Source: a virus. From it: DNA of 64,000 bases. Where the stretch lies: the IMG/VR virus record IMGVR_UViG_3300023181_000025, positions 124,001 through 188,000 of that record; one strand, given 5' to 3'. Below the pieces are notes generated by a model. It had not been told where the DNA came from. It saw only the letters and a program-made list of their open reading frames with translations, and made no database searches. How positions within the stretch are numbered: the first letter of the stretch is position 1; the number at the start of each line of letters is the position of its first letter. Positions 1 through 64,000 of this stretch are shown piece by piece. The position numbers and the translations under genes were made by a program.

Positions 1-53
1 CCATTTCAGACTCTTGATAGACAAAAAGACAATATTTTAAATAACATTAAGCT

Positions 54-263
54 ATGAAAGTTTACAAATTAGAGGTTTACGTGATGGATGTTTACGACGA
101 AGGGGAAAAGACGATCGTTCAGTGCATTGAAGACAGCGATTATTTTTCTTGCTATGTAAAAGATGTAAAATCTGTAGACGCGGGAGAGTGGAGCGATGAC
201 CATCCATTAAATAGAATAGAAACCTCAGCGAAAGAACTAGAAAAGCTATTTATTCTTGATTAA
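54..263 (+). CDS. Hypothetical acidic protein
   Basis: An unrecognised 69-residue acidic protein with no visible motif or membrane segment. It starts at an ATG after an AT-rich leader with no Shine-Dalgarno site, as is usual in this window. Its 3' end overlaps the end of the convergent membrane-protein gene by 14 bases. The coding call rests on the good start context and on filling the space exactly up to its neighbour. Confidence 0.6.
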   Translation: MKVYKLEVYVMDVYDEGEKTIVQCIEDSDYFSCYVKDVKSVDAGEWSDDHPLNRIETSAKELEKLFILD

Positions 264-489
264 TTTTATTTTCTTCTTGAATATCTTGCTTACACTCCAC
301 CTTTGCGGCCTGATAAGTTCCCCAATGTCCGGTTACGATTGAATAAACAGAGATAAAAACCAACACAGGGACAGAATCCTTTAGCCAAACACAAATTGGA
401 ATAGATAAAATTAGCCATATAATAGTTAACCAGCCATTTATTCGGCGCATTAATATTGGGCTATCAATCAATTCTAACAATTTTCTCAC
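250..489 (-). CDS. Small two-helix membrane protein
   Basis: A 79-residue protein on the minus strand, one of only three convincing minus-strand genes here. After a short basic N-terminus (motif ILMRRING) come two hydrophobic stretches, about residues 20-36 and 41-56, then a charged tail rich in E and K. This resembles small two-TM proteins common in phage genomes, which lie in the inner membrane with no known role. It starts at GTG, and no ATG is available nearby. No competing + strand gene occupies 264-517, which supports the call. Confidence 0.6.
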   Translation of the reverse strand: MRKLLELIDSPILMRRINGWLTIIWLILSIPICVWLKDSVPVLVFISVYSIVTGHWGTYQAAKVECKQDIQEENKINQE

Positions 490-517
490 AACTTATATTA
501 CACACAAAAATAAACAT

Positions 518-1036
518 ATGGAAGACATTCACGGATTAATTGCAGGAAATATCAAAACAACCAATTATGAAGAATTTTTGGAAATTATTAAATTAATAAA
601 CAAGGATTATGGACAACTTCAAAAAGAAGGGAAGTTCACCCATACATATTTTAAAGATACTCTTACTGATTGGGAAACAGTCAGGGGTTGGAAACATAAG
701 GAAGAGGATGCAAAGGAACTCCGACATGTGCTTAGAACTGAGTGGTATATAGGGGGAGTAAGCGGGGGGAGCTGTTGGGATGATGGGTCAGAAAACAATC
801 ATTACAGTGTTGTTTCGGATTCTTCTCCAGAAGAATTAACTATTCTAGATGCGATTTTACTGAAATTTTGCCCCTCTATTAATTTTCTTGAATACAAGAT
901 TTTAACTAACAAACTAGTTGAATACAAAACAAGGTCAGAAAATGAATATTATGGAAATTCTTCAAATTACGCAAGTTACACTGTAGTTGTGGAGGATTTA
1001 TTTAACTACATTAAAGAAAAAGGATGGCTCGCGTAA
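518..1036 (+). CDS. Conserved phage protein with GGVSGGSCW motif
   Basis: A 172-residue protein with the motif YIGGVSGGSCWDDG near residue 90, followed by a C-terminal domain with EYYGNSSNYA and ending KGWL. I recognise this combination from many phage hypothetical proteins, but the function is unknown. It is soluble, with no signal peptide. It begins after CAT-ATG with no Shine-Dalgarno site and overlaps the next gene by 13 bases, so the two are probably co-transcribed. Confidence 0.8.
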   Translation: MEDIHGLIAGNIKTTNYEEFLEIIKLINKDYGQLQKEGKFTHTYFKDTLTDWETVRGWKHKEEDAKELRHVLRTEWYIGGVSGGSCWDDGSENNHYSVVSDSSPEELTILDAILLKFCPSINFLEYKILTNKLVEYKTRSENEYYGNSSNYASYTVVVEDLFNYIKEKGWLA

Positions 1037-1419
1037 TAGTAATAATAGGACTGCCGGGTAGTGGAAAAAGCTTTTTAAGTCGTCAAATACTAAAAGAGAA
1101 TCCGGGATTTGAGATATTAGATGACCCGACACAAAAAGAGTCGCATATTTTAATTAATCTTTTAGAGAACGGTAAAAATCTAATAGTTTGTGATCCTCAT
1201 TTATGCAATCCCGCCAATAGAAAGCTGGCGGAATCAATTTTTGCGGATTGGGGATATGAAGTTAGCCGGATTTTCTTTGAAAACAATGTTGAAAAATGTA
1301 AAAACAACATTAAGTTTCGCAATGACGAAAGAATTATTGACAGGTTTGAAACTTTCCAATACGTTGTTCCTGAATGGGCGGAACCTTTGAAAATTTGGCA
1401 AAACGAAGAAAAATTATGA
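1024..1419 (+). CDS. P-loop kinase (AAA_33-like)
   Basis: A 131-residue P-loop NTPase with Walker A GLPGSGKS at residues 9-16. Further conserved points are a DDP segment near 39-41 and a CDPHL segment near 60, as in the short nucleotide- or polynucleotide-kinase-like ATPases of phages. It probably phosphorylates a nucleotide or nucleic-acid end, but the substrate cannot be read from sequence. There is no fused phosphatase domain, unlike T4 Pnk. It overlaps the genes on both sides, suggesting translational coupling. The Rnl1-like ligase lies 1.5 kb downstream, so a part in RNA repair is possible but unproven. Confidence 0.75.
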   Translation: MARVIVIIGLPGSGKSFLSRQILKENPGFEILDDPTQKESHILINLLENGKNLIVCDPHLCNPANRKLAESIFADWGYEVSRIFFENNVEKCKNNIKFRNDERIIDRFETFQYVVPEWAEPLKIWQNEEKL

Positions 1420-1865
1420 ATAACTCGGAATACAAAAAATATTGCACAGGTTTTCCATATCTTTTGGTTTTAAATAGTAAGAGAGGCTATATTTATTATT
1501 TAATTAATTCGGAAGCAGATTTTAAAACTTCTTGCGAAAGGGTATTTAATTTTAATTTTGATTTTTACCCATCTGAAAAGAATAGGCTTTATTATGAGGC
1601 ACTCGTAGAAAAATATAAAAAAGAAAGCGAAGCTCTGCAATCAGTTGCCAATTCAATTTATGATGAAGAGGTTAAAAGGGCTCTTGGGGTTGAAATAAAA
1701 CTTATTAATTCAAATAATTATCTTTACGATGCAGAAAATTATTTAGATGAGATAAACGAAATAAAAGAATTATCTACCAAAAGAGATATAGAGAAAATAG
1801 TGGATTATGTTTTGTTTAGGCAGGATTATCAATACGAAAATATTCAAAGAGAAGAATTCTCATGA
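1416..1865 (+). CDS. Hypothetical protein
   Basis: A 149-residue unrecognised protein, mostly helical and charged, with a YKKYCTGFPYLLVLN N-terminus. The start is set at the ATG inside the ATGA overlap with the kinase stop codon. A more upstream in-frame start would overlap the kinase by 46 bases and is unlikely. Its 3' end forms another ATGA overlap with the next gene. Confidence 0.65.
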   Translation: MNNSEYKKYCTGFPYLLVLNSKRGYIYYLINSEADFKTSCERVFNFNFDFYPSEKNRLYYEALVEKYKKESEALQSVANSIYDEEVKRALGVEIKLINSNNYLYDAENYLDEINEIKELSTKRDIEKIVDYVLFRQDYQYENIQREEFS

Positions 1866-2155
1866 ATGTAACGTCAAGACCTAAAGTAATTCAGTTGATT
1901 TCAACAAAAAATAAATCTAAGACAAGCCATAAAAATTCCAAAAAAATTCATTTTCAAAGACGTTTTCGCGACCGAGTCGGGTGGATTCTAAACGATAATT
2001 CCTACGAAGAATTAAAAATTCTTACTCGGAAAGAGGGGAGATTCGTAAAATCTGACGAGCGGGGCGCGGTATTTGAGATTAAATATAAATCGGTTAAGTT
2101 TAAAGTTGTTTATTGTCTTAAAGATGATAGTCTGGTAACAGTGTTGAGTAGATAG
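1862..2155 (+). CDS. Small basic protein, weakly RelE/DUF4258-like
   Basis: A 97-residue protein with a lysine-rich, probably disordered N-terminus of about 30 residues. A compact C-terminal part follows (RRFRDRVG, then a strand-rich FKVVYCLKDDSLVTVLS ending). The order and the closing VxVL strand resemble small RelE-fold or DUF4258-like phage proteins, but key residues cannot be verified. It starts by ATGA overlap with the gene before it. Function is unknown. Confidence 0.6.
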   Translation: MNVTSRPKVIQLISTKNKSKTSHKNSKKIHFQRRFRDRVGWILNDNSYEELKILTRKEGRFVKSDERGAVFEIKYKSVKFKVVYCLKDDSLVTVLSR

Positions 2156-2159
2156 AAAT

Positions 2160-2492
2160 ATGGATTCTGAGAGAAAAAGAATTAAAATATTAGAATTTCT
2201 TGGTTGGACAGAACTTACTCGTAAGAGTAAGCTTGGGGGATTTATGGCATTACGCGGAACTTCCCCCGAAGGAAAACCAAATCAAATTGCCCCGAATCCT
2301 ATTCTTAATCTTAATGAGGCTCGCAAAGCTTTATTGTTTTGTAAAAGTAAAGAAGAGTTTTGTTGGGGCTCATTTTCTATAGAACTTAATCGCGTATTAG
2401 AGAGAAATCATTGGGACTCACAGGCAGAAATATTACTTGCGACAGCCGAGCAAATTTGCACAGCAATAATCGAAACCATCAAGGAAGATTAA
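2160..2492 (+). CDS. Phage ABA-sandwich-like protein
   Basis: A 110-residue protein. The order is a short N-terminal helix ending LGWTELT, a central segment with PNPILNLNEARKAL and GSFSIELNRVL, and a closing ATAEQICTAIIETI helix. It resembles the phage ABA-sandwich domain proteins, which often end with the phrase ATA-x-A/I-I-x-x-A. Their role is unknown. The similarity is a family impression without a diagnostic catalytic motif. Confidence 0.55.
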   Translation: MDSERKRIKILEFLGWTELTRKSKLGGFMALRGTSPEGKPNQIAPNPILNLNEARKALLFCKSKEEFCWGSFSIELNRVLERNHWDSQAEILLATAEQICTAIIETIKED

Positions 2493-2493
2493 G

Positions 2494-2571
2494 GTGTTAT
2501 TTAAAATTATTGAATTTTATTTTCCTAAATGGCTTGACAAGCTGGATAGAAATGCTAGAAACGCATCATGA
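2494..2571 (+). CDS. Possible 25-residue peptide
   Basis: A GTG-started frame of 25 codons that ends in a TGA overlapping the ATG of the next gene (ATGA). The peptide begins LFKIIEFYFPKWL and is amphipathic. The overlap is the arrangement used by real genes here, but the length is too short to be sure, and a promoter-like site runs through it. Confidence 0.25.
   Translation: MLFKIIEFYFPKWLDKLDRNARNAS
2534..2561 (+). promoter_or_regulatory. Sigma70-like promoter
   Basis: TTGACA at 2534-2539, 16 nt spacer, TAGAAA at 2556-2561, 6 bases before the ATG at 2568. It has the same geometry as the other TTGAC sites in this window. Confidence 0.5.
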
Positions 2572-2735
2572 AAATTAGTTTGAAAGTTGATAAGGAAGAA
2601 GTATTGGCCTTTGATAGCGATAGTAAAAAGCCGAAATCGGTAGAAGATATTATTCAGCTTCTTAAGAATACTATTAGTTTTCTGAATGGAGAAAAGATTG
2701 ATAATTACCCCGAGCTTAAAGCCGAAGAATTATAA
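2568..2735 (+). CDS. Hypothetical 55-residue protein
   Basis: A small charged protein (MKISLKVDKEEV start) with a predicted amphipathic helix around VEDIIQLLKNTISFL. No family is recognised. It sits directly downstream of a promoter-like site and overlaps a possible tiny ORF by ATGA. It is supported by context rather than by homology. Confidence 0.5.
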   Translation: MKISLKVDKEEVLAFDSDSKKPKSVEDIIQLLKNTISFLNGEKIDNYPELKAEEL

Positions 2736-2751
2736 ACTTTTAAATATTAAT

Positions 2752-2982
2752 ATGAAAAAACGAACACGATTTGAGGCGGTTAATGAAAAGTCAGAAGGGT
2801 TAAAAGGGGCCGAAGAAAAAGGCGAAGTAGCTGATTCTCAAGAAGTGAGAGTCGCACTCATAAAAAGAATGCACGCGGGAGAGATTACGCTTGACGAAGC
2901 TCAAAAAGAACTCAAGAATATAAAGCGTAACGCAGCTAAGAATGGCCTCAAAACAAGAAGCCAAGTGTGGAAAGAAGGATAA
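2752..2982 (+). CDS. Small basic protein
   Basis: A 76-residue Lys/Glu-rich protein. The C-terminal half (KRMHAGEITLDEAQKELK, then NGLKTRSQVW) is the recognisable part and looks like a short helical hairpin seen in small phage proteins. The start is at the ATG after TATTAATATG. A longer frame upstream would overlap the preceding small gene. Function is unknown. It stops 6 bases before the RNA ligase gene. Confidence 0.6.
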   Translation: MKKRTRFEAVNEKSEGLKGAEEKGEVADSQEVRVALIKRMHAGEITLDEAQKELKNIKRNAAKNGLKTRSQVWKEG

Positions 2983-2988
2983 ATTAAT

Positions 2989-4065
2989 ATGATTTTACCC
3001 AACAAAGACGAATTTCAGTTCAAAGAATGCACTATAGCAGGCGATCTTTGTTGGCTGATTACGCCAAAAGATATGAAAACAGTTTGGACGGACGAGAATG
3101 CTCGTTTCCGTAGCTGTATTGTGAGGCAATCTGATAATTACGTAGTATCGCAGGGTTTCGGAAAGTTTGTCAACTATTCCGAGCGGCCTGATTTCCAGCC
3201 ATGGGATGACTTGTGGAAGTTTGAGGCGCGGCATAAATTAGATGGTTCGCTATTAATTGTTTCACGTTATAAGGGTCAATGGATTCTTAGAACTCGCGGA
3301 ACATCCGATGCGCGACAACTGGCTAACGGTCACGAAGTTGATCTTTTGATGCGGAAGTATAAAAGATTCTTCGATGCTCATGTCTTCGAAGATACGGAGA
3401 GAGCTTCTGTTTTGTTTGAATGGACTACTCCTTCGAATATTATTGTTCTCCGCGAACATGACACCCCCACCTTGACCCTGCTTTCAATTGTGGGACATGA
3501 CAGGTGTGAATATGCAGTGCAAGTCGCTCTTGATAATATTGCTAAAATCTATGGATTTAATCGCCCCGCTCCTTACATCTACGCCTCCATTGCTGAATGT
3601 ATTGCAGACGTTAAGGCTTGGAAAGGTAAGGAGGGCGTTGTGATTTACTCGCCAGACGGTCAGATCATGAAGAAAATTAAGGCAGACGCCCATCTTGAAC
3701 TTCATCGACTTGCCACCGGAATTAAAAACGTCAATCAGGTGCTAGATGTTTTCTTAGCTTCACCTAAGTTTACTGCTTATGAAGATTTTTATAATTACCT
3801 TGTCACAACAATTGATTTTGAAGTAGCGGAGAAGTGTAAAGATTTTATAACTCAAATAATTGAGGCATATAACAAAATCCTCATCAAGCTCCATGAAGTT
3901 CACCACATTGTAGAACAAAATCGTGAAGGATTTTCGCGGCGGGAACAATCGGAACAATTCCGCAAGCATTTTCAAGGGTGGCAATTGTCAGCAAGTTATA
4001 TTTTGCTTGACAAAAAAGAAATTCCCAATAGCCTATGGGAGAAATCAATTAAAGAAGAATTATAA
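2989..4065 (+). CDS. T4 Rnl1-like RNA ligase
   Basis: A 358-residue ATP-dependent RNA ligase of the T4 Rnl1 (RnlA) type. The nucleotidyltransferase lysine is K83 in KLDGS (motif I). Motif III-like LFEWTTP lies at 142-148, motif IV EGVVIY at 215-220 and motif V KKIKAD at 228-233, followed by an all-helical C-terminal region as in Rnl1. It would join 5'-phosphate and 3'-hydroxyl RNA ends in the cytoplasm. In T4 the enzyme repairs tRNAs cut by host anticodon nucleases. All core motifs are present and the length fits the family. The P-loop kinase upstream could prepare ends for it. Confidence 0.9.
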   Translation: MILPNKDEFQFKECTIAGDLCWLITPKDMKTVWTDENARFRSCIVRQSDNYVVSQGFGKFVNYSERPDFQPWDDLWKFEARHKLDGSLLIVSRYKGQWILRTRGTSDARQLANGHEVDLLMRKYKRFFDAHVFEDTERASVLFEWTTPSNIIVLREHDTPTLTLLSIVGHDRCEYAVQVALDNIAKIYGFNRPAPYIYASIAECIADVKAWKGKEGVVIYSPDGQIMKKIKADAHLELHRLATGIKNVNQVLDVFLASPKFTAYEDFYNYLVTTIDFEVAEKCKDFITQIIEAYNKILIKLHEVHHIVEQNREGFSRREQSEQFRKHFQGWQLSASYILLDKKEIPNSLWEKSIKEEL

Positions 4066-4072
4066 TAAACAT

Positions 4073-4987
4073 ATGCAAAAACAACGAGAACCAGACGATA
4101 CGAAGAAGAAAACATTTTCTTTTTACGATGAAATGATTAAGGGCGAAACAAAAAGGTTTGTCCCAACAAAATCAAGATTCCTTAAAACAGACCATATTAG
4201 CATTAATCCACTAGAGGCTCGCCATATTCTTAAATTTTACAATAAGAAAAACAGAAAGCCATCTCCTGTTGTTGTAACGAAATATGCAAAAGATATGGAA
4301 AATGATAATTGGATGTTTAATGGACAGCCCCTTACGTTTTCTCAAGAAGGGGATCTAATGGATGGACAACATCGACTTCTGGCACTAATTAAATCTAACA
4401 AAACTTTGAATTTCTGTGTCCATTATGGACTTAAATCAGAGTCTTTCGTTACTATTGATAATGGAAAAATTCGAACAAATGCTGATGTTGTTGGTCTAGA
4501 GGGTTATAAGGATTCCGCTGTATTGTCTTCCCTTGTTCGATCTATTATTGCTTACGAATCTTCCGGCAAGTATGACGCTAAGACTTGCAATCTAGAAGGA
4601 ATTAATCAAATTACAAAATCAGAAATTCTAAACTATCTTTCTGAAAGTCCAGAAATTGTAGATTATGTGGGGAGATATAGGAAAAGTATGGTAGTTTCCT
4701 CGCATGTTGCGGCATTTTGTTATTGGTTGCTTTCTTCTGTGAATCAGGAAAAGGCTGAGGAATATCTTGACCAAGTATTTATGGGTTATGAACTTCGACC
4801 TAATACTATCGAGCAATATCTAAACAATAAACTTCAAAGGAATAAGGTTTCTCCGCATAATAAAATGACAAAAACGGCCATTATTGCGAATGTTGTTTTG
4901 GGATGGAAAAGGTTTACAGGGGTATCGAAGAGTAACTCTCTTCAAATTAGTTGGGATGCCCGCAACGGAATCCCAAAGCCATATTAA
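4073..4987 (+). CDS. ParB-like DGQHR domain protein
   Basis: A 304-residue protein with a ParB/Sulfiredoxin-fold signature. A VVVTKYAKDMENDNW helix is followed by DGQHRLLAL at residues 97-105, the conserved DGxHR turn of phage ParB-like and DNA-modification-linked proteins. The C-terminal 180 residues are helical. Such proteins can be nucleases, ATPases or CTPases, and which applies here is not visible. The start is the ATG after AAACATATG, 7 bases after the ligase stop. A frame opening 150 bases earlier would lie inside the ligase. Confidence 0.75.
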   Translation: MQKQREPDDTKKKTFSFYDEMIKGETKRFVPTKSRFLKTDHISINPLEARHILKFYNKKNRKPSPVVVTKYAKDMENDNWMFNGQPLTFSQEGDLMDGQHRLLALIKSNKTLNFCVHYGLKSESFVTIDNGKIRTNADVVGLEGYKDSAVLSSLVRSIIAYESSGKYDAKTCNLEGINQITKSEILNYLSESPEIVDYVGRYRKSMVVSSHVAAFCYWLLSSVNQEKAEEYLDQVFMGYELRPNTIEQYLNNKLQRNKVSPHNKMTKTAIIANVVLGWKRFTGVSKSNSLQISWDARNGIPKPY

Positions 4988-5034
4988 TTAAACTTATGCC
5001 ATTGTTGAGTAAAAACCAGCAATGACACCATAAT

Positions 5035-5685
5035 ATGAAAACCCTCCCGAAGTTTACTCCAGTTGTTCATATTACTTCACATAGTCAGGCGCTTGAGCAA
5101 AGCGCCTTGGCTTTTTCTAATGGAGCGGATGGGATATTTTTAATTTCGCATTCCCTTTCTTATAAGACGCTATTAGATGCATACAAAAAAGTTAGGGCAA
5201 TTTTTATGGATGAGTGGATTGGGGTTAATTTTTTAGATCTGAGTCCGCTTGACGCCTCTATACAAATCCCTTCGGATGCAGACGGCCTGTGGATTGATGA
5301 GGGGTTCGGATTTTCTTCCGAATTCCTACCCTCTTTCAAAAATTATCGTGTATTCCCCGGAATTGCCTTCAAGTATCAAAATTCAGGTCTATCTTTAGAA
5401 CAGGAAGTGTTGCAAGCCCTACATGATTATAGTGAGAGTGATGTAATTACAACTAGTGGACCCGCCACAGGAAAAGCGGCGGAAATAGACAAAATTAAAT
5501 CACTTCGTTATTTGATAGGACCATGGCGCAATTTGGCTTTAGCCAGTGGAGTCACGCCCAATAATATTGTTGACTATCTTCCATATGTTGATACATTCAT
5601 GGTCGCCACGGGGATTTCAGAGTCTTTCGACAAACTTGATAAGCATAAGGTTCGCGATATGGCAGAAATAATTTTAAAATATTAA
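5035..5685 (+). CDS. BtpA/PRAI-like TIM-barrel protein
   Basis: A 216-residue protein that reads as a (beta/alpha)8 barrel. It has repeated strand ends such as NGADGIFLI and IGVNFLDL, a phosphate-binding-like ITTSGPATGKAAEI, then LALASGVTPNNI and DTFMVATGI. This order (T-G-x-A-T, then SGVTPxN, then a final GT/GI) matches the BtpA family and relatives of phosphoribosylanthranilate isomerase. The likely ligand is a phosphorylated metabolite, but the reaction is unknown. It is an unusual phage gene. It starts after CATAATATG and is followed 1 base later by the next gene. Confidence 0.6.
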   Translation: MKTLPKFTPVVHITSHSQALEQSALAFSNGADGIFLISHSLSYKTLLDAYKKVRAIFMDEWIGVNFLDLSPLDASIQIPSDADGLWIDEGFGFSSEFLPSFKNYRVFPGIAFKYQNSGLSLEQEVLQALHDYSESDVITTSGPATGKAAEIDKIKSLRYLIGPWRNLALASGVTPNNIVDYLPYVDTFMVATGISESFDKLDKHKVRDMAEIILKY

Positions 5686-5686
5686 T

Positions 5687-6025
5687 ATGGACCCCAACAT
5701 TCAAAGACCGGAAACAAAAGGATATATTTCAGCTATTGGGGCTCGAAATACCAAAACAACCACAAAAATAAAAGTTCAGCCAACTATTATAAAGTTTGGC
5801 GACCAGTTATTTAAAACTGTCAAAGGTAAATCCATTTGGAAAACCCCCGGCCACGCCAAATCCGCCCTTTCTAATGATGTGGATAACTATCTTTATAGCA
5901 ATAAGACAGCATATTGGGCATTAAGCACTTCAGATAAGAAAGAAATAGTTGATCAGATTAAGGCGGCGGCTGAATTTGTTAGTGTTGATATTACCGAAGA
6001 AATTTTAGTGAATTTAAAATTTTAA
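5687..6025 (+). CDS. Hypothetical protein
   Basis: A 112-residue unrecognised protein. The N-terminal third is low in hydrophobics and probably flexible. The rest contains a helix with SDKKEIVDQIKAAAEF. It is packed between the TIM-barrel gene and a conserved phage gene with gaps of 1 and 3 bases, so it is very likely translated. Confidence 0.6.
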   Translation: MDPNIQRPETKGYISAIGARNTKTTTKIKVQPTIIKFGDQLFKTVKGKSIWKTPGHAKSALSNDVDNYLYSNKTAYWALSTSDKKEIVDQIKAAAEFVSVDITEEILVNLKF

Positions 6026-6028
6026 CAT

Positions 6029-6367
6029 ATGAAAACGTTTTATCGAGTATGTAATCCAGAAACCCAGCAAGGACTGTGGTATAATTTTTCTGGAGATTTC
6101 ACCGGACTTATCCATGACCGATTTGGCTTTTGCAAAAATAAAGATCTTATCATGGATTTTGACCCGGATCTTGTAGGATGGCTATCGGCGGTTGAAAAAT
6201 TGGAAGATCTTTGGGAATGGTTTACTCAATCCGATATTAGGGAATTACAACTGCACGGTTGGTTTATATATGAATATCTGGTAGAAGATTATTTCTTCTA
6301 TGAAAAGTTCCAACACTATGTAATTTGTCAGAAAACGAGCAAAATAAACAAAAGAATTGAAATATGA
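6029..6367 (+). CDS. Conserved phage protein (YRVCN...QGLWY)
   Basis: A 112-residue protein of a family I know from many phages by the phrases YRVCNPETQQGLWY, VGWLSAVEKLEDLWEWF and YEKFQHYVICQ. It is soluble and rich in aromatics, and no function has been assigned. It begins with AACATATG and ends by ATGA overlap with the next small gene. Confidence 0.8.
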   Translation: MKTFYRVCNPETQQGLWYNFSGDFTGLIHDRFGFCKNKDLIMDFDPDLVGWLSAVEKLEDLWEWFTQSDIRELQLHGWFIYEYLVEDYFFYEKFQHYVICQKTSKINKRIEI

Positions 6368-6525
6368 ATCAAGACGAATGGGCTTATTTAAACGACAGAC
6401 TCATTGAAATTGAGCGTAAAATTGATGAATTTGAATCTAGTGAGAATTTTTTTAGTTGGGACGAAAATTATCAAGGTTGGTTGGCTGAAAGGGAATACAT
6501 TGAACAAGAAATGGAGTATAATTAA
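6364..6525 (+). CDS. Hypothetical 53-residue protein
   Basis: A small, very acidic and aromatic protein (MNQDEWAYLNDRL start), predicted as two helices. Its ATG overlaps the stop of the gene before it (ATGA), and it fills the space to the methyltransferase gene. No family is recognised. Confidence 0.55.
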   Translation: MNQDEWAYLNDRLIEIERKIDEFESSENFFSWDENYQGWLAEREYIEQEMEYN

Positions 6526-6540
6526 TAACGTTAAAATCAT

Positions 6541-7293
6541 ATGAGCAAAGAAGAAGTATTAAAAAATTGTCGTGTTGAAGAAAGTATTGTCTATCTCCCA
6601 GATGGGCAGCTTGACAGAAAGCTATATACGGAAGTTAAGAAAGCACTTGAACTTATTGGAGGAAAGTGGAAAGGCGGAAAAGTCAGTGGTTTTGTTTTCC
6701 CTAGTGATCCAACCGATCTTTTAGCGCAGGTTTCCAATGGGGAAAAGCGTAATTTAAAGAAAGATTACCAATTTTTCGCTACACCGGCTGAACTTGCAGA
6801 TAAATTGGTAACTTTGATTTTTGTTGAACAGGGCAGCAAGATTCTGGAACCTAGCGCCGGTCAAGGGGCAATTATTGACGCCATTGCAAGAGAGTATCGT
6901 TATGGTAAGATTGATTGTTATGAGTTAATGGATGTTAATCGCACCTTTTTGAAAAACAATAAAAACGCCAATTTAATTGGAGAGGACTTTCTTGAAAGTA
7001 TAGGGGAAGAGAAATATGATTTTATTGTAGCTAATCCTCCTTTCAGCCGCAACCAAGATATTACCCACTTTATTCATATGGTTTCTCACTTGAAACCCGG
7101 CGGAAAGATTGTTTGCATTATGTCAAATCATTGGCAACAATCCACAAACAAAAAAGAAACAGCCTTCAAGGAATTTTTAAATGATAGTAAAAATGGAACA
7201 ACCTTTATTTCTAAAATTGAGGGTGGAGCCTTTAAAGAAAGCGGGACAAGTGTTGGCGCTGTTATTGTGGAGTGGATTAAAAATTTAGAATAA
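6541..7293 (+). CDS. DNA adenine-N6 methyltransferase
   Basis: A 250-residue class I SAM-dependent methyltransferase. Motif I is EPSAGQGA at residues 103-110 and the catalytic NPPF is at 165-168, the signature of N6-adenine (or N4-cytosine) DNA methylases. The first 70 residues form a separate small domain (LELIGGKWKGGKVSGFVF) often found before this type in phages. It probably protects phage DNA from restriction or controls gene expression. The target sequence cannot be inferred. There is no cognate endonuclease nearby, so it looks like an orphan phage methylase. Confidence 0.85.
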   Translation: MSKEEVLKNCRVEESIVYLPDGQLDRKLYTEVKKALELIGGKWKGGKVSGFVFPSDPTDLLAQVSNGEKRNLKKDYQFFATPAELADKLVTLIFVEQGSKILEPSAGQGAIIDAIAREYRYGKIDCYELMDVNRTFLKNNKNANLIGEDFLESIGEEKYDFIVANPPFSRNQDITHFIHMVSHLKPGGKIVCIMSNHWQQSTNKKETAFKEFLNDSKNGTTFISKIEGGAFKESGTSVGAVIVEWIKNLE

Positions 7294-7298
7294 ACAAA

Positions 7299-7562
7299 AT
7301 GATTACCGCAAAAGAAGCAAGGGAAAAGAGTGGCCCAACGATTGAAGAAATGGCTGAGTTCTTTGAGCCTCATATTATTGAGGCCGCTAATAAAAAGATT
7401 AGAACGGTAACGGTTTATCATGGTCAATTAGAAAATGAAGCATATGGGCACACAGAGACTTGGAGGAGTTTCTGTAAATATATGGAAGAATTAGGCTATA
7501 AAGCTGAATTTCATTACGAAGAACGTCAGTTCGTGGACATGAGAATAAAAATAAGTTGGTGA
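7299..7562 (+). CDS. Conserved phage protein
   Basis: An 87-residue protein of a recognisable phage family. It starts with AREKSGPTIEE, and the end reads YEERQFVDM before a final strand. The middle has a TWRSFCKYMEELGYK helix. No function is known. It lies 5 bases after the methyltransferase and 5 before the phosphatase, so it is part of one operon. Confidence 0.7.
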   Translation: MITAKEAREKSGPTIEEMAEFFEPHIIEAANKKIRTVTVYHGQLENEAYGHTETWRSFCKYMEELGYKAEFHYEERQFVDMRIKISW

Positions 7563-7567
7563 AATAA

Positions 7568-8194
7568 ATGAAATTAATAGCAATATCCGATATTCACGGA
7601 GAGCTAAAAGCTTTAGAAAGATTATTTAAAAAACTTGAATTTACACAGAAGGATAAGTTTATATTTTTGGGAGATGCGATTGACAGAGGCCCGGATAGTA
7701 AAGGCGTCGTTGATTTTATTATTAATTTGTCCAAGGGACATAAGGTGATTACCCTCAAAGGTAATCATGAAAGTTTTTTTCTCGAAAGCGTAGAAGGAAA
7801 CAAACAAATGTATCGTGCTTGGTTAATGCGCGGCGGTATCGAGTGTCTAAATTCTTATGGTTGCCTTGCGGACATGGAGAGAATTCATGGGGATTTTTTT
7901 AAATCATTAGGTTTTATTCATGAAGAAGAGAATTATATTTTTGTTCATGGATATGTTGATTATGAAAAGGACGTTAGCGAACAATGCGAAGAATTTTGTT
8001 TATGGAGAAGTTTTTATTCAATAAATCCGCATAAATCAAAAAAAACTATTGTATGCGGTCATACTCGTCAATTTGATGGCGTAAATGATAAAGGCTATAA
8101 AATTTGCCTTGATACGGGAAGCGGCTTTAAGAACGGCTATATTACGGCGATGGAGGTTGACGGAAATAAAATCAGGTTTATAGACTCAAAATAA
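7568..8194 (+). CDS. PPP-family metallophosphoesterase
   Basis: A 208-residue serine/threonine phosphatase or diadenosine-tetraphosphatase-like enzyme. The metal-binding signature is complete: D8-x-H10 (SDIHG), GDAIDRG at 35-41, GNHE at 65-68, a later FVHG near 125 and CGHT near 163. The length and order match the lambda phosphatase group. It would remove phosphate from proteins or dinucleotides in the host cytoplasm using two metal ions. A Ser/Thr-protein and an Ap4A-type substrate cannot be told apart from sequence. It shares the operon with the methyltransferase. Confidence 0.85.
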   Translation: MKLIAISDIHGELKALERLFKKLEFTQKDKFIFLGDAIDRGPDSKGVVDFIINLSKGHKVITLKGNHESFFLESVEGNKQMYRAWLMRGGIECLNSYGCLADMERIHGDFFKSLGFIHEEENYIFVHGYVDYEKDVSEQCEEFCLWRSFYSINPHKSKKTIVCGHTRQFDGVNDKGYKICLDTGSGFKNGYITAMEVDGNKIRFIDSK

Positions 8195-8198
8195 ACAG

Positions 8199-8226
8199 TT
8201 GACATAAAGAAAGATTTTTGTAACAC
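8199..8226 (+). promoter_or_regulatory. Sigma70-like promoter
   Basis: TTGACA at 8199-8204, 16 nt spacer, TAACAC at 8221-8226, 7 bases before the next ATG at 8234. It lies just after the phosphatase stop codon. Confidence 0.5.
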
Positions 8227-8233
8227 TCAAAAT

Positions 8234-8704
8234 ATGAAATTACTTGGAGTAAGAAACGAAAAATATCTTGTTGCCTCTATCTCGCATTATGATTGTAATG
8301 GGATTGATGATTTGATGGCGGATGGAGGTCAGCCCGGCACTGTAAATTATGCCGGATATAATCGTCTTTCAGGGGAAAGGGTTTGGTTCGAAGTCCCCCA
8401 AACTTTTGGAGAACTTTTTACAGATTATAATATCAAGAATAAAAGAAAGTATGGGGTTTGGGAAATTAAAGATGTCAAGATACTTGATAATCAGGGAGAT
8501 TGGCCAGACACTGATTCTTTCGAATATAAAGTAAAGCAAACAGTTTGGGGAACAAATGGTATTAATGGTGATCAACCTACAAAATATGTTCATCTGGTTG
8601 ATTGCGCAACCGATCATTTAAAGGCTATTTTGCAAATATGTGAAAATCGCAGAAATGATGATTATGTGGAAATTATAAAACATATTTTAAAGGGAAGAAA
8701 ATGA
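8234..8704 (+). CDS. Conserved phage protein (MADGGQPGT)
   Basis: A 156-residue protein with two phrases known from a widespread phage family: HYDC followed by DDLMADGGQPGT near residue 30, and the later NGDQPTKYVHLVDCATDHL. VWFEVPQTFGELFTDY lies between them. It is soluble and of unknown function. It is the first gene after a promoter-like site and overlaps the next gene by ATGA. Confidence 0.8.
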   Translation: MKLLGVRNEKYLVASISHYDCNGIDDLMADGGQPGTVNYAGYNRLSGERVWFEVPQTFGELFTDYNIKNKRKYGVWEIKDVKILDNQGDWPDTDSFEYKVKQTVWGTNGINGDQPTKYVHLVDCATDHLKAILQICENRRNDDYVEIIKHILKGRK

Positions 8705-8856
8705 AGCTGTCTATTCCAAAATTATCATCCGCACTATTTAACCAATCCAATTCTGTTCAAGTAAATTATGAGTATTTATTTGAACATTTTGACGAATATC
8801 CTTTTCTTAGGACCAAGAAAGGCTGGGCACCAATCGGATATGCTCTCGCTCCATGA
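8701..8856 (+). CDS. Hypothetical 51-residue protein
   Basis: A small protein starting MKLSIPKLSSALF, with an aromatic, acidic middle and ending GYALAP. It starts in an ATGA overlap. No family is recognised. The TGA stop is followed by about 50 bases of AT-rich leader to the next gene. Confidence 0.5.
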   Translation: MKLSIPKLSSALFNQSNSVQVNYEYLFEHFDEYPFLRTKKGWAPIGYALAP

Positions 8857-8906
8857 TAACATTTACTTTTACGAACCCTTTTATCAACTATTATTGAAAC
8901 ACTAAT

Positions 8907-9293
8907 ATGAATGTAAGTGATCTTAAAATAATAACAGATAGGTTGGTCGAAACAGGGCATGGAGAACTTAAGATTTCCATTCCACTTCAAGGGGTAGCAA
9001 ACGCTCATGTTTCTATAGAAACACTATTGCCGGGGTTTGATTGGTCAAGTGGTTATGCGGAAATTCATTATACCGCCCGCAATAAGTCGGGACTTTTAGC
9101 TGATTTTGATTTGTGGGATTTTGAATATGTAAAAGAAGAATATCTTAGAAAAATTTCGAACATATCAAGCATTTTGCTGGGGAAAACTCTTGAGGCTCGA
9201 TATAAAAAAGAAAAACAAGTCTTTGAAACTAAATTTGCCGCCGAAAGGTGGTTAAAATCAAAGTTACGAGAAGAAATTAAAATCAGGAAATGA
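8907..9293 (+). CDS. Hypothetical protein, copy 1 of tandem pair
   Basis: A 128-residue protein that is clearly paralogous to the next gene. Both begin MNV-x-x-LK, both have an E-E-x-L-x-KIS segment and a GxTLxARYxK block near residue 92, and both close with a W-L-x-x-KL helix. It has an alpha/beta pattern without catalytic residues I recognise. It overlaps its sister gene by ATGA, so the pair arose by tandem duplication. Confidence 0.65.
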   Translation: MNVSDLKIITDRLVETGHGELKISIPLQGVANAHVSIETLLPGFDWSSGYAEIHYTARNKSGLLADFDLWDFEYVKEEYLRKISNISSILLGKTLEARYKKEKQVFETKFAAERWLKSKLREEIKIRK

Positions 9294-9670
9294 ATGTAAA
9301 AGAACTCAAAAAAAGAGCCGACGAATTAATTTTTTTAGGTTTAGGTGATGAGCGATTAATTGTCCAAATGGATAAGCCCGGAGCTTATGTCAGAGTTAAT
9401 AGCCTTAGCGTTGGTTACGAATCATATCAAGGTAAGATAATTATAAACTTGGCGGGCAACAATAGGTTTTCTAATTTTGAATTGAAGAATTATGAATGGT
9501 TGAGAGAAGAGTTTTTAAAAAAGATTTCTAATCTTTTTGCTATTCAAATGGGAGAAACCCTTGTGGCCAGATATAGAAAACAAAAGACAGTATGTTTTAG
9601 CCGACGCGAAGCGGAACAATGGCTTTATCAAAAGCTGGATAAGGAAATGGAAAAGTCCAACAATGATTAG
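9290..9670 (+). CDS. Hypothetical protein, copy 2 of tandem pair
   Basis: A 126-residue paralogue of the preceding gene. The shared phrases are EEFLKKISN, MGETLVARYRKQK and the closing EAEQWLYQKL. Divergence is high outside these, so the duplication is not recent. Its 3' end overlaps the HAD gene by 8 bases. Function is unknown. Confidence 0.65.
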   Translation: MNVKELKKRADELIFLGLGDERLIVQMDKPGAYVRVNSLSVGYESYQGKIIINLAGNNRFSNFELKNYEWLREEFLKKISNLFAIQMGETLVARYRKQKTVCFSRREAEQWLYQKLDKEMEKSNND

Positions 9671-10223
9671 TAATATATCGAGGATCTTTTGGGACTTAGA
9701 CCAGACTTTAGTTGACAATCATGAGGTCTACCATTTCCAACCGTTTAACCCAACCGATGGTTGGGATTTTGAGCTTTACTGGCCAGAAGAAAAGGAAAAA
9801 TATTTTACATCAGTAAGACCTGCCGCGAAACGCCTCATTGAATTCAGTCGGTCGATGGTTGGAAAAGAAAACGTGTTTATTCTTACTGCGGCATGTCGCG
9901 ATGTTGCTTTGCGCGTAAATCATTTAGCTAAATTTGGTTTTAGTTTGTCCAATATTTATTCTTATGAGTCTTGGGGCCATTGGTGCAAATACTACGCACT
10001 TAATGAACCGTTTAAATTTGAAGATACCCGTAATATTCTTATTGACAATGAGGCCCCATCTGATACAAAAGCGTTTAAGAAAAGAATGTTTCTAGGGATC
10101 GACAAATTTGATACTTCTCATAGATATTTGCAGGTAAGCGAATATTTAGGAAACCCTAGTAACGTAAAAAAAGAGCGCGAATTCGAAGAAAGCGTTAAGA
10201 AATTTATTTTATCATTCATATGA
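9663..10223 (+). CDS. HAD-superfamily phosphatase
   Basis: A 186-residue HAD-type phosphohydrolase. The nucleophile motif is D11-x-D13-x-T15 (WDLDQT), motif II is ILTAA near residue 78, and a late ILIDNEAPSD near 128 fits the metal-binding acidic motif. It would hydrolyse a phosphate monoester, perhaps a nucleotide, but the substrate is unknown. The start is the ATG at 9663. An earlier in-frame start would overlap the previous gene by 134 bases. A second, different HAD protein lies in the Ter island at 17685. Confidence 0.75.
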   Translation: MISNISRIFWDLDQTLVDNHEVYHFQPFNPTDGWDFELYWPEEKEKYFTSVRPAAKRLIEFSRSMVGKENVFILTAACRDVALRVNHLAKFGFSLSNIYSYESWGHWCKYYALNEPFKFEDTRNILIDNEAPSDTKAFKKRMFLGIDKFDTSHRYLQVSEYLGNPSNVKKEREFEESVKKFILSFI

Positions 10224-10492
10224 ACATGCAACACATTTACGAACACAAAACCACTAAAGTAGACAAAATTTGTGTTCCCGCGAAAGAGTGTAGGCAAATT
10301 ACGCTCAATTACATGCTGGCATTTTTGGGGGTTTCTTTAGAGGCCTTTGAATTTAAGCTGGAAGGAGACAAGCTTTCGTGGAAAGAAGAAGTGTATAGCT
10401 CGCATAAATTTGATATAGAAAAATTCACCCACCTTACAAAAGAACAAATAGAAGTTTATAAGGCGTTTGAAACTCTTGGAAAATTCACATGA
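10220..10492 (+). CDS. Hypothetical protein
   Basis: A 90-residue unrecognised protein with mixed alpha/beta character (KECRQITLNYMLAFLGV). ATGA overlaps at both ends tie it into the operon with the HAD gene and the following membrane peptide. Confidence 0.6.
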   Translation: MNMQHIYEHKTTKVDKICVPAKECRQITLNYMLAFLGVSLEAFEFKLEGDKLSWKEEVYSSHKFDIEKFTHLTKEQIEVYKAFETLGKFT

Positions 10493-10668
10493 TTAAATTA
10501 CAAATAACACTGGGAATCATTTTGTTGGCCATTATAATGGTTTTTCTTTTTATTCCATATATATTTATTTATATGTATGATAGTTCTTGGGCGGCATCTG
10601 AATGGATTCATAATAAGACTGATTGGCTAGCTGACTGGATAGGAACTCGAATAGACCACATTACATAA
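10489..10668 (+). CDS. Single-pass membrane peptide
   Basis: A 59-residue protein whose residues 5-30 form one strong transmembrane helix (LGIILLAIIMVFLFIPYIF). A tryptophan-rich outer tail follows (SSWAASEWI). It probably sits in the inner membrane. The role is unknown. It starts by ATGA overlap. Confidence 0.6.
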   Translation: MIKLQITLGIILLAIIMVFLFIPYIFIYMYDSSWAASEWIHNKTDWLADWIGTRIDHIT

Positions 10669-10679
10669 AAAATATTTAT

Positions 10680-11063
10680 ATGAAAAAAACAAGCGATTAT
10701 AAAGAGAGGCTAATTGTCAGGCAAGAGATTGAAAATCTCGGAGATAGGGGCAATGAAATTGATGGCGAACCTTTAGAAAAAATTATCAAGTTATTTACTT
10801 TTATTAATAATCAATCCATTGCTGACGGATACACAGATATATGCCTTGATTTTAAATGGAGTGGGTATGAAGACTTTGATTTAATTGTTACAGGCATGGG
10901 GCCAGAGCCAGACGATATTTATAATCGCAGAGTTGCGGAAGAAGAATGTAGAATTAAACAGGCCGCAGCTAAAAAAAGAAAAGAAAGCGAAACGCGCGCA
11001 AAACAAGTTAAGACTGACTTAGAAGAATTGGCGCGCCTTAAAGCGATATATGAAAAGAATTAA
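10680..11063 (+). CDS. Hypothetical protein with C-terminal coiled coil
   Basis: A 127-residue protein. The N-terminal 80 residues are alpha/beta (SIADGYTDICLDFKWSGYED). The last 45 are a long charged helix (EEECRIKQAAAKKRKES) typical of a coiled coil. No family is recognised. The start follows ATATTTATATG. Confidence 0.6.
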   Translation: MKKTSDYKERLIVRQEIENLGDRGNEIDGEPLEKIIKLFTFINNQSIADGYTDICLDFKWSGYEDFDLIVTGMGPEPDDIYNRRVAEEECRIKQAAAKKRKESETRAKQVKTDLEELARLKAIYEKN

Positions 11064-11065
11064 TT

Positions 11066-11443
11066 ATGAACACCGCTCAAACAGTTTTATATTTCGTTGA
11101 AAACAAAGACTTTTGCCCGAAATGCAACAAAGCATGGGATGAACATGAATTTGCAGTTCCGTCACCGCATTGCCCAATTAGCCTTGAGGATAAATTTAAA
11201 ATAAATGGAGCATATGCTTTCATCAAAGGCGACTTGGAAGGTATACCATTCCCAAACCCAAGACAAGAGTGCAGACACAAATTTGTAGACAATGGAGTTT
11301 CTGGTGCGGCCATTTGTTCAATATGCGGGCATCGTCCGGGATATTGGTTTTGCCCCAGTTCACCCTTTTCAGATAAACAATGTAGTTATTCTGAAAGTTA
11401 TGATGAATGCGATTATTGCCACGAACCAGAGGAAAGAAAATGA
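11066..11443 (+). CDS. Cys-rich zinc-ribbon-like protein
   Basis: A 125-residue protein with about a dozen cysteines in CxxC-type pairs (CPKC near 17, CSIC near 85, CDYC near 117). It is therefore probably a zinc-binding protein with two or three ribbons. Other zinc-ribbon proteins in this window differ in spacing. A partner or nucleic-acid target is not visible. It overlaps the next gene by ATGA. Confidence 0.6.
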   Translation: MNTAQTVLYFVENKDFCPKCNKAWDEHEFAVPSPHCPISLEDKFKINGAYAFIKGDLEGIPFPNPRQECRHKFVDNGVSGAAICSICGHRPGYWFCPSSPFSDKQCSYSESYDECDYCHEPEERK

Positions 11444-11649
11444 ACAAAACAACATTTAATAAAATTAAGTCCATTTGTGCGCAACTTGAAAAGTCAAAAA
11501 AGAAGTTGGCGCTGGAAAGAGATAAAATTAGGGATTTTGTATATGATCTTCAGGCGGTTCTGGACACCGTAGAGGAGGGGCATGATTCAATTGATTTTGC
11601 TTTGAGGGAACTTAACTCAGCCGTGGATACACTTAGCGAGCAATTTTAA
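11440..11649 (+). CDS. Small coiled-coil protein
   Basis: A 69-residue protein, almost entirely helical with heptad-like spacing (KIKSICAQLEKSKKKLAL, then VLDTVEEGHDSIDFALREL). The start is the ATG in the ATGA overlap with the previous stop. A longer frame upstream is a shadow. It may be a small oligomer. Function is unknown. Confidence 0.6.
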   Translation: MNKTTFNKIKSICAQLEKSKKKLALERDKIRDFVYDLQAVLDTVEEGHDSIDFALRELNSAVDTLSEQF

Positions 11650-11651
11650 AT

Positions 11652-11897
11652 ATGAATTGGAAACCCATTGAATCGGCTCCGAAGGGTCAGAGAGTTTTAA
11701 TTAGAACTCAATATCAGTCTTATAGTTTTTCTGCGGGGAAATATATTGACAGAGGGGAGATAATTGTTGATGCTTGGTATCATCCACTAGATAATAAATG
11801 GGACGACTGGATTGGCGGCAATAAAAGAGATTGCACTACGGCCTCCTACAAACCGACTGAGTGGACGGAACACCCATTTTTAGAAAGTAATTATTAG
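11652..11897 (+). CDS. DUF551-like phage protein
   Basis: An 81-residue protein starting WKPIESAPKGQRVLI, the hallmark opening of DUF551 phage proteins, with the usual tryptophan-rich middle and a closing PTEWTEHPF. The role is unknown; such genes are common in phage accessory regions. Confidence 0.75.
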   Translation: MNWKPIESAPKGQRVLIRTQYQSYSFSAGKYIDRGEIIVDAWYHPLDNKWDDWIGGNKRDCTTASYKPTEWTEHPFLESNY

Positions 11898-11898
11898 T

Positions 11899-12321
11899 AT
11901 GAATAGAAAATTTAAATTTAGAGTATGGGACAAAAAAAGCAAAACGATGATGTCTTGGAACTGCATCCTTCAGTCGGCTTTTAACAATAAGGACTTCAGT
12001 TTAGTCTATGAAATATTTGCCCAACACAATGAAAATCTTGTAATTCAACAATATATAGGGGTCGAAGACTCGAAAGGGGTCGAAATTTATGATGGAGACA
12101 TGATTTTGGTCGAAGGCTCAAGACATATCGTAAGGTTCGAAGAATGTAAATTTGGCTATTTCACAATCCTTGGTTTTAAAGGGCTACCTGATCCAAGATG
12201 GATGAAAATGGAAGTTTTTGGAAATATTTTTCAGCACGCAGAGCTAGATAAAGTATGGGAACTCTCTAAGTTTGAAAAAAGAATGAAAAACTCTGTTGAC
12301 GTTTGGACACGCATGGTATAA
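11899..12321 (+). CDS. YopX-family protein (copy 1)
   Basis: A 140-residue YopX-like protein: KFRVWDKKSKTM start, QYIGVEDSKGVEIYDGDMI in the middle and EVFGNIFQHAEL near the end. These are the three landmarks of the family. YopX proteins are frequent in phages and prophages but have no firm function. A second copy lies at 18339 in the Ter island. The last 26 bases hold a promoter for the next gene. Confidence 0.85.
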   Translation: MNRKFKFRVWDKKSKTMMSWNCILQSAFNNKDFSLVYEIFAQHNENLVIQQYIGVEDSKGVEIYDGDMILVEGSRHIVRFEECKFGYFTILGFKGLPDPRWMKMEVFGNIFQHAELDKVWELSKFEKRMKNSVDVWTRMV

Positions 12322-12322
12322 T
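12296..12322 (+). promoter_or_regulatory. Strong sigma70 promoter with extended -10
   Basis: TTGACG at 12296-12301, 15 nt spacer, consensus TATAAT at 12317-12322 preceded by TGG (extended -10), 8 bases before the ATG at 12331. This is the best -10 match in the window. It overlaps the stop of the YopX gene. Confidence 0.7.
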
Positions 12323-12330
12323 TTTTATTC

Positions 12331-12807
12331 ATGACACTAACATTCAATAAAAACAGTTGGCACCGCAAACTATATTCTTTTACTTACGGAAAGGACGCTC
12401 CAAAGGATTTTTGTTCTTATTCTAGGCGTATAGGTTTAGCGGTGATTCTTCTTCCGCTCACTTGGTTTGGCGTTTTTAATAAAAGTTCCTATCTTGGAGA
12501 GAAAATTTTTGGCACTATTACTTTTTATGCCTGCGTTTTTATTTTAAGCGGAATGGGGATTACTTCTCTAATGGAGAGTCGATTTTCTCAAGTAAATTGG
12601 CTTTATTATTTTAGTCCTGTAATTGGAGGGCTCTTTCTTATAGCTTATATATTGGTAATTATTTTAGTTTTATTTTTAATTGCTGGAATTGGATGGGTTA
12701 TTTCTAAATTTAAAAATATCAAAAAAATCTTTGAATCCAAAATTGTTTCTACTTTTATTAAGACGAAAAAAGAAAAATATTGCCCGCTTATTGAGTGGGA
12801 AGAATAA
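12331..12807 (+). CDS. Membrane protein before the Ter genes
   Basis: A 158-residue integral membrane protein with about three to four helices (residues near 33-51, 60-80 and a long stretch 90-125). A basic cytoplasmic tail ends KKEKYCPLIEWEE. I do not recognise a function. It is read from the best promoter in the window and directly precedes terC, so it may be the first product of this region. Confidence 0.7.
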   Translation: MTLTFNKNSWHRKLYSFTYGKDAPKDFCSYSRRIGLAVILLPLTWFGVFNKSSYLGEKIFGTITFYACVFILSGMGITSLMESRFSQVNWLYYFSPVIGGLFLIAYILVIILVLFLIAGIGWVISKFKNIKKIFESKIVSTFIKTKKEKYCPLIEWEE

Positions 12808-12816
12808 AAATTGTGA

Positions 12817-12844
12817 TTGACTTTGGAGAAAATTTTGGTAAGTT
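12817..12844 (+). promoter_or_regulatory. Sigma70-like promoter of terC operon
   Basis: TTGACT at 12817-12822, 16 nt spacer, TAAGTT at 12839-12844, about 37 bases before the terC ATG. This is an intergenic position with no other use visible. Confidence 0.55.
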
Positions 12845-12881
12845 CGTTTCGCAACAGAAAATAACAACCAGTAAATAAAAA

Positions 12882-13844
12882 ATGAATATTATCCAACAAA
12901 TTATGTCGCCTTTTGCGGGAATCAACTTGACAGAAATTCTCGTATTTCTAATTCCGTTTATCTTGGCGGTAATTATTGATATTCGAAGTCATAAACCCGG
13001 AGAAACCATCACAATGAAAAATGCCGCGCTTTGGAGCTTAGTTTGGTTTGGCTGCGCAACATTGTTTGGAGGATACATCTACTTAGAGCGGGGAGCCGAG
13101 TCAGCAAGCCTTTTCGCCACGGGTTATGTTTTAGAAAAAGCTTTGGCGGTGGATAACCTTTTTGCCTTCTATATTATTTTCAAATCTTTTGGGTTGACGC
13201 AAGACTCTACCCAGCATTACCAACATAAAATTCTTTATTGGGGTATTTTGGGTGCCATCTTTTTCCGTGTGATTTTCTTGGGGGCCGGAGCACTAATTGT
13301 TAATTTTAGTCCATACGTTCTAATTGCATTTTCGCTCGTTATTCTTTGGACGGTTTGGAAAATGTGGAAGAGTGGCGACGGGGACGAAGAAGTTGATTAT
13401 ACGAACCATTTTTCCGTAAAACTTGTTAAAAAGTTTTCCAAAGTAAATCCAAGCATTCTTTCAGGAAAATTTTTCTCTAACGGAGTTACGCCGTTGTTTC
13501 TTTGCCTAGTGTGTGTGGAGGCGTGCGATGTTATTTTTGCATTTGATTCTATGCCGGTAATTATTGCGGTTGTAAAAGATCCATTCTTGATGATTACTTC
13601 GAGCCTATGGGCGGCGGCAGGCCTTCGGTCTCTGTATTTTCTTCTGATCGCTGCGCAAGGAAAGTTCTGGGCGCTCGATAAGGCAATTATGCTTCTACTG
13701 GTGTTTGTAGCGGGCAAATTGATCGGAAACGGTTTGGGGTATCATCTACCGAACGCTATTAGCTTGACAATTGTTTCGATGATCTTAACTTTTGGCGTAG
13801 TATATTCACTAATTGTAAAGAATCCAGAACCTGAAGAAGCTTAA
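12882..13844 (+). CDS. terC: TerC-family membrane protein
   Basis: A 320-residue TerC protein with about nine hydrophobic segments across its length. The conserved acidic membrane motifs are present: EKALAVDNLF at residues 85-94 and EACDVIFAFDS at 213-223, with the FFSNGVTPLF stretch between. TerC proteins sit in the inner membrane and bind or move metal ions, linked to tellurite resistance, manganese export and phage resistance. The length matches bacterial homologues and no key residue is missing. It heads a run with TelA- and TerD-like genes, so it probably anchors that system in the infected cell. Confidence 0.93.
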   Translation: MNIIQQIMSPFAGINLTEILVFLIPFILAVIIDIRSHKPGETITMKNAALWSLVWFGCATLFGGYIYLERGAESASLFATGYVLEKALAVDNLFAFYIIFKSFGLTQDSTQHYQHKILYWGILGAIFFRVIFLGAGALIVNFSPYVLIAFSLVILWTVWKMWKSGDGDEEVDYTNHFSVKLVKKFSKVNPSILSGKFFSNGVTPLFLCLVCVEACDVIFAFDSMPVIIAVVKDPFLMITSSLWAAAGLRSLYFLLIAAQGKFWALDKAIMLLLVFVAGKLIGNGLGYHLPNAISLTIVSMILTFGVVYSLIVKNPEPEEA

Positions 13845-13856
13845 TATAAAATAAAT

Positions 13857-15050
13857 ATGAATAATACAAAAACAATTACCCCGGTTTCCCTATTTGGAAA
13901 CCAATCTAAACCAATTCGAGGATCAGAGGTTCAATCGGTTGTTATTGATGAGGTTTTTCAAACACCGAAGAATACGCAACTAGAGGTTCTTTCAGAGGTT
14001 CCGGCAAAACTAGTTCAAGAAAATCAACTAGTTCAAATTGATGAACAAAAAATTGTTTTGTTCGGATCTGAAAGGCAACGAGAAATTGGAAAATCGCTTG
14101 ATAGTCTTTTAGTCGAAATTACCAAAGGAAATTCTCCGATTTTGTTTGAGCTTTTTTCTCAACTTAAGAAAGGGGTTGACGAAACAGATGTGGGTCAATT
14201 GGAGGAAGATATTCGAAAGTCGCAAGGAAAGTCATGGTATCACCCCATTCTCGACTCTATTGGTCTGAGTAGTGCGGCCAAACGGATTCAAAAAGCAAAC
14301 GAAAGGATTGGAGGACTTTTGACTAGTAAATCAAAAAGCCTTCTTGACCTAACTAAAACAATGGAGACCAATCTTCAGGTTGAAGTTCAAAAACTTATTG
14401 CAGACAGTAAAAGGCTTGATTCCTTGGCTATTGAATATCGAAGAAATATTCAAGAGTTCGGTAATTATGTTGCCGCTGGAAAACAAATCCTTTTGCAGGC
14501 TCAATCCGTATTAGCGGAAAAAGAGAAGAAAGCGGCGCAAACCAATAGCCCTCTTGATATTGAAGAGGTCAAAAATTTTCGTCAAAAGGTTGATCTATTC
14601 GAATCCCGCCTTGTTGTCTTGGAAACGGTTTATGCCAAAGCACCCGTTGAACTTGAAGCAATTAGAATCAGTCAAGGGGCGGCACTCTCCACTCTTGGAG
14701 AGACAGCGAATAGCGCCCTAGAAGAGTTTAATAGCATTAAGTCTATTCTTATTAGGCTTCAACTTTCTCAGTCTATCCATTCCACTCAGGCCATTAACCA
14801 AGAACGCAAAAATCTTCTTTCAAAGCTTGAAAATCACGGAAGTAATATGCTTGGACAAGTTGCTGAAAAGGCTGCAAAAGATCAAGGGCAAAACAGGATT
14901 GATGATGCCAAGAAACTTCTTGACTTCGCAAACCGCTTGAATACTATCAACGATAAGGTTGAAGCTGAAAAGAAGCTTAATGTTTCTCGGTATGCCGAAG
15001 CAAGACAATCACTACAAGAAACAAAGAAACTAACAGAAAAAATTAAATAA
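13857..15050 (+). CDS. TelA-family toxic-anion resistance protein
   Basis: A 397-residue protein matching TelA in length and build. A disordered 60-residue N-terminus (PVSLFGNQSKPI) is followed by long helical, heptad-rich segments from about residue 80 to the end (RIGGLLTSKSKSLLDL, then ISQGAALSTLGETANSAL). TelA proteins are cytoplasmic partners of TerC and TerD. The ISQGAALSTLGE region corresponds to the most conserved part of the family. A second, shorter relative follows TerD at 15737. The gene is 12 bases after terC, so it is the same operon. Confidence 0.8.
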   Translation: MNNTKTITPVSLFGNQSKPIRGSEVQSVVIDEVFQTPKNTQLEVLSEVPAKLVQENQLVQIDEQKIVLFGSERQREIGKSLDSLLVEITKGNSPILFELFSQLKKGVDETDVGQLEEDIRKSQGKSWYHPILDSIGLSSAAKRIQKANERIGGLLTSKSKSLLDLTKTMETNLQVEVQKLIADSKRLDSLAIEYRRNIQEFGNYVAAGKQILLQAQSVLAEKEKKAAQTNSPLDIEEVKNFRQKVDLFESRLVVLETVYAKAPVELEAIRISQGAALSTLGETANSALEEFNSIKSILIRLQLSQSIHSTQAINQERKNLLSKLENHGSNMLGQVAEKAAKDQGQNRIDDAKKLLDFANRLNTINDKVEAEKKLNVSRYAEARQSLQETKKLTEKIK

Positions 15051-15057
15051 AAATAAT

Positions 15058-15666
15058 ATGGCCACATTTAATCTAGAAAAGGGAAGTAAGTTTAGCATCG
15101 ACAAGGGAATCGCCCGCGTTCTTGTTGGGCTTGGCTGGGATGAAGCAAAAGTTGCTCCACCCATTGATGTTGACGCGCACGCATTTGGATGTGTTCATAC
15201 GGCTCAGGGAACACCTGTTTTTTACAATGACGCTTCTCACGTAGTATCGTATGCGAATAAGGCAAATCTTGAAAAGGGGGCGGCAAAGTCTTTTGGGACC
15301 AAAGACGGAAGTATTACTCATACAGGTGATAACCTTACCGGAGCTGGGGAGGGTGATGATGAGAGCATTGCAATTAATCTTGAACTTCTTCCAGACGAGA
15401 TTGTTGAAGTTTGTATTTTTCTCACGATTCATGACGCCATTAAGCGTAAGCAAAACTTTGGACAAATTTCAAAAGCTTATGTTCACCTTGTCGATCAGGA
15501 TTCGAACGCCGAACTTTGCCGATACGACCTAAAGAACGAATTTGCTTCCGCAATCACCATTCAAGTAGGTAGCCTTGTTAAGGAAAACGGCAGTTGGAAC
15601 TTTAAAGCCGTTGGAGCGGGAACAGACACACAAGGACTAATGGAAGTTCTTGAGCAACTTAGTTAA
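15058..15666 (+). CDS. terD: TerD-family protein
   Basis: A 202-residue TerD-domain protein with all landmarks: an N-terminal LEKGSKF, GLGWDE near residue 26, the calcium-site acidic cluster DVDAHAF near 37-43, then a DNLTGAGEGDDESI loop and an AYVHLVDQ strand. TerD proteins bind calcium and are cytosolic effectors of the Ter stress system. The length is that of a single-domain TerD. It ends the first part of the operon and is followed by an overlapping terminator and promoter. Confidence 0.93.
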   Translation: MATFNLEKGSKFSIDKGIARVLVGLGWDEAKVAPPIDVDAHAFGCVHTAQGTPVFYNDASHVVSYANKANLEKGAAKSFGTKDGSITHTGDNLTGAGEGDDESIAINLELLPDEIVEVCIFLTIHDAIKRKQNFGQISKAYVHLVDQDSNAELCRYDLKNEFASAITIQVGSLVKENGSWNFKAVGAGTDTQGLMEVLEQLS

Positions 15667-15674
15667 GCAATGAC

Positions 15675-15702
15675 TTGACAAATATAGGGTCGCGTTTATT
15701 AT
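15675..15702 (+). promoter_or_regulatory. Promoter overlapping the terD terminator
   Basis: TTGACA at 15675-15680, 16 nt spacer, TATTAT at 15697-15702. The spacer holds the left arm of the terminator hairpin and the -10 lies in its loop. It would transcribe the second TelA-like gene. Confidence 0.6.
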
Positions 15703-15721
15703 GGGCGCGACCCTAATTTTT
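15685..15721 (+). terminator. Rho-independent terminator after terD
   Basis: A perfect 10-bp inverted repeat, TAGGGTCGCG at 15685-15694 and CGCGACCCTA at 15706-15715, with an 11-nt loop, followed by a run of T residues from 15718. It would stop transcription of the terC-telA-terD operon. Confidence 0.8.
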
Positions 15722-15736
15722 TAATATTTGGATAAA

Positions 15737-16639
15737 ATGAGCACAACAAAAAGCATTTTTGATAATTTTCCAAAGAAAACGGAGGAAAAGAAAGCTGTGT
15801 CTATTTTTGCAAATCCAATATTTAAAGCAGAATCTAAACCATATACCGGCCCAAAACCACTTTTCGAAAATTCAAAAGTTCGAAATAGGATTATGGTATC
15901 AGTAGAAGATTTGAAAAAGTTTTCTACCGACCTTGAAAGTATTGAAATCGCTCAAAAACAAATATTAATGACAAACGCAGACGAAATCTGTCTGGAATAT
16001 GTTCTTAATTGGGGGTCAGAAATTCAAAAGCTTTATACGCAATCTTTAGAAAATTTTTCGTCAATCGCGACGAGACAAGAGATTTCTGAAATCAAAAATT
16101 TGATTTGCGGAATAGTGGGAGTATTAAATAAAATTGTTGAGCCAACAAACGCCATCATAAAAAGTTTAATTAAGTATCTTTCTCAAGAATATAATACCCC
16201 GGCGCAATATCAGCAAGAAATAAAAGAATTCTGTAATAAGTTTGATGCGCTTTTGCCTAGTTTGGTGGAAATTAGGAAGGAAACGGCATTTTTAACAAAG
16301 CAAACAAATGATTTGCTTAAAGGGCTGGAACCTTATATTATTACATGTAGTTTTTTTTCGGAGTATTCAAAAGATAATTTTCCCCAACAGCTTTACATTT
16401 CTCGTCTTTCTAGTCTGCTGTCAACAAGAATAGGTTTGATACAAAATATTGCTATCCAAAATACATTTTTGATGAATTTGGTTGACTTGACTGAAAATGT
16501 GAATAACGTAATTGCAAATGATGTCCCAGCTTGGCTCACTTGCTATTTTAGTAATTTAAATAACAAGGATTCTCCCGAGACATTCGATATAAGAAAAAAA
16601 CAACAAACAATTCTAGAAAAACTAAAAAAATATGGCTAA
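15737..16639 (+). CDS. Second TelA-like helical protein
   Basis: A 300-residue protein, mostly long helices. Its N-terminus (SIFANPIFKAESKPY) resembles the start of the TelA protein upstream (SLFGNQSKP), and its general build is similar. It lacks the ISQGAALSTLGE block, so it is a divergent or shortened TelA relative or another coiled-coil partner of the Ter complex. The start is the ATG at 15737; a TTG nine bases upstream is less likely. It overlaps the next gene by 8 bases. Confidence 0.65.
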   Translation: MSTTKSIFDNFPKKTEEKKAVSIFANPIFKAESKPYTGPKPLFENSKVRNRIMVSVEDLKKFSTDLESIEIAQKQILMTNADEICLEYVLNWGSEIQKLYTQSLENFSSIATRQEISEIKNLICGIVGVLNKIVEPTNAIIKSLIKYLSQEYNTPAQYQQEIKEFCNKFDALLPSLVEIRKETAFLTKQTNDLLKGLEPYIITCSFFSEYSKDNFPQQLYISRLSSLLSTRIGLIQNIAIQNTFLMNLVDLTENVNNVIANDVPAWLTCYFSNLNNKDSPETFDIRKKQQTILEKLKKYG

Positions 16640-16850
16640 TACAGTAAACGGTGGCGGGATTTCTTTTGTGGGCTTACTCACAATCCTTTTCATCGCACTT
16701 AAACTAATCGGCATTATTTCATGGCCATGGATTTGGGTTTTGTCCCCGATTTGGATCGGGTTCGCCCTTGGCCTTGCGATTTATCTTCTTATCGGTCTTG
16801 CGGGCATTGTTGTTATTATTTTTGCAGCAATTTTTGGATCTTTTAAATAA
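16632..16850 (+). CDS. TMEM185-like small membrane protein
   Basis: A 72-residue protein with two transmembrane helices (about residues 9-27 and 35-68) separated by an ISWPWIWVLSPIWIG turn. That turn is the signature of the Tmemb_185A-like small proteins common in phages and bacteria. It is an inner-membrane protein of unknown role. Sitting between the TelA-like and VWA genes, it may be the membrane partner of that complex. Confidence 0.75.
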   Translation: MANTVNGGGISFVGLLTILFIALKLIGIISWPWIWVLSPIWIGFALGLAIYLLIGLAGIVVIIFAAIFGSFK

Positions 16851-16875
16851 TCTAACTAACACAAAACAAACAAAT

Positions 16876-17598
16876 ATGAAATTCGATCTACAAAAACAAA
16901 CGGATAAGGCAAAGTTTACTATCGAAAAGAAAGGGATTCCAACTAGCCAGAAGATGGCGGTTGTATTGAATCTTGACGTTTCCGGTTCCGCTCAGGGTCT
17001 ATATACTTCAGGAACGATTCAAGAGCTTTTCGAAAGCATTACACCTCTTGCTCTTAATTTTGATGATAACCAATCTCTTCAAGTCTTTACATTTTCTTCT
17101 GGTAGCAGCAGTGTAAGCGAAATTACTCCTGATGCGAACGCCTCAAATTATGCAGGATACATTAAGAAGAATATTTTGGAAAATCGAAATGTGCCAAAGT
17201 GGGGAGGAACTGAATATGCTCCAGTTCTTAAGGCAAATCTGGAGAATCTTGGATATTACAAGAAGTCGGGCCTTTTTGGAGGAAAGCAACTTCAAGCCAA
17301 AAATGATTCGGGATACCCGTCATTTATTATAACGTTCACAGATGGAGCGAATCAAGACCAATACGAAGTTCGCAGGCTTTTGCGGGAGTATCAAGATAAA
17401 GGGGTGAACGCTTATTTCCTTTATATTGGCGTCGGCCCATCTTCTTATTTTACAAATATTGAAGAGCTTGGCGAGGAATTTTCCAATGTAGGTTTTGTTG
17501 GAGTTTCCAATATCCAAAAGTTTGTTGATTCGGATGATATTTACGATCAGCTTCTACCCGATGAGCTAATTGAGTGGCTTAAAGCGGCTCGCAATTAA
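16876..17598 (+). CDS. VWA-domain protein (TerF/TerY-like)
   Basis: A 240-residue von Willebrand factor A domain. The metal-ion-dependent adhesion site is visible: D34-V-S36-G-S38, a later GGTEYAP near 115 and FTDGANQD near 155. It is of the TerF/TerY type seen in bacterial Ter operons, where VWA proteins bridge TerD-like and effector proteins. It starts after CAAATATG. An upstream in-frame start would overlap the membrane-protein gene. A terminator follows 23 bases after the stop, closing the transcription unit. Confidence 0.85.
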   Translation: MKFDLQKQTDKAKFTIEKKGIPTSQKMAVVLNLDVSGSAQGLYTSGTIQELFESITPLALNFDDNQSLQVFTFSSGSSSVSEITPDANASNYAGYIKKNILENRNVPKWGGTEYAPVLKANLENLGYYKKSGLFGGKQLQAKNDSGYPSFIITFTDGANQDQYEVRRLLREYQDKGVNAYFLYIGVGPSSYFTNIEELGEEFSNVGFVGVSNIQKFVDSDDIYDQLLPDELIEWLKAARN

Positions 17599-17621
17599 CA
17601 ATTATTACATATAATTTCAGA

Positions 17622-17647
17622 AACCCCGGCGAAAGCTGGGGTTTTTT
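17622..17647 (+). terminator. Rho-independent terminator after VWA gene
   Basis: Nine-bp stem AACCCCGGC / GCTGGGGTT (one G-U pair) around a GAAA tetraloop, followed by TTTTTT at 17642-17647. Confidence 0.85.
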
Positions 17648-17650
17648 GTG

Positions 17651-17678
17651 TTGACTAATCAAAGATAATAGGTAGGCT
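17651..17678 (+). promoter_or_regulatory. Sigma70-like promoter
   Basis: TTGACT at 17651-17656, 16 nt spacer, TAGGCT at 17673-17678, 6 bases before the HAD gene ATG. It starts right after the terminator T-run. Confidence 0.55.
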
Positions 17679-17684
17679 ACTGAC

Positions 17685-18335
17685 ATGACAAACGACATTA
17701 ATGGTGTATCGCTAGATTTCTGGCGAACGATCGCAACACCAAATCCAGAATATTCGAAACAAAGAAATTTGTTTCTTTCTAAGATATCTGGGTTCAGTGA
17801 AAGTTATTGTGCGGCGGTTTATAAAAGCATTAAGAAACATTACGATGGCCGCGCCGAGTCCGAAGGAAAAGCCTCTACGCCCCATGAATGCTGCGAGGCG
17901 CTTATGCTTCCTTTAGGGCTTGATGGTGAATGCACTCCGATGGACCTTGAGCATGATTTCATGGAAATGTTTGTGGAGAATCCTCCAACGGTTTTAGACG
18001 AAACCGTTGAACAGATTAACCGCTTGTCCAAACATTATAAACTCAATATTTGTAGTAATACTAATTTTATTTTTAGCTCTATTCTTCGGAAAGAAGTGTT
18101 GGAGCGGCGCGGATTAAAATTTGATTTTGAGTTGTTTTCTGATGAGGTGGGAGTGTCTAAACCTCACAAGACAATTTTTGAACTAGTTAAGCTTAAGCAT
18201 GGACTTAATGGCGATCAGGTCTTGCATGTGGGCGATACAAAGTCTACAGATTTTGATGGAGCTTTGAATGCGGGCCTTAAAGCATTTCTCATTAAAGACG
18301 CAAATGATCTTCCACAACTACTTAAAAAACTTTAA
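17685..18335 (+). CDS. HAD-superfamily hydrolase of the Ter island
   Basis: A 216-residue HAD (subfamily IA) hydrolase. The nucleophile is D11 in LDFWRT; the second Asp of the usual DxDxT is a Trp, as in dehalogenase-like branches. Motif II is SNT near residue 124, then KPHKTIF, and HVGDTKSTDFDGA near 186 supplies the last acidic pair. A helical cap lies at about 20-110. Bacterial Ter neighbourhoods often include a HAD enzyme beside a phosphoribosyltransferase, proposed to make a nucleoside-like metabolite, and both occur here. The substrate is unknown. Confidence 0.8.
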   Translation: MTNDINGVSLDFWRTIATPNPEYSKQRNLFLSKISGFSESYCAAVYKSIKKHYDGRAESEGKASTPHECCEALMLPLGLDGECTPMDLEHDFMEMFVENPPTVLDETVEQINRLSKHYKLNICSNTNFIFSSILRKEVLERRGLKFDFELFSDEVGVSKPHKTIFELVKLKHGLNGDQVLHVGDTKSTDFDGALNAGLKAFLIKDANDLPQLLKKL

Positions 18336-18338
18336 AAT

Positions 18339-18788
18339 ATGAAATTAAAATTTAAAGTATGGGCCAATTTGGCAAATGATGATGGTTGCGTTGGGTTTTT
18401 AGAAAATCGCTCTCCCGTCGCCGAAGGGGTAGATTTTTTCTATGACGCGAGGTGGCGTGGAATTTCTTATTTCATAAATAAAAATACTTTTGAAGTAAGT
18501 CTTTCAATAGGAGTGCAAGATAAAAATGGAATTGATATTTATGAGAACGATATCGTTTCTGTTATATATCCCGAGAATAGATTTATTGTAAAATATGGGA
18601 TTGTAAAAAGAGATATAGTGGGATTTGATGGTGAAATTCACCCAATCGAAATAAGAGGGTTTTATTTTGAAAATATTTCTACCAAAAACCCGCATTTTTC
18701 TATAACAAATAATTTTTTTGGGGAGAATGACCTAAAAAGGACTGAAATAATTGGAAACGTGTTTGAAAATCCAGAACTATTAGTTTGA
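18339..18788 (+). CDS. YopX-family protein (copy 2)
   Basis: A 149-residue YopX-like protein (KFKVWAN start, IGVQDKNGIDIYENDIVSV centre, TEIIGNVFENPEL end). It shares the layout of the copy at 11899 with low identity. It lies 3 bases after the HAD gene and overlaps the promoter of the next gene with its stop codon. Function is unknown. Confidence 0.8.
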   Translation: MKLKFKVWANLANDDGCVGFLENRSPVAEGVDFFYDARWRGISYFINKNTFEVSLSIGVQDKNGIDIYENDIVSVIYPENRFIVKYGIVKRDIVGFDGEIHPIEIRGFYFENISTKNPHFSITNNFFGENDLKRTEIIGNVFENPELLV

Positions 18789-18812
18789 CAAATCGAGAAA
18801 AACCATTAAATT
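18785..18812 (+). promoter_or_regulatory. Sigma70-like promoter overlapping a stop codon
   Basis: TTGACA at 18785-18790 contains the TGA stop of the YopX gene; 16 nt spacer, TAAATT at 18807-18812, 6 bases before the ATG. Confidence 0.6.
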
Positions 18813-18818
18813 AGAAGC

Positions 18819-19640
18819 ATGAAATCAAAACACATCCAATTTGCGGCGCACCGATTTTCCGACCTTCGCAAAGCAACATTCCCCGTAAACGACTATTCGC
18901 GCCTTAAGTTTGGCTGCGATACAGCGGCTCGCAAATTTGGCTATGAACTCGCTGATAAATTTGCGCAAAATCATTTACAAGATATTATTTCAGATCAAAT
19001 TGTAGTTATTCCAGCGCCATACAATTATGTAAAAAATGCTTCCACGATCCTGACGCACCACTTTCTGAATAGACTTAATTCTATCTCAGTCGCAAATGGG
19101 GGCAAGCATGTAGATTATTCGGTTGTAAACCGAAAGACGACATACATTGAGGACTACGCGGCCCTTAGTCAAGAACAGCGAAAGGGCATGATCGACAACG
19201 ATGCTTTTTATATTAATAAGGACTTTTTCAAAGGAAAGACTTTGGTTTGGGTTGATGATGTAATCATAACCGGAACTCACGAAGACAAGGTTAAGGAAGT
19301 TCTCGCGGCACAAGGTCTTAAAAACAAATGTTTCTTTGTTTATTTGACTAAATATAACGGAACCGACGCGGCAATTGAATCACGTCTTAATCTTTGCTAT
19401 GTGAAGAAATTGGAAAACTTTTCTAAAATCTTGCGCAAACAAGAAAACCATGTGACGGTTCGGACTCTAAAGTATATTCTTACAGAGACCGAAGAAAACG
19501 CCAAATTTTTGCTCAAGGGCCTTAACCGAAAGAAGATTTCTGAAATTTACCATGGATGCCTTGGAAAGGGATACTATAAAGTGGCGAATTACGAAAAGAA
19601 TTTCAAAATTATTTCAGATTTAATGACTGAAAAAGCTTGA
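18819..19640 (+). CDS. Phosphoribosyltransferase of Ter-linked type
   Basis: A 273-residue type I phosphoribosyltransferase-like protein. The PRPP loop is LVWVDDVIITGTHED at about residues 142-156 (two Asp, then TGT), preceded by a VVIPAPYNY strand near 62. This fits the PRTase group found beside terC/terD genes in bacteria. It would move phosphoribose onto a base-like acceptor in a small-molecule pathway with the HAD enzyme just upstream. No partner domain (TRSP) is fused. A helical C-terminal region from about 200 is unassigned. It has its own promoter. Confidence 0.75.
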   Translation: MKSKHIQFAAHRFSDLRKATFPVNDYSRLKFGCDTAARKFGYELADKFAQNHLQDIISDQIVVIPAPYNYVKNASTILTHHFLNRLNSISVANGGKHVDYSVVNRKTTYIEDYAALSQEQRKGMIDNDAFYINKDFFKGKTLVWVDDVIITGTHEDKVKEVLAAQGLKNKCFFVYLTKYNGTDAAIESRLNLCYVKKLENFSKILRKQENHVTVRTLKYILTETEENAKFLLKGLNRKKISEIYHGCLGKGYYKVANYEKNFKIISDLMTEKA

Positions 19641-19664
19641 CCTTTCCGAAAAATAAGGTAAGTT
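19637..19664 (+). promoter_or_regulatory. Sigma70-like promoter overlapping a stop codon
   Basis: TTGACC at 19637-19642 includes the PRTase TGA stop; 16 nt spacer, TAAGTT at 19659-19664, 6 bases before the ATG at 19671. Confidence 0.6.
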
Positions 19665-19670
19665 GAATTT

Positions 19671-20756
19671 ATGTTTGATTCGGGAAATTATAAATTTGTA
19701 GTGGCCATTACTGGCGGAGGTAGTGAATTTATTTCTGATAGGCTTGTTGAGGGCGGGGCATCTAGCTATTTGCTGGAGGCGACAATTCCGTATTCTCAAG
19801 AGTCTTTGAAAGAATATGTAAATGGTGTGAGGGAAAAGTTCTGTAGTGATTCTACGGCTCGACAGATGGCCATGGCCGCTCATTTGAGAGGCATTAAACT
19901 TGGTTACGCCAATACCATTGGTATTGGAGCGTCAAGCTCTCTAACAAAGCCTGACGGCGAAAGAGAGGGTCGCGACCACAGGGCCTTTGTTTCTGTTTGT
20001 TTCCACCCTTATATTTTCTCTGTTTCTCTTGATTTAAACAAATTAGAAATTGATGGCCGAGAACAGCAGGAAAGGTATGTTGCAGAAAGTATTTACGCCT
20101 TATCGTCAGATTTAGTGATGTGGCTTGATCAAAAAAACGATCTTTTTCTAAAGAAACTTCGCGAAAGATGGGAAAGTGAAAACGGCACAATTTTTAATAG
20201 TCACAACAAAGAGTTAGCGGAGTTTATTGTTTCTGACAAGGGTTTGCTATTTTTTGAAAAATATAAGCCAACTGGTCAAGTTTGCGTTTATTCAGGAAGC
20301 TTTAATCCATATCATGAGGGGCACCAATACATTTTTGACAAAACTCAAGAATTGTTTGGAAAAGAAAACGTTTACTTAGAGCTAGCAATTGTTAATCATG
20401 AAAAGGGCGCGCTCGACACCATCGAAATAGCAAAACGAATTCAAAAGTTCTCCGAAGTTAATTTTGTGTTATGCAAATTTGGAATGTTTGTTCATAAGGC
20501 AATGGAGCTTAATAAAATTTTCGAACTTCCCCCTATTTTCCCCATGGGATATGATACCTTCAAGCGTATAGAAAAATGGACTCAGCCTAATGAATTTCTC
20601 GTTTTCCCTCGAAATGGAGAAAGGATAAACAGTTATGAAGAAAACCTTGTTTATGTTCACCCCTACAGCTATAAACTAGGCGAAGGAATTAATATAAGTA
20701 GTTCAGAAATTAGAGCAAACAATGAAAACAACCAAATTCCAAACAAAATATACTGA
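19671..20756 (+). CDS. CinA-like / NMN adenylyltransferase-like fusion
   Basis: A 361-residue two-domain protein. Residues 1-160 resemble the CinA C-terminal (NMN deamidase) fold: TGGGSEF at 14-20, a YSQESLKEYV segment, STARQMAMAA and IGIGASSSLTKPDG. Residues 203-350 form a nucleotidyltransferase of the NMNAT/NadD class with SGSFNPYHEGH at 208-218 and ISSSEIR at 342-348. The second domain would join a mononucleotide to AMP to make NAD+ or a related dinucleotide. The first may hydrolyse or sense pyridine mononucleotides. NAMPT lies 2 kb downstream, and together they could rebuild NAD+. The CinA assignment is weaker than the transferase one. Confidence 0.75.
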   Translation: MFDSGNYKFVVAITGGGSEFISDRLVEGGASSYLLEATIPYSQESLKEYVNGVREKFCSDSTARQMAMAAHLRGIKLGYANTIGIGASSSLTKPDGEREGRDHRAFVSVCFHPYIFSVSLDLNKLEIDGREQQERYVAESIYALSSDLVMWLDQKNDLFLKKLRERWESENGTIFNSHNKELAEFIVSDKGLLFFEKYKPTGQVCVYSGSFNPYHEGHQYIFDKTQELFGKENVYLELAIVNHEKGALDTIEIAKRIQKFSEVNFVLCKFGMFVHKAMELNKIFELPPIFPMGYDTFKRIEKWTQPNEFLVFPRNGERINSYEENLVYVHPYSYKLGEGINISSSEIRANNENNQIPNKIY

Positions 20757-20958
20757 AGGGTTTTCTATCTTGCTTCCTACGGATTTTGAAGTTTTCAAAA
20801 TGTCTCCTGAAAAGCGTGATGAATGGGCTATTAAATTTCTAAAACTTAATAAAATTAAAAAGAAAGATGAAGTCTTCGTAAGATTTTGTGACTTTGACGC
20901 CAACGGAAAGCCCACCAAGATGAGGATAGATTCTTTTAATTATAAAAGTTTAGCATAA
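20722..20958 (+). CDS. Hypothetical protein
   Basis: A 78-residue charged protein with no recognised family (LLPTDFEVFKMSPEKRDEWA). The ATG lies inside the end of the fusion gene, giving a 35-base overlap, longer than usual here. The reading frame and packing to the next gene (2 bases) still favour a real gene. Confidence 0.55.
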   Translation: MKTTKFQTKYTEGFSILLPTDFEVFKMSPEKRDEWAIKFLKLNKIKKKDEVFVRFCDFDANGKPTKMRIDSFNYKSLA

Positions 20959-20960
20959 AT

Positions 20961-21386
20961 ATGAAAGTTAAAATTAAAAAAATTGCGCCAGTCGCGGAAG
21001 AAGAGATTATCGGGATTTTAATAGGAGAGGTCGAGGCGGGGAGTGCCTTTTGGGTTCTGAGAGACGATACAAAAGGAACGTTTACTAGCTCTAGAGTTGC
21101 GGAGGTTAGAACTGATTTATCAGGGGATATCATAGCTGCAACTAAAAATTCTACATATTCGATAAAAAAAATTGGGGAGGTTCCGGGTCAAGCAAATAAT
21201 TATATTAAGGCTTTGGAGATTCAAAAGAAATATAATATTGAATTTCGCCAAGTAGGGGACTATCTTCGTATGGAGAAAAACAAAGAAAGGGGTAAACCGT
21301 TATGCTCCAAATGTGGCGGAACAGGGAATGAACTTTCTGGCATGTATAAGGAATGTGACAAATGTAACGGGGAAGGATACGTATGA
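20961..21386 (+). CDS. Protein with DnaJ-type zinc motif
   Basis: A 141-residue protein. The N-terminal 70 residues form a small strand-rich domain with FTSSRVAEV and KNSTYSI, shared with the gene at 21607. The last 35 residues carry two CxxCxGxG-like repeats (CSKCGGTG and CDKCNGEG), as in DnaJ zinc fingers. It probably binds zinc and perhaps unfolded protein or nucleic acid. It overlaps the next gene by ATGA. Confidence 0.65.
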   Translation: MKVKIKKIAPVAEEEIIGILIGEVEAGSAFWVLRDDTKGTFTSSRVAEVRTDLSGDIIAATKNSTYSIKKIGEVPGQANNYIKALEIQKKYNIEFRQVGDYLRMEKNKERGKPLCSKCGGTGNELSGMYKECDKCNGEGYV

Positions 21387-21610
21387 AATATTATGAGATT
21401 ATAAGCCATTATTTACCCAATGAAGTGGTGGGTGTTTGCACAAGCGATGGAATGAAAGACGTTTTTAATGAAGAAAACGGAACCATTATTCTTGGGCAAA
21501 TTACAAAAAAACAATTTGAAAAATTTTGTGATGATAATGAGTGGTCTGAGCCAATTTCTAAAAAAAGATTTAAAGGAAAAATGGTTTTCCAATTAGAACA
21601 AATTCAATGA
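21383..21610 (+). CDS. Hypothetical protein
   Basis: A 75-residue alpha/beta protein (YYEIISHYLPNEVVGVCT), unrecognised. ATGA overlaps on both sides make translation likely. Confidence 0.6.
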   Translation: MKYYEIISHYLPNEVVGVCTSDGMKDVFNEENGTIILGQITKKQFEKFCDDNEWSEPISKKRFKGKMVFQLEQIQ

Positions 21611-21906
21611 ACGTAAAAATAACTAAACTTGCCGCCGCCCCTACTGCGGAATTTAAATCTGGAGAATGGAAGGATTGGATTGAGGGATATGGCTGCGTAG
21701 GCAAAAGTCTTCCTGTTGAATACACTCTCAAGGGGACAACAGAAGAATTTACGTTGGGAGAGCCAATGTGGGTGAAAAGAACCGAGCGTAATGGGGTCGC
21801 GGCAGTTGGATTATTTGTTAGTTCAAATATTTTGGAAATTGCGAAATCTAAAAAAAACCAATACATTAGGACACAAAATTCTATTTACATGGTAGAAGAA
21901 TATTAA
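21607..21906 (+). CDS. Hypothetical TSxV/NSxY protein
   Basis: A 99-residue protein with the same C-terminal pattern as the N-terminal domain of the gene at 20961: a tryptophan strand (MWVKRTER), then FVSSNILEI and a closing TQNSIYMVEE. This small strand-rich module recurs in phage proteins without a known function. It is linked to its upstream neighbour by ATGA. Confidence 0.65.
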   Translation: MNVKITKLAAAPTAEFKSGEWKDWIEGYGCVGKSLPVEYTLKGTTEEFTLGEPMWVKRTERNGVAAVGLFVSSNILEIAKSKKNQYIRTQNSIYMVEEY

Positions 21907-21919
21907 AATAAAAATTATT

Positions 21920-22141
21920 ATGGACCTTAAAGAAAAATTAAAAAACTTAGTTATAGAAATGGAGAAACCTATCTTTAACAAAATTCGAGTAGCTTCGCTT
22001 ACAACTGATTTGGCGGCAGATCTTGAAGAAGAAGAGACACAGGTTCCCGGAGACGTATTAGATGTGTTGGACAATCAAGTCAGAAAGACGGCTTTAATGG
22101 GATTCCTCGCACTTATTGCACAAACCCTTCAAGAACAATAA
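21920..22141 (+). CDS. Hypothetical helical protein
   Basis: A 73-residue protein, acidic in the middle (ADLEEEETQVPGDVLD), with a helical C-terminus. Unrecognised. It starts 13 bases after the previous gene in an AT-rich context. Confidence 0.55.
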   Translation: MDLKEKLKNLVIEMEKPIFNKIRVASLTTDLAADLEEEETQVPGDVLDVLDNQVRKTALMGFLALIAQTLQEQ

Positions 22142-22146
22142 TTAGT

Positions 22147-22584
22147 ATGAATATCGAACAAGACTTAAAAAATGCAATGAAATCAAAAGACGTTGCGAAA
22201 CTCCCGACTCTTCGGGCGCTTAAGGCGGCCCTGGAAGCAGCGGCAACAAAAGGAAAAACTCGTGTTGAGTTGAGTGATTTGGAAAAGGTCGCGGTAATTC
22301 GCGCCCTTGTAAAACAACGCGAAGACTCTATCGAGGCTTTCCAAAAGGCTGGCTATCCTCATCGCGCCGAAGATGAAAGGGCGGAAAAAGAACTATTGGA
22401 AACTTATTTGCCCGCGCCCTTATCCGACGAAGATCTCAATAATCTTATTGACAAGGCAATCCAAGAAGTTCAGGCTGTGTCCAAGAAAGAAATGGGGAAA
22501 GCTATCAAGAGAGCGGTCGAATTGGCTGAGGGGCGGGTAGCCAGCAATATTATTTCTCAGAAAATTCAAAACAAACTACAATAA
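22147..22584 (+). CDS. GatB/YqeY-domain protein
   Basis: A 145-residue YqeY-like protein: LRALKAALEAAATKGK near the start, then VIRALVKQREDSIEAF and AEKELLETYLPAPLS, ending AVELAEGRVASNIIS. This order and length match free-standing YqeY proteins, which share the tRNA-binding tail domain of GatB amidotransferase subunits. Its role in a phage is unclear; tRNA binding is a reasonable guess. It precedes the NAMPT gene by 59 bases. Confidence 0.85.
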   Translation: MNIEQDLKNAMKSKDVAKLPTLRALKAALEAAATKGKTRVELSDLEKVAVIRALVKQREDSIEAFQKAGYPHRAEDERAEKELLETYLPAPLSDEDLNNLIDKAIQEVQAVSKKEMGKAIKRAVELAEGRVASNIISQKIQNKLQ

Positions 22585-22643
22585 ATTTATTGGGTTTATC
22601 CAATATAATTACGCGAAAATATACAGAAGAATCAAAAAGAAAA

Positions 22644-24053
22644 ATGAAACCAGATAAATATAAAATTATTTCCCAAACCGACAGTTATAAGGTTTCTCAA
22701 TGGAAAGTTTACCCAGACAATATGACAAAAATGTTTTCTTATCTGGAGAGCCGGGGAGGAACTTCGGAAGAAATCACATTTTTTGGTCTTCAATACTTAC
22801 TAAAAGAATATATGGTCGGTCCGGTAATTACGCGGGACGCCATTAATACAATGGAGGTTTTCTTTAAAGGTCATTTTGGAAGAGATGATGTCTTTAATAA
22901 AGAGGGCTGGGAATATATTTTGAAGGAGCATAGTGGGTATCTGCCCATCTCTATTAAAGCGGTCCCGGAAGGAACAACCGTTCCGGTCAAAAATATTCTT
23001 TTGGCGGTAGAAAACACGGACCCTAAATGTGCATGGCTTGTAAATTATTTGGAAACGCTTATCCTTAAAGTTTGGTATCCAATCTCTATTGCTACTCGGT
23101 GTAGAAAAATTCGAAAAGCAATTCTAAAGCATTTGGAAATTAGTGGGTCGCCAGAAACTATTGATTTTAAATTGGTTGATTTTGGTTATCGTGGAGTTAC
23201 TACAGAAGAACAGGCTGGAATTGGCGGATTGGCCGTTTTGACATCCTTTATGGCCACGGATAATTTGGCTGGTATTATTATGGGGATGGAATATTACGGG
23301 ACACAAATGTGCGGTTTCTCTATTCCGGCTACAGAGCACAGTGTGATGGTGGCAAAGGGTCGCGAAGGGGAGCTTGAACAATGCAAACGATTTCTGGACA
23401 AATATCCTAATGGATTAATCGCTTGTGTCTCGGATACTTATAATATTTTTGAATGTTGTAAAAATATCTGGGGTGGCGAACTAAAGGATACTATTGAAAA
23501 TCGGAACGGAACTTTAGTTGTTCGTCCTGATAGCGGTGATTTTTTTGTTGTAGTTCCAAAAATCCTAGATATTTTGGCGGAGAAATTTGGATTCTTCATC
23601 AATTCCAAAGGGTATAAAGTTCTTAGCGATAAAGTAAAGATTATTCAAGGTGACGGAATGGACCCAGAAACAATTGATTTGCTTTTTGCTAAATTGGTAG
23701 AATTAGGTTGGAGTGCGGACAACCTTACCGTAGGGTCGGGAGGTGGACTTCTTATGGAAAATGTTACTCGGGATACTCATAAATTTGCGATCAAGGCTTC
23801 TTGGGCGGAAATTGATGGTAAAGGGGTTAGTCTCTTTAAAGACCCGATCACGGATAATGGAAAAAGCAGCAAAAAGGGCCGACTTAAACTTGTAAAACAA
23901 CTTGCTTTGGATGGCGGCACACAATACATTACAGTTAATGACGCCCACCCTCTCTTTTATGATATGAAGGATGAGCTTGTAGAAGTCTATCGAAACGGTC
24001 ATTTGTTGGTTGACCAAACATTTGAAGAAATCAAGAATCGGGCTAATCAATGA
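22644..24053 (+). CDS. nadV: Nicotinamide phosphoribosyltransferase (NAMPT)
   Basis: A 469-residue NAMPT (NadV) of full length. It joins nicotinamide and PRPP to give NMN, the first step of NAD+ salvage. Conserved segments are all visible: TDSYKVSQ at 12-19, DFGYRG at 179-184, the catalytic-His segment ATEHSV around H242, RPDSGD at 294-299, QGDGMD at 335-340, GSGGG at 364-368 and TRD at 375-377. The start is the ATG at 22644; a TTG 54 bases upstream is less likely. With the NMNAT-like fusion at 19671 the phage could rebuild NAD+ from nicotinamide, as in the NARP2 anti-immunity pathway. It overlaps the next gene by ATGA. Confidence 0.95.
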   Translation: MKPDKYKIISQTDSYKVSQWKVYPDNMTKMFSYLESRGGTSEEITFFGLQYLLKEYMVGPVITRDAINTMEVFFKGHFGRDDVFNKEGWEYILKEHSGYLPISIKAVPEGTTVPVKNILLAVENTDPKCAWLVNYLETLILKVWYPISIATRCRKIRKAILKHLEISGSPETIDFKLVDFGYRGVTTEEQAGIGGLAVLTSFMATDNLAGIIMGMEYYGTQMCGFSIPATEHSVMVAKGREGELEQCKRFLDKYPNGLIACVSDTYNIFECCKNIWGGELKDTIENRNGTLVVRPDSGDFFVVVPKILDILAEKFGFFINSKGYKVLSDKVKIIQGDGMDPETIDLLFAKLVELGWSADNLTVGSGGGLLMENVTRDTHKFAIKASWAEIDGKGVSLFKDPITDNGKSSKKGRLKLVKQLALDGGTQYITVNDAHPLFYDMKDELVEVYRNGHLLVDQTFEEIKNRANQ

Positions 24054-24199
24054 ATCAATACACCAAGACATTCATACTAGCAGTAGTTTTCTCCATATTG
24101 GCGGCAGTGTGCGCGATACTTGCATTTTTTCCTCTAGTCTTTACTTTTATTTTCTTGACAGTTCTTACTTTATTTCTTGGTCCCCTTATGTTTGATTAA
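24050..24199 (+). CDS. Small two-helix membrane peptide
   Basis: A 49-residue very hydrophobic protein (residues 7-46) with a possible turn after AFFPL, so one long or two short membrane helices. It starts by ATGA overlap with the NAMPT stop. Unrecognised. Confidence 0.55.
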   Translation: MNQYTKTFILAVVFSILAAVCAILAFFPLVFTFIFLTVLTLFLGPLMFD

Positions 24200-24213
24200 A
24201 TATAAATATTAAT

Positions 24214-24429
24214 ATGACAGATTTACAAATCCTTGCGGTAAAGAGAATAAGAAGCCTAGCTGAGGGAATGGATATTCCAATGGCATCTATTGGGTATGCC
24301 GCGAAAAATTGGACGGAAGAAATGATTAAGGAGCACGACGAAAAAGCTTCCCCAAAATGGTTAGAGAACGATAAGGCGCAAAGGGAAATCATTGAATGGG
24401 CAATGGCATTATTGAAAGAATTAAAATAA
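24214..24429 (+). CDS. Hypothetical protein
   Basis: A 71-residue helical protein with IGYAAKNWTEEMI and a closing EIIEWAMALLKEL helix. Unrecognised. It starts after TATTAATATG, the standard start context here. Confidence 0.6.
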   Translation: MTDLQILAVKRIRSLAEGMDIPMASIGYAAKNWTEEMIKEHDEKASPKWLENDKAQREIIEWAMALLKELK

Positions 24430-24438
24430 ATTATTTAT

Positions 24439-24657
24439 ATGAAAATTAAGACTATCACAAGCCAACATAGGCGCGATTTTAAAGCAATTCTAGAGTGCGA
24501 GCATTGCGGAAAAGAAGAGAGTCTCAACACTGGATACGATGATGCTAATTATCACCAGAATGTTATTCCTTCCTTTAAATGCCCAAGTTGCGGGAAATCA
24601 GCGCCGGAAGAATATAGGCCACTTACTACTAAATATAAGGAAGGGTTCGTTATTTAA
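24439..24657 (+). CDS. Zinc-ribbon phage protein
   Basis: A 72-residue protein with one clear zinc ribbon, CEHCGK near residue 20 and CPSCGK near 48. The segment before the first pair (QHRRDFKAILE) and NTGYDDANYHQNVIP between the pairs match a common small phage family. It probably binds zinc. Function is unknown. Confidence 0.75.
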   Translation: MKIKTITSQHRRDFKAILECEHCGKEESLNTGYDDANYHQNVIPSFKCPSCGKSAPEEYRPLTTKYKEGFVI

Positions 24658-24658
24658 T

Positions 24659-25447
24659 ATGAAGAGGACTGAGCTAATTTTTGGGTCAACTGCATTGAAA
24701 TTTCATTTCCCTGACCTTCCGAGGGAGCCGCATGATTTGGATGTTATTTCCAAGTCCGGAAAGATGGAACAAAAGGAACAGCACTATTGGGTTGATTCAT
24801 TTCAATATATATTAGATAATAATAAGGACGATATATATATTGACCCCAATTTACTTTTGAGCTGCAAACTCTCGCATCTCGGATGGAATGTCCACTGGTC
24901 AAAAACCCTTAATGATGTGCTTTTTCTAAAGAAAAAGGGGTGCAAAGTAGTTCCCGAATTATATAAATTACTCGTTAAAGATTGGACAAAGGTTCACGGG
25001 AAAGCATGGGCGTCACTCGAAAATAAAGATGCCGGGAAATTCTTTAAAGATGCCGTCAAACGTAAATATGTTCATGACGATTTGCATGAAGTGGTTTCAG
25101 TGTATGAAGAGCCGCTATATTTTCGCATCCTTAAAGAGGATGGAAAGGTTGGATGCTCAGAAGAAAAATTCAACCAACTTTCCCACGAAGACAAAATTTT
25201 GCTGGTTAAAGAAGAGGTTTGGGTGACGGCATTAGAGCGTTATTTGATTCCTAACAATTTTAAATGCAGCAAGAATCTTGCATATTTCGAATCATTAAAA
25301 AAATTATCAACTACTATGGCAAGCGGTTGGTTTAAGTTTTTTATTCTTGACAACATTGACCAACTTTACATCAGCAGGGATTACGCATACATTGACAAAT
25401 TTAAACAAGCAGAAAAATTAGGAAAAATTAGACTAGAAAATAACTAA
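24659..25447 (+). CDS. Minimal nucleotidyltransferase-like protein
   Basis: A 262-residue protein that opens with IFGSTALKFHF (GS at residues 9-10) and HDLDVI (D26-x-D28). This is the GS-x(n)-DxD pattern of polymerase-beta-like nucleotidyltransferases; the rest is helical with a CKLSHLGWNVHW segment. Similar phage proteins are annotated only as hypothetical. If active it would transfer a nucleotide, but no second acidic residue can be placed with certainty. The start is the ATG one base after the previous stop, not a longer upstream frame. Confidence 0.6.
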   Translation: MKRTELIFGSTALKFHFPDLPREPHDLDVISKSGKMEQKEQHYWVDSFQYILDNNKDDIYIDPNLLLSCKLSHLGWNVHWSKTLNDVLFLKKKGCKVVPELYKLLVKDWTKVHGKAWASLENKDAGKFFKDAVKRKYVHDDLHEVVSVYEEPLYFRILKEDGKVGCSEEKFNQLSHEDKILLVKEEVWVTALERYLIPNNFKCSKNLAYFESLKKLSTTMASGWFKFFILDNIDQLYISRDYAYIDKFKQAEKLGKIRLENN

Positions 25448-25448
25448 T

Positions 25449-25844
25449 ATGGAAGAAGATAAAGTATATAATGTAGAGGAAGTTCTTAAAAATTTTGATG
25501 GGTCCGAAGAGTCTCTTATTGATCTTTTCGCCGCCCTTAAAGAGCGTGATGAAGAAGAGGAATTTGATAATAGCGAAGCTACAAGTGAACTCGAAGATGA
25601 GTTAATTGGAGAGGGCGGCTTTGAAATTAATGAAAATTGGTCTATTGAATTCGTAGATACTTCCGACCTTCATGAACTAGAGGAATGCTATTTGGTGTTT
25701 TCGGTAAAGAAGGACGGCGAAGTTCAGTCTAATTGGATGGTTAACGGTTTTCATTGTAGCCAAGAAGGCATGCAGCTTGAATTTGATAGTTTCTATGAGG
25801 TGGAAAAGGTCAGAAAAAATATTTGGGTTTGGGAGGAAAAATAA
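25449..25844 (+). CDS. Tandem-array paralogue 1
   Basis: A 131-residue very acidic protein, the first of four adjacent related genes. The shared module is a strand LVFSVKKDGEVQSNWMV followed by an aromatic HCSQEG segment and a final VEKVRKNIWVWE strand. The N-terminal half is variable. Function is unknown. Confidence 0.65.
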   Translation: MEEDKVYNVEEVLKNFDGSEESLIDLFAALKERDEEEEFDNSEATSELEDELIGEGGFEINENWSIEFVDTSDLHELEECYLVFSVKKDGEVQSNWMVNGFHCSQEGMQLEFDSFYEVEKVRKNIWVWEEK

Positions 25845-25848
25845 AAAT

Positions 25849-26268
25849 ATGGAAGAATATACAAAACTACTGGAAGATTTCTCTGGAGAGGAATCACAAA
25901 TCAAAGCGCTACTTCGTTATTATGTGAATGAGGAAGAATACGACCCTAATAAATTAGATATTAAAGAATTTATTAGTGACCGTTTAATGTCAAAGATCCG
26001 CTGGGATGGGGAAAAGTGCGTTCCTCGCGATAATATTTTCAAAATTAACGAAAGCTGGCAGATTCGCGGAGAAGCTGAGTATGGCGGTGAGGGAATGGGC
26101 GACGAATATTGGCGTGTTTTCTCGGTTGAGAAAGATGGCGAAACACAATCTTATTGGAAGGTGCCCGGCTGGTATCAATCTTATAACGGCGGCGAACTTG
26201 AATACAGTGAAGTTTTCAAAGTTAAACCTGTCCAAGTAACAATCACAAAATGGGAAAACGATAAATAA
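25849..26268 (+). CDS. Tandem-array paralogue 2
   Basis: A 139-residue protein of the same array. The core reads VFSVEKDGETQSYWKVPGW then YQSYNGGELEYSEVFKVKP, closely matching copy 3. It starts at the ATG at 25849, 4 bases after copy 1. An earlier start in frame would overlap copy 1 by 68 bases. Confidence 0.65.
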   Translation: MEEYTKLLEDFSGEESQIKALLRYYVNEEEYDPNKLDIKEFISDRLMSKIRWDGEKCVPRDNIFKINESWQIRGEAEYGGEGMGDEYWRVFSVEKDGETQSYWKVPGWYQSYNGGELEYSEVFKVKPVQVTITKWENDK

Positions 26269-26286
26269 AATCAAAAATATTAGTAT

Positions 26287-26727
26287 ATGAAATTCAATAA
26301 TAAAATAGTTAAAAAGGATGTGGAAGTTAATGTTGAGCAAGAATTTAATGATCTTGCCGAAGCGTTCAAACCAGACAGGCAAGGCGTTAGGGACATTATT
26401 AATTTTTTAGCGAAGCATGATAGTCCTGATTACGGTTTGTTGAACGAATGGGCTAGTGAGGAATCCGACACTCCTCTTAAAATTACGGAAGAATACTCTT
26501 TCGAATTCGAGCAAAAAGAAGGCGGTTACGAGGGTGGCGGAGAAGAGTATTGGGTAGTAATTAAGTTGGTTAAAAACGGAGAAACCCATTCATATTGGAA
26601 AATTCCGGGATGGTATCAGTCTTACGATGGCGGAGAATTGGAATGGAGCGACACCTACCGAGTTTACCCATACACTAAACTTGTAACGGATTGGTCAACT
26701 GATCCAAATGTAAAAAATCACGTATGA
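26287..26727 (+). CDS. Tandem-array paralogue 3
   Basis: A 146-residue protein. It has the same core as copy 2 (VKNGETHSYWKIPGW, YQSYDGGELEWSDTY) with a different 75-residue N-terminal part. It overlaps copy 4 by ATGA. Confidence 0.65.
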   Translation: MKFNNKIVKKDVEVNVEQEFNDLAEAFKPDRQGVRDIINFLAKHDSPDYGLLNEWASEESDTPLKITEEYSFEFEQKEGGYEGGGEEYWVVIKLVKNGETHSYWKIPGWYQSYDGGELEWSDTYRVYPYTKLVTDWSTDPNVKNHV

Positions 26728-27161
26728 ATAAAAAAGATTTAATTCTAGAAAGGAAAGCGGAGGTTTCGCGTCTTTGCAAGGAGATTGACGATTTGCATCT
26801 TGAGCTCGCTAAGGAGAACTGTAAATCTTTCCCTGAAACATCCGAACAATATAGCGTTTTTTATAATTCGCTTTTAAAGATTGACGCAGGGTGCTTTCAT
26901 GTATTTGATCATGTAGAATGTGGAGGAACGGGATATTTATATGATGATTACGAAATTTCTTACATAGACAAGGGAACGTTTGAGCGCGAATATGGTTCGG
27001 ATGGTCTATATTTAGTATTTGAATTAAAGAAGGCCGGAAAATCTAAATATTTTAAAATTAAAGGCTGGTCTTCAAGCCTCAGCGATGACAAATACATTTG
27101 GGAGTCCGCAGAGCCCGTAAAGCCAATTACAAAAACAGTTTATATTTATGAAAACGATTGA
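26724..27161 (+). CDS. Tandem-array paralogue 4
   Basis: A 145-residue protein, the most divergent of the four. The core is still visible (YLVFELKKAGKSKYFKIKGW, then WESAEPVKPITK), with the GW turn and closing strands. The N-terminus is a charged helix (LILERKAEVSRLCKEI). It overlaps the next gene by 14 bases. Confidence 0.6.
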   Translation: MNKKDLILERKAEVSRLCKEIDDLHLELAKENCKSFPETSEQYSVFYNSLLKIDAGCFHVFDHVECGGTGYLYDDYEISYIDKGTFEREYGSDGLYLVFELKKAGKSKYFKIKGWSSSLSDDKYIWESAEPVKPITKTVYIYEND

Positions 27162-27408
27162 AGAATTAAAAGTAATACAAAACGGAAAAATTTTATTTAG
27201 CGCGAGTTTTTGTGCACCTTGCCGAGGCATAATTGCGCACATTGGGCATAAAAATATTACGGATATTGAGGTATTTAAAGTTGACGATCATATCTCAGAA
27301 GTAAAAGAAATTTGGGGGATTAAGACAGTTCCAACTTTAATTGTTGTTGACAATGGAGTGCAAGTAGCTAAATTTGTAGGAGAACTAGAAGTTAAACAAA
27401 ATCTATGA
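27148..27408 (+). CDS. Thioredoxin-like protein
   Basis: An 86-residue thioredoxin-fold protein with the redox motif C22-A-P-C25 (SASFCAPC) and the cis-proline segment TVPTLIV near residue 63. It lacks the usual N-terminal strand of full thioredoxins and so is a minimal type, common in phages. It may reduce phage ribonucleotide reductase or other disulfides. No such partner lies in this window. Confidence 0.8.
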   Translation: MKTIEELKVIQNGKILFSASFCAPCRGIIAHIGHKNITDIEVFKVDDHISEVKEIWGIKTVPTLIVVDNGVQVAKFVGELEVKQNL

Positions 27409-27584
27409 AAAAAACAGAACAAAACCCCGGCCCAGACAAAAAAGTTTCTTCAAAAGACCTAATTGAGCATATTGCTTCGCTTTGTCCATCAACGGAACAT
27501 GAGGAAAAGGTGGCCCAATTTAAAATGATGGCGCTTGACATTGTTTTGGATGTTATAAATTGGATCAAGAAGAACGAAAAGTGA
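27405..27584 (+). CDS. Hypothetical 59-residue protein
   Basis: A small helical protein (SSKDLIEHIASLC, then MMALDIVLDVINWI). It starts by ATGA overlap with the thioredoxin-like gene and ends in a GTGA overlap with the glycosyltransferase start, so it is well packed. Unrecognised. Confidence 0.55.
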   Translation: MKKTEQNPGPDKKVSSKDLIEHIASLCPSTEHEEKVAQFKMMALDIVLDVINWIKKNEK

Positions 27585-28249
27585 ATAAAATCATTCACCA
27601 AAGCTATAAAACGGATGATTTAAATGGAACACCCTTCCGTTCGATTTGGAAGGAGAGCTGGCTAAAAGAAAATCCAACTTGGGAGCGCCGGTTTTGGAGC
27701 GACGAAGATACAGAATCTTTCATTGCGGAAGAATATCCAGAATTTTACAGAGACGTATGGTTGGAGTATGACGTGAATATTAAGAAGTGGGACAGCGCGA
27801 GAACTCTTATTCTTAAGAGGATAGGGGGCGTTTATGCAGATATGGATTTTGCCTGCCTTAAACCATTGGATGATTTAGTTAAAAATTTAGGGAACAAATT
27901 TCTCATTACAACAGAAGGGGATATAGGTAACCCTCAGACCTTGGGAAATTCATTCATGGCGTGTGAGCCTAATTGCCCATTTTTAGACACTATTGAAGAA
28001 GACTTTAAAAAGGCGCGCTTCAAGCATGTGCTTAGTTCATCGGCATGTGGTTTTATGACAAAAAGGGCTAAAGAAACAGGCCGGGGAAATCAAATCTATT
28101 CCCCTAAGTCAGAATGGATTTTCCCCCTTTGGTGGCAAGATCCGCGCAAACCAAAATATTTCAACATGCCTCTTGAGGAAATTAAAAAAGATTTCCCAGA
28201 GAGTTTTGCGATTTCATTTTTTACAGGGTCATGGTTAAACCAGTATTGA
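27581..28249 (+). CDS. Glycosyltransferase, DXD sugar-binding type
   Basis: A 222-residue glycosyltransferase of the Gly_transf_sug (OCH1-like, GT32) type. Landmarks are KIIHQSYKT at the start, RRFWSDEDTESFI, then WDSARTLILKRIGG and the metal/sugar-nucleotide DXD motif at D87-M-D89 in YADMDF. It would transfer a sugar from a nucleotide sugar to an unknown acceptor, possibly phage DNA, a virion protein or a host glycan. GTG is taken as start because it forms a GTGA overlap with the preceding stop. The weaker upstream start would add seven residues. Confidence 0.8.
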   Translation: MNKIIHQSYKTDDLNGTPFRSIWKESWLKENPTWERRFWSDEDTESFIAEEYPEFYRDVWLEYDVNIKKWDSARTLILKRIGGVYADMDFACLKPLDDLVKNLGNKFLITTEGDIGNPQTLGNSFMACEPNCPFLDTIEEDFKKARFKHVLSSSACGFMTKRAKETGRGNQIYSPKSEWIFPLWWQDPRKPKYFNMPLEEIKKDFPESFAISFFTGSWLNQY

Positions 28250-28276
28250 GGGGTAGGGATTTAAAATAAAAAATAT

Positions 28277-28510
28277 ATGAAAGCAAAATGTAACTTAATT
28301 TTTGATGTAGTCCAAATAAATAATGAAAATGACATTGATTTGTTCTTGACGGAATACTACGATAACGATACAAATATAACCATAAACAAAGGAATGGTAA
28401 AAATCGGGCAACTGAATTTGGAATTTACAGATTGGATTGTAATTTCAGAAGAGGGAAACTTTTTAGTTTTGTCTGACGAAGAATTCCATAATAACTATAC
28501 ACTACAATAA
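28277..28510 (+). CDS. Hypothetical protein
   Basis: A 77-residue acidic protein (NENDIDLFLTEYYDND), strand-rich towards the end. Unrecognised. It begins after AAAATATATG. Confidence 0.55.
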   Translation: MKAKCNLIFDVVQINNENDIDLFLTEYYDNDTNITINKGMVKIGQLNLEFTDWIVISEEGNFLVLSDEEFHNNYTLQ

Positions 28511-28511
28511 T

Positions 28512-28730
28512 ATGATTAATCCATCATTGGTAAAAATTGAATTGATCGGCGGTCTTCATGACGGAACGATCATTCAAAGGGAAAATCCTTTAGAAAAAAT
28601 TAAATTTGAAGGGGTTGAATATAAAGATTCATTTAAGTTTACCAACGAAGGAAACGCTTTATATTATTGCTCTAAGGGTGAAGGAAGTTTGAAAAAGTCC
28701 TTTTTCGAGGATAAAAATAATAATGGATAA
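28512..28730 (+). CDS. Conserved small phage protein
   Basis: A 72-residue protein starting VKIELIGGLHDGTI. The GG-x-x-DG turn is typical of a small phage family in which it is followed by a strand with proline and a YKD/YRL segment. Function is unknown. It overlaps the helicase gene by 8 bases. Confidence 0.65.
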   Translation: MINPSLVKIELIGGLHDGTIIQRENPLEKIKFEGVEYKDSFKFTNEGNALYYCSKGEGSLKKSFFEDKNNNG

Positions 28731-29967
28731 TTTAAATAAAAAACAACGGGCCGCGATTAATTTAATTAAGCTTGGCAGTAATGTATTGGTAACGGGGGCG
28801 GCAGGTGTAGGCAAGTCTTATTTGGTAAGTGAAATTATTGGAGAATTTACAGATTTTCATATTACTTCCTCTACAGGAATTTCTGCCGTAAATATTGGAG
28901 GTCGCACAATTCACAGTTGGGCAGGAATAGGAATTGCTATCGGGACAAAAGAACAAATTTATAATGAACTTTCTAAAAGAAAGCATGTTGTTCTAAAGAT
29001 TAGAAAAGCTAAACGTCTTATTCTAGACGAAATATCAATGATAGACGCAGATCTACTAGATAAAATCGAATATGTTTTAAGGCGTATCAAGGGAAATCAT
29101 AAGCCATTCGGTGGAATTCAAATGGTATTTTTTGGGGACTACTTGCAGCTTCCGCCCGTTAGCAGAGAGGGAGAAGAAGAAAAAAGATTCTCTTTTGAAG
29201 CGGAGTCTTTTAATAATAGCAATGTGAAAATTATTGAGTTGACGGAAGTTATTCGTCAAAGTGATGAGAGTTTTATTAAAGCTCTTCATAAAATTCGAAT
29301 GGGGAATGTTGACCAACCAACTAAAGATCTATTTAATAGTAGGCTCGGGAAAAAGCCATCCAAAGATATTTTGGCAACTCATTTAATGACTCATAATTAT
29401 ATGGTCGATAGGGTAAACGATAAAAAGCTTGCGGCAATTAATCTTCCAAGCAAAAACTTCAAATGGTCTAAGGGAGGGGCGGATGCGGCGCTAAATATGC
29501 TGGAGAAAAGCTGCCCAGCCCTAGAAACTCTTGAACTAAAAATTGGGGCGCAGGTTATATGCTTAAAAAACATTGATCCCGCCAAAGAAATTGCAAATGG
29601 TAGCGTTGGGAAAGTAACTGGATGGTCTGCGGACGGGCCAATTGTTAAATTTAATAATGGAGAAGAGATTTCAATTAAAAAAGCTCTTTGGGAAATTAAA
29701 GAATTTAAAGGCGACAAGCAGGTTGTGACTGCATGGATTGAGCAATTCCCTCTTAAGTTAGGATGGGCCTCAAGTATTCACAAAGCGCAAGGCCAAACAA
29801 TCGACCATGCAGTAATTAACCTAAAGAGTTGCTTTGAATGTGGTCAGGCTTATGTCGGACTATCTCGAATTAAAAATCTTAATGGAATATATTTGGAAGA
29901 TATTGACTGGGACAAAGTTATCGCTCACCCAAAAGCTGTGGAATTTTACGAGAATCTTAATAAGTAA
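28723..29967 (+). CDS. PIF1/Dda-like SF1 DNA helicase
   Basis: A 414-residue superfamily 1B helicase. Motif I (Walker A) is GAAGVGKS at residues 25-32, motif Ia STGISAV, motif II LDEISMID at 101-108, motif III FFGDYLQLPPV, and the late motif V/VI region SSIHKAQGQTID followed by YVGLSRI. It would unwind DNA 5' to 3' with ATP during phage replication or recombination. The length is that of compact PIF1/Dda proteins and every core motif is intact. It is the only helicase of this type in the window. Confidence 0.92.
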   Translation: MDNLNKKQRAAINLIKLGSNVLVTGAAGVGKSYLVSEIIGEFTDFHITSSTGISAVNIGGRTIHSWAGIGIAIGTKEQIYNELSKRKHVVLKIRKAKRLILDEISMIDADLLDKIEYVLRRIKGNHKPFGGIQMVFFGDYLQLPPVSREGEEEKRFSFEAESFNNSNVKIIELTEVIRQSDESFIKALHKIRMGNVDQPTKDLFNSRLGKKPSKDILATHLMTHNYMVDRVNDKKLAAINLPSKNFKWSKGGADAALNMLEKSCPALETLELKIGAQVICLKNIDPAKEIANGSVGKVTGWSADGPIVKFNNGEEISIKKALWEIKEFKGDKQVVTAWIEQFPLKLGWASSIHKAQGQTIDHAVINLKSCFECGQAYVGLSRIKNLNGIYLEDIDWDKVIAHPKAVEFYENLNK

Positions 29968-29972
29968 TTTCA

Positions 29973-30257
29973 ATGATAAAAACTGTATCAATTTTAATTG
30001 GAAATTCAGACGACAAACTAAGCCAACAAGAATGGCACGAGTTTGTTAATACTGCCAAACTTATTGTTCTAGCTCATTCAAAATCTGTTTACTTCGAAGG
30101 GGGATCAAATAATGAAAGTAAGTTTCAGAATTTTTGCTTTGTAGCTTCACTCGAAAATGATAGGGTATATTCAATTAAAAATCTTTTTAGATCTTTGGCT
30201 GATAAGTATAAGCAAGACTCTATCGCTTGGGTTGAGGGCGAAACTGAATTTATTTAA
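29973..30257 (+). CDS. Hypothetical protein
   Basis: A 94-residue alpha/beta protein (VSILIGNSDDKLSQQEWHEF). The run of strand, helix and strand is compatible with a small Rossmann-like fold, but no family is recognised. It is convergent with the metallopeptidase gene, overlapping by 8 bases. Confidence 0.6.
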   Translation: MIKTVSILIGNSDDKLSQQEWHEFVNTAKLIVLAHSKSVYFEGGSNNESKFQNFCFVASLENDRVYSIKNLFRSLADKYKQDSIAWVEGETEFI

Positions 30258-30588
30258 AGCTACTTAATAATTCTAAAACGGCGGGTAAATAAACATTTTC
30301 CACACCCCTTACGAAACCCTCTTCTGTGTCCCCTTCGCTTTTGAAAACGGAAAAATCAAATCCGCAAATTCTAATGGCGGCATGAAACAACTCATGCAAT
30401 AAGGTGTCCCGTAATAATGCGGGATTTACGAGACAATTTGTGCTTATCTCAATTATTCTATCGTCAAAGCGCAAATAGCCCCATGCTTCGTCAGTTTCGA
30501 TATAATTTATTTGAAAAGTATGCCCGGCGATGGTTACTTTATCAATTTTTATGGTTGACTGGGCGGGAATATCCATTATTATCTCCAT
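30250..30588 (-). CDS. HExxH zinc metallopeptidase-like protein
   Basis: A 112-residue minus-strand protein with the zinc-protease motif HELFH (H65-E66-x-x-H69) in LLHELFHAAI and a later EEGFVRGVENV segment that could supply the third ligand. Small phage proteins of this kind are known (SprT/ImmA-like), but the target is unknown. Its ATG is only two bases from the divergent gene on the other strand, and the promoter of that gene lies inside its coding start. It is one of three minus-strand genes here. Confidence 0.75.
   Translation of the reverse strand: MEIIMDIPAQSTIKIDKVTIAGHTFQINYIETDEAWGYLRFDDRIIEISTNCLVNPALLRDTLLHELFHAAIRICGFDFSVFKSEGDTEEGFVRGVENVYLPAVLELLSSFK
30555..30582 (+). promoter_or_regulatory. 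Sigma70-like promoter inside the divergent gene
   Basis: TTGACT at 30555-30560, 16 nt spacer, TATTAT at 30577-30582, 8 bases before the ATG at 30591. It lies within the first codons of the minus-strand peptidase gene, so the two genes probably interfere with each other. Confidence 0.6.
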
Positions 30589-30590
30589 AG

Positions 30591-31058
30591 ATGATTACAC
30601 CAAATCAGAAAGAACCTGTATGGCTAAAGTCCAGAGGAAGGATTAAAGTAGACAAAAATGAAGGCCGAATTGTTTTGGAAATTTCAAATGATTTTTGTAA
30701 TTATTATAACTGGCTTATTCAAAGGCATTTCTGGAAAGTCTTCTCTATTTCGCGATTCGGAGCGCATGTGTCCCTAGGGCTGCAAAAACTTCACCCTCAT
30801 ATGTCATTTATCGGGGCGCAAAAATACGCAGGCAAAGTAGTTGAATTTGAGTATAACCCACACATTGAAATTGGCGGAGGTTCTAAGGATTTTACTAGTT
30901 TTTGGATGAAAGTAAGAAGTCCAGAGCTGAAAGAAATTAAAAGAAATTTAGGAATTATTGATGGTGACAAATTTATGGGATTACATGTTACATTAAGCAG
31001 TTCAAAAAAACAACCCAAAGGGGTTAAGTTTCAACCAAAAATGATTGAAGTTCGATGA
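30591..31058 (+). CDS. Acb1-like 2H phosphodiesterase
   Basis: A 155-residue protein with the paired 2H motifs H59-V-S61 and H132-V-T134, 73 residues apart. An FEYNPHIEIGG segment and the phrase FWMKVRSPELKEIKRNLGI lie between them. The size, spacing and the FWMKV/LHVT pattern resemble phage Acb1 (T4 57B), which cuts cyclic oligonucleotide signals of CBASS immunity. One Ser replaces the first Thr of HxT, which the family tolerates. The alternative is a 2H RNA end-processing enzyme working with the Rnl1-like ligase. It has its own promoter. Confidence 0.65.
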   Translation: MITPNQKEPVWLKSRGRIKVDKNEGRIVLEISNDFCNYYNWLIQRHFWKVFSISRFGAHVSLGLQKLHPHMSFIGAQKYAGKVVEFEYNPHIEIGGGSKDFTSFWMKVRSPELKEIKRNLGIIDGDKFMGLHVTLSSSKKQPKGVKFQPKMIEVR

Positions 31059-31678
31059 AAATTATCAGCAAATTTAAAGATTTTTATGATTCTGCCGGGG
31101 AAATTGACTATTCATTTAATTGGATAAGAGGGGAGCCGGTAGAAAGCCCAAACTGTGTCCATGTAGGTTACGGGCTAAGGGATTCTGACCGTTTTTCGCA
31201 TCATCAGGCCCGCAAATCAATTGTATGTTTTTGTGGGAAAATGTATCCATTTCTTACAGCCCTCTCGGAATATGGAGATCCAATTGAATACATTTACGAT
31301 AAAGAAAAAATTGCGGCGTGCCTAGAAGAAGAAAATAAAAAGATGAAATTTCTTCGGTGGGACAGTAAGGGCGAGCCACAAAGGTTCACTGGTCTATATG
31401 GCAAAGATTGTATTAATATTAATATGGAATTTAAAACGCCAATTGTATTGTTGGAACAAAAAGTTCTTACCGTCAACCCAAACTTAAGTCTAATTAATTT
31501 TGGCAAAGCTGTTGGACCATACGATGCCCGCCAACGAATTGAGCAATTTCTTAGAAATGATTTGGCGTGCGAAAATAAAATACTTGAAACCCCTTCAGAT
31601 AAAGTTAAGATTCAGGCTCACGGATTTGACCAAAAAACTTCTTTTAGAAAAGATACACCTCCCACACGAAAACAATGA
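31055..31678 (+). CDS. Conserved phage protein (MKIISKFKDFYD)
   Basis: A 207-residue protein of a widespread phage family recognised by MKIISKFKDFYD at the start, IVCFCGKMYP in the middle and HGFDQKTSFRK near the C-terminus. It is soluble and of unknown function. It starts by ATGA overlap after the Acb1-like gene, so both come from one promoter. Confidence 0.85.
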   Translation: MKIISKFKDFYDSAGEIDYSFNWIRGEPVESPNCVHVGYGLRDSDRFSHHQARKSIVCFCGKMYPFLTALSEYGDPIEYIYDKEKIAACLEEENKKMKFLRWDSKGEPQRFTGLYGKDCININMEFKTPIVLLEQKVLTVNPNLSLINFGKAVGPYDARQRIEQFLRNDLACENKILETPSDKVKIQAHGFDQKTSFRKDTPPTRKQ

Positions 31679-31782
31679 AATTTGAAATTGAATTAAAACA
31701 AGTTGCGCTTTGCGAATGTGGGACTTGGGAAGCGCATGAGACGACTCGAAAGATTTGGAGGTTGGGGGTATTGCCAAAATAA
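31675..31782 (+). CDS. Possible 35-residue CxC peptide
   Basis: A short frame with a CECG motif starting in an ATGA overlap with the preceding stop and ending 4 bases before the lipoprotein start. The position suggests a real gene, but the length leaves doubt. Confidence 0.4.
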   Translation: MKFEIELKQVALCECGTWEAHETTRKIWRLGVLPK

Positions 31783-31786
31783 AAAA

Positions 31787-32029
31787 ATGAGATTCTTATA
31801 CACATCAATAATTTGTTTTCTTTTTATCGTATCATGTAATACTAAGGAATCCCCACGGGCCGCAACAAAAAGATATATTCCCGGTGATAAGCAGGATGAG
31901 GCCGCCGCGCTGGTCGCAAAATTAGTTGAATCAATGAAAGATAAAGGGTATAATCCTAATGTAATTATGGATTCCGCAAAAGATCAGGTATACGATATTT
32001 ACAGTGTTCCCGTCGAATTAAAAAAATAA
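31787..32029 (+). CDS. Small lipoprotein
   Basis: An 80-residue protein with a classical lipoprotein signal: MRFLY, a hydrophobic core, then the lipobox FIVSC with Cys17 as the lipidation site. The mature part is charged and helical (KQDEAAALVAKLVESM). It probably anchors in a membrane of the host cell. It may act in lysis or superinfection exclusion, as small phage lipoproteins do, but no family is recognised. A longer upstream start is excluded because it would destroy the signal peptide. Confidence 0.7.
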   Translation: MRFLYTSIICFLFIVSCNTKESPRAATKRYIPGDKQDEAAALVAKLVESMKDKGYNPNVIMDSAKDQVYDIYSVPVELKK

Positions 32030-32030
32030 T

Positions 32031-32231
32031 ATGACTGATTTCGCGGGTAATGAAATATTAGTAAATTGTAAAGTTGTCTTTTTGAGTAATGACAAAAAGC
32101 CTAAATTTGAAAAGGGGGAGGTGATTGGGTTTGCGGGACAATATGTTATTGTTAGTTATATTCCTAACGGCTTGACAGGTCGATATGAAATCAAAAAACC
32201 GCCGCAATCAATTGTGGTATTTGAAAAATGA
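32031..32231 (+). CDS. Small SH3-like protein
   Basis: A 66-residue strand-rich protein (DFAGNEILVNCKVVFL, then KGEVIGFAGQYVIVSY). The pattern is that of a small beta-barrel such as SH3. No family is recognised. It overlaps the next gene by ATGA. Confidence 0.55.
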   Translation: MTDFAGNEILVNCKVVFLSNDKKPKFEKGEVIGFAGQYVIVSYIPNGLTGRYEIKKPPQSIVVFEK

Positions 32232-32575
32232 ACTGGGCTTTAGAATTTAACAATCAGGCTCAATGTGTTGTCTCGGATATTAAATCGCACCCATTGAAAA
32301 AGAAAATTTGGGGGTATTTGACCAATGACTTTTCCAACGTTATAAAACAATTTAATATTTCCTTTAGCCAAACCAATTATTTGGAGTCAAAGGAATTTAT
32401 TAAAATTGCTTCGGATATTTTTCGAGAACCTTTTGATAGAGTAAAGTTTAATGATTTGTTTAAAAATCATTTTTTAAAATATAATACTTTTGAAGACGGC
32501 ATATATAATCCATCTTTTGGCGAATACACAGAAAGAAAAGTCAAGTTGTTATTGGGGATTTATTGGAATATTTAA
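32228..32575 (+). CDS. Hypothetical protein
   Basis: A 115-residue helical protein, aromatic and charged, with no known motif (FDRVKFNDLFKNHFLKY). It starts by ATGA overlap. Unrecognised. Confidence 0.6.
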   Translation: MNWALEFNNQAQCVVSDIKSHPLKKKIWGYLTNDFSNVIKQFNISFSQTNYLESKEFIKIASDIFREPFDRVKFNDLFKNHFLKYNTFEDGIYNPSFGEYTERKVKLLLGIYWNI

Positions 32576-32576
32576 A

Positions 32577-32834
32577 ATGCAAAACAAAACTATTTTAGTT
32601 ATGGGTGAGAAGGTTTTCTTCTCTCCAGATTGCGCATCTTGCATTGCAAAGGTCATGGTAAATAGCCATAAGAAGGGCATCAAAATTGCGCAGTATTTGT
32701 TCACAGAAGGCTTGATACCGGAGCATAAATATGTTCAAGTCTTTTCTAAGAATCTCAGAAATGGATCAGTAATAAAAAGACACTATTTTGGAAATGAAAG
32801 CGACACGAAAGACGGAAATTACAATAGAAATTGA
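32577..32834 (+). CDS. Hypothetical protein
   Basis: An 85-residue protein with a short FFSPDCASC segment. The start is the ATG one base after the preceding stop. A longer upstream frame is a shadow of the previous gene. It overlaps the next gene by 41 bases, which is unusual here, so one of the two starts may be later. Confidence 0.5.
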   Translation: MQNKTILVMGEKVFFSPDCASCIAKVMVNSHKKGIKIAQYLFTEGLIPEHKYVQVFSKNLRNGSVIKRHYFGNESDTKDGNYNRN

Positions 32835-33054
32835 AGGACAAAAATTTGTTTTGTCAGAAAGCGAGGCTAAGAAATTGCGAGACGCTCTAGATAGCGTTTT
32901 GAATGATAAAGTTGCTCAAGCTCCGATTATTCTTGAAAAATGGATTGAGAAAAACAAAGATATTCCATATCCATATAAGCCCTCATACCCCAAAAAGGCC
33001 CCTGAATATCCGGGATATTGGCCGGATATTATTTGCAGAACGGTTGATTTTTAA
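32794..33054 (+). CDS. Conserved small phage protein
   Basis: An 86-residue protein whose first half (ITIEIEGQKFVLSESEAKKL) matches a known short phage module with two strands and a helix, often annotated only as hypothetical. The tail is proline- and tyrosine-rich (YPYKPSYPKKAPEYPGYW). The ATG at 32794 is chosen over a TTG six bases upstream. Confidence 0.6.
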   Translation: MKATRKTEITIEIEGQKFVLSESEAKKLRDALDSVLNDKVAQAPIILEKWIEKNKDIPYPYKPSYPKKAPEYPGYWPDIICRTVDF

Positions 33055-33060
33055 TTTATT

Positions 33061-33207
33061 ATGAAAAATATTTTTAAAATTATTGGAATTATTTTTATAT
33101 CTCCTTTTATGGTTATCCATTTTATCGCGTGGTATTCATTCAATTCATTTCTTGGGGGAACATTAAACTATAAAAAATGGGGGCACGCTCCATTAAATCT
33201 TCCTTAA
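33061..33207 (+). CDS. Single-pass membrane peptide
   Basis: A 48-residue hydrophobic peptide with one transmembrane helix at about residues 4-30 and a GGTLNYKKWGHAP tail. It fills the gap between its neighbours. This is the last AT-rich gene before the GC-rich block. Confidence 0.55.
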   Translation: MKNIFKIIGIIFISPFMVIHFIAWYSFNSFLGGTLNYKKWGHAPLNLP

Positions 33208-33209
33208 TT

Positions 33210-34370
33210 ATGAATAATCTAACGCAATACCCCGAGCCGCCGAACCCTGACGCCGTGATACTCGGGCCGGGAGGGAGCTTCAAAGTGCCGGAGAGCTTAG
33301 CAGGCTTTCAAGGATGGGCATTTTATGAAGACGGAAGAGGCTGGGATGGGCCATATTGGCAACACGGAGAGTGCCCCCGAGCCATCTACGCCGCACGCCG
33401 CGATTCGGACGTGGTGAGGCTGAATATTCCTGATCACCTCGACATTGACGGCGATCCTCCGGACCATCGGACGTATAGGCACGAGGAAGCAGAAGATTTA
33501 CCGCCGGAAAAAACATCGCCCGTAGCAAAGAGCGGCCTGCCGCCATACTTTCAGGAAGATGTCACGGTTGAGGAGCACGAGGCCGACTTGGGGGCGTTTT
33601 TAAATGCCATGGAGAAGCAGCACCCGAAAGACGTTTTTCGTGAGTGCGACAAGTGCGAGTCTTTAGGTGCTCAACTCGTCTGTGGAGACACCGGGCAGTG
33701 CTGCGCGGAGAACGGCGAACGGAAATTCCTGCATCTGGCTGCACAAGGATTGAAGCCGCTTACCGACGAGGAAGTTCAAAGGTGGGCTGACACGGCATTC
33801 ACCAAGTTTACCACCCCACCCCTTGCCGGTTCAGGGAAGGGGGAGGCGGGGACTCCGAGAGGAATGAGGGAGTGTCACCGCACGTTCATGGAAATGTTCC
33901 CATGGCTGGACAAACAATTCTCCAGCTACGACGAGTGGATAGTTTCCGACGACGACCACGCACGATCATTCCGCCAAGGATGGGCGGCCAACACCAGGGC
34001 TCTCGCCTCAGCGCGGGCGGAGATCGAGGACATTAGAACCTTCGCGCAGAAATTACAGGATGATGTTCGTTCACTTTGCGGAACGCCGGTCGGAGTCTCG
34101 ACCCGAGACGGCATTTCCTTGCTCAAGGCAGAGATCGAGAGGCTGAGGGGTGCGCCAGTCACAATCGACGGTAGGAACTTTAAGACGCCGCTTGAGGCCT
34201 CCCTGCATCTGCTTTGGCTGCTGCAACGCCTGAGCTATTACGAGCCGCACCGCGAAGGAATGCCCGCAGACGGCCCACGATTCCGCCAAGGGATCATTGA
34301 GTCCCGCAAACTCCTTTCCACCATTGGATACATGAAGGAAGCCACCAACGCGGGAGGCTCCGGTGAGTGA
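33210..34370 (+). CDS. GC-rich mosaic protein of foreign composition
   Basis: A 386-residue protein encoded by GC-rich DNA, unlike the AT-rich surroundings (38 of 60 bases G or C at 33241-33300 against 14 of 60 at 32341-32400). It reads as several loosely joined parts: a tryptophan-rich N-terminus (GFQGWAFYEDGRGWDG), an acidic middle, a Cys cluster (CDKCES, then QCC), a WADTAFTKF segment and a helical C-terminal coiled coil. I do not recognise a function. The pattern is typical of mosaic phage accessory proteins built by recombination. The start codon region itself is still AT-rich. Confidence 0.65.
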   Translation: MNNLTQYPEPPNPDAVILGPGGSFKVPESLAGFQGWAFYEDGRGWDGPYWQHGECPRAIYAARRDSDVVRLNIPDHLDIDGDPPDHRTYRHEEAEDLPPEKTSPVAKSGLPPYFQEDVTVEEHEADLGAFLNAMEKQHPKDVFRECDKCESLGAQLVCGDTGQCCAENGERKFLHLAAQGLKPLTDEEVQRWADTAFTKFTTPPLAGSGKGEAGTPRGMRECHRTFMEMFPWLDKQFSSYDEWIVSDDDHARSFRQGWAANTRALASARAEIEDIRTFAQKLQDDVRSLCGTPVGVSTRDGISLLKAEIERLRGAPVTIDGRNFKTPLEASLHLLWLLQRLSYYEPHREGMPADGPRFRQGIIESRKLLSTIGYMKEATNAGGSGE

Positions 34371-34785
34371 GCTTCTGCCATGCCCGTTTTGCGGAAACAG
34401 TGCTATAATTAGAAAATATGATGGTGAATGGTATATCCGCTGTTACGGAAATGGAAGTTGTCATGCTAATCCGTTTTACGCAGATCCAGACCGAGAAATA
34501 GTTTGTAAACGCTGGAACACCCGCGCCCCGTCAGCCGGTGAAGCAGAGGTTAGGGGAGAGCTAAAGCGAATCAAAGTCCACTTTGCCGAAGATATGGTTG
34601 ACAAACGAGAGGAAATGCGCGCATTACGTTCGATAGCTGATAAACTTGAAGAGGCGGGAACATTTCTTCGTCAAGATTTAGAATTAGAATTAATTGATAG
34701 AAGACAAATTAATACCTCTAAATGGTGCTCCCTAGTAAATTGGAACGAAGTTTTGGCCGAATACGCTGTGTTTAAAAACGAGTAA
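34363..34785 (+). CDS. Lar-like restriction-alleviation zinc protein
   Basis: A 140-residue protein whose first 55 residues match the Lar family: LLPCPFCGN at the start, a second cysteine pair (CYGNGSCHANPF) and RWNTRAP. Lar proteins of phages and prophages are linked to relief of type I restriction. The rest (60-140) is helical and specific to this protein. It starts at GTG, overlapping the GC-rich gene by 8 bases. Part of its own sequence (around 34510-34560) is also GC-rich, so the joint with the foreign block lies inside it. Confidence 0.7.
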   Translation: MSELLPCPFCGNSAIIRKYDGEWYIRCYGNGSCHANPFYADPDREIVCKRWNTRAPSAGEAEVRGELKRIKVHFAEDMVDKREEMRALRSIADKLEEAGTFLRQDLELELIDRRQINTSKWCSLVNWNEVLAEYAVFKNE

Positions 34786-34795
34786 CTACAAATAT

Positions 34796-35161
34796 ATGAA
34801 AACTAAAAAAGAAATACTTGAATACGTAATCAGTGAAATTTGCGCACAGGGGCGGGCAACAAATGGAAGTCATTGCTGTCTCGAAACGAATGACGGAAAG
34901 CGTTGCGCATTTAGTTTATGTATAACTGATGATAGTCGAAAGGCTTTAATTTTATCTAATTATAGCGGGGCCGTAAGCGGCCTAAGCGATTGGGAGATTG
35001 AACAATATCTTAAACCAGAGTTTCACGGTCACGAGAGGGAATTTTGGGAAAACCTTCAAGTTCTTCATGACGTAGCAACGAATTGGGAAAATTATAGCGG
35101 CCCAACACTATTATCCTCTGAAGGGGTAAAACAATATAAAAAAATTCTTAATAACGAATAA
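34796..35161 (+). CDS. Family A paralogue (FW-LQ-xHD)
   Basis: A 121-residue member of a six-copy family in this window. Shared landmarks are KEILEYVISE at the start, a cysteine block (CCLETNDGKRCAFSLC) and the FHGHEREFWENLQVLHD segment. The function is unknown, but the conserved cysteines suggest metal binding. This copy is the most divergent (CAFSLC instead of CAVGRC). Confidence 0.65.
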   Translation: MKTKKEILEYVISEICAQGRATNGSHCCLETNDGKRCAFSLCITDDSRKALILSNYSGAVSGLSDWEIEQYLKPEFHGHEREFWENLQVLHDVATNWENYSGPTLLSSEGVKQYKKILNNE

Positions 35162-35165
35162 AATT

Positions 35166-35642
35166 ATGAATAGATCTCTATTTTATAAGGCGTGGCACGA
35201 GGCCGATAGCCAGAAAAACATTAAATTTCAAAACATTTTAATCGACCGGCAAACTTTTAATGTAATTAATTTAATTTCAAGGCGGCCATCCAGAAGTTGG
35301 GCAGGTATTAAGAGGGAGGCAAAGAAATTTGGTTTTAAGCCGTCCACTTACGGGTATGCTTTAATTGGCAAAAATTTTGTAGTCAAAACCTCTGGCTTTT
35401 GCGGCAAAAAACCCAAAAAGGCTTGTCCCACTTATGAAATTAAAAATACCGGCTGGATATTACAACCTAAACTGGATTTACTTGCTGACGATTTTAAAGA
35501 GAGTCATTGGGAGGTATTGGTAAAAAATGGATGGGCAAAAAAAGAAGTTAATTATACATATAATATTCCCGGTTTTGGAGAGGACGCCCATGAGCAAAAT
35601 TGGGGAATTTTAAACGGAGAATTCGTTCAGCATGATTGGTAA
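35166..35642 (+). CDS. Hypothetical protein
   Basis: A 158-residue basic protein, unrecognised, with several aromatic residues and a KTSGFCGKKPKKACP segment. It starts 4 bases after the previous gene. Its end overlaps the small lipoprotein gene by 11 bases. Confidence 0.6.
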   Translation: MNRSLFYKAWHEADSQKNIKFQNILIDRQTFNVINLISRRPSRSWAGIKREAKKFGFKPSTYGYALIGKNFVVKTSGFCGKKPKKACPTYEIKNTGWILQPKLDLLADDFKESHWEVLVKNGWAKKEVNYTYNIPGFGEDAHEQNWGILNGEFVQHDW

Positions 35643-35778
35643 AATATTTATTTTGTTGTTGTTTGTTGGGTTGACAAATTGCGCGAATGGCTATAAACCT
35701 GTCCCCGAAAAATTAGAGCTTCAATTGCCTTTGGTTGGCGGACCAAAATTTACCATGGGGTTTGAAAAGATAAAATGA
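35632..35778 (+). CDS. Small lipoprotein
   Basis: A 48-residue protein with a lipoprotein signal: a short hydrophobic core IFILLLFVGL and the lipobox-like LTNC with Cys17. A short proline-rich mature part ends VGGPKFTMGFEKIK. It resembles the lipoprotein at 31787 in build only. It overlaps the next gene by ATGA. Confidence 0.55.
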   Translation: MIGKIFILLLFVGLTNCANGYKPVPEKLELQLPLVGGPKFTMGFEKIK

Positions 35779-36263
35779 AGATATTTAATACAATTTTATT
35801 TAGCCGCAAAAGAGTCGAATTGGGCGGCGATAGCCACATTATTCAATATACTATCTTTGAAAATAAGAAATTTGGTGGAATTTGGTTTTATAACTGGGGA
35901 AAAGTAGGGTCAAAATCGGAGACCGGAGGAACAAGATTTCACACTCATGCATTTAATTCGTTTTGTTTTACTCTCAAAGGGTCATATGATCAAGAAGTAA
36001 TTGATGAGAATGGAATAAAAAAAGAACGCGTGCGAAAATTGTTTAGGCCTAGGTTTCTACCCCGTAATTATACCCACAGGATTACCAATGCAGCGCCCGG
36101 CACTTGGACTTGTGTGATTTTCGGTAAGTGGTCTAAGTTTTGGTTTGAGTATTTCCAAGATACAAATACATGGGTTCAATTTAGTCACGGAAGAAAAGTT
36201 ATTGACAAAATTACTAATTCCACATATTCTCAAATTAAAGAATTAATAAAAAATGAGCAATGA
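35775..36263 (+). CDS. Cupin-fold protein
   Basis: A 162-residue protein with a cupin-like pattern: FHTHAFNSFCFTLKG (H56-x-H58) is the first metal-binding motif, and FLPRNYTHRITNAAPGTW is the second, with a His. A WVQFSHGRKV strand closes the barrel. It would bind a metal and a small substrate. The reaction (dioxygenase, isomerase or binding only) is not visible. It starts by ATGA overlap with the small lipoprotein. Confidence 0.65.
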   Translation: MKIFNTILFSRKRVELGGDSHIIQYTIFENKKFGGIWFYNWGKVGSKSETGGTRFHTHAFNSFCFTLKGSYDQEVIDENGIKKERVRKLFRPRFLPRNYTHRITNAAPGTWTCVIFGKWSKFWFEYFQDTNTWVQFSHGRKVIDKITNSTYSQIKELIKNEQ

Positions 36264-36504
36264 ACTATTAAATAAACAGATTGATCAGGGTGAGAAATGG
36301 AGCCTTGCCTGTCTAGAGGCGGGCGAATGGGAAATCGCTGACGTATATATTTCTAATTCTCCGGGAAAAACAATGGAATTGGCTCAAGAAAAACTTGGGG
36401 CTGCTTACGGCAGGTCTTGCAGTTGGCAGCAGATAAAAAACTTAGGTTATATTTTAGTTAGGTTTAATCAAACGGCGAAAATCACAGGAGTTTTAAATGA
36501 ATAA
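36253..36504 (+). CDS. Hypothetical protein
   Basis: An 83-residue alpha/beta protein (KWSLACLEAGEWEIADVY, then AAYGRSCSWQQI). Unrecognised. It overlaps the cupin gene by 11 bases. Confidence 0.6.
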   Translation: MSNELLNKQIDQGEKWSLACLEAGEWEIADVYISNSPGKTMELAQEKLGAAYGRSCSWQQIKNLGYILVRFNQTAKITGVLNE

Positions 36505-36516
36505 AATATTGTTTAT

Positions 36517-36837
36517 ATGATTGAAAGAAAGCAAATATCTTACCAAGAATTAAAGAAGCTCTACCGCGAAAGGCGCGGATTTATGTTGGCTTTCCCTGTT
36601 CCCTCTAGTGGCAAAGGAGTTGAAGAGGTTTCCCAAAAAATGATTGACACTGGAGTGTGTTCCGTGCATGCTGAATTCGTAACAAATTACAGGACTAAAA
36701 GTGGCGGGGAAATGTGGTTTTTTGTTTACCCACCCGATTCAGATTTCAACAGCGCAAAATTTTACGAAGATTCTCGCGCCGCACAATTCCACAACATACA
36801 ATCAGATACTTTGCTAGGATACTTTAATGAGCATTAA
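36517..36837 (+). CDS. Hypothetical protein
   Basis: A 106-residue protein with no recognised family; the most distinctive phrase is GGEMWFFVYPPDSDF. It starts after TTTATATG and overlaps the HD-domain gene by 11 bases. Confidence 0.6.
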   Translation: MIERKQISYQELKKLYRERRGFMLAFPVPSSGKGVEEVSQKMIDTGVCSVHAEFVTNYRTKSGGEMWFFVYPPDSDFNSAKFYEDSRAAQFHNIQSDTLLGYFNEH

Positions 36838-37387
36838 TTATATAAATGAGGAAAAACTAGAGCGGGCAAAACAATTTGCCATTGACGCCCATGAGAGCAT
36901 TGGGCAAATGAGGAAATATGGCGAGGAAAAGTATTACTTTCATCCTTTACGCGTAGCTGAAACGATTAAGGCGGTAGGAGGAACGGAAAATATGATCATT
37001 GCAGCAAAATTCCACGACATTCTGGAAGACGTGCTTCCATTAAACTCAAGTTACGGACCAGACAAAATTCTTAGATTATTTGGGCCAAAAGTTCTTAGTC
37101 TGGTTTTTGAACTAACGGACGTATTCACCAAAGAGGCCCACCCACAACATAATAGGAAGTTCCGAAAGGTGTTTGAAGCGGCAAGACTAGCTTCTATTAG
37201 CGATGAAGCAAAAATTATTAAAATGGCGGACATTGCTGATAACAGCCGAAATCTTGACACGTTCCCCGGATTTAATAGGGTTTGGATTGAAGAAAAAGCA
37301 AGACTGATTCCCCTTTTGCTACCAAGCGAAGGGCGTTGGCTGGAAGCTTACACAACTCTTTTGGGAAAATGCGGGAAAATTAAATAA
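36827..37387 (+). CDS. HD-domain hydrolase (SpoT/MESH1-like)
   Basis: A 186-residue HD-superfamily phosphohydrolase. The order is KYYFHPLRVAETI (H39), then the HD pair at 63-64 in KFHDILEDV and the late KMADIADN at 132-139. The HPLRVA and KFHDILED phrases and the D-N pair fit SpoT/MESH1-type (p)ppGpp hydrolases best. It could lower alarmone levels or hydrolyse another nucleotide in the infected cell. There is no synthetase domain. The whole metal set is present. Confidence 0.75.
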   Translation: MSINYINEEKLERAKQFAIDAHESIGQMRKYGEEKYYFHPLRVAETIKAVGGTENMIIAAKFHDILEDVLPLNSSYGPDKILRLFGPKVLSLVFELTDVFTKEAHPQHNRKFRKVFEAARLASISDEAKIIKMADIADNSRNLDTFPGFNRVWIEEKARLIPLLLPSEGRWLEAYTTLLGKCGKIK

Positions 37388-37403
37388 AAATATTATAATT
37401 ATT

Positions 37404-37931
37404 ATGTCAAAAAAGAAAAATTACACCATTAAAGAACAGTTCGAATACGCCAATTCTTTTGTTGGGAAAACTGTTTCGATCGAAGAAAGGGTTACAATTT
37501 CCAATGTTGGGTGCATTGGGGATATAAGCGAATATCATGAAGACGACGACGGGGAAGAGGATTATCTTATTCGAGCGCAAACCATTATTGATGAACAGGG
37601 GTTTATTTTTTGTTATCAATATGACGATAACGAACATATTATATTTATTCACCCTTCGGTTTTTCTGCTAGAAGAAGCCCCTCCAATTGTAAATATTAAC
37701 GGTTTCCAAGCGCAAGAATTTGAAGATTATATTGAATTTGGATGTGCTAAATTTAATAAAGAAATTCTTAGGGCAGCGAAAGTTTTCCTTGAAAAGGTGG
37801 CCGAAGTAGAGTATAACGCAAAAACAAACAACAGACTAATCGAAAGTGTTCAACTAGGGAGTGGCAAATTTTATTTGGATGACCTAAAAAATCTTCTATG
37901 GAAAGATGAAAAGAAGGAAGAAAACACCTAA
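37404..37931 (+). CDS. Family F paralogue (EQxxYAxSxVG ... xGC)
   Basis: A 175-residue protein related to the genes at 46097 and 58115. It shares TIKEQFEYANSFVGKTVS at the start (compare EEQIELAKSYVGKRVT at 46097) and a C-terminal strand-helix with EDYIEFGCAKF. It is strand-rich in the middle. Function is unknown. Confidence 0.6.
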   Translation: MSKKKNYTIKEQFEYANSFVGKTVSIEERVTISNVGCIGDISEYHEDDDGEEDYLIRAQTIIDEQGFIFCYQYDDNEHIIFIHPSVFLLEEAPPIVNINGFQAQEFEDYIEFGCAKFNKEILRAAKVFLEKVAEVEYNAKTNNRLIESVQLGSGKFYLDDLKNLLWKDEKKEENT

Positions 37932-38023
37932 TTCTATTGACGCGGGTTCGTATGCTCAACGCAAACGAGCGCGGCAAAAGCCTGTTCGCCCAAGCGAACG
38001 CCACAAGGACAAAAAAAACGATT

Positions 38024-38293
38024 ATGACAGAAAAAAAGAACAAAAATCCGACGAACAAGGTTTATAAGATTAAATCTATAGAGGACATTTTCAACCTCCC
38101 GACCAAAGAAAACATTTTGGATTGTTTGGAGGATTTAAAAGAATGTCTGATTAAAGGCCGCGAAATAGAAGAGAAAATTAAATTTTTGGGTTTTACTATT
38201 CCGTATTTTAAGATAAGAGAGGTTAATTGGAAAGACGACGGGCTCAGAGAGGTAAAAATTAATCTAAGCAATGTTTTCATCAGCAATGAATAA
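38024..38293 (+). CDS. Hypothetical protein
   Basis: An 89-residue protein (KSIEDIFNLPTKENIL, then EIEEKIKFLGF). The start is set at the ATG at 38024. An in-frame ATG at 37952 would add a GC-rich basic stretch that contains a perfect GTTCGC-CCAA-GCGAAC hairpin, so it is more likely leader. No family is recognised. Confidence 0.5.
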   Translation: MTEKKNKNPTNKVYKIKSIEDIFNLPTKENILDCLEDLKECLIKGREIEEKIKFLGFTIPYFKIREVNWKDDGLREVKINLSNVFISNE

Positions 38294-38468
38294 AATCCTA
38301 ACCGCTCACCTTCAAGAATTATTTGATACATATAAATTTTCGCGAATTCAATTGCTTGACATTCAAGAAAAGATGATTATGTTTGCAATTGAAGCTACCG
38401 AAAACGAAGACGTTCGTTTGTTTCTTGAGGATTACAAATTTATTATAGAGAAAAATGATCAAGCTTAA
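38286..38468 (+). CDS. Hypothetical helical protein
   Basis: A 60-residue helical protein (LQELFDTYKFSRIQLLD). The start is at the ATG at 38286, overlapping the previous stop. An alternative ATG lies 15 bases upstream. It overlaps the next gene by 14 bases. Unrecognised. Confidence 0.5.
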   Translation: MNKILTAHLQELFDTYKFSRIQLLDIQEKMIMFAIEATENEDVRLFLEDYKFIIEKNDQA

Positions 38469-38886
38469 AACACCACAAGACATTCCAGAGAGTTGGGAAA
38501 GGTTTTCAGCAAAAAAGAATACATTTATTAAAATTCGAAAGGCCAAAGGCGGGGAGGTTTTTAACGTTAGCTGGGGGGACGGAACGCTGGTAGCAGACCC
38601 TGATTTGGATTGGATTTTAATTAACCCTGACGGGCAAGAATATCCTTGTAAAAAACACATCTTTGAAAAGACATACGAAAAAGTAGCGGAATCAGATTTT
38701 TACATTAAGAATAAATCTTCTGTTTTGGTTAAAATTCCAGAATTTGAAAAGGTTTCTATTGAAACCTTGGAAGGAAGCCTTGAATGCGTAGAGTATCCAA
38801 ACTATATTGCTATTGGAGAAACCCAAGAGCTTTACGCCAATGCCCAATCGTTTGTGAATAAAAACCTAACACTGACAAAAATTTAA
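38455..38886 (+). CDS. Conserved phage protein (PDGQEYPCK)
   Basis: A 143-residue protein. Residues 45-80 (DPDLDWILINPDGQEYPCK, then HIFEKTYEKV) match a common phage module in which a tryptophan strand is followed by EYPxKxxIFExTYE. The rest is strand-rich. Function is unknown. Confidence 0.65.
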   Translation: MIKLKTPQDIPESWERFSAKKNTFIKIRKAKGGEVFNVSWGDGTLVADPDLDWILINPDGQEYPCKKHIFEKTYEKVAESDFYIKNKSSVLVKIPEFEKVSIETLEGSLECVEYPNYIAIGETQELYANAQSFVNKNLTLTKI

Positions 38887-38887
38887 T

Positions 38888-39130
38888 ATGACGAAAAAAT
38901 TTAAAGAATCTTATGAATCTCTTCTAAAAATTGTAGTTGATGGACCACAAACAGAAATGGCTCTTAAAAATGCCGCCGCAAACATTGTGGCAATCATGAA
39001 CAATGATGGGGGAACGCAAATTGGAAAAGCAATTAGATCTATCAGAAACGATATTATTAGTTCTACTCAGACTGAGCTCTTGCTTTATGAAGCGGCGGCG
39101 CATTTGATTGAAAAAGAAATTAAAAAATGA
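38888..39130 (+). CDS. Hypothetical helical protein
   Basis: An 80-residue protein with alanine-rich helices (MALKNAAANIVAIM, then LLLYEAAAHLIEKEI). Unrecognised. It overlaps the RNase H start by ATGA. Confidence 0.55.
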   Translation: MTKKFKESYESLLKIVVDGPQTEMALKNAAANIVAIMNNDGGTQIGKAIRSIRNDIISSTQTELLLYEAAAHLIEKEIKK

Positions 39131-39567
39131 ATCTAATTGAAATCTATACAGATGGAAGCAGCGATCTGCCCCGAGGAGTTTGTTCTTGGGGCATTGTTGT
39201 AAAAAATGGCAATTACCAAAATAGTGGAGCATTAAAGGGGACAAATAATGTTGGCGAGTTGACGGCCATTCAAGAAGCAATTAAATATTGTCTTCGGGAA
39301 AATTACAAAGGAAAAGTAATTCATATTTGCGCAGATTCGCAGTATGCAATAAATAGCACGGACGTTTGGTGCCACAAATGGCGAGCCAATGGTTGGTCAA
39401 AACCCGGCGGGATTAAAAATTTAGAAATCATTAAAGAAAATGTCCGGGCTTTGGAAGAGCTAAGAGCGGCGGGAAATATTGTTGAATTTAAATGGATTAA
39501 AGGCCACGCAGAGGACGAGTGGAATTGTCTTTGCGACCGAATCTGTAGCATCAAAAACTTTTATTGA
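39127..39567 (+). CDS. rnhA: Ribonuclease HI
   Basis: A 146-residue RNase HI with all catalytic points: D9 (YTDGS), E44 (NVGELTA), D70 (CADSQYA), H127 (IKGHAED) and D137 (LCDRI). It degrades the RNA strand of RNA-DNA hybrids, such as replication primers and R-loops. The length is close to the family standard. It starts by ATGA overlap and is followed by a promoter for the next gene. Confidence 0.93.
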   Translation: MNLIEIYTDGSSDLPRGVCSWGIVVKNGNYQNSGALKGTNNVGELTAIQEAIKYCLRENYKGKVIHICADSQYAINSTDVWCHKWRANGWSKPGGIKNLEIIKENVRALEELRAAGNIVEFKWIKGHAEDEWNCLCDRICSIKNFY

Positions 39568-39587
39568 GGCTTTGATAAAGAAAGCTA

Positions 39588-39616
39588 TTGACAAAAACCG
39601 CGAACAATGATTAATT
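39588..39616 (+). promoter_or_regulatory. Sigma70-like promoter
   Basis: TTGACA at 39588-39593, 17 nt spacer, TTAATT at 39611-39616, 6 bases before the ATG at 39623. Confidence 0.6.
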
Positions 39617-39622
39617 ACCTCC

Positions 39623-39898
39623 ATGACAGAGCAAAAAACTAAAGACGCTAGGGGCCGCAAGGTTGGTTCAACCGACACAGTAAACGTGCCCATTTCATTT
39701 TTGATTCAAAATAATTTTAAACTAATTCCTGTCCGCCGCAAGTGGGTGGAGCAGATTTGCGCCGCACTTAATATCGAAATTCCAGACATGGAAGAAAAGG
39801 TTAAGATTACCGTTCCTGCCCCGGAAGTGTTGGAAACCGGAGAAAGCCCAGACGATCCAAAGGTGGCCGTCGCATTTATTTGTGAAGAATTGGATTGA
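39623..39898 (+). CDS. Small basic/acidic protein
   Basis: A 91-residue protein with a basic N-terminus (ARGRKVGSTDTVNVPISFL) and an acidic tail. The middle (RRKWVEQICAALNIEIP) looks like a short helix pair and could bind DNA, but no family is recognised. It has its own promoter, and its stop codon lies inside the next promoter. Confidence 0.6.
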   Translation: MTEQKTKDARGRKVGSTDTVNVPISFLIQNNFKLIPVRRKWVEQICAALNIEIPDMEEKVKITVPAPEVLETGESPDDPKVAVAFICEELD

Positions 39899-39922
39899 CC
39901 TTTAGCTAAAAACCATTATTAT
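39895..39922 (+). promoter_or_regulatory. Sigma70-like promoter overlapping a stop codon
   Basis: TTGACC at 39895-39900 contains the TGA stop of the previous gene; 16 nt spacer, TATTAT at 39917-39922, 7 bases before the ATG at 39930. Confidence 0.6.
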
Positions 39923-39929
39923 CACTCAC

Positions 39930-40922
39930 ATGACGACACACACAGACGATTATTTTGAAGGGGTTGTAGGCCAAACGCACGTAAAGAAAGCATTGTCTTT
40001 CTATCTTGATAAGCATCGCCACAATGGATCGGTAATGCCAAACATTTTGCTTACTGGTTTCCGTGGAGACGGTAAGAGTCACCTTGCACGTAAGATTGCT
40101 CGGAACTTTCCAGACCTTTCCCAGCCTGAGAAAAAGCATAAGGCATTTTATTCTTTTAATGGAGCGTCCATTAAGAATATTTCAGTTTTTCTTGAGGGGA
40201 TTTGGACCAAGCTTCAGTCAGAAAATGATTATCTAACGATTTTCATTGATGAGGCCCACGGCCTTCCGAAATCGGTCCAAACAGCCATGCTTTCCATTAT
40301 GGAAAAAACCCGTAATCATATGACCAAATATGTTCATAACGATATGGAATATAATTTCGATTTCCGGAAAGTTAATTTTATTCTTGCGACTACGGAAGAC
40401 GACGGAATTTTCCATGCTCTTAAAGATCGCCTTACCACCTTTGGGCTTCAGCCATACACTCGAAAAGAGCTTGGCGAAATTGTCCAAATGGTTGTAGATG
40501 ATAGGTGTGAAATTAGCGATTCAATGCTAACTAAAATTTCTCATTACATCCGCCGCAATGCTCGCGCGGCAAATGAAATGGCGAACCATATTCTTTCATT
40601 CGGTTGTCCGGTTTTTGAAGATGAGCATTTTGAAGCCCTTAAAGAAAACCTCCACCTTTTGGATTACGGGATTAATGAAGATGAGCTTCGGGTTCTTGAA
40701 GCTTTGAGTGAAGGGGAGTTGAGTCTTGGTCAACTCGCTTGTCGTGTGGGAAGGCCCAGCAGAGCGATGCAACACGAACTAGAGCCATACCTTATTTCCC
40801 TTAAGCTTATGGAAATTGATGGGAAGCGCCGTATTACTCAAAAAGGAAAGGATTTTCTCGCAAAAGTGAATGGGACTTTTGAAGAAAAGGTAAAGACTAA
40901 AGACAGCGGCGAGCAACTTTAA
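39930..40922 (+). CDS. RuvB-like AAA+ ATPase
   Basis: A 330-residue AAA+ ATPase. The layout is FEGVVGQTHVKKALSF (box like RuvB), Walker A GFRGDGKS at 43-50, Walker B FIDEAH at 105-110, sensor 1 ILATTEDD, an LKDRL arginine finger, and a C-terminal winged helix (ALSEGELSLGQLA, then LMEIDGKRRITQKGK). It looks like a RuvB Holliday-junction motor rather than a clamp loader. No RuvA or RuvC partner is seen in this window. It would act in phage recombination or replication restart. It has its own promoter. Confidence 0.88.
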   Translation: MTTHTDDYFEGVVGQTHVKKALSFYLDKHRHNGSVMPNILLTGFRGDGKSHLARKIARNFPDLSQPEKKHKAFYSFNGASIKNISVFLEGIWTKLQSENDYLTIFIDEAHGLPKSVQTAMLSIMEKTRNHMTKYVHNDMEYNFDFRKVNFILATTEDDGIFHALKDRLTTFGLQPYTRKELGEIVQMVVDDRCEISDSMLTKISHYIRRNARAANEMANHILSFGCPVFEDEHFEALKENLHLLDYGINEDELRVLEALSEGELSLGQLACRVGRPSRAMQHELEPYLISLKLMEIDGKRRITQKGKDFLAKVNGTFEEKVKTKDSGEQL

Positions 40923-40945
40923 TTTTTCTTCGTCATTATTTTCTA

Positions 40946-40973
40946 TTGACAAACTCAAAATTTTAGCTATTCT
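40946..40973 (+). promoter_or_regulatory. Sigma70-like promoter
   Basis: TTGACA at 40946-40951, 16 nt spacer, TATTCT at 40968-40973, 28 bases before the ATG at 41002. Confidence 0.6.
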
Positions 40974-41001
40974 CTAAACACAATACGAAAGACAAAACAA
41001 C

Positions 41002-41376
41002 ATGAACACAACTGATACAATTAACAAAATTAAGAAGGCCGGGCATCGAGTTAATATTTCTCACCTGCGCCGACTCAAGAACAATAAGCATCGAAGCGCC
41101 CTCGTCCGCGTTCGCGATGTTAAACCGGACAAGGACGGGAATAAGCCCATGATTAGTCCAACTGGCGGCGCAACCCATATGCGAATCGAATTCAATGATG
41201 GAACCATTCGCGAAGCAAAGTTCGGCGTGTGGCACGAAGACTCTTACGAAAAAGAAACGGGTCGCTATAAGTGTCTTGCGCATCTTGCGGAAACCGTGCC
41301 CGACAAGTTCGCGGACCTTTTTGAAGACATTAAGGAATCTTCATTGGAAAATGAAAGCTGGGTGATTAAGCTCTAA
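41002..41376 (+). CDS. Basic hypothetical protein
   Basis: A 124-residue protein with a basic N-terminus (KAGHRVNISHLRRLKNNKHRS), a glycine turn (TGGATHMRIEF) and an acidic end. It may bind nucleic acid. No family is recognised. Base composition is somewhat richer in G and C than the neighbours, as in the next two genes. Confidence 0.6.
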   Translation: MNTTDTINKIKKAGHRVNISHLRRLKNNKHRSALVRVRDVKPDKDGNKPMISPTGGATHMRIEFNDGTIREAKFGVWHEDSYEKETGRYKCLAHLAETVPDKFADLFEDIKESSLENESWVIKL

Positions 41377-41401
41377 AAAACAAACAAACAATAACAATAA
41401 T

Positions 41402-41695
41402 ATGACTGATACAAACACTACTACGAATTCTCCCACAAACAAGCGGGTTCGCACCGCCAAGCCAAAGGCTATCAAGCGTGGCCGTCCGCCACGGGTTGAC
41501 TGGAGCAAGTTCACGCTTCTCTGGAAGTCCCATACCGACAGTGAAATTGCTCATAAGGCGAATTGCACCGTTGTCAACGTCTTTCTTCGTCGCAAGCGGC
41601 TTATCTCCGCTGCGGCAGACGACAAGAAGGCTTTTTATAGTTGCTCCAAGCCAGCTTATACGAAGTCCCGCTTTCTAAAGGAAAAGGCAAACTAA
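41402..41695 (+). CDS. AT-hook/HTH DNA-binding protein
   Basis: A 97-residue basic protein with an AT-hook (KRGRPPR at about 25-31) followed by a helix-turn-helix-like segment (HTDSEIAHKANCTVVNVFL). This combination suggests a minor-groove DNA-binding regulator or nucleoid-like protein. The target is unknown. It ends the transcription unit, as a strong terminator follows 39 bases after the stop. Confidence 0.65.
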   Translation: MTDTNTTTNSPTNKRVRTAKPKAIKRGRPPRVDWSKFTLLWKSHTDSEIAHKANCTVVNVFLRRKRLISAAADDKKAFYSCSKPAYTKSRFLKEKAN

Positions 41696-41734
41696 TATCT
41701 CGTGAGTCAAAACGATTGATGTTTGATCTTTATA

Positions 41735-41762
41735 AGAGCGCCCAAATCGGGCGCTCTTTTTT
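41735..41762 (+). terminator. Rho-independent terminator
   Basis: A perfect 9-bp stem, AGAGCGCCC at 41735-41743 and GGGCGCTCT at 41749-41757, with a 5-nt loop and a T-run to 41762. The next -35 element starts two bases later. Confidence 0.88.
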
Positions 41763-41763
41763 A

Positions 41764-41791
41764 TTGACTAACGCCAGACATTAGCTATCAT
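41764..41791 (+). promoter_or_regulatory. Sigma70-like promoter
   Basis: TTGACT at 41764-41769, 16 nt spacer, TATCAT at 41786-41791. It lies between the terminator and the gene at 41842, with an A-rich leader of about 50 nt. Confidence 0.6.
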
Positions 41792-41841
41792 CAACTTGTG
41801 GGTAAGGAACTCCATAAACAAAAAAAAAAAAAAACAACAAT

Positions 41842-42060
41842 ATGATTCGCAATTTTATCAAAGAATTCAAGAAGCGTCGTTTTCAAAAACGTGCATATGC
41901 TATCCATAAGCTCAATAGCGCGCGCCTTCTAATGAATCACATTAACGAAGTGACTCATTCAGGTCATTACACCTTCGTAGCAAACCGGGAAAGGGTATTG
42001 AATAATCCCAAGCCAAAGGTCGCAAAACCAGTTTGGTATGCAAAATATTACGATCAATAA
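41842..42060 (+). CDS. Small basic protein after a poly-A leader
   Basis: A 72-residue very basic protein (EFKKRRFQKRAYAIHKL) that could bind nucleic acid. It is preceded by its own promoter and by an unbroken A-run ending near 41834 a few bases before the ATG. That is an unstructured leader suited to efficient initiation without a Shine-Dalgarno site. No family is recognised. Confidence 0.6.
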   Translation: MIRNFIKEFKKRRFQKRAYAIHKLNSARLLMNHINEVTHSGHYTFVANRERVLNNPKPKVAKPVWYAKYYDQ

Positions 42061-42068
42061 ATAAGTAT

Positions 42069-42608
42069 ATGTTGTTGGGGGTAAAAATTCGCAAAAAGGT
42101 TGAAGAGGGTTTCTTAATTGCCGAAAAATATTATGGTCAGACAATTCCCCGTCCTAAAATTTCTTTTGATTTAAAAGGGAGGACGGCGGGAACTTCAAAT
42201 TACTCAAAAAATGAATTGAGATTTAATTTAATGCTCGCCATGGAAAATGAAGAGCAGTTTTTGGGCGACACAGTATTCCACGAGGTGGCCCATTATATCC
42301 AAAGATGGAAGCATGGCTATGGGTGCCCGCCTCATGGTAATGAATGGAAAGCCATTATGATCCAATGCTTTAAGCTTCCGCCTAAGAGGTGCCATACCTA
42401 TGATGTCACCAATGTCTCGCGAAGGACTCGACCCTATTCTTACAAGTGCAACTGCAAAACCTATCAGGTCGGCCTTACCCTCCACTCTCGTATTCAACGC
42501 AATAATCCTCAGTATATTTGTAGGCTTTGCGGGGTAATGATCGCGCTTCAATCAACCAAACTTCCAGTAAACAAGGGATTTGTAATAACTCCAGAAGAGC
42601 TTGACTAA
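42069..42608 (+). CDS. SprT-like zinc metalloprotease
   Basis: A 179-residue protein of the SprT type: HEVAH at 71-75 is the zinc site, with the third His in the H89-x-x-x-W93 segment (CPPHGNEWKAIM). A C-terminal zinc ribbon follows (YKCNCKTYQV, then YICRLCGVM). In cells such proteases cut DNA-bound proteins; in phages the role is unproven. The start is the ATG at 42069, eight bases after the previous stop. Confidence 0.85.
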   Translation: MLLGVKIRKKVEEGFLIAEKYYGQTIPRPKISFDLKGRTAGTSNYSKNELRFNLMLAMENEEQFLGDTVFHEVAHYIQRWKHGYGCPPHGNEWKAIMIQCFKLPPKRCHTYDVTNVSRRTRPYSYKCNCKTYQVGLTLHSRIQRNNPQYICRLCGVMIALQSTKLPVNKGFVITPEELD

Positions 42609-42626
42609 AATATTGTCAGAATATTG

Positions 42627-42654
42627 TTGACTAAAAGTCCTTAATACATACACT
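42627..42654 (+). promoter_or_regulatory. Sigma70-like promoter
   Basis: TTGACT at 42627-42632, 16 nt spacer, TACACT at 42649-42654, 14 bases before the ATG at 42669. Confidence 0.55.
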
Positions 42655-42668
42655 CATAAACGTAACAC

Positions 42669-42938
42669 ATGAAATTCAATACACTCCTTGAAAAAATTAT
42701 TGAGACCATCCAGCACTGGCAAGAGCTTGGTTTGGTGAACGCGGGACATTATATTTATAAGGCCACTAATCAGATTGATGGGTTTATTCAAGAGGGAGAA
42801 TATACTGTCCCTCAAGAAGTCTATATGCAAAGAGCGCGCACATTTTTTGAAACCATTTTGGAAATTGATGGAGCGCCATCCCTTGAAATTATTGATGAAT
42901 CTAATTTTATTATTGCCGCTAGCGCAAAACTTGTATAA
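42669..42938 (+). CDS. Hypothetical protein
   Basis: An 89-residue mostly helical protein (LEKIIETIQHWQELGLVN). Unrecognised. It has its own promoter, and a structured non-coding stretch follows it. Confidence 0.6.
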   Translation: MKFNTLLEKIIETIQHWQELGLVNAGHYIYKATNQIDGFIQEGEYTVPQEVYMQRARTFFETILEIDGAPSLEIIDESNFIIAASAKLV

Positions 42939-42945
42939 ACAATTT

Positions 42946-43095
42946 TAATACTAAAGGACTGAACGGCGAAAGCACTGTCAATGCAGCCGGAAGGGAGTTT
43001 AGTTAGGGCGTGAGTAAGATTATCCTCCTATGGGAGGTGACAGGTTAAATAATTCCGGCAGGAAAAGTTTAAAATATAATCGACAATCCGCCCAA
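42946..43095 (+). ncRNA. Candidate pseudoknotted RNA
   Basis: No reading frame fills this gap. Several paired arms are visible: ACTAAA 42950-42955 with TTTAGT 42998-43003, CGGC 42964-42967 with GCCG 42986-42989, GCA/TGC closing a loop CTGTCA (42975-42980), and CCTCC 43024-43028 with GGAGG 43033-43037. The loop CTGTCA is the exact complement of TGACAG at 43038-43043, giving a pseudoknot, and GGGCG 43006-43010 can pair with CGCCC 43089-43093. It could be a cis-regulatory RNA for the gene at 43103 or a separate RNA. I do not match it to a known class. Confidence 0.5.
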
Positions 43096-43102
43096 CCCTT
43101 TT

Positions 43103-43357
43103 ATGAAAACGATCAAACAAAAACGCAAAAGATCACGGGCAAGGGAGAGAGACAGACGCGCAAAAGAAAATAAATTTTGTAAAAAAATTAGCACAAAACG
43201 CTGCCAAATCTACTGGCTGTTCAATGAGAAAACACAAATATTCGCCTCCAATTTGTTTGAAAACAAAGAAGATCATGATTATTACGGTATTGCATGGAGT
43301 CTTTTTAGAAGGAAAAATAAAGAAAAGGGTCTATGGAGGATTGTAAAGAAAACTTAA
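43103..43357 (+). CDS. Basic hypothetical protein
   Basis: An 84-residue protein with a very basic N-terminal 30 residues (KQKRKRSRARERDRRAKE) and a compact aromatic remainder. It may bind RNA or DNA. It begins directly downstream of the structured RNA element. No family is recognised. Confidence 0.6.
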   Translation: MKTIKQKRKRSRARERDRRAKENKFCKKISTKRCQIYWLFNEKTQIFASNLFENKEDHDYYGIAWSLFRRKNKEKGLWRIVKKT

Positions 43358-43360
43358 TAT

Positions 43361-43510
43361 ATGAGCCTACACACAATTAAACTTCGTTCAAATTATTGGC
43401 TTGCCCGGCTTTTTAAGCTTGCAGGGCTATGTTATAAATGCAAGATTACGTCATTGAACTTCACGCGACATGGACAAGGGGTTTGCCCAAAGTGCGGGAA
43501 ACGAGTTTGA
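43361..43510 (+). CDS. Small zinc-ribbon protein
   Basis: A 49-residue protein with CYKC near residue 24 and CPKCGK near 42, one zinc ribbon, in a basic context. It lies 3 bases after the previous gene and 11 before the next. Function is unknown. Confidence 0.6.
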   Translation: MSLHTIKLRSNYWLARLFKLAGLCYKCKITSLNFTRHGQGVCPKCGKRV

Positions 43511-43521
43511 ACATTATTTAT

Positions 43522-44055
43522 ATGAAATTTGCAGATATTCCAAAATTTCCACATTCTTTTTATAGAATTAATGTAGATCTAGACCATGTAGAACGCGCAC
43601 TGGAGCACTGGGATGAACCTGCATCGGGGAGCCCATTAATCCTTAATCCTGAATGGCAACGGGGCCACGTCTGGACAAAAAAGCAACAAACTTCATATAT
43701 GGAATATATGCTTAAGGGCGGGAACACGGGAAAAGAAATTTATTTTAATTGTTCTTCTTGGGGTGGAGGTTTCAATACTCCTATTTATTGCGTTGATGGT
43801 CTTCAGCGTCTAAGTGCGGCCCTTGCCTTTATCCGTAACGAGATTCCCGCTTTTGGGTTTTTGTGTAAAGATTACGAAGACAGGCTCAGAATGTCTGGCG
43901 TGGGGTTCTTTTTCAACATGCTTCAAGTTAAAAGCAAGAAAGAACTTCTCAATATTTATATTGATTTTAATAGCGGCGGCACACCTCACAAACCAAAAGA
44001 AATTGCCCGCATTATCGAATTGCAAAAAAATACAGATCCATCCGAAACAGTATGA
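43522..44055 (+). CDS. DUF262-like DGxQR protein
   Basis: A 177-residue protein with the N-terminal half of DUF262/GmrS-type proteins: NPEWQRGHVWTKKQQ at 42-56 and VDGLQRLSAALAFI at 91-104, corresponding to the usual DGQQR motif. The later FNSGGTPHK segment also fits. In GmrSD restriction this fold hydrolyses nucleotides and senses modified DNA, but the nuclease half is absent here. It may be a decoy, a regulator or a ParB-like NTPase. The start is the ATG at 43522. Confidence 0.75.
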   Translation: MKFADIPKFPHSFYRINVDLDHVERALEHWDEPASGSPLILNPEWQRGHVWTKKQQTSYMEYMLKGGNTGKEIYFNCSSWGGGFNTPIYCVDGLQRLSAALAFIRNEIPAFGFLCKDYEDRLRMSGVGFFFNMLQVKSKKELLNIYIDFNSGGTPHKPKEIARIIELQKNTDPSETV

Positions 44056-44381
44056 AAGAAACTAAAATTAAATTCGATTTTAAGTCACAAAGCACAGATG
44101 CAAAATTTGTAGCAAAAACATATATTAGAACAGAGGATAGCTCTCTTTTGTTTTTGGCTGATATTTCTTTTGAACCTAGCGAAGCGAATTGGGCGAAAGG
44201 GATTCGAGATATGGCCTCCATTATTTATTCTAAAAACTTTTCTAGTCTTATGAAAGAATACAATATTAGCTTGAAAAGTTTTGAAATTATTATAGAAAAT
44301 GTTTCTGGGATTGCGGCATATTACTTTGGGTGCAATGAAATTATAATTAAATCAGATGAATCAAGCACAAATAATCAATAA
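44052..44381 (+). CDS. Hypothetical protein
   Basis: A 109-residue alpha/beta protein (FEIIIENVSGIAAYYFG). Unrecognised. It starts by ATGA overlap with the DUF262-like gene and overlaps the next gene by 26 bases. Confidence 0.55.
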   Translation: MKETKIKFDFKSQSTDAKFVAKTYIRTEDSSLLFLADISFEPSEANWAKGIRDMASIIYSKNFSSLMKEYNISLKSFEIIIENVSGIAAYYFGCNEIIIKSDESSTNNQ

Positions 44382-44784
44382 GATTCTCAATAGCAAAGGT
44401 AACTTTGTTCGTGCCGCATGGCGCTCTAATACAGAGCCTGCTGCGAAATTTAAAGATATCTCTATTGAAAAAAGAACGTCGGCCATCGTGCGGGCGGGAA
44501 TTAATTTTGCCAACCTTCAAAAGAGCAAGGGTCGTGAGACCGAACCTTTGCCATATGGAGAATGGTTTAAATTTCCATATGTAATTAAACACAACAATAC
44601 TATGTATCTCCGACTTTACTCAACTGAAAGCGAACAGGAGGAAACTTATTTTGTGGATGGTAAAGAGGTTGACAAAGAAACCTTTCGAAGCTATCTTACT
44701 CCTAGCGCGGCAAAAAAGCTGGATGAGGAAAAAGACTGCTTCAATATTAAACTTGAAAACGTAATCGGAACTGAAGAGCTATAA
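44356..44784 (+). CDS. Conserved phage protein (VRAGINFANL)
   Basis: A 142-residue protein of a recognised phage family. It has GNFVRAAWRSNTEPAAKF at the start, VRAGINFANL near residue 46, PYGEWFKFPYVI and a late TYFVDGKEVDKETF. The function is not known. It is soluble. Confidence 0.8.
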   Translation: MNQAQIINKILNSKGNFVRAAWRSNTEPAAKFKDISIEKRTSAIVRAGINFANLQKSKGRETEPLPYGEWFKFPYVIKHNNTMYLRLYSTESEQEETYFVDGKEVDKETFRSYLTPSAAKKLDEEKDCFNIKLENVIGTEEL

Positions 44785-44787
44785 AAT

Positions 44788-45087
44788 ATGTCATACGCAG
44801 ACGAAAACGAAAAAGTAATTACAAAGGAAAAAGATTTCCCGGCCTTCCAACATTTCGCGGCAATTGAATTTTGTGATTTTTATTTTTCAGATGATGGCTA
44901 TGGTGAATCCGGGTCTGTAGATATTACCAAATATATTTATTTTAAAGATAGGGCCGCTATGGAGACATACGTAAGAAATAAAGAACTTTCTGAAAGCTCT
45001 TTTTCCTCCAAAGTAAAATATAAAATTATTGAAGTTGCACCATTGCAGGTTCAAAAATCTGTTACAGTATCAGCCAATACTTATTAA
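44788..45087 (+). CDS. Hypothetical protein
   Basis: A 99-residue acidic, aromatic protein (AIEFCDFYFSDDGYGES). Unrecognised. It lies 3 bases after the previous gene and 1 before the membrane-protein gene. Confidence 0.6.
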   Translation: MSYADENEKVITKEKDFPAFQHFAAIEFCDFYFSDDGYGESGSVDITKYIYFKDRAAMETYVRNKELSESSFSSKVKYKIIEVAPLQVQKSVTVSANTY

Positions 45088-45088
45088 T

Positions 45089-45496
45089 ATGAACGAACAA
45101 TTGCAAGAAAGAGTTTTCTCTTGGGTTTCTCAAACGGCTGAGAATATCGGGGAGTGGACCACAAAAGAAGTGCCGCTTTTCATTAACGAATATTTGTTGT
45201 GGAAGTTTTGGGAGAACGCGATTGGCATTGGGATGTATATCGCGGGATTTTTAATTTGTTGGGGTTTTTGGGCAATTTTATATAAAAAGCTTTGGGGAAA
45301 ATTTAAAGAAAGTTGGGAAGACAATAGAGACTGGATTCCAGTTGTAACTATATTTGGTGGCGCGGCGCTATTTGTTTCTTTTGTTGTTACTCTTCTCGCC
45401 TTTCCAAGTGAAAATATTCTCACTTGCCTGAAAATTAAAGTTGCGCCGAAAATATACCTCGTTGAAGAGGCTGCGCGCATTATTAAAAATAAATAA
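45089..45496 (+). CDS. Two-helix membrane protein, possibly holin-like
   Basis: A 135-residue protein. A soluble N-terminal 40 residues (KEVPLFINEYLLWKF) is followed by membrane helices at about 45-65 and 87-107, and a C-terminal amphipathic part with VAPKIYLVEEAARI. Phage proteins with this build, including the closing APKxYLxE phrase, are sometimes called holins without proof. There is no lysin next to it. The start is the ATG at 45089. Confidence 0.65.
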   Translation: MNEQLQERVFSWVSQTAENIGEWTTKEVPLFINEYLLWKFWENAIGIGMYIAGFLICWGFWAILYKKLWGKFKESWEDNRDWIPVVTIFGGAALFVSFVVTLLAFPSENILTCLKIKVAPKIYLVEEAARIIKNK

Positions 45497-45501
45497 TTCA
45501 T

Positions 45502-45804
45502 ATGAAGATAGTCACGCGACAAGAATTTATAGATTGGATTAGGTCTAATCATGGGAATAAGAAAATCAATATGTCTGAAAATAAGGCGGGCGATCCTTGT
45601 GGGTGCCTTATGGTTCAATATGCTCGGGATAAATTTCCTAAAGACTTCTTTAAAAAAGGAAGCTGCGGTTATGAATCATGGACAAATCAGGGCCGAACAA
45701 TAGCTAAATTAGATTGTGATATTTGTGAAATTGTTCCCGGTTGGAAATGGGCAAATATTAAAACCTTCCAGCAGGTAAAAAAGATCTTGACAGAAACGCG
45801 CTAA
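45502..45804 (+). CDS. Family B paralogue (CGCLMVQYxR)
   Basis: A 100-residue member of a four-copy family in this window (45502, 51421, 54675, 55968). Shared: TRQEFIDWIRS at the start, an N-M-x-E segment, CGCLMVQYARD at about 33-43 and a later GxCGYESW. The conserved cysteines suggest metal or redox chemistry. Function is unknown. Confidence 0.65.
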   Translation: MKIVTRQEFIDWIRSNHGNKKINMSENKAGDPCGCLMVQYARDKFPKDFFKKGSCGYESWTNQGRTIAKLDCDICEIVPGWKWANIKTFQQVKKILTETR

Positions 45805-45821
45805 TAAGTAAACGTATACCT

Positions 45822-46085
45822 ATGAAAGTAACAGAAGGAAAGACAGAAGTTCAAACGATCACCTCCGCTCTTAAGGATATTAAGGCGGGCGAAGTAGTTA
45901 GGTTTTCATACGATTCGATTGAAGAAGCCTTTAAGGCTGATTTGTTCTATATGAAGCTGGAAACTCCCGGCGCAAATCCGGGCCGCGTTCGGCTTGTAAA
46001 CATTACGTCTGGAAAAGTAACGGAATATGATGACATTCATCGTGTCGTGACTCATAAGGCGGAACTCCATCTTTTTAACCTATAA
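45822..46085 (+). CDS. Hypothetical protein
   Basis: An 87-residue strand-rich protein (VRFSYDSIEEAFKADLFYM). Its general layout, a short 'modulated parameter' module ending in HRVV, recurs in phages, but no function is known. Confidence 0.55.
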   Translation: MKVTEGKTEVQTITSALKDIKAGEVVRFSYDSIEEAFKADLFYMKLETPGANPGRVRLVNITSGKVTEYDDIHRVVTHKAELHLFNL

Positions 46086-46096
46086 TATATTGGTTT

Positions 46097-46702
46097 ATGA
46101 ATAAATTTGAAATAAGAGAAGGGGGTTGGGGATTTTATATTGGCCTAGTCGATCAAGGGGCAACCCTAGAAGCATGGAGGTATCTTGGGCGCGGCGGAGA
46201 AATTCTTTCAGACTGTCGAAATGGCTGGTTTAAAACAAAAAAGGAAGCACAAGAAGCTCTAGATAAATATAACGATGAAAATAGATCCGCAATGATTAAT
46301 ATTTCCATTGAAGAACAAATCGAATTGGCGAAATCTTATGTTGGCAAGAGAGTAACATATAATTCTATCATTATAACAACAGGGCAGGTCAAATCTTGGA
46401 GTATTCGTGGCGGTGAAGAGTTCAAGGATTTTTTTATTTCCCCTTCCCCTCATTCTTTAGTTAGTATGGAGATTAAAGAAACAGGATTTTGTGTTTGCCT
46501 AAATATGGCTAGTGGCGCAGCTATTCCGATTAGAATGGTATCGTTGGTAGTTGAGCCTGAATTTTACGAAGTAAAACTAAATAATAATTTCAAAGCAAAG
46601 GTATATAAGGATAAAATTGAGGTAGGGTGCCAAACCTTTCCTATTGCAGTCCTTAAAGATATGAAGGAAGCCCTTGATAACTTCAAGAAAGAAAGTCCTT
46701 GA
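46097..46702 (+). CDS. Two-domain Family F protein
   Basis: A 201-residue protein in two parts. Residues 1-60 form a small module (FEIREGGWGFYIGL, then GWFKTKKEAQEALDKY). Residues 68-201 match the Family F genes at 37404 and 58115 (SIEEQIELAKSYVGKRVT, KDKIEVGCQTF). It looks like a fusion of two phage modules. Its stop lies in the next promoter. Confidence 0.6.
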   Translation: MNKFEIREGGWGFYIGLVDQGATLEAWRYLGRGGEILSDCRNGWFKTKKEAQEALDKYNDENRSAMINISIEEQIELAKSYVGKRVTYNSIIITTGQVKSWSIRGGEEFKDFFISPSPHSLVSMEIKETGFCVCLNMASGAAIPIRMVSLVVEPEFYEVKLNNNFKAKVYKDKIEVGCQTFPIAVLKDMKEALDNFKKESP

Positions 46703-46727
46703 CGGATCGTTTGAAATCGCGTAAACA
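46699..46727 (+). promoter_or_regulatory. Sigma70-like promoter overlapping a stop codon
   Basis: TTGACG at 46699-46704 contains the TGA stop of the previous gene; 17 nt spacer, TAAACA at 46722-46727, 10 bases before the ATG at 46738. Confidence 0.5.
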
Positions 46728-46737
46728 TTATTCATAA

Positions 46738-47130
46738 ATGAAAACTAAGCAAGAGATCATCGAAGAAACGGCAAATTATTACAATCTGAGTAATCGGGCA
46801 GTTACTCTTTCAGGTAAATGTAAATATTCAACCAGTGACGGAAGACAATGTGCCGTAGGTAGGTGCTTTACTGATAAAGAGGCTGACAGCTTTTGTGATT
46901 TTGACGGGCCGGTGAGTTTTGTAAACTCAACCCTAAAAGTCAACGCAAATAAAGAGCTTGATGATATTTTGAAAGAGGAATATCGCGGCCATTCGATTAT
47001 TTTTTGGATGGATCTTCAAAGTTTTCATGATACACAGGAGAACTGGAATGATGATGGAATTTCTGAGGTTGGGCTGAAAGAAAAAGCAGAACTTCTTGAA
47101 AAGTATGTTGACAAACAAGAGGGAAACTAA
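46738..47130 (+). CDS. Family A paralogue (CAVGRC ... FHD)
   Basis: A 130-residue member of Family A. It has KQEIIEETANYYNLSNRA at the start, CKYSTSDGRQCAVGRC with three cysteines near 30-45, and YRGHSIIFWMDLQSFHD near 90. It is read from its own promoter and is followed directly by another copy. Function is unknown. Confidence 0.7.
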   Translation: MKTKQEIIEETANYYNLSNRAVTLSGKCKYSTSDGRQCAVGRCFTDKEADSFCDFDGPVSFVNSTLKVNANKELDDILKEEYRGHSIIFWMDLQSFHDTQENWNDDGISEVGLKEKAELLEKYVDKQEGN

Positions 47131-47142
47131 TACTTTATTCAC

Positions 47143-47502
47143 ATGACCAAGCAATCAATTATTGAAGAGACCGCCGCCTATTACAATTTGGGAAATCGTT
47201 CGGTTTGCCCTAAAAAGGGCGGGTGCCTCTATTTGAACCCCGAGGGAAAAATGTGTGCTTTTGGTAGGTGCATGACGGAGGAAGGTCTGGACGCTTATAA
47301 GAATTCGGGCGATTACGTTAGAGCCTTAAGTGTTGGAGATAGCGTTGACCATCTTTTGCTGGCAGATTATAAGGGCCATTCTGTAGAGTTTTGGACCGAC
47401 ATCCAAATGTTCCATGACATGGAAAATCATTGGACTGAGACCGGCCTTTCCTCTAAAGGCGAAGAATTTAAGAAAAAACTTCTCAAAAAGTATGTTGACT
47501 AA
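47143..47502 (+). CDS. Family A paralogue (CAFGRC ... FHD)
   Basis: A 119-residue member of Family A, the tandem neighbour of the copy at 46738: SIIEETAAYYNLGNRSV, GKMCAFGRCMTEEG, YKGHSVEFWTDIQMFHD and a closing KLLKKYVD. The end of its frame contains the -35 element of the next promoter. Confidence 0.7.
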   Translation: MTKQSIIEETAAYYNLGNRSVCPKKGGCLYLNPEGKMCAFGRCMTEEGLDAYKNSGDYVRALSVGDSVDHLLLADYKGHSVEFWTDIQMFHDMENHWTETGLSSKGEEFKKKLLKKYVD

Positions 47503-47523
47503 CTGCGCTTTTTAGTGTAACTT
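47495..47523 (+). promoter_or_regulatory. Promoter of the leader/tRNA transcript
   Basis: TTGACT at 47495-47500 inside the last codons, 17 nt spacer, TAACTT at 47518-47523. No ORF follows; it points at the hairpin region and the tRNA. Confidence 0.55.
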
Positions 47524-47529
47524 CTTTTC

Positions 47530-47627
47530 ATAGCGCAACACAGGGGACCGCGCCCCTCCGAAAATTGTAGTGATACGGTGACTACTAAACTAAGCTTCTG
47601 CGAGATTTAGTTTGAGGAATAAAGAGG
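47530..47627 (+). ncRNA. Candidate three-hairpin RNA upstream of tRNA
   Basis: A non-coding stretch with three consecutive hairpins: AGGGG 47542-47546 / CCCCT 47553-47557 (loop ACCGCG), GTAGT 47567-47571 / ACTAC 47581-47585 (loop GATACGGTG), and AAACTAA 47587-47593 / TTAGTTT 47607-47613. ACCG in the first loop can pair with CGGT in the second. It lies between two promoter-like sites, so it could be a small RNA or the 5' part of the tRNA precursor. Confidence 0.4.
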
Positions 47628-47656
47628 TTGACAGGGAAAAGAAAAAACGATAGATT
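47628..47656 (+). promoter_or_regulatory. tRNA promoter
   Basis: TTGACA at 47628-47633, 17 nt spacer, TAGATT at 47651-47656, 11 bases before the tRNA 5' end. Confidence 0.6.
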
Positions 47657-47667
47657 GTAAAAACAAA

Positions 47668-47741
47668 GGGGCGATAGCTTAACCGGTGAAAGCAGCGGTT
47701 TCATAAACCGTTGAGTGAGGGTTCGACCCCCTCTCGCCCTA
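47668..47741 (+). tRNA. tRNA with anticodon CAU (Ile2 or Met)
   Basis: A 74-nt cloverleaf. The acceptor GGGGCGA pairs with TCGCCCT (one G-U), the D arm is GCTT/AAGC with a GG-containing loop, and the anticodon stem GCGGT/ACCGT carries the loop TTCATAA (anticodon CAT). The variable loop has 5 nt, the T arm is GAGGG-TTCGACC-CCCTC, the discriminator is A and CCA is not encoded. The first base pair and the lack of three G-C pairs in the anticodon stem argue against initiator tRNA. With a TilS-like gene 600 bases downstream, a tRNA-Ile that is lysidine-modified to read AUA is likely; elongator Met is the alternative. Confidence 0.9.
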
Positions 47742-47742
47742 C

Positions 47743-48267
47743 TTATAAAATTCTTTCAGGGTTGTGTAATTCCATATGGCAATTAGAGCACAATAAATCA
47801 CATTTGTCTATTTCTAGCAATAGAGAGGCCCAATTTGTATTGGAGAGTTTTCTAGAGTCCAGCTTAAAAGTTTTTTCTTTTGGATCTCTGTGATGGAAAC
47901 ACAGGGCGGAATAATTTTTATCGTATCCGCATATTTTGCATTTCCCGCCCTTCAAATCAACTAAAGTTTTCTTTCTGTCTAAAGAAACGAGTTTTTGACG
48001 TTCGTTATTCTTTCTATTTTGCTCTTGTTTATTATCTTTATAGAACTGCTTGCAACTACATTCGTTAGAGCAAAACTTTAGTTGATTCCCCTCTAATCTT
48101 TTGGAACACATTAAACAAAACGTATCGGGAGAATGAGTTTTTTTAGTATTTAATCCATGTTTTCTAAGCCAATACCTTATATTGGTTTGACTGCAATTAA
48201 GTTTAATTGCGATTTGATAAGTAGACATGCCTTGTTCAATTAATTCTTTTAATGTTTCATAGCTCAT
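47743..48267 (-). CDS. HNH homing endonuclease-like protein
   Basis: A 174-residue minus-strand HNH nuclease. The N-terminal part is a helix-turn-helix (GMSTYQIAIKLNCSQTNIRYW). A Cys pair block (CLMCSKRL, then CSNEC) is followed by the HNH core: CKICGY, FHHRDPKE and LLCSNCHMELHN at the C-terminus. It would nick or cut DNA at a specific site and may be a selfish mobile gene. Its stop lies only one base beyond the tRNA 3' end, on the opposite strand, so the tRNA may be its insertion neighbourhood. It is one of three minus-strand genes. Confidence 0.85.
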   Translation of the reverse strand: MSYETLKELIEQGMSTYQIAIKLNCSQTNIRYWLRKHGLNTKKTHSPDTFCLMCSKRLEGNQLKFCSNECSCKQFYKDNKQEQNRKNNERQKLVSLDRKKTLVDLKGGKCKICGYDKNYSALCFHHRDPKEKTFKLDSRKLSNTNWASLLLEIDKCDLLCSNCHMELHNPERIL

Positions 48268-48325
48268 AAAGTTATTTACACAAAAAATATAAATTGTGAA
48301 CTAGTATGTTTGACTTTTTTATTTC

Positions 48326-48353
48326 TTGACTTTTCTCCATAATTTTCAATACT
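48326..48353 (+). promoter_or_regulatory. Sigma70-like promoter of the TilS-like gene
   Basis: TTGACT at 48326-48331, 16 nt spacer, AATACT at 48348-48353, 7 bases before the ATG. The -10 is weaker than most. Confidence 0.45.
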
Positions 48354-48360
48354 GCCCCCC

Positions 48361-49002
48361 ATGATCAAATTCATCCCCGGCACAATCCCCCATGATCCCG
48401 TTTTCATGATCAGCGGCGGCGTGGATAGCGTGGCGGCGGCCCACTGGCTAGCCACCAAGGCGCGCAAAAAGATTTCGGCTATCCACTTCAACCATAACGT
48501 CCAACCCGCGAACGAAGCAATGCAGACGGCGGTGTGCGAGCTTTGCGCGTCTCTTGACATTCCCCTTATGATCGTGAAGAATACGACAGCTTGCAAACTG
48601 AATGAGGCCAGTCTTAGGCATTGGAGACTAACAGTTTTGAAAGGCATTAAGGGAAACTTTCTAAGTGCTCATCATGTAGGGGATGCAATTGAAAATTATT
48701 TAAACAACTGTTTGAAAGGCTGTCCAGAATATAAGCCAATTAAAGAAAAAACTGAATTCGATGGTTTTACAATTTCCCACCCATTCCTTACCACTCGCAA
48801 GAGCGATTTCGAAAAATACGCAAGACAAAACAATCTAGACCAATTCATCTGCCCCGACCCCACTAACGCCGATACTTCCTTTAATCGAAACTGGATTAGA
48901 AAACTAATTAGCGAATCGGAAGATCGCGGCAAAGGGTTGGAAAAAGTAGTCTTAAAGAAATTTTACAAAAAGAGAATTGACATTGGCGGGGGATTTGAAT
49001 AG
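48361..49002 (+). CDS. tilS: TilS-like tRNA(Ile)-lysidine synthase
   Basis: A 213-residue PP-loop ATPase. The PP-loop is SGGVDS at 18-23; IHFNHNVQ, LSAHHVGDAIENYL and the late CPDPTNADTSFNRNWIR follow the TilS order (DPSN-x(3)-RNxIR). TilS adds lysine to C34 of tRNA-Ile(CAU) so that it reads AUA. This protein matches the N-terminal catalytic domain only, so it is shorter than most bacterial TilS. The CAU tRNA nearby makes this the likely substrate. The first 250 bases are clearly richer in G and C than the surroundings, suggesting recent transfer. Confidence 0.8.
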   Translation: MIKFIPGTIPHDPVFMISGGVDSVAAAHWLATKARKKISAIHFNHNVQPANEAMQTAVCELCASLDIPLMIVKNTTACKLNEASLRHWRLTVLKGIKGNFLSAHHVGDAIENYLNNCLKGCPEYKPIKEKTEFDGFTISHPFLTTRKSDFEKYARQNNLDQFICPDPTNADTSFNRNWIRKLISESEDRGKGLEKVVLKKFYKKRIDIGGGFE

Positions 49003-49005
49003 AAC
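48977..49005 (+). promoter_or_regulatory. Sigma70-like promoter
   Basis: TTGACA at 48977-48982 within the end of the TilS-like gene, 17 nt spacer, TAGAAC at 49000-49005, 10 bases before the ATG at 49016. Confidence 0.5.
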
Positions 49006-49015
49006 TAATCACCTT

Positions 49016-49339
49016 ATGACAACGACAGAACAAAAACTATTTGACGCTCTTTACCGAATCTGCAAAAATGCCCATAGAAAGGAAAGGCATGGGTTTACTG
49101 ATGATATCGTTGCTCCCCTATTCCTCAATGAGGCCCGCGCACTGCTAGAAGAAATTGAAGCCTCAAATCAAAGATTTCGCTGTGGCATGAATCCGGGAGA
49201 AACGTGCTGCATTGTTTCTCAGCATCCGGGGTTGTCCCCGATTTTTGACTACGAAAATGGTGTGGGGATTTTCTATTGTTTCGCTCTAAGCCCCACAGAA
49301 GCCAAAGAAATTGCTAAAAAACTAAACAAATCGGAATAA
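49016..49339 (+). CDS. Hypothetical protein
   Basis: A 107-residue protein; the middle has a CGMNPGETCCIVSQHPG segment with three cysteines, and the ends are helical. The start is the ATG at 49016. Unrecognised. Confidence 0.6.
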   Translation: MTTTEQKLFDALYRICKNAHRKERHGFTDDIVAPLFLNEARALLEEIEASNQRFRCGMNPGETCCIVSQHPGLSPIFDYENGVGIFYCFALSPTEAKEIAKKLNKSE

Positions 49340-49343
49340 AATT

Positions 49344-49607
49344 ATGGAATTTTTTATAAAAAATAATGACGAAATCACCTTGCCCGGCTGGATAGGTGGA
49401 TCAAGTCTTACCCTTCAAGAAATTGGAGCGATTGTATGTTTGGCTTGTTTAGAAACCGATGGAGATAGCGAAGCATTGGGGGCAAGATTTTCTTCTGAAG
49501 AATTTTCTCTTTGCGCCAAACCTTTAATTGAAAGAGGAATCGTGAAAGTATCTTTTAACAAAGAGAAATCACGAATGAAGATGGATATTGATCTTGATGA
49601 AATATGA
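49344..49607 (+). CDS. Hypothetical protein, possible winged helix
   Basis: An 87-residue protein. The segment SLTLQEIGAIVCLACLE followed by a second helix and a VKVSFNKEKSRMKM wing is compatible with a small winged-helix DNA-binding domain. No family is recognised with confidence. Confidence 0.55.
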   Translation: MEFFIKNNDEITLPGWIGGSSLTLQEIGAIVCLACLETDGDSEALGARFSSEEFSLCAKPLIERGIVKVSFNKEKSRMKMDIDLDEI

Positions 49608-49652
49608 AAAAAACGAAGTAAATAATCTAAGAATATATAACGACTAAATAAT

Positions 49653-49976
49653 ATGGGCGACAGAGGAAATATTGTAATTGAAGCCGATGGGCAGACGTTC
49701 CCACATGAGGTGTATCTTTATACCCATTGGGACGGATCAAACGTAAAAAAGACGCTAAAAAAAGCCCTTGTTAAAGGGAGGGATCGCTGGGATGACCCTC
49801 AGTATTTGGCTCGGGTTATTTTTCAAACCCTGATTGATGGAGATCAAGACGTTACGGGTTACGGCCTTTCCACTAAAATGGGAGATGGTGGGACAGAGAT
49901 TTACGTAAATCTTGAGCAACAAAAGGTTAAATTTAAACAAAAAGAATGGTCTTTTGAAAATTTCGTCAAGGAATGA
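49653..49976 (+). CDS. Conserved phage protein (YLYTHWDGS)
   Basis: A 107-residue protein with MGDRGNIVIE at the start, VYLYTHWDGS near 21 and DRWDDPQYLARVIF near 44. These mark a widespread phage and bacterial family of unknown function. It has a beta-rich fold. The stop codon abuts the next promoter. Confidence 0.8.
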   Translation: MGDRGNIVIEADGQTFPHEVYLYTHWDGSNVKKTLKKALVKGRDRWDDPQYLARVIFQTLIDGDQDVTGYGLSTKMGDGGTEIYVNLEQQKVKFKQKEWSFENFVKE

Positions 49977-50006
49977 TTGACTTTTTCTATAATTTACCCA
50001 TATTTA
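49977..50006 (+). promoter_or_regulatory. Sigma70-like promoter
   Basis: TTGACT at 49977-49982 immediately after a stop codon, 18 nt spacer, TATTTA at 50001-50006, 4 bases before the ATG. The spacing is longer than usual. Confidence 0.4.
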
Positions 50007-50010
50007 TAAC

Positions 50011-50235
50011 ATGAAATACCAAGTTTTTGAAAACGATATCGCCTGTTCTGAAATTGCCAAAAGCCTGCGAGATCCCGCATGGCAAAAGGATACATTTGAT
50101 AATTTCGCGGATGCTGTAGAATTTGCAGAACAATGGCTTGGCTTCTATGGCTTGGGGCATGAAAAATATTACCCTAATCAAAAAATAAATTATTATCCCG
50201 AAGATGGGTGCACAATTGAAGTCCGCGAAATTTAA
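50011..50235 (+). CDS. Hypothetical protein
   Basis: A 74-residue alpha/beta protein (NFADAVEFAEQWLGFYGLG), unrecognised. It has its own promoter. Confidence 0.55.
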   Translation: MKYQVFENDIACSEIAKSLRDPAWQKDTFDNFADAVEFAEQWLGFYGLGHEKYYPNQKINYYPEDGCTIEVREI

Positions 50236-50246
50236 ACTTTAATAAT

Positions 50247-50456
50247 ATGACTTTTCTAATTGCAGCTTTTATTTATTTAATCTGTTGGGCGGCGGCCTCA
50301 TTTCTTGTTTATATTCTTTTTACGATTGATTTTCCAGAACCCAAAGAAAAGGGAAGAAACCTAAGAACATCTATAGTCTTTGGGTTCGGCGGGCCTATAT
50401 CTTTATTGGTATCTTTACTTTTAGTATTTATTGAATGGCCCTTTAAAAAGAATTAA
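50247..50456 (+). CDS. Two-helix membrane peptide
   Basis: A 69-residue protein with transmembrane helices at about 3-26 and 45-63 and a short basic loop (KEKGRNLR). It would be in the inner membrane. It starts after AATAATATG. Unrecognised. Confidence 0.55.
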   Translation: MTFLIAAFIYLICWAAASFLVYILFTIDFPEPKEKGRNLRTSIVFGFGGPISLLVSLLLVFIEWPFKKN

Positions 50457-50460
50457 TAAT

Positions 50461-50964
50461 ATGAAACTACAACTCATAAACAAAACTGAATTTAACAAAC
50501 TTTCCGCCGCCCAAAAGCGCGTGGCAATCGCAAAGGATGTTCTATTGCGAATTAAAAAGAAAAATATTAAGCAATACCAAGGTGATTTTTTCTTAAATAA
50601 AGAAGATATATTTGAAGAACTTGACGAAAAAGATTCTATTCAAGACGCAATCAACAGTTCGCAATGCGAAGTATGCGCAAAAGGAGCACTCGTTTGCTCA
50701 TGGGTAGGAAATTTTAACAAAGTAAAAAAGGAAGATATCGAATCATTTGAGGTCAATTTGGTTTTTGAAGACGCGGCCCCTAAAGGATTGGTTAAACTTT
50801 TCGGGCGTGACATGCTTGATTCTATTGAATATAATTTTGAGGGCGAAGATTATGCTTGGACTTCCCATAACGCTCTCAGAAAAGGTTACAATAAAAAATA
50901 TAATAATAATTTGCGCGCTATTATGCAAAACATCATCGAAAACGAAGGCAAATTCATTCCTTAA
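50461..50964 (+). CDS. Family C paralogue (AQKRVxIAKDVLL)
   Basis: A 167-residue protein, paralogous to the gene at 55452. Shared blocks are AAQKRVAIAKDVLLRIKKK, QCEVCAKGALVCSWVGNFN with three cysteines, and KLFGRDMLDSIE. The pattern CEVC...C could bind a metal. It is soluble and of unknown function. The start is at the ATG at 50461. Confidence 0.7.
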   Translation: MKLQLINKTEFNKLSAAQKRVAIAKDVLLRIKKKNIKQYQGDFFLNKEDIFEELDEKDSIQDAINSSQCEVCAKGALVCSWVGNFNKVKKEDIESFEVNLVFEDAAPKGLVKLFGRDMLDSIEYNFEGEDYAWTSHNALRKGYNKKYNNNLRAIMQNIIENEGKFIP

Positions 50965-50974
50965 TATCAATAAT

Positions 50975-51403
50975 ATGACAAAAGAAGTATTTTTGTTGGT
51001 GGGAATAAGCTATCTACACGTAGAGGGCCGCAAAATGCGTCATCGTCTTGACGAGCTTTACAGAACCGATAAAGAGAAAGCAATTGCTTTAAATAAAGAA
51101 TACCGCGCCTCTAAAGAATTTGTTTCTCATATCGGGAGTTCTACTGTTTTAAAAGGAATATTTGAAACACAAAAAGAAGCGATTGATTTTCTTCAAGAAA
51201 ACCAGAACCATATCCATGAAGGCGCGTATTATACTTATTTTGTAATTGAAAAAAGATATTTTGGATATGAAGGATATTCTTTTTTTGAGGTAGATCCAGA
51301 GCTTTGGTTTGAGGGTCAAAGCTGCGGTTCAGATTGGCATGACTATAAATATGTCCAATGTGAGAAGCCCGAATTTTATAAAGGAATAATTGGATTTGCG
51401 TGA
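50975..51403 (+). CDS. Hypothetical protein
   Basis: A 142-residue aromatic-rich protein (LLVGISYLHVEGRKMRHRL, then AYYTYFVIEKRYF). Unrecognised. The start is the ATG at 50975, not an upstream frame running through the previous gene. Confidence 0.6.
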   Translation: MTKEVFLLVGISYLHVEGRKMRHRLDELYRTDKEKAIALNKEYRASKEFVSHIGSSTVLKGIFETQKEAIDFLQENQNHIHEGAYYTYFVIEKRYFGYEGYSFFEVDPELWFEGQSCGSDWHDYKYVQCEKPEFYKGIIGFA

Positions 51404-51420
51404 AACATAAATATTAATAT

Positions 51421-51699
51421 ATGATTACGATAACTCGACAAGAATTAATTGATTTCATCAAACGCCAACCTGATGAAAAAGAATTTTGGATGGACCAATC
51501 GACAAACCAATCTTCTTGCGGTTGTCTCATGGTTCAATACGGGAGAGAACAAAACTGGGACTTCGAGGGCTGCGGGTTTACTTCATGGTGGAGTGAAGCT
51601 GATGAGCTAATAGCACAAATTCCTTTTAATATTTTTTCTTTAGCTCCAAATGTAACTAAAAACACTTATGGAGAAACAAAAAAGTTTCTTGGGCTATAA
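51421..51699 (+). CDS. Family B paralogue (CGCLMVQYGRE)
   Basis: A 92-residue Family B member: TRQELIDFIKRQPDEK at the start, CGCLMVQYGREQ near 37 and FEGCGFTSWWS near 52. The closing TYGETKKFL helix is shared with the copies at 54675 and 55968. Function is unknown. Confidence 0.7.
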   Translation: MITITRQELIDFIKRQPDEKEFWMDQSTNQSSCGCLMVQYGREQNWDFEGCGFTSWWSEADELIAQIPFNIFSLAPNVTKNTYGETKKFLGL

Positions 51700-51710
51700 A
51701 TATTAATAAT

Positions 51711-51959
51711 ATGTCCAATCAACCAATTTCCGCAAACCCTTATGAAGTCACAGACGAACAACTGGCGATTGATTATGTTTTTCGTGCCGCGCATGGAGCG
51801 CAACGAAATCCTCATGTCGCTGCAATTGTTTTGCAAAAGTATGTAATGGATTTGGAGGCTAGGGGCTGGAAATGGCAACCAGAAGAATTTCCTAGTGTGG
51901 TGAAAGAAAATATTATGCTCAATCAAGAACGGGAGATTATTGATTTGACAATAACCTGA
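51711..51959 (+). CDS. Hypothetical protein
   Basis: An 82-residue protein with a helical core (DEQLAIDYVFRAAHGAQRN, then IVLQKYVMDLEARGW). Unrecognised. The start follows AATAATATG. Its last codons contain the -35 of the next promoter. Confidence 0.55.
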   Translation: MSNQPISANPYEVTDEQLAIDYVFRAAHGAQRNPHVAAIVLQKYVMDLEARGWKWQPEEFPSVVKENIMLNQEREIIDLTIT

Positions 51960-51972
51960 ATTCCTCCATTCT
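51945..51972 (+). promoter_or_regulatory. Sigma70-like promoter
   Basis: TTGACA at 51945-51950 within the end of the previous gene, 16 nt spacer, CATTCT at 51967-51972, 6 bases before the ATG at 51979. The -10 lacks the usual first T. Confidence 0.45.
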
Positions 51973-51978
51973 AAGCGC

Positions 51979-52443
51979 ATGACCAACAGCAACTCACCAG
52001 TCTATGGCGATCTTCTTAAAGACGTTTACATCCCTGATATTTGCGAGCGCGTAATGTATAAATGGGCGGGTAAAGAAAAGGCTGAACCGCACCGCGTTGA
52101 GGGTTGGTATAAAGCAATTCCAGAGCGCGAAAAGCCTGCGGAAGATGCTGATTTCATGGAGAGGATCGGCTGGGATTTGGGGAAAGAGGATCGTGAGCGT
52201 CGTGCAGAGCGTGGTGATGTTCGTGTTATTGCTTGTTCTCGTGAGGAAGCAACTCATGTTTCGATCTACGCTGTGGCGGGTGCGCTTGTTCGTATCGACA
52301 GGGTGGAGCCAACGAAAAAGCATGTTGAATGGAGTGCGGAACTGATTGAAGAAACGCGCAAAACTTGGCTTAACTTTTATTGCCGCGATGCAATGTATTT
52401 TGGTGCTGAGACTGAAAAATTAGTTTCCACACATAGATTCTAA
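51979..52443 (+). CDS. Hypothetical protein
   Basis: A 154-residue charged protein (REKPAEDADFMERIGWDL), unrecognised. Its base composition is slightly richer in G and C than the surroundings. Confidence 0.6.
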   Translation: MTNSNSPVYGDLLKDVYIPDICERVMYKWAGKEKAEPHRVEGWYKAIPEREKPAEDADFMERIGWDLGKEDRERRAERGDVRVIACSREEATHVSIYAVAGALVRIDRVEPTKKHVEWSAELIEETRKTWLNFYCRDAMYFGAETEKLVSTHRF

Positions 52444-52447
52444 CCAC

Positions 52448-52933
52448 ATGGTTACTCCTTCCACGCACTACGTTAAGTTCACTGGTAAATTCCGCGACCT
52501 TAAGGGTCAAGGATACCGATTCTGGAAGGCTTTTGGGCGTAATTACAGAGTTTATAGCAAAACTTTAAACGCTCGTAATCTCACTATATGGCAACATCAT
52601 GGAGGCTATTTTGAGGTTGCTGATTTGTATGAGCTTTCTGTGATGCTTGTTGAGTTGATTCGGGGAGGGTTCCAAGGGGTTACGCCAAACATCGGCATAT
52701 TTTCAGGGCAACAGCGTTATACTATGGTGTTTGATCGACAAGAAAACAAATTTGTTGATGCTATTGGTCCGAATACAGCAAGGTATGCATTAAAAAATAA
52801 CGATGACGCTGGGTTTGATGCGTGGTATGAGCGTTATCGGGAATATTGCCTCTGTAAGGATACGATTGAGGAAATCCAGCACCTACTATCTTCGGGGCAA
52901 ATCGAGATAGCTCTTGACAATCGGAAGAAATAA
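52448..52933 (+). CDS. Hypothetical protein
   Basis: A 161-residue protein, unrecognised, with an aromatic middle (IWQHHGGYFEVADLYEL). The end of the gene (NRKK) shares 19 identical bases with the end of the gene at 53210, because both contain the same promoter element. Confidence 0.6.
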   Translation: MVTPSTHYVKFTGKFRDLKGQGYRFWKAFGRNYRVYSKTLNARNLTIWQHHGGYFEVADLYELSVMLVELIRGGFQGVTPNIGIFSGQQRYTMVFDRQENKFVDAIGPNTARYALKNNDDAGFDAWYERYREYCLCKDTIEEIQHLLSSGQIEIALDNRKK

Positions 52934-52941
52934 TCCATAGT
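52914..52941 (+). promoter_or_regulatory. Sigma70-like promoter (duplicated element A)
   Basis: TTGACA at 52914-52919, 16 nt spacer, CATAGT at 52936-52941, 6 bases before the ATG at 52948. The first 19 bases are identical to those at 53439. Confidence 0.5.
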
Positions 52942-52947
52942 TGATCC

Positions 52948-53208
52948 ATGAAGGAATTTAATCTCGCCCAACTTAGATATGCTGAGGAAGTATGTTTTAA
53001 GGACGATTTCATTAAGCTATTCAACAAATACGCTTTGAATTCGTTAGAAGAGAACTTGGGACTATATCACTGGTATTATATTTGCAGCGATTATCAAGGC
53101 AAAGTATTGAATTGGATTTTCCACTGGTCCCGCGCTGACATGAAAAATGCGATGGGTGGGATCATCGAAGGAATGCTCACCGATCTAATTGGAGATTACA
53201 AAGGATAA
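52948..53208 (+). CDS. Hypothetical protein
   Basis: An 86-residue helical, aromatic protein (LYHWYYICSDYQGKVLNWI), unrecognised. It lies 1 base before the membrane-protein gene. Confidence 0.55.
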   Translation: MKEFNLAQLRYAEEVCFKDDFIKLFNKYALNSLEENLGLYHWYYICSDYQGKVLNWIFHWSRADMKNAMGGIIEGMLTDLIGDYKG

Positions 53209-53209
53209 A

Positions 53210-53458
53210 ATGAAAAGTTTAATCTTAGGGTTTATTTTGGGGTTCATGATGGTTTTTGGCGTGTGGTGGCTCAAAACTCCGAATCCCCCATTGGTTTGCT
53301 TTCTTCTGGCGGTAGCCTCTATCATTTACCCTCTCAAGGTAAAGATAGATGAGTTAAGCACCAAAATTTATGAATTCGACAAAGATTGCGGCGGAATTCT
53401 TGTAGATTTCCTGAAATGTGTTGAGGGTAAAAAGGATGTTGACAATCGGAAGAAATAG
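53210..53458 (+). CDS. Small membrane protein
   Basis: An 82-residue protein with two hydrophobic segments at about 3-19 and 27-43, then an acidic cytoplasmic tail with a cysteine (DKDCGGILVDFLKC). It starts after a GGATAAAATG context. The gene end overlaps a promoter copy. Confidence 0.55.
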   Translation: MKSLILGFILGFMMVFGVWWLKTPNPPLVCFLLAVASIIYPLKVKIDELSTKIYEFDKDCGGILVDFLKCVEGKKDVDNRKK

Positions 53459-53466
53459 TTCATTCT
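53439..53466 (+). promoter_or_regulatory. Sigma70-like promoter (duplicated element B)
   Basis: TTGACA at 53439-53444, 16 nt spacer, CATTCT at 53461-53466, 6 bases before the ATG at 53473. It shares a 19-base identical start with the promoter at 52914. Confidence 0.5.
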
Positions 53467-53472
53467 ACTCAC

Positions 53473-53700
53473 ATGGACCGCGAAGCATTAGAAGCTGAAT
53501 TGAATAGTCTTTACGAACAAATTGGTTCGGTGGGGGCGATTAGCGAAATTCCTGAATCTGTGTTCGAGCGAGTATGGGAAATCGAAAGGATTCTTACCCC
53601 GTCTTCGTTGGAATTGGAAGAGGATTATCGTTGCGGCTGCGAATCTGTGTGGTGCATGGAGTGTGCCTGCGAACGTGGTGGATGCCCCGAAGATATTTAA
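53473..53700 (+). CDS. Cys-rich small protein
   Basis: A 75-residue protein: a helical, acidic N-terminal two thirds, then a cysteine cluster (CGCESVWCMECACERGGC) with six cysteines. It is probably metal-binding. Unrecognised. Confidence 0.55.
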   Translation: MDREALEAELNSLYEQIGSVGAISEIPESVFERVWEIERILTPSSLELEEDYRCGCESVWCMECACERGGCPEDI

Positions 53701-53701
53701 T

Positions 53702-53992
53702 ATGAAAGGCTTAAAAGTTACTACTATTCCAGAACAACGGGTAGAAACTTTCAATGATGGAGAATCATTGGGGTTTTTAAATCAGTTTGAAATAAATCGT
53801 CTTCGTATTGAAGTAAAGGATTTCTATAAGGGAAAACCCTCTACCGCTGACACTGGCCTTGAATTGCTGTTTGACGGTCAGACGATCAGAATTGACTCTA
53901 ACGGTAATTTGGAATCTTGGCCGCGTGGTCTATTTGATATGTTGGATAACCAATTGATGGTTTTGATTGATTGGCCCCAAGAAAATAGTTGA
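53702..53992 (+). CDS. Hypothetical protein
   Basis: A 96-residue protein with a strand-turn-strand segment (LLFDGQTIRIDSNGNLESW). Unrecognised. It starts one base after the previous stop. A longer frame upstream is a shadow. Its TGA stop lies inside the next promoter. Confidence 0.6.
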   Translation: MKGLKVTTIPEQRVETFNDGESLGFLNQFEINRLRIEVKDFYKGKPSTADTGLELLFDGQTIRIDSNGNLESWPRGLFDMLDNQLMVLIDWPQENS

Positions 53993-54016
53993 CAAATAAG
54001 TCCTCTCAAGTAGAGT
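53989..54016 (+). promoter_or_regulatory. Sigma70-like promoter overlapping a stop codon
   Basis: TTGACA at 53989-53994 contains the TGA stop; 16 nt spacer, TAGAGT at 54011-54016, 6 bases before the ATG at 54023. Confidence 0.6.
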
Positions 54017-54022
54017 AACTAC

Positions 54023-54352
54023 ATGAAGCGATACGAAGTCAACCTTTGTAATTCTGAAACCTTTCAAGGTATGATCGAAGCTCCCGATGGCGATTGGGTT
54101 GCTTATGACGAGCTTGGTGTGGTCTCGATGGACAAAGATAAGTTTTATAAAATTGCTAAGTCAATGGAGCCAGAAAAGAATTGTCGCTTATCTGGTGATG
54201 GAAAGCCTTTGTCAAAAGACAAACAAAGATGGCTGAATATTATGGTGGGGGAGATTCGCGCATTGCGCGAACTTTACGGCCAAGAAAACCCTTTAATAAA
54301 AGAAATCTGCACAAATCTACTCGTCGAGGCCATTCTTCTTGACGGCGAGTAA
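54023..54352 (+). CDS. Hypothetical protein
   Basis: A 109-residue protein with a short N-terminal strand region (GMIEAPDGDWVAYDEL) and a helical C-terminus. Unrecognised. It carries the next promoter in its end. Confidence 0.55.
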   Translation: MKRYEVNLCNSETFQGMIEAPDGDWVAYDELGVVSMDKDKFYKIAKSMEPEKNCRLSGDGKPLSKDKQRWLNIMVGEIRALRELYGQENPLIKEICTNLLVEAILLDGE

Positions 54353-54366
54353 AATTCAATTAATTT
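54339..54366 (+). promoter_or_regulatory. Sigma70-like promoter
   Basis: TTGACG at 54339-54344, 16 nt spacer, TAATTT at 54361-54366, 7 bases before the ATG at 54374. The -35 is inside the previous gene. Confidence 0.5.
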
Positions 54367-54373
54367 ACCCCAC

Positions 54374-54619
54374 ATGACCGAGAATCAGGTTAATGTAATT
54401 CGATTTGCCGCATTATCTTTGGAACTAACGCTTTGCGATTCATTGAAAAATGATTTCGAAGAGGATCGCATACAAAAAGAAAATGTTTTGCAGGGTTTAT
54501 TTTGTAACGCTGATTTGTTAGGTTTAGATTCTGGTGAAATTATTAAAGAATTCGAACGCCAAATGAGCGTTGTTTCGTGGCTTAGACCATCAATGATGGA
54601 GAGCCCTTGGGGTTTTTAA
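54374..54619 (+). CDS. Hypothetical helical protein
   Basis: An 81-residue helical protein (NVIRFAALSLELTLCDSLK), unrecognised. Confidence 0.55.
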   Translation: MTENQVNVIRFAALSLELTLCDSLKNDFEEDRIQKENVLQGLFCNADLLGLDSGEIIKEFERQMSVVSWLRPSMMESPWGF

Positions 54620-54639
54620 AGCTTTTTTGCAGAAAAAAG

Positions 54640-54668
54640 TTGACAAATTAATTTACAACGAATAGATT
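54640..54668 (+). promoter_or_regulatory. Sigma70-like promoter
   Basis: TTGACA at 54640-54645, 17 nt spacer, TAGATT at 54663-54668, 6 bases before the ATG at 54675. It is fully intergenic. Confidence 0.6.
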
Positions 54669-54674
54669 ATCCCC

Positions 54675-54977
54675 ATGACCACAGTTACCAGACAACAAAT
54701 CATTGATTTCGTCCGCGCCCAACCCAATGATCGTCCCGTTAATATGGATGAAAACTCAAACAATGAAACAGGTTGCGGCTGCGTGATGATTCATTACGGC
54801 AGGGAGATTTTGAAACTATCTCAGAATGATTTTGAGGGTTGCGGCTGCACCGTTTGGGAGGGGTTTAATGGAGATATTCTTGCCAAAATTGAAAACAGAG
54901 AAAGGATCGAAAAGATCCTTTCGGTCAAGCTTTATTTCCGGGGAACGTATGGAGATATTAAAACAAAGCTTTCATAA
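54675..54977 (+). CDS. Family B paralogue (CGCVMIHYGRE)
   Basis: A 100-residue Family B member: TRQQIIDFVRAQPNDRPVNM, CGCVMIHYGREI near 36 and FEGCGCTVWEG near 55. The closing TYGDIKTKL helix is as in the copies at 51421 and 55968. Confidence 0.7.
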   Translation: MTTVTRQQIIDFVRAQPNDRPVNMDENSNNETGCGCVMIHYGREILKLSQNDFEGCGCTVWEGFNGDILAKIENRERIEKILSVKLYFRGTYGDIKTKLS

Positions 54978-55006
54978 TATATTACCTTACCTAAAATCTC
55001 CTAAAC

Positions 55007-55219
55007 ATGGATATTTACTGCTGTTTTAAACCCACTAAAAGGAATGAGAAGTGTCCACAAGATGTAAATCCCGCTTCGCGGCGAATCCTTTATTTTGTGC
55101 GCGAAGACCCCGCTGGGGGTTTCACATTGGAGCGGGTTAAAACTGGCGCAATTGAACATGTTGACGATATTTCCCACTTGAAGAAAATGCCCAAAGACTT
55201 TATTTTACCCCTCAAATAA
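55007..55219 (+). CDS. Hypothetical protein
   Basis: A 70-residue strand-rich protein (ILYFVREDPAGGFTLERV). The layout vaguely recalls the TSxV modules at 20961 and 21607. It starts after AAACATG. Function is unknown. Confidence 0.5.
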   Translation: MDIYCCFKPTKRNEKCPQDVNPASRRILYFVREDPAGGFTLERVKTGAIEHVDDISHLKKMPKDFILPLK

Positions 55220-55234
55220 GATATATTAGTTAAT

Positions 55235-55441
55235 ATGAATAAACCATTTCTACTTATTGCGGGGCGTAATTATTACCCCTGTGGCGGCACAGAAGATTGG
55301 ATTGACCGTTTTGAAACAGAAGAACAGGCCAAAGAAGCCGTTATAATCGACAAATCAAGTAGCTGGGGCTACACCATTAATGGAAATTATTATGATTGGT
55401 TTTCAATAGTAAATCTTGACACTTGGCAAAAAGACAGTTAA
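55235..55441 (+). CDS. Conserved phage protein (YYPxGGxxDWI)
   Basis: A 68-residue protein of a common phage family: FLLIAGRNYYPCGGTEDWI then FETEEQAKEAV and a closing YDWFSIVNLDTW. Function is unknown. The end holds the next promoter. Confidence 0.75.
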   Translation: MNKPFLLIAGRNYYPCGGTEDWIDRFETEEQAKEAVIIDKSSSWGYTINGNYYDWFSIVNLDTWQKDS

Positions 55442-55444
55442 ACA
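55416..55444 (+). promoter_or_regulatory. Sigma70-like promoter
   Basis: TTGACA at 55416-55421 in the previous gene, 17 nt spacer, TAAACA at 55439-55444, 7 bases before the ATG at 55452. Confidence 0.5.
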
Positions 55445-55451
55445 TACCCCT

Positions 55452-55949
55452 ATGAAACTTATTGATAAAAAGACATTCAAATCTCTTACCGCCGCCCAAA
55501 AGCGCGTGGAAATTGCGAAAGACGTTCTGCTTCGAATTAAGAAGAAAATGGTGTCACCTACGGTGGGCCAGTTTTTTACTAATCTTGATGATGTTATAGG
55601 AGGCTTAGATTGGAAAGACTCAGTCCAAGAAGCCATCAATAATTCACAATGCGAGGTATGCGCCAAAGGGGCGCTGGTTTGTTCTTGGGTTGGAAACTTT
55701 AACAGGGTTAAGAAGAAAGATGTTGTAGGTTTCGATATAGATCTTAGATACGAAGATAGCTTTCCAAAATCTTTGGTGAAACTATTCGGACGCGATATGC
55801 TTGATTGTATTGAAAACAATTTTGAGGGAATGGATTATGGCTGGGCCTCAAAAGAGGCAAGTAAACGAGGTATCCACCCTAAATATTGCGGGAATCTCGC
55901 GGCCATTATGAAAAACATTATTAAAAATAATGGCACATTCATTCCTTAA
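55452..55949 (+). CDS. Family C paralogue (AQKRVxIAKDVLL)
   Basis: A 165-residue paralogue of the gene at 50461 with high identity in AAQKRVEIAKDVLLRIKKK, QCEVCAKGALVCSWVGNFN and KLFGRDMLDCIE. The C-termini both end in FIP. A Family B gene follows each copy within about 500 bases, so the two regions look like duplicated segments. Confidence 0.7.
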   Translation: MKLIDKKTFKSLTAAQKRVEIAKDVLLRIKKKMVSPTVGQFFTNLDDVIGGLDWKDSVQEAINNSQCEVCAKGALVCSWVGNFNRVKKKDVVGFDIDLRYEDSFPKSLVKLFGRDMLDCIENNFEGMDYGWASKEASKRGIHPKYCGNLAAIMKNIIKNNGTFIP

Positions 55950-55967
55950 CAATTTTAAATATTCGAT

Positions 55968-56264
55968 ATGAAAACCATTTCAACAAAAGAAATTCTAGAT
56001 TTTGTCCGCGCCCAACCAGATGATAAAATGGTTAATATGACTGAATCGCTTAATTCAGACCCATGCGGCTGCGTTATGGTGCAGTATGGCCGGGAAAACA
56101 ATATTGATTTTGATTGTTGTTTGGCTCGTAGCTTTTATAGAAACAAATCATTTGAAAACCCAATAGCTTTTCTTGAGGATAGTATTTTCTATATTCTTGG
56201 TATAGCCGGAAATTGGATTGGAACTTATGGAGAATTGAAAAAGAAACTACTTGACAAAGTATAG
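55968..56264 (+). CDS. Family B paralogue (CGCVMVQYGRE)
   Basis: A 98-residue Family B member: STKEILDFVRAQPDDK, CGCVMVQYGREN near 34, but with CCLARSF in place of GCGxxxW. It closes with TYGELKKKLL. It is the most altered copy in the second cysteine motif. Confidence 0.7.
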   Translation: MKTISTKEILDFVRAQPDDKMVNMTESLNSDPCGCVMVQYGRENNIDFDCCLARSFYRNKSFENPIAFLEDSIFYILGIAGNWIGTYGELKKKLLDKV

Positions 56265-56326
56265 GGACAGGAACTGAAACAAAGCAGGTATCAAGCCCTG
56301 TCATCGTTATTTTTTATTATTTCTCA

Positions 56327-56355
56327 TTGACATTAATTCTCAATACCCATATTTT
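56327..56355 (+). promoter_or_regulatory. Sigma70-like promoter
   Basis: TTGACA at 56327-56332, 17 nt spacer, TATTTT at 56350-56355. Upstream (56265-56326) a weak GACAGG/CCTGTC hairpin followed by a T-rich stretch may end the previous transcript. Confidence 0.45.
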
Positions 56356-56362
56356 ATACCCA

Positions 56363-56407
56363 ATGAAACGCCGCGCTTCTTACTGTAATTTTACTAAAAA
56401 TGATTAA
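56363..56407 (+). CDS. Possible 14-residue leader peptide
   Basis: An ATG just after the -10 element opens a 14-codon basic frame (MKRRASYCNFTKND) that ends inside the start region of the next gene. It could be a translated leader. Too short to be certain. Confidence 0.25.
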   Translation: MKRRASYCNFTKND

Positions 56408-56411
56408 CCAT

Positions 56412-57215
56412 ATGAATGAATCAGATATTGCCCGCAAATCGTGTCCTGAAGGTTTCCATTATTTTGGGAATGGGCCAATTATTAATCCGGGAAGCGATTC
56501 GAATCGCGATGTGAGAGGTTATTTTAAAGAAAAATGGTGGGATCATAACTGTAATGGTTTAGGCTCTTCTATTCTTTATGCAATTCGCAAGGGGTCGAAA
56601 CTTGCGCACATTAATGGATTAGAAAAGTCTTTTGAAGATATCGCGCGAGAAAGCTTGGACGGCAACTATTGGTTTATTAAAGGGCCAATTAAAAGAGAAA
56701 GGGGCTTCAATGAAGGCGTGGCCATGTTTCTGCTGGGATCAAAAGAATGGGATTATGGTTCCAACATGGGCAGTGAGGAATATTTTTATGGAATTAAAAA
56801 GGGCTCCAGTCTAGCTATTCTTAATAAACTTGAGGGCCTCTATCCTCAATTGCCTAAGAATGCCGAGTATATTGGCATGGGGTCGCCAGATAGAGAAAAC
56901 GAGCGATGCGAGTATGTTTTTGGAGAGGGCGCGGGAACCAAGGAATGGCTTCATTATGGAAATTATTACTTTGACGGATGGAAACCCTTGAGCCCAAACC
57001 TTCATTACGCCCGTATTGTTAAAAACCCGCATCTTAATTTTATTGAAGCCTTTAAAGAGCTTCAAAAGGGAAAAGAACTAATGGGGCCGAGCGGCGTAGT
57101 AATTTGGATGGAAAACGGATGTATTTGGGTTAAAATGGATCATCCGCATGAACCTCTCCAGTATAACTTTCGCGAAATAGATTATTTTTTTGAAAAGTGG
57201 AAAGTAATTGATTAA
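56412..57215 (+). CDS. Protein of three tandem 65-residue repeats
   Basis: A 267-residue protein made of about three related units. Each has an aromatic-glycine opening (GFHYFGNGPI, GNYWFIKGPI, NAEYIGMGSP), a central W- or K-rich strand and a closing Y-x-I/A-R-K-G-S-x-L or HYARIV segment. Such repeats suggest a beta-propeller-like or sensor-type protein, or binding to a repeated target. No family is recognised. The ATG at 56412 is favoured over one 12 bases upstream. Confidence 0.65.
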   Translation: MNESDIARKSCPEGFHYFGNGPIINPGSDSNRDVRGYFKEKWWDHNCNGLGSSILYAIRKGSKLAHINGLEKSFEDIARESLDGNYWFIKGPIKRERGFNEGVAMFLLGSKEWDYGSNMGSEEYFYGIKKGSSLAILNKLEGLYPQLPKNAEYIGMGSPDRENERCEYVFGEGAGTKEWLHYGNYYFDGWKPLSPNLHYARIVKNPHLNFIEAFKELQKGKELMGPSGVVIWMENGCIWVKMDHPHEPLQYNFREIDYFFEKWKVID

Positions 57216-57216
57216 T

Positions 57217-57534
57217 ATGAGCAATAAACTATATTCATATGGAAACCGCGATTTCCCTATATGCGAAAGAAGCCGTGTTGTTTGTGCCGCCAATCGCCGA
57301 AAAGATGGCTTGATAATTTGCGGCGCTCGCCATTGGGATAGCGTCATGAGAGGGCAGAAGAATGCAATTGGAGGCGCGCCCGAAGATTGGTATGATATAG
57401 AAGATGGGTTCATTGACCAATTCAATAACTTCTTGACACGGGAGGAAGCTTGGGTTATTGCTCTTAAACAAAGGCAAATTATTCGCGACGAGGATAAAAC
57501 GCCCGGCACCCTCTATTCTGAAAACCTTTATTAG
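57217..57534 (+). CDS. Conserved phage protein (CAANRxKDGLIICGARHWD)
   Basis: A 105-residue protein of a recognised phage family: VCAANRRKDGLIICGARHWD, then GFIDQFNNFLTREEAW and a closing LYSENLY. Function is unknown. It starts after ATTAATATG, one base after the repeat protein. Confidence 0.8.
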   Translation: MSNKLYSYGNRDFPICERSRVVCAANRRKDGLIICGARHWDSVMRGQKNAIGGAPEDWYDIEDGFIDQFNNFLTREEAWVIALKQRQIIRDEDKTPGTLYSENLY

Positions 57535-57552
57535 AAATATCCAAATTAATAC

Positions 57553-58110
57553 ATGAACTCAATCTTAAATTTTTATTATTTTCATCCGGTTTGGGGCTTT
57601 ATTGTTCCAATAGCTTTTTTTATTATTTTAACTGCATTCTTCCACAGGATTGACAGGTTTGACGAATCGGGACTAGTTTCACTTTGTGGGCTGGGCGCGC
57701 TCCTAAGTTTTATTGGTTCTATTCTTCTTATTTTTGGAAGTTATTCAAAAATTAATGACCGATGGGAAGAAGAAACCCCTTTGAAAATTATTTCAATTAC
57801 TTCTAAAGAAGGGTGGAACATACAAGGGGCAGGAGGCGGAAGTGTTTTAGGTTTTGCCGGACAAGTTCAAGGTGGATCGGCTTCAAAATATTCATTTTAT
57901 TGTGAAGAAAAGGGCTTTATTGTCAAAAAGGTTGTTGACTTTGACAAGGTAAGGTTCCAGTATGGCCCCGAACCAAAAGTTACCCCTTGTTATCGTCTTA
58001 ACAGTGACCGGGGCGGGACGACTTATTATGTAGATAAAAATTCAGAATTTATCTATACAATCACTGTCCCCGAGGGTTCGTTTGAAAAATATATCACTAT
58101 TTCACAATAA
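57553..58110 (+). CDS. Membrane protein with outer beta domain
   Basis: A 185-residue protein with two transmembrane helices at about 12-33 and 43-63, then a strand-rich domain (FAGQVQGGSASKYSFYC, then YYVDKNSEFIYTITVPEG). It could sense or bind something at the membrane surface. Unrecognised. Confidence 0.65.
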   Translation: MNSILNFYYFHPVWGFIVPIAFFIILTAFFHRIDRFDESGLVSLCGLGALLSFIGSILLIFGSYSKINDRWEEETPLKIISITSKEGWNIQGAGGGSVLGFAGQVQGGSASKYSFYCEEKGFIVKKVVDFDKVRFQYGPEPKVTPCYRLNSDRGGTTYYVDKNSEFIYTITVPEGSFEKYITISQ

Positions 58111-58114
58111 AAAT

Positions 58115-58495
58115 ATGAATTATAAAATTAAGAAAGGAAGCGAAATCTCTCTTCGGGCTTTGCTTGGGGCCCTTGTTGGGCTTGGGTATAAATTTTCCGA
58201 TTATTTCGAAGATGTAGAAAGATATTTACGTAAATCCACTTATCCGTATGTCCTTATCACAGAAAGCGGTATTATTGATGCGTGCCGGGAGAATTATACT
58301 GAAGCGGAGATCATTTTATGGCCGGAAGGCTTTGAGGAGATTATTTCGGTAGCTCTTATAAAATCAATTTATATCGAAAATGTGGGGAAATATAAAGCAA
58401 AAATTACCGCTAAAGGCATTAAAGTGGGCTGCACTTCGATTTCATTTGAAAAGTTTAATGAGATTGCCGAAGCGGTCAAAAGTTTCCAACAATAA
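58115..58495 (+). CDS. Family F paralogue (short form)
   Basis: A 126-residue protein whose last 40 residues match the Family F C-terminus (YKAKITAKGIKVGCTSISF, compare KDKIEVGC at 46097). The N-terminal part differs (SLRALLGALVGLGYKF). Function is unknown. Confidence 0.55.
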   Translation: MNYKIKKGSEISLRALLGALVGLGYKFSDYFEDVERYLRKSTYPYVLITESGIIDACRENYTEAEIILWPEGFEEIISVALIKSIYIENVGKYKAKITAKGIKVGCTSISFEKFNEIAEAVKSFQQ

Positions 58496-58498
58496 TCT

Positions 58499-58527
58499 TT
58501 GACAGACCGGATGAGACCCGGTAAGTT
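58499..58527 (+). promoter_or_regulatory. Promoter of the small RNA
   Basis: TTGACA at 58499-58504, 17 nt spacer, TAAGTT at 58522-58527, followed by a region with no ORF that ends in a strong terminator. Confidence 0.6.
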
Positions 58528-58533
58528 ATAAGC

Positions 58534-58758
58534 AGTCGCCCATGCTGATTTTCTTTTTAGTTTTATTCAGCTAGAATTATTAAGAAAAGGGGCGGAATTG
58601 AATAAAAAATAGAGGTAAATCGAAACTATATAAGCTATTTGGTTCGAGTCCAAAAGGGTTGGCGTTCTTTCTATTAGGAAGACGCTATATAGAAGTAGGA
58701 AAAAGATAAAACGTGTAGCTAGCGGGGGTGGGAGATTTTCTCCTGCCCCTCTTTTTTT
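58534..58758 (+). ncRNA. Candidate stand-alone small RNA
   Basis: A promoter-to-terminator unit without a reading frame, about 225 nt. Visible structure: GCTGA/TCAGC around a T-rich loop (58544-58571); a tRNA T-arm-like hairpin TTTGG-TTCGAGT-CCAAA (58638-58654); a bulged GCG...CGC hairpin near 58662-58685; and a long-range pairing of CTATATAAGC 58626-58635 with GCTATATAG 58684-58692. The T-arm look suggests a link to tRNA-like RNAs, but no acceptor stem exists. It is probably a regulatory or decoy RNA. I do not match it to a known family. Confidence 0.6.
58725..58758 (+). terminator. Rho-independent terminator of the small RNA
   Basis: An 11-bp stem (58725-58735 with 58739-58749, two G-U pairs, loop TTT) followed by a run of T from 58752 to 58758. 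Confidence 0.88.
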
Positions 58759-58759
58759 G

Positions 58760-58787
58760 TTGACATCAAAGGCGTAAAATATAAGAT
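58760..58787 (+). promoter_or_regulatory. Sigma70-like promoter
   Basis: TTGACA at 58760-58765, one base after the terminator T-run, 16 nt spacer, TAAGAT at 58782-58787, 6 bases before the ATG at 58794. Confidence 0.6.
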
Positions 58788-58793
58788 GAGCTT

Positions 58794-58958
58794 ATGGAAA
58801 ACCATATTGACGCCGCCGAATCGAAAGAGACCAGCTACGAAATTGGCTGGAAGGCCGGGGAAACCGATGCCCCTTATGACAATCCATACATGGAGAATAC
58901 CGACGAATGGGTTCAATATAATCAAGGATTTTGCGAGGCCGTTAAAACTGTAAACTAA
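58794..58958 (+). CDS. RMF-like small protein
   Basis: A 54-residue protein whose core (YEIGWKAGETDAPYDNPYM, then WVQYNQGF) has the pattern of ribosome modulation factor-like proteins: A/G-x-x-AG, NPY, W-x-x-G-F. RMF pairs ribosomes into inactive dimers; phage relatives are known, but their role is open. The start is the ATG at 58794 right after a promoter. Confidence 0.55.
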   Translation: MENHIDAAESKETSYEIGWKAGETDAPYDNPYMENTDEWVQYNQGFCEAVKTVN

Positions 58959-58968
58959 AATATTAATA

Positions 58969-59040
58969 TGAACATATGTAATTTTTTTCTTTGTTTTAAT
59001 GAGGTAACCGTCAAAGAAATTGACAAAACGACAGGGTGAT
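58969..59040 (+). CDS. Possible 23-residue peptide
   Basis: An ATG after AATATTAATATG opens a 23-codon frame (MNICNFFLCFNEV start) that ends inside a promoter-like site. The start context is good but the frame is very short. Confidence 0.3.
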
Positions 59041-59047
59041 TTATCGC
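59020..59047 (+). promoter_or_regulatory. Sigma70-like promoter
   Basis: TTGACA at 59020-59025, 16 nt spacer, TATCGC at 59042-59047, 20 bases before the ATG at 59068. Confidence 0.45.
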
Positions 59048-59067
59048 TGGCGAGAACTACACAAATA

Positions 59068-59292
59068 ATGAGAGACATTAACAATACTGAATATTCTAAT
59101 CCGTGTCAATACATTCTAGACACTTCTTCTGAGAACTGGATTGAGGATTTAGAAGAGAAACCTTTTAATATTCAAAAGAAATCAATGCCAATTAATTGCG
59201 GCAATAAAAATATTTCGCCATATAGGGTATCTAAACGTCGCAAGAAAAAAGAATTTTCCAGAAAATCTAAACAAAAGAACCGCCGCCCATGA
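59068..59292 (+). CDS. Hypothetical basic-tailed protein
   Basis: A 74-residue protein with a very basic C-terminus (RVSKRRKKKEFSRKSKQK). It may bind nucleic acid. The start is at the ATG at 59068. It overlaps the next gene by ATGA. Confidence 0.5.
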   Translation: MRDINNTEYSNPCQYILDTSSENWIEDLEEKPFNIQKKSMPINCGNKNISPYRVSKRRKKKEFSRKSKQKNRRP

Positions 59293-59528
59293 ACACCGAA
59301 ACCAATATTCAAAAATCTAGGAGAGACTCTGTTCCGAAAAGCCCGCAAGATAAATTTACTTCCCTTTGTTTGTTTTATAGGACAAAGAATAAAGAACCAG
59401 ACTCTGGCCTTTTTAGTTGCCTTGCTGGGGAAATGTTCCCTGACAGTTGGCACGCAGCTTTTGAATCTGGAGTTTGGGAGGAAAAGGGGGTCTATGGCGA
59501 TAATTTTCGTAAATATTTTGGGCTTTAA
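59289..59528 (+). CDS. Hypothetical protein
   Basis: A 79-residue protein, unrecognised, with a CLAGEMFPDSWHAAFESG segment. Linked to the previous gene by ATGA. Confidence 0.55.
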   Translation: MNTETNIQKSRRDSVPKSPQDKFTSLCLFYRTKNKEPDSGLFSCLAGEMFPDSWHAAFESGVWEEKGVYGDNFRKYFGL

Positions 59529-59531
59529 ACT

Positions 59532-59699
59532 ATGACAAATAATAAACGTTGCTGCAATTGCCGATACTCCCTTACGGAAGACAATGGTTATTCAAATTGG
59601 ACAGTTGAGGGAACCGATATTGATTGCCTCAAAAAACTCAATCCGTCTTTTCCTGTTGACGCTTGGTATGGAGAATGCCCCGAAGGAAAATTCGCATAA
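59532..59699 (+). CDS. EDNGYSNWTVEGT protein, N-terminal part
   Basis: A 55-codon frame encoding the first half of a widespread phage family. It has a CNCRYS cysteine pair at about 8-13 and EDNGYSNWTVEGTDIDC, and ends PVDAWYGECPEGKFA followed by TAA. In other phages this family continues past this point, and the missing second half follows here in the same frame (59700-59825). The gene is therefore either interrupted by a stop mutation or read through. Confidence 0.6.
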   Translation: MTNNKRCCNCRYSLTEDNGYSNWTVEGTDIDCLKKLNPSFPVDAWYGECPEGKFA

Positions 59700-59825
59700 A
59701 CATGCCCTTCTTTCACAGAGGGCGAAGGCGTTCATGTTGATGTGGATAAAGATGACGGAAAGCTAGAAAACTATTCGCCTCATCCTGACATTAAAGAACT
59801 ACTTAGAGCCCGCGAACTTTCTTAA
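59700..59825 (+). pseudogene. In-frame continuation of the split gene
   Basis: Directly after the TAA at 59697-59699, the same frame stays open for 41 codons (TCPSFTEGEGVHVDVDKDDG then YSPHPDIKELLRAREL). This is the expected C-terminal half of the family. It has no ATG, so it is probably a remnant or is reached only by stop-codon readthrough. Confidence 0.5.
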
Positions 59826-59844
59826 TGCTAAAAACGTAAAGTCC

Positions 59845-59873
59845 TTGACTTTACCGTGAGCAACCTTTAGATT
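59845..59873 (+). promoter_or_regulatory. Sigma70-like promoter
   Basis: TTGACT at 59845-59850, 17 nt spacer, TAGATT at 59868-59873, 8 bases before the ATG at 59882. Confidence 0.6.
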
Positions 59874-59881
59874 GCGAACAT

Positions 59882-60217
59882 ATGAAATACATCGCGCCCA
59901 TACTTATAAGTTCAGCAATGAGTCTAGTTTATTATTTGGCTTTTGCGCCTGAATATATTGTGTTTAAGACAATCGCATGGGTTCTTATTTTTTTAAGTTT
60001 TATTGGACTATTTGTTCCGAGTTCATACAAAAAAGACAATTCAGAAATAAACATTTTTTTTAGAATTCTGTTTTTTACCTTTTTCAATACAATCAATTTG
60101 TTGATTATGTTTTCTTTCCCTTCTGGTGTTCAATACGGATTTTTATACCTAATTATTCAAATTGTTTTTTGGGGCATCAAAGCGGCAGTTTGGTCAAAAG
60201 AAAACGAAAATCATTAA
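59882..60217 (+). CDS. Polytopic small membrane protein
   Basis: A 111-residue protein with about four transmembrane helices (4-21, 27-46, 60-81, 86-104) and short loops. It is an inner-membrane protein of unknown role, read from its own promoter. Confidence 0.6.
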   Translation: MKYIAPILISSAMSLVYYLAFAPEYIVFKTIAWVLIFLSFIGLFVPSSYKKDNSEINIFFRILFFTFFNTINLLIMFSFPSGVQYGFLYLIIQIVFWGIKAAVWSKENENH

Positions 60218-60218
60218 T

Positions 60219-60584
60219 ATGAAATACTCCAAAATTCAAATCATCGAAGAAATCGCGGCAAAGTATAATAGTGACAATCGTTCTTATAAATCTATGGCGG
60301 GGTATGAAGTGTGCCAATACGATTTTCGTGGGAAACAATGTGCCGTAGGTCATTGCATGACAGAAGAAGGGCGGGATTTGGCCATGAGACAGTTATGGGA
60401 AGGCGTAGAGGATTTGGGAATTCGTCTTTTGGAGGGTAGCCTGAAGGAAGAATACAAGGGGCACGAATTGGAGTTTTGGAGCGACCTTCAACGTTTTCAT
60501 GATACAACCCAATATTGGAGATCCGAAGGACTTTCTCTTCGTGGTGAATTTTACAAACAAGAACTACTAATTAAATATGCTTGA
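60219..60584 (+). CDS. Family A paralogue (CAVGHC ... FHD)
   Basis: A 121-residue Family A member: KIQIIEEIAAKYNSDNRS, GKQCAVGHCMTEEG near 44 and YKGHELEFWSDLQRFHD near 86, closing ELLIKY. The start is at the ATG at 60219. It overlaps the next gene by 8 bases. Confidence 0.7.
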   Translation: MKYSKIQIIEEIAAKYNSDNRSYKSMAGYEVCQYDFRGKQCAVGHCMTEEGRDLAMRQLWEGVEDLGIRLLEGSLKEEYKGHELEFWSDLQRFHDTTQYWRSEGLSLRGEFYKQELLIKYA

Positions 60585-60777
60585 AAATCTAATTACCGCG
60601 ATTGCGATTGGCACCCTAATAGCTTCTGGAGCGATTGTCTCTATAGGCGGGTTAGTTATTTTAGTTTGGGTAAGTAATCTTTATAACGGTTCTCAAGACA
60701 AATTAAAAGTTTCCTTCGGTTATTTTTTGGCTATTGGAATTTTTGTTGCTTCTTTAGCTTATTTACTAATTAAATAA
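60577..60777 (+). CDS. Two-helix membrane peptide
   Basis: A 66-residue protein with transmembrane helices at about 5-32 and 46-65. Unrecognised. It overlaps the Family A gene. Confidence 0.55.
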   Translation: MLENLITAIAIGTLIASGAIVSIGGLVILVWVSNLYNGSQDKLKVSFGYFLAIGIFVASLAYLLIK

Positions 60778-60797
60778 ATTATAAAAGGTTTAATGAT

Positions 60798-61079
60798 ATG
60801 AAAGTTGCGGTAGTTATTTTTGTTTTGCTTTTTGGATTTGCTAACGCTTCAATTCCTAACTACGCTCCTATTTTTCCTAGAATTGTAAGTGAGAAATATC
60901 TAAAAAGCCATAATTTGGAAGTTTTTGATAAAAAGGATAAAGAAAAAGTCCCGATGGTTATTCGGGTTTGTCCTCAAGAGGGTTGGCTAGAAAAGTGGGA
61001 TATCATTTTAATTGAAAAGGATTTATTTTTGCGTATCGTGAGAATAAAAGGCGATTGGGGTATTCGAAATAAGTCTTGA
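60798..61079 (+). CDS. Exported small protein
   Basis: A 93-residue protein with a clear signal peptide: MK, hydrophobic core VAVVIFVLLFGFA and an A-N-A cleavage-like site near residue 18. The mature part is strand-rich (VPMVIRVCPQEGW). It is probably sent to the periplasm, with unknown role. The stop codon lies inside the next promoter. Confidence 0.6.
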   Translation: MKVAVVIFVLLFGFANASIPNYAPIFPRIVSEKYLKSHNLEVFDKKDKEKVPMVIRVCPQEGWLEKWDIILIEKDLFLRIVRIKGDWGIRNKS

Positions 61080-61103
61080 CAAATTGGCCGGGCAGTTTAA
61101 ATT
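61076..61103 (+). promoter_or_regulatory. Sigma70-like promoter overlapping a stop codon
   Basis: TTGACA at 61076-61081 contains the TGA stop; 16 nt spacer, TAAATT at 61098-61103, 20 bases before the ATG at 61124. Confidence 0.6.
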
Positions 61104-61123
61104 ATACACATTAAGACATTAAC

Positions 61124-61645
61124 ATGAAAGTAATTAATAACAATATTGAAACTAAGATCGAAGACAAATCCATTAAGGATATGACGGACGGGGAGATGGG
61201 CGTAATTACTCAATGGGGAACACTCCATAGTTATACTGGAAGGGTTATCCAAAGGTGTGGGAATAGATTTATTTCTTTGGGGCAAGGGGCGGGCAAATCT
61301 TTTAATGGAATTTTGGGAAGCTCTCTAGATTTGGAGCTTCTGCGCGTTAAGCCGCTAGGTCCGGGTGACATTATTAATGTTTCCGATCTAACGGTAACTT
61401 TTGCGGAACCGTCTGATGATAGCATTCCTGTAAACGAAATGGTGGACGGGGAAATCGCCATTATTAGCAAGTGGATAGATCCTAAACTAAATCTTGGTGT
61501 GGTCGTTAAAAGAGTGGGTGGAAACCTTGTTTCTTTACGGATTAAAAGTGGCGTTGGAGGAGTTTACCACAATCTTTTTAGAGGGGAATTGCACCCACAC
61601 CTTCGCGTTAAGATTTTGCCTCCCGGCACTCAAATTGAGATTTAA
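61124..61645 (+). CDS. Protein with internal duplication
   Basis: A 173-residue protein of two repeats of about 65 residues: DMTDGEMGVITQWG...GRVIQRCGNRFISLG and EMVDGEIAIISKW...GVVVKRVGGNLVSLR, each closing with L-R-V-K-x-L/I-x-P-G. It is strand-rich, like small beta-barrel modules found alone in other phages. Function is unknown. Confidence 0.65.
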   Translation: MKVINNNIETKIEDKSIKDMTDGEMGVITQWGTLHSYTGRVIQRCGNRFISLGQGAGKSFNGILGSSLDLELLRVKPLGPGDIINVSDLTVTFAEPSDDSIPVNEMVDGEIAIISKWIDPKLNLGVVVKRVGGNLVSLRIKSGVGGVYHNLFRGELHPHLRVKILPPGTQIEI

Positions 61646-61649
61646 AATT

Positions 61650-61898
61650 ATGAACGACGCTGAACTTAAAGAGCTTTTCAAAGATCTTAAATTTTATCAA
61701 CTTGTTTCCACTGACTATGGCGGATCGCAAACCGTAGAGAAAATTTCCTGCTCTAAAGAGGATTTGGAGGAAATTATTGAGAAGGCTGGCCGGTATGAGC
61801 AATTTTGGTCCGCTAATTGGCATAAGCCAGAATTTGATTTTCTTCCCTACCCACGCTTTAGACATTGTTATGTAGAGATTGAAGAAGTTAAGAATTAA
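61650..61898 (+). CDS. Hypothetical protein
   Basis: An 82-residue protein (FYQLVSTDYGGSQTVEKIS, then FRHCYVEIEEV). Unrecognised. The start is the ATG at 61650. A longer frame lies inside the previous gene. Confidence 0.55.
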   Translation: MNDAELKELFKDLKFYQLVSTDYGGSQTVEKISCSKEDLEEIIEKAGRYEQFWSANWHKPEFDFLPYPRFRHCYVEIEEVKN

Positions 61899-61901
61899 TA
61901 T

Positions 61902-62279
61902 ATGAACGTTAAAAGGAAAACAGATGTTATCCGCGAAACTGCGGAATTTTACAATCTTAATAATAGAGGTGTGGATGGTAATGGCCATTACCATTATCTA
62001 ACCGATGATAAAAAGTGCGGCGTAGGTCGCTGCATGACGGATGAAGCCCTACAAAGGTCTCTGGAAGGATGGCCGTCTATTGGATCTTTTGTCCAGTGGC
62101 AGATTGGCAGTGAATCTTATTTAAAAATTTTTAAACCCCAATATAAAATTGATGATATTCAATTTTGGGAAGACATTCAGGGCTTTCACGACGTAGATGA
62201 CTATTGGAATGAAACTGGTCTTTCGGCAGAAGGTAAGAAAAAATATCAACGCCTTCTTGACAAATACCTCAATCAATAA
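61902..62279 (+). CDS. Family A paralogue (CGVGRC ... FHD)
   Basis: A 125-residue Family A member: VIRETAEFYNLNNRGV, KKCGVGRCMTDEAL near 42, QFWEDIQGFHDVDDYW near 87 and a closing RLLDKYL. Function is unknown. Confidence 0.7.
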   Translation: MNVKRKTDVIRETAEFYNLNNRGVDGNGHYHYLTDDKKCGVGRCMTDEALQRSLEGWPSIGSFVQWQIGSESYLKIFKPQYKIDDIQFWEDIQGFHDVDDYWNETGLSAEGKKKYQRLLDKYLNQ

Positions 62280-62312
62280 TATAAAAGGCGCGAACCAAAA
62301 CAACAAACCATC

Positions 62313-62573
62313 ATGGCACTTAAAGAAGTTAAATCATACAAAACCCGCGACAACGCGATCTTTGAAAGCAAGATTGAAGCTGAAAAGCACGAGGCCGCAC
62401 TTACTTTGCGCGCCCTTGTTCAGCAAACCATTCGCACCGATTCGCTGAGTCCGCTGCAATTTGGAAAATTCGCTGTTGACAATCTGGATTCTGTGATTGA
62501 TACTCTAATCAATCTGCGGCGCAAGGTTAACGCAGCGGGCCGCACTCGCAAGCCCCCTGAAAATCTCGGTTGA
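62313..62573 (+). CDS. Hypothetical protein
   Basis: An 86-residue helical protein (ESKIEAEKHEAALTLRALV, then NLDSVIDTLINLRRKV). The gene's end is richer in G and C than its neighbours. Unrecognised. A long inverted repeat follows 9 bases after the stop. Confidence 0.6.
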   Translation: MALKEVKSYKTRDNAIFESKIEAEKHEAALTLRALVQQTIRTDSLSPLQFGKFAVDNLDSVIDTLINLRRKVNAAGRTRKPPENLG

Positions 62574-62582
62574 ATAGCTGGC

Positions 62583-62631
62583 CCCGCTTCTCGCTTGTTT
62601 TTTATTTCCTATTTTTCGAGTGAGAGGCGGG
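62583..62631. repeat. 15-bp inverted repeat with T-rich loop
   Basis: The arms at 62583-62597 and 62617-62631 pair over 15 bp with three G-U pairs, and the 19-nt loop is almost all T. The long stem after a gene suggests a terminator or RNA end, but there is no T-run directly after the right arm, so the exact role is open. Confidence 0.55.
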
Positions 62632-62725
62632 AAAGATTTTGTTGACAAACTCTTTTTTAAATGAAAATAATTCAATCAGTATTGCTCCTTGAAGGGGAGC
62701 TTGTATTTCACAAATAAAATCTCCA

Positions 62726-63073
62726 ATGAATCCAAACACCGATCAACTACTCAGAGAGCTTTCCCAAAAGCTCGGCATAAGCATTCAATTTATTCTTGAT
62801 GCATATGTTAAACAAGCATATGTTTATGGCTGGACGGCTATTGGAAGTTATATTTTCTCAATCGCGGTAATTCTGTCTTTTTTCGCTTTCACTAGGTTTA
62901 AGCAAAAAGAATTTGAGGAACGGGGCAAAAACTTCGACAAGGAAAATTATCTTTTTCCTAGCTTTCTCGCGGGTATTTTTATTATTGCATTTTTGTGTTC
63001 TGTTGGGAGCGTGATCAGTGCTTTCGCGAACCCTCAATATTGGGCGCTTAAGGAACTTCTTTCTAATTTTTAA
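62726..63073 (+). CDS. Two-helix membrane protein
   Basis: A 115-residue protein: a soluble N-terminal 35 residues, transmembrane helices at about 38-58 and 78-100, and a SAFANPQYWALKELL tail close to the membrane. Similar tails occur in small phage membrane proteins, sometimes called holins without proof. It is preceded by a TTGACA at 62642 without a good -10. Confidence 0.6.
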   Translation: MNPNTDQLLRELSQKLGISIQFILDAYVKQAYVYGWTAIGSYIFSIAVILSFFAFTRFKQKEFEERGKNFDKENYLFPSFLAGIFIIAFLCSVGSVISAFANPQYWALKELLSNF

Positions 63074-63076
63074 TTT

Positions 63077-63490
63077 ATGAAAACTAAAATTAAAGTCATT
63101 AACGAAACTGCGGCACATTACAATTCTAATAATCGTGGAAACGATGGATTGAGCTGTGTGTATGATGCGGGTGATGGGAACAGGTGTGCGGTAGGTAGGT
63201 GCATGACGCCCGAGGCATTGGAAAAGTCTTTGTTTGTTTTGCATAGTAATTATGCTTGGGGAAGCGTAAGAAACATTGAGGCCAACATTGAAAACCATTT
63301 GTTTCAATTCCCAGAAGGAGCGAAAAGTTTTCTTGATCTTCTTAGGGAAGAATACCAAATTGATGATCTTAAATTTTGGAAAGATCTCCAGCAATTTCAT
63401 GATGAGGGGTCTAATTGGGACGACCAAGGCCTTTCCGAGCGAGGGAAAAAGGCTTATAAGATTCTGCTTGACCAATATAAGGGTCAATGA
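63077..63490 (+). CDS. Family A paralogue (CAVGRC ... FHD)
   Basis: A 137-residue Family A member: VINETAAHYNSNNRGN, NRCAVGRCMTPEALEKSLF near 35, a 15-residue insert, then LKFWKDLQQFHDEGSNW and a closing ILLDQY. It is the longest copy. It starts 3 bases after the membrane-protein gene. Confidence 0.7.
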   Translation: MKTKIKVINETAAHYNSNNRGNDGLSCVYDAGDGNRCAVGRCMTPEALEKSLFVLHSNYAWGSVRNIEANIENHLFQFPEGAKSFLDLLREEYQIDDLKFWKDLQQFHDEGSNWDDQGLSERGKKAYKILLDQYKGQ

Positions 63491-63523
63491 TAGAGTGAGT
63501 TTGTCGTTAGGAAAAACATTTAT

Positions 63524-63826
63524 ATGAAACTTAATATTCCCCGCGCCACGGCGCTCCAAATGCTTGCCGAAAGCGAATCTTTCCGTGAATTTATTGTTGA
63601 CAATTTCGTTGGAATTGACAATGTATCTCAAACCGCCACTGAAGAGTTTAAGGATAGAATCCGTTTCATTAAGATGGCTAGCCCTATTCAAGCTATCAAA
63701 GTAGTTAGAGAGGCCTTTGGCACTAGTGAAGAAGCTGTTGCAAGGTTGGCGGCAAAGGATTTTGGAATTGTTTTTGGTGATAATTTCGGTCTTTTGGATG
63801 CAAAAAGATTTGTAGAAAGACTTTGA
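63524..63826 (+). CDS. Hypothetical helical protein
   Basis: A 100-residue helical protein (RIRFIKMASPIQAIKVVRE), unrecognised. Its TGA stop is part of the next promoter. Confidence 0.6.
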   Translation: MKLNIPRATALQMLAESESFREFIVDNFVGIDNVSQTATEEFKDRIRFIKMASPIQAIKVVREAFGTSEEAVARLAAKDFGIVFGDNFGLLDAKRFVERL

Positions 63827-63850
63827 CAAATGAAACCGCGTTATATTATC
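63823..63850 (+). promoter_or_regulatory. Sigma70-like promoter overlapping a stop codon
   Basis: TTGACA at 63823-63828 contains the TGA stop; -10 is ATTATC at 63845-63850 (16 nt spacer) or TATTAT one base earlier. The likely start codon at 63830 lies inside the spacer, so if this promoter is used the next gene would start further in. Confidence 0.4.
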
Positions 63851-64000
63851 TTCTGGCATGGCGTGACGCCAAAGATTGAAGAAAAAATTAAAGAAATCTG
63901 CGGTGATAAAATGGAATTTGCTGATAGTTATTTTTATTCTGGAAGTATTGACAATTTCATTGACAAATGGCTAGGAGGGCCTATTATGGTAACAGATCAG
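63830..64000 (+). CDS. Partial gene at the window edge
   Basis: A frame of 57 codons open to the end of the window (IIFWHGVTPKIEEKIKEIC, then GGPIMVTDQ). The start is taken at the ATG 3 bases after the previous stop. The protein runs beyond the window. Unrecognised so far. Confidence 0.55.
   Translation, partial: MKPRYIIFWHGVTPKIEEKIKEICGDKMEFADSYFYSGSIDNFIDKWLGGPIMVTDQ

Follow-up and report, generated by a model that had tools for sequence, protein, structure and literature searches.

Genes of the island

The window analysed here is a stretch of 64,000 nucleotides (positions 124,001 to 188,000) from the 211,168 bp virus record IMGVR_UViG_3300023181_000025, in which genes for a terminase, a tape measure protein, a DNA polymerase and a ribonucleotide reductase indicate a phage origin. 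Profile matches identify real genes at positions 12882–19640 for TerC, TelA, TerD, a TerF-like vWA protein, a HAD hydrolase and a PRTase_3 protein, and HMM or profile searches bore out each of these identities as assigned in a preliminary description of this DNA. TerC (Alx-type), TerD, the vWA protein, the HAD hydrolase and PRTase_3 are intact, TelA is divergent, and all are encoded on the + strand within 6.8 kb.

TerC (12882..13844; PF03741, 2.8e-37) belongs to the Alx subfamily, scoring 269.9 bits against the TerC/Alx family model TIGR03718 (cut-off 246.4), and residues D91, N92, D216 and D222 are conserved. Upstream of it on the + strand is a membrane-protein gene (12331..12807; phrog_944, E=6.7e-18) that is not from a Ter family and with which the TerC transcription unit probably begins. 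The match of TelA (13857..15050; PF05816, 1.1e-9) is above the cut-off yet partial, covering the first ~200 of 332 model positions (the first two thirds). TerD (15058..15666; PF02342, 6.7e-47) matches its solved relative 2kxt/2kxv at 2.3e-35, and in the alignment to that protein the acidic Ca-site segment DGSITHTGDNLTGAGEGDDES is retained. In the vWA protein (16876..17598, best start the ATG at 16876; PF10138, 3.2e-28) the MIDAS is intact, with D34, S36 and S38 of the D-x-S-x-S motif, T112 and D156 conserved.

Two genes between TerD and the vWA gene had been misnamed. The product of 15737..16639 (+ strand, alternative start 15728), taken to be a second TelA-like protein, is an orphan all-helical protein of 300 aa that matched no family in Pfam, PHROG or NCBIfam, had no relative among the phage records searched and gave no score with a phage TelA profile. 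Its best scores in a small set, 0.03–0.05 against other helical proteins, are no better than chance, and it was rejected as a second TelA; the 211-kb record has no TelA besides that at 13857..15050. Single-sequence hhalign comparison among TelA, the orphan and further ORFs gave no useful signal, and the AlphaFold2 model of the orphan (pLDDT 42) was unusable. The second gene, described as TMEM185-like, fails the cut-off for Tmemb_185A (E=0.1) and instead encodes a 72-aa phage membrane protein (16632..16850, + strand; phrog_1374, 2.4e-15).

Between the HAD and PRTase genes, a YopX-family gene (18339..18788, + strand; PF09643, 6.5e-9) had been overlooked. The label of a complete Ter island was not upheld, as there is a single TerD gene and no PF05099 match to TerB in the 211-kb record, which may itself be incomplete. 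An HMM search of the island proteins found no StiP, PELOTA or ATP-grasp domain. The Ter proteins of the island matched no PADLOC family, and comparison of the island with known defence families gave only weak matches through the PRTase fold (ShosT, 1.5e-4).

The HAD hydrolase and PRTase_3

The HAD hydrolase (17685..18335, + strand; phrog_14393, 6e-46) has a DxWxT motif I, and the nucleophile Asp, the Lys and the GD...D motif are all present. Motif I is DxW in all 13 aligned members, which lack the second Asp usual for phosphatases. Against PDB, the HAD profile matched 2om6 (1.4e-19) better than the ribofuranosyltransferase 7shg (2e-4). PRTase_3 (18819..19640, + strand; PF15610, 5.6e-47; phrog_13415, 6e-91) carries the PRPP motif VDDVIITGTHE, of which DDVxITG is conserved. 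It has no sequence match in PDB; its AlphaFold2 model (pLDDT 90.6) resembles purine PRTases and ComF, and this modelled structure supports a type I PRTase fold.

Two-step chemistry by a PRT and a HAD is established for the ribofuranosyltransferases (PMC11127046), in which a PRPP-using enzyme is likewise paired with a HAD, here one that takes off the 5'-phosphate; the two kinds of HAD are distantly alike. Those enzymes are single fused proteins that act on glycans or lipid phosphates, whereas the window proteins are separate; their PRT part has no sequence match to PRTase_3, and the window pair shows neither the gPRT fold nor the fused domains of the two-step PRPP ribosyltransferases (gPRT plus PRP). 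The HAD and PRTase probably make a ribose-containing small molecule, and a nucleoside-like metabolite is a plausible product.

Predicted transcription units

Leaderless-type promoters were found on the + strand at three places: TTGACG...TAnnnT (12296..12324), upstream of TerC and 6–7 nt ahead of the ATG of the phrog_944 membrane protein; TTGACT-N16-TAGGCT (17651..17678), 6 nt ahead of the HAD ATG; and TTGACA-N16-TAAATT (18785..18812), 6 nt ahead of the PRTase ATG. The combination of this motif with an ATG occurs 43 times in the genome, compared with a mean of 3.5 in dinucleotide shuffles. After TerD there is a strong intrinsic terminator-like hairpin (15685..15715, + strand) with a 14 bp stem and a T tail (z = -4.7; none of 200 shuffles folded equally well). 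It is overlapped by a promoter-like sequence, TTGACA-N16-TATTAT (15675..15702, + strand; 11/12), a lone consensus match that is not evidence by itself. Since the HAD and PRTase genes each lie behind their own leaderless-type promoter, the island does not appear to be one operon, and promoter-like sites would split it into several transcription units.

Association of the HAD-PRTase_3 pair with TerD

HAD and PRTase_3 genes were neighbours in every genome examined, whether phage or bacterial, mostly overlapping or within 6 nt of each other. The window pair is split by the YopX-family gene, an arrangement seen in no other genome examined. Queries of IMG/VR with single proteins found no close relatives, and an alignment was required. 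The co-occurrence of PRTase_3 and TerD was examined in 23 records. TerD was present in nine of the 12 phage records found by PRTase_3, the three without it being fragments of 33–78 kb, and neither TerD nor PRTase_3 was found in 11 control large phages selected by NAMPT. Within a phage genome the genes are often 30–200 kb apart, and PRTase_3 was absent from six of 10 other phages with TerD. In addition, six Rhizobiaceae genomes have the HAD-PRTase_3 pair and no TerD anywhere in the genome. This suggests that the pair can work alone and that its product need not act via TerD. PRTase_3 is rare in bacteria, being above the cut-off in three of 295 Tannerella-order genomes, which limits the statistics. 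The adjacency of the pair, the co-occurrence of PRTase_3 with TerD, the TerD-free Rhizobiaceae pairs and the separate HAD and PRTase promoters are new here.

The proposed tie to bacterial Ter neighbourhoods held, as the pair adjoins Ter genes in three Bacteroidota loci. Next to it are three TerD genes, three vWA genes, a PP2C gene and a kinase gene in locus L042, and two TerD genes and TerC in L043. In L073 its neighbours are vWA genes, TelA, a kinase-like gene and, at the place of PP2C, a large gene. The phage island lacks the PP2C and kinase genes found beside the vWA genes of L042, as well as the multiple TerD copies of that locus. The pair also adjoins Ter genes in five further phage records.

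Comparison with known Ter systems

Ter systems that include PRTase and HAD enzymes had been described in phages by Iyer et al. in 2021 (PMC7824862, through which the content of the bacterial Ter neighbourhoods of Anantharaman, Iyer and Aravind is also taken here), and the window island is therefore a rearranged further example rather than a new type of system. The refuting condition named in the preliminary description, genes from unrelated phage lineages with no conserved order, did not hold: the order TelA-vWA-TerC-TerD recurs in no fewer than seven diverse phages, and HAD-PRTase is one adjacent pair. The order in the window is rearranged. Acinetobacter phage vB_AbaM_ME3 resembles the window in having TerC, TerD and vWA with PRTase and HAD enzymes in a large phage (PMC7824862), but its enzymes are PRTase_2, a DxD-type HAD and StiP-PELOTA without PRTase_3, whereas in the window the PRTase is PRTase_3, the HAD is of the DxW type and TelA can be recognised. 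The Caulobacter and Brevundimonas jumbo phages carry TelA, vWA, TerC and TerD as a block, with HAD-PRTase_3 about 28–40 kb away, while in the window all are within 6.8 kb and in a different order. In Phapecoctavirus (phAPEC8 and relatives), HAD-PRTase_3, TerC, TelA, vWA and TerD are found within about 10 kb, but other genes are interspersed, and HAD and PRTase overlap with no YopX between them. Otagovirus phiPsa374 has TelA, vWA, TerC and TerD (PMC9796965) and, unlike the window, no PRTase_3 in its genome. The R478-type terZABCDEF tellurite-resistance operon, associated with resistance to tellurite, colicins and phages, has several TerD-family paralogues and TerB, in contrast to the one TerD and no TerB of the phage record.

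Proposed function and alternatives

A part in metal sensing is suggested by what is known of the gene families. We consider it somewhat short of an even chance (roughly 0.45) that the island is a Ter-type module with which the phage conditions the membrane of the cell it infects. TerD, which has a calcium-binding domain, would sense a compound made by the HAD-PRTase pair or a change in calcium. Beneath the membrane, TerD, vWA and TelA would form an assembly around TerC, an exporter of the Mn/Ca type, and the orphan helical protein may join them. The envelope may be altered as a result and withstand superinfecting phages, or pore-forming or metal stress, during phage replication. More tentatively, HAD-PRTase_3 could be dedicated to the two-step synthesis, in phages and a few bacteria, of a ribosylated signal, or of a lipid or envelope modification, that switches the TerD-TelA-vWA-TerC membrane complex. 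Phages would then carry their own membrane defence triggered by a small molecule. Phage inhibition and colicin resistance are attributed to ter loci (Whelan 1995, as cited in PMC9796965), and jumbo-phage Ter systems have been proposed to act on superinfection (PMC7824862). Also in favour of the module are the domains with their intact motifs, the genome-wide prediction of TerD by PRTase_3, the Ter genes beside the pair in Bacteroidota, the adjacency of HAD and PRTase, the modelled PRTase fold and the precedent of the ribofuranosyltransferases. Against it count the TerD-free Rhizobiaceae pairs, the absence of TerB from the record, the separate promoter-like sites of the window HAD and PRTase genes and the YopX gene that splits them, the DxW motif I of the HAD, the TerD phages that lack PRTase_3 and the lack of a PADLOC match for the Ter proteins. 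Published guesses for the role of phage Ter systems include superinfection exclusion, metal stress and xenobiotic resistance.

The island might instead serve metal or stress homeostasis of the host during long infections, yielding a healthier cell and not an anti-phage defence, which we regard as rather unlikely. TerC of the Alx type would export Mn or Ca and metalate envelope proteins, TerD would buffer calcium and the remaining genes would support them. The score of the window TerC above the curated cut-off for the TerC/Alx metal homeostasis subfamily and its conserved acidic membrane residues are consistent with this, as are the Mn export and metalation of secreted enzymes by TerC proteins (PMC12096827) and the high transcription of the TerD regions of Jug phages while lytic genes rank low (PMC12363816). 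The pair in L042 is, in addition, directly followed by an ORF for a P-type ATPase, judged from its sequence to be of the Ca type. However, the tracking of TerD by HAD-PRTase_3 is left unexplained, and a search for Rfam elements near the island found neither a Mn riboswitch nor anything else. HAD-PRTase_3 is unlikely to be an independent pair of nucleotide or ribosylation enzymes that just happens to lie beside Ter genes here. Co-occurrence with TerD even when the two are not adjacent, the absence of both from the controls and the Ter genes next to the pair in Bacteroidota and the five further phage records speak against it. In its favour are the TerD-free Rhizobiaceae genomes, the roughly 28–165 kb that separate the pair and the ter block in phages of Rhizobium, Xanthomonas, Caulobacter and Brevundimonas, and the promoter-like sites of the window HAD and PRTase genes.

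Phage copies of host defence components sometimes act as decoys. It is very improbable that the island proteins are decoys or dominant-negative subunits directed against a host Ter system: the enzymes, TerC, TerD and vWA all retain their key motifs, and a decoy would not require so many subunits side by side. Least credible is a place for the pair, together with the nearby NAD-salvage genes, in a pathway against NAD depletion. An NMN adenylyltransferase-like gene (19671-20756; TIGR00482 1.1e-8, below its cut-off) and a clear match to NAMPT (22590-24053) are close to the pair in the window, and in a Rhizobium phage the pair adjoins an annotated NMN adenylyltransferase. However, NAMPT and PRTase_3 are roughly 25–240 kb apart in the 11 other records that have both, NAMPT is widespread among phages (1913 records) and none of the 11 NAMPT-selected phages had PRTase_3. 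Proximity of the pair to the NAD-salvage genes is not conserved, and the link was rejected.

For the role of Ter genes in phages, the genome-wide coupling of the HAD-PRTase_3 pair with TerD provides a defined enzyme reaction to assay, and the same gene set in cultivable E. coli phages of the phAPEC8 type makes the question testable at the bench. The TerD-free Rhizobiaceae copies provide a natural control for the enzymes acting alone.

Genes of the Ter-type island

The virus record containing the window (G000, 211,168 bp, of which the window is bases 124001–188000) encodes a terminase, a tape measure protein, a DNA polymerase and a ribonucleotide reductase. The preliminary description had proposed a complete Ter-type island with HAD and PRTase enzymes at 12882–19640, and six of the eight genes that it named were identified as real using HMMs, namely TerC (12882–13844), TelA (13857–15050), TerD (15058–15666), a TerF-like vWA protein (16876–17598), HAD (17685–18335) and PRTase_3 (18819–19640). 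TerC was assigned to the TerC/Alx subfamily above the NCBI cut-off, and TerD aligned over its full length with the solved TerD (2kxt/2kxv; 2.3e-35), with the acidic segment retained. The MIDAS residues of the vWA protein are intact, PRTase_3 retains the PRPP motif, and the nucleophile Asp, the Lys and the second acidic motif are all present in the HAD. The other two names had to be abandoned. The helical 300-aa protein at 15737–16639, described as a second TelA, has no recognisable similarity to TelA, and its AlphaFold2 model was too poor for use. The guess was a reasonable one, as tandem TelA genes are found ahead of vWA-TerC-TerD in another phage, G005 (L059:6547–9027). The 72-aa membrane protein thought to be TMEM185-like is instead phrog_1374. 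No match to TerB was found in the 211,168 bp record. A second vWA-like gene (phrog_26613, weak PF10138 match) lies far from the island at G000:101238–102239 (L007:1238–2239).

The original observation was therefore confirmed in part; its interpretation was partly supported and has precedents. Jumbo-phage Ter systems, including the PRTase and HAD enzymes of Acinetobacter phage ME3, were described by Iyer et al. 2021, who suggested a role against superinfecting phages (PMC7824862), and phiPsa374 carries terC, terD, terF and telA (PMC9796965). Hence, the island adds an example to a known class. Among GenBank phage records, TerD was found in 222 and a PRTase of the type seen here in 154. However, the ME3 set includes PRTase_2, a DxD-type HAD and StiP-PELOTA, and lacks the PRTase_3 found here. 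What still deserves attention is that one particular enzyme pair, HAD-PRTase_3, is coupled to TerD, a link that can be tested in cultivable phages.

Linkage of HAD-PRTase_3 to TerD

TerD was present in 9 of 12 phage records (ten from IMG/VR, Rhizobium phage Y65 and Xanthomonas phage XaC1) chosen through PRTase_3 alone, and the three without it are fragments of 33, 55 and 78 kb. Neither TerD nor PRTase_3 was found in any of 11 large phages selected only for NAMPT. Comparison of the nine PRTase_3 records with these controls gave a Fisher's p of 6e-6, or about 3e-4 by our own arithmetic when the three fragments count as failures, values that are only indicative because some records are related. 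PRTase_3 was found in 4 of 10 phages selected for TerD. In many phage records 30–200 kb separate the pair from the TelA/vWA/TerC/TerD block, and thus Caulobacter and Brevundimonas phages, whose Ter operons have been described as abbreviated, also have HAD-PRTase_3 at another place in the genome.

HAD and PRTase genes are neighbours in 16 other phage loci, counting the near-identical L021 and L022, and in the bacterial loci, where they mostly overlap or lie no more than 6 nt apart. In the 13 phage loci measured the maximum gap is 172 nt. In the window they are separated by a YopX-family gene (18339–18788), one of three in this phage (the others are at 11899–12321 and L007:8425–8925). The order TelA-vWA-TerC-TerD is common to Rhizobium phage Y65, Gurke, CcrColossus, Domovoi, phiPsa374 and the IMG/VR phages G005 and G010, whereas the window has the rearranged order TerC-TelA-TerD-orphan-TM-vWA-HAD-YopX-PRTase, the orphan being the 300-aa protein. 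Two phage groups, Gurke/CcrColossus/Domovoi and XaC1/G006/phAPEC8-like, recur in the PRTase and HAD trees, in which deep branches are weakly supported; joint inheritance of the two genes would be in line with this recurrence.

In three Bacteroidota loci the pair adjoins Ter genes, lying beside three TerD, three vWA, PP2C and kinase genes (L042), two TerD and TerC (L043), or TelA and vWA genes (L073). In L042, from a Tannerella MAG, an ORF for a P-type ATPase (L042:10832–13540), judged from its sequence to be Ca-type, is directly 3' of the pair. Jug phages have both TerD genes and a Ca-type P-type ATPase (PMC12363816).

The pair was also found in Rhizobium and Sinorhizobium/Ensifer genomes (L030–L041), including pRL10 of Rhizobium johnstonii (L037), and in the HAD tree the Rhizobiaceae copies group with Rhizobium phage Y65. 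No TerD was found genome-wide in the six Rhizobiaceae genomes checked, all with HAD-PRTase_3, so the pair can act independently of TerD. Of all the evidence, this speaks most strongly against a strict model in which the pair signals to TerD.

Predicted chemistry of the pair

The AlphaFold2 model of PRTase_3, built using 16 sequences, was confident (pLDDT 90.6). Its matches were to purine PRTases and ComF (E about 1e-5; low TM-scores), and on this modelling PRTase_3 is predicted to be a divergent type I PRTase. All 13 phage members of the HAD family that were aligned have DxWxT instead of DxDxT, as is also seen in bacterial copies. The nearest solved relative is 2om6 (1.4e-19), which shares the motif DVWNTL, and, more distantly, the family also matches the HAD domain of a ribofuranosyltransferase (7shg; 2e-4). 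In that class, the PRT adds ribose-5-phosphate from PRPP and the HAD removes the phosphate (PMC11127046). By analogy, the simplest reading is that the pair would perform the same two steps, PRPP-dependent transfer then dephosphorylation.

Transcription and translation signals

The motif TTGAC-N16-19-TAnnnT-N4-9-ATG occurs 43 times in the phage genome, compared with a mean of 3.5 (maximum 7) after shuffling, and the distance from the -10 to the ATG peaks at 6–8 nt, as in leaderless promoters. Such a promoter-like motif precedes each of the HAD, PRTase and NMNAT-like genes and the membrane-protein gene before TerC; examples in the window are at 12296, 17651, 18785, 19637, 39895, 47108, 53989 and 54640. 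A strong terminator-like hairpin is directly 3' of TerD. Shine-Dalgarno-like sites were found for about 10% of window ORFs. Of the other Ter phages examined, L028 has a similarly low share, and in the rest it is about 20–85%. From these signals we infer that the island may be split into several transcription units, and that the host may favour leaderless initiation of translation, without Shine-Dalgarno sites.

An NAD-salvage neighbourhood at 19671–24053 includes YqeY, NAMPT and an NMN adenylyltransferase-like protein whose N-terminal part appeared CinA/PncC-like by eye. Diverged repeats across 46–64 kb (46837–47451, 60330–60536, 62004–62225 and 63173–63436) are probably a small gene family that has multiplied.

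Follow-up and report, generated by a model that had tools for sequence, protein, structure and literature searches.

CinA of A. tumefaciens uses S31 and K63 for catalysis and holds the phosphate of NMN with Y58, R145, and G46/S48 (PMC5384747; see also PMC4246079). T105 of the same protein orients the amide, and its S31A and K63A variants are inactive (PMC5384747). The 2013 classification of NMN deamidases mentions occasional fusions of CinA with further domains and sets such proteins aside (PMC3855486). Among phages, NadV is carried by about a third of jumbo phages, paired with NadM (NMNAT-Nudix) or NadR (NMNAT-kinase) (PMC9503650). We present here a phage gene that joins a CinA-fold domain to an NMN/NaMN adenylyltransferase-like domain. 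With a probability of roughly 0.6, we propose that it provides the NMN-to-NAD+ step of a NARP2-like phage nicotinamide salvage pair, with the CinA-fold half, a pseudo-deamidase, as a mononucleotide-binding or regulatory domain.

Location and relatives of the fusion gene

The window, which is the whole stretch of 64,000 nucleotides analyzed here, comprises bases 124001 to 188000 of a virus record of 211,168 bases in total. Its tailed-phage genes include those for a tail-fiber attachment RNA ligase, a Dda-like helicase, and a clamp loader. The fusion gene of the window is an open reading frame with an ATG start, laid out as follows.

19671..20756, + strand: fusion gene, CinA-fold domain plus NMN/NaMN adenylyltransferase-like domain, 361 aa (profile and fold searches)
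19671..20150, + strand: CinA/PncC-fold domain, residues 1-160 (HMM-HMM comparison, Foldseek, and alignments; residue roles from PMC5384747 and PMC4246079)
20277..20720, + strand: nucleotidyltransferase domain, residues 203-350 (PF01467, TIGR00482, and a Foldseek match to NaMN adenylyltransferase 3e27)
20295..20324, + strand: ATP-binding motif GSFNPYHEGH, residues 209-218 (G209, F211, N212, P213, H215, E216, G217, and H218 invariant in 46 members)
20694..20714, + strand: ISSSEIR, residues 342-348, corresponding to SSTxxR of NMN adenylyltransferases (no variation at S344 or R348 across 46 members)

Relatives were found with a search alignment made of the phage protein and the sequence of a presumed plant homologue. 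In genome contigs of bacteria and archaea, they comprise 80 loci, most of which span both domains and a few only one, with one labeled Euryarchaeota. The fusion is widespread among uncultured bacteria: at least 70 such proteins come from Planctomycetota, SAR86, Chloroflexota, Latescibacterota, and other groups. Phages supply a further three, namely, two viral contigs and phage LR745208, the latter found with the sequences of those two. Family statistics refer to 46 of these proteins, aligned together. A full-length fusion was found in 1 of 50,697 phage records; with the window's protein itself, the matches in the phage database were generic nucleotidyltransferases only, and a plasmid search gave no match. 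BFVD holds further viral candidates, including A0A6J5RR79, a fold match of nearly full length. The giant-virus proteins A0A481YR20 and A0A3G4ZJY5 in BFVD (Marseillevirus and Terrestrivirus) are also fold matches, the first of them named as a competence-damaged protein.

A tree of 47 members indicates at least two phage origins, one for the phage of the window together with L005, a locus on a 353-kb phage contig, and one for the locus L006 together with LR745208. The window's phage and L005 form long branches, and their joint placement near SAR86 was not relied on. An EF-Ts domain protein (PF00889, 4.5e-26) adjoins the fusion gene at positions 7043-7711 of L005. A 915-aa huge-phage protein at positions 2716-5463 of the locus L002 has an unusual architecture, with a nucleotidyltransferase-like region after a ParB-like N terminus (GHHRW motif, by eye).

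Arabidopsis At2g01220, which we take to be a plant CinA-like/nucleotidylyltransferase protein, aligns with the phage protein at 29% identity over residues 10-300 (E value, 6e-24), a presumed homology that is treated as a lead and not as a test. No mention of At2g01220 was found in the open-access literature searched.

Among 23 bacterial genomes carrying the fusion, 11 encode a further, separate CinA that passes the cut-off and 20 a separate NadD, so the bacterial fusion is usually neither the sole PncC candidate nor the sole NaMN adenylyltransferase. No conserved gene neighbors were found for the fusion in its bacterial relatives, and inference of function from operons failed. We speculate that in bacteria the enzyme might recycle NMN released elsewhere, for instance by NAD+-dependent DNA ligase.

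Gene neighborhood and the Ter run

The fusion gene ends a run of genes for TerC (12882), TelA (13857), TerD (15058), vWA-TerF (16768), a HAD hydrolase (17685), and PRTase_3 (18819). The two nearest members are as follows.

17685..18335, + strand: HAD hydrolase, YjjG-like, in the same gene run (PF00702, 1.5e-9; TIGR02254, 3.6e-16, below the cut-off)
18819..19640, + strand: PRTase_3, ComF-like phosphoribosyltransferase of Ter type (PF15610, 5.6e-47)

Positions 12882-19640 thus hold a fairly complete Ter run of the tellurite/phage-resistance type on a jumbo phage, with TerC/Alx first. A strong terminator-like hairpin (14 pairs plus a T run) overlaps a near-consensus promoter at 15685-15715, in the gap after terD. 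PRTase_3 ends 30 bp before the fusion gene, and the two are probably cotranscribed.

The fusion could therefore serve the Ter system of the phage, adenylylating or sensing a mononucleotide from the PRTase and HAD to give a dinucleotide-like signal, with no role in NAD+ salvage; its place as last gene of the run, 30 bp behind PRTase_3, favors such a role, and in jumbo phages, Ter systems that include PRTases and HADs have been described as presumed producers of a nucleotide-like signal (PMC7824862). We regard this as a serious rival reading, though an unlikely one. Among the part of the neighbors that was scanned, about ten open reading frames near the fusion in the three other phages, no Ter family was found, and Ter families are not among the recurrent neighbors of the bacterial fusion genes, so that the association is not one that the relatives share. 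The PRTase, moreover, occurs in 154 phage records against the single record with a full-length fusion, and the best family matches of the C-terminal domain are NMN/NaMN adenylyltransferases.

N-terminal half

An earlier note on this DNA, written from the letters alone, had called a CinA-like N-terminal half and an adenylyltransferase-like C-terminal half, and profile and fold searches agree with both calls. The motifs that it quoted are all present and in CinA order: TGGGSEF (residues 14-20), YSQES (41-45), STARQMAMAA (61-70), and GASSS (86-90). Of the two profiles that it proposed to search, CTP_transf_like (PF01467) matches the fusion protein directly, but PF02464 does so only in relatives: 32 of the 46 members match individually (best, 1.3e-7), and the fusion protein itself gave no match at an E value of <1, nor at ≤10 in a search across its genome, because the single phage sequence is too divergent. 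In the genome search, SAR86A, Dehalococcoidia, and planctomycete members passed the Pfam cut-off for PF02464.

The N-terminal half has the CinA fold. The family profile retrieves the CinA structures of T. thermophilus (E value, 0.002) and A. tumefaciens (E value, 0.007) (4ct8/2a9s), and HMM-HMM comparison of this half with PncC/CinA sequences gives probabilities of 94 to 96, with E values, each for a single comparison, of 1e-7 to 2.5e-9. An AlphaFold2 model of the fusion protein has a mean pLDDT of 78 and a pTM of 0.75, with low confidence in the C-terminal domain at residues 320-340 and beyond 355. With this model, the best 21 PDB matches in Foldseek are all CinA (E values, 1.2e-5 to 6.7e-4; target TM up to 0.69), and NaMN adenylyltransferases rank next. 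Profiles, HMM-HMM comparison, and Foldseek thus all place this half in the CinA fold rather than in an unrelated one.

Residues of CinA were mapped onto the fusion protein by three alignment methods (HMM-HMM, HMMER, and merged alignments) with the same result: S31 corresponds to T14, K63 to L46, G46/S48 to G29/S31, Y58 to Y41, T105 to S88, and R145 to R130. A12, which had been taken by hand as the PncC nucleophile position, was ruled out by these alignments, all of which give T14. The catalytic Ser/Lys dyad (S31/K63) that marks the NMN deamidase PncC (EC 3.5.1.42) is accordingly replaced by T14 and L46. The loss of the lysine is family-wide: none of the 46 members has Lys at the K63 position, where L, M, F, T, I, or V stands instead (Leu in the phage protein). 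The 2013 classification likewise reports some fungal CinA proteins without the lysine (PMC3855486). At the S31 nucleophile position, the 46 members have T (17), A (17), or S (10), with Thr in the phage protein. The phosphate ligands are conserved, with G46 and S48 each kept in 45 of 46 members and Y58 and R145 in all 46, and the T105 position is T or S in 45.

The earlier note had offered two functions for this half. The first, a working deamidase that would change the order of the steps toward NAD+, is not supported, given the absent lysine and the Ala or, here, Thr at the nucleophile position. The second, a putative sensor of NMN, fits better because the ligands of the NMN phosphate (G46/S48, Y58, and R145) are conserved. 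Having kept the phosphate pocket and lost the dyad, the CinA-like half, we infer, binds its ligand and does not deamidate it.

An active amidohydrolase with rearranged residues (Thr14, Ser88, Lys47, or the family-specific His103/Glu134), leading from NMN through NaMN to NaAD, is quite unlikely in our estimate. The substrate phosphate pocket and the Thr/Ser of the T105 position would suit it; the nucleophile position is Thr or Ser in 27 of 46 members, and the family-specific His103, Arg104, Glu/Gln133, and Glu/Asp134, which are largely conserved, could build an alternative site. In the phage protein, Lys47 lies one residue past the position of the lost Lys, and together with the Thr at the nucleophile position it makes residual catalysis conceivable. 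Against this stand the general-base Lys in 0 of 46 members and the Ala at the nucleophile position in 17, given that K63A and S31A each abolish the activity of A. tumefaciens CinA (PMC5384747). Deamidation beside NAMPT would also need an extra, ATP-dependent amidation by NadE, and a separate CinA gene is already at hand in the 11 host genomes counted above.

C-terminal half

That the C-terminal half is a nucleotidyltransferase, as first read, holds. PF01467 covers residues 206-349 of the fusion protein at 8.1e-5, over the Pfam cut-off, and is matched by all 46 family members. The best NCBIfam models for the phage protein are those for nicotinate/nicotinamide-nucleotide adenylyltransferase, with TIGR00482 at 1.1e-8; its score of 35.3 bits lies below the equivalog cut-off of 112, which makes the protein a relative outside the NadD equivalog. 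Across the family, TIGR00482 matches 32 of 46 members, NF000843 matches 26, and the CoaD model TIGR01510 matches 5. The GSFNPxHEGH, GxDT, and SSTxxR motifs are conserved, and the combination of GxFxPxHxGH with SSTxxR in a CTP_transf_like domain is that of NMN/NaMN adenylyltransferases. Read from the sequence, the adenylyltransferase motifs of the fusion protein are intact. Sequence does not separate NMN from NaMN as the substrate, and NMN is the one we infer. Use of some other substrate bound by the CinA-like domain, pantetheine phosphate or another mononucleotide, would be allowed by the breadth of the CTP_transf_like superfamily, the curated NMNAT cut-offs that are not reached (35 versus 112 bits for TIGR00482), and the weak CoaD matches, but it is highly unlikely, since NMN/NaMN adenylyltransferase models dominate the family, ISSTxxR and GxDT are conserved, and the domain fused to it has the PncC fold, which binds NMN.

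NAMPT and a proposed NAD+ salvage

A gene for the preceding step of nicotinamide salvage starts 1.8 kb downstream of the fusion in the window and is the likely supplier of NMN.

22590..24053, + strand: NAMPT/NadV, nicotinamide phosphoribosyltransferase (phrog_448, 9e-150; NF006629, 1e-160; PF18127 and PF04095)

A YqeY-like gene (PF09424, 6.7e-35), whose family is typically associated with tRNA amidotransferase, lies directly upstream of NAMPT at 22147-22584.

The phage thus carries NAMPT as NARP2-like salvage does. The adenylyltransferase is of neither the NadM nor the NadR type known from such salvage, and neither a Nudix nor a kinase domain is part of the fusion. A search of the phage record for PRPP synthetase found none, and a NARP1-like prs arrangement was accordingly set aside. 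A 169-kb phage (G025) has NAMPT ~0.5 kb upstream of its fusion gene; a 353-kb phage (G024) has it at a distance; and the fusion-bearing phage LR745208 lacks it. By a simple estimate of 2d/genome length, the chance of such nearness is ~2% for the window's phage and ~1% for the 169-kb phage. Co-presence of the fusion and NAMPT says little, because NadV is common in jumbo phages (PMC9503650); nearness in two phages says more. Apart from the fusion, the records of the window's phage, the 169-kb phage, and LR745208 hold no CTP_transf_like gene. Because NAMPT is missing from LR745208 and was found in only 2 of the 23 fusion-bearing bacterial genomes, its association with the fusion is a trait of certain phages and not of the family.

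Interpretation

In the salvage pair that we favor, NAMPT would convert nicotinamide and PRPP to NMN, and the C-terminal domain of the fusion, acting as a phage NMN adenylyltransferase, would convert NMN and ATP to NAD+. The N-terminal domain would be a PncC/CinA-fold pseudo-deamidase that has kept the pocket for the phosphate of a pyridine mononucleotide but no longer has the Lys required for amide hydrolysis, nor, in many relatives, the Ser required for it. It would most likely bind NMN (or NaMN) and thereby regulate or feed the adenylyltransferase domain. Such a pair would sustain NAD+ during infection or against NAD+-depleting defenses. If so, phages possess a third NMNAT architecture in their NAD+ salvage toolkit around NADase-based immunity, and an NMN deamidase fold has been turned into a binding module on its own competitor for NMN.

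A wider proposal, which we hold tentatively and at somewhat less than even odds, is that these proteins form an undescribed family of allosteric NMN adenylyltransferases in many bacterial phyla, and probably in plants, with the dead NMN deamidase fold as sensor or feeder of NMN, and that phages acquired it on two or more occasions, gaining a third NMNAT type for NAD+ reconstitution beside NadM and NadR. SAR86 and SAR202, both abundant in the sea, are among the bacteria that have this family, which is without description in the open-access literature searched. That literature (subscription journals were outside the scope) yielded no description of CinA fused to an NMN adenylyltransferase, cytidylyltransferase, or CTP_transf domain; the cyanobacterial "NMNAT-C" (PMC13036487), considered as a namesake, was set aside, its text describing no CinA fusion. 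The CinA/adenylyltransferase architecture is already visible in sequence databases.

Comparison with known systems

The fusion family shares with PncC and the CinA C-terminal domain (PF02464; 2A9S and 4UOC) the fold, the order of the motifs, and the Gly-x-Ser, Tyr, and Arg residues that bind the phosphate. It differs from them in the catalytic Lys, absent from all 46 members, in the nucleophile Ser, which is often Thr or Ala, and in the loss of ESC from the ESCTGG block and of AGP from the GIAGP block. PncC/CinA stands alone or behind COG1058/MocF, whereas here it is fused to an adenylyltransferase.

NadM and NadR are likewise HIGH-superfamily adenylyltransferases on phage genomes, usually with NadV/NAMPT (PMC9503650). 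In the fusion, the partner domain is an N-terminal, putatively inactive CinA-fold deamidase rather than a Nudix or kinase domain, and the nucleotidyltransferase domain is NadD-like by profile. Like NARP2 (NAD+ reconstitution by NAMPT and NMNAT), the locus offers NAMPT and a predicted NMNAT on one phage, 1.8 kb apart; the architecture of its NMNAT is different, and its role against NADase defenses is putative. At2g01220, presumably a plant counterpart, shares the two-domain order with the phage fusion and differs in being eukaryotic. A similar viral entry in BFVD is A0A6J5RR79 of an uncultured member of the Caudovirales, a protein of 360 aa with a fold match over 333 columns (E value, 1.2e-16), deposited only as a "cytidyltransferase-like domain containing protein."
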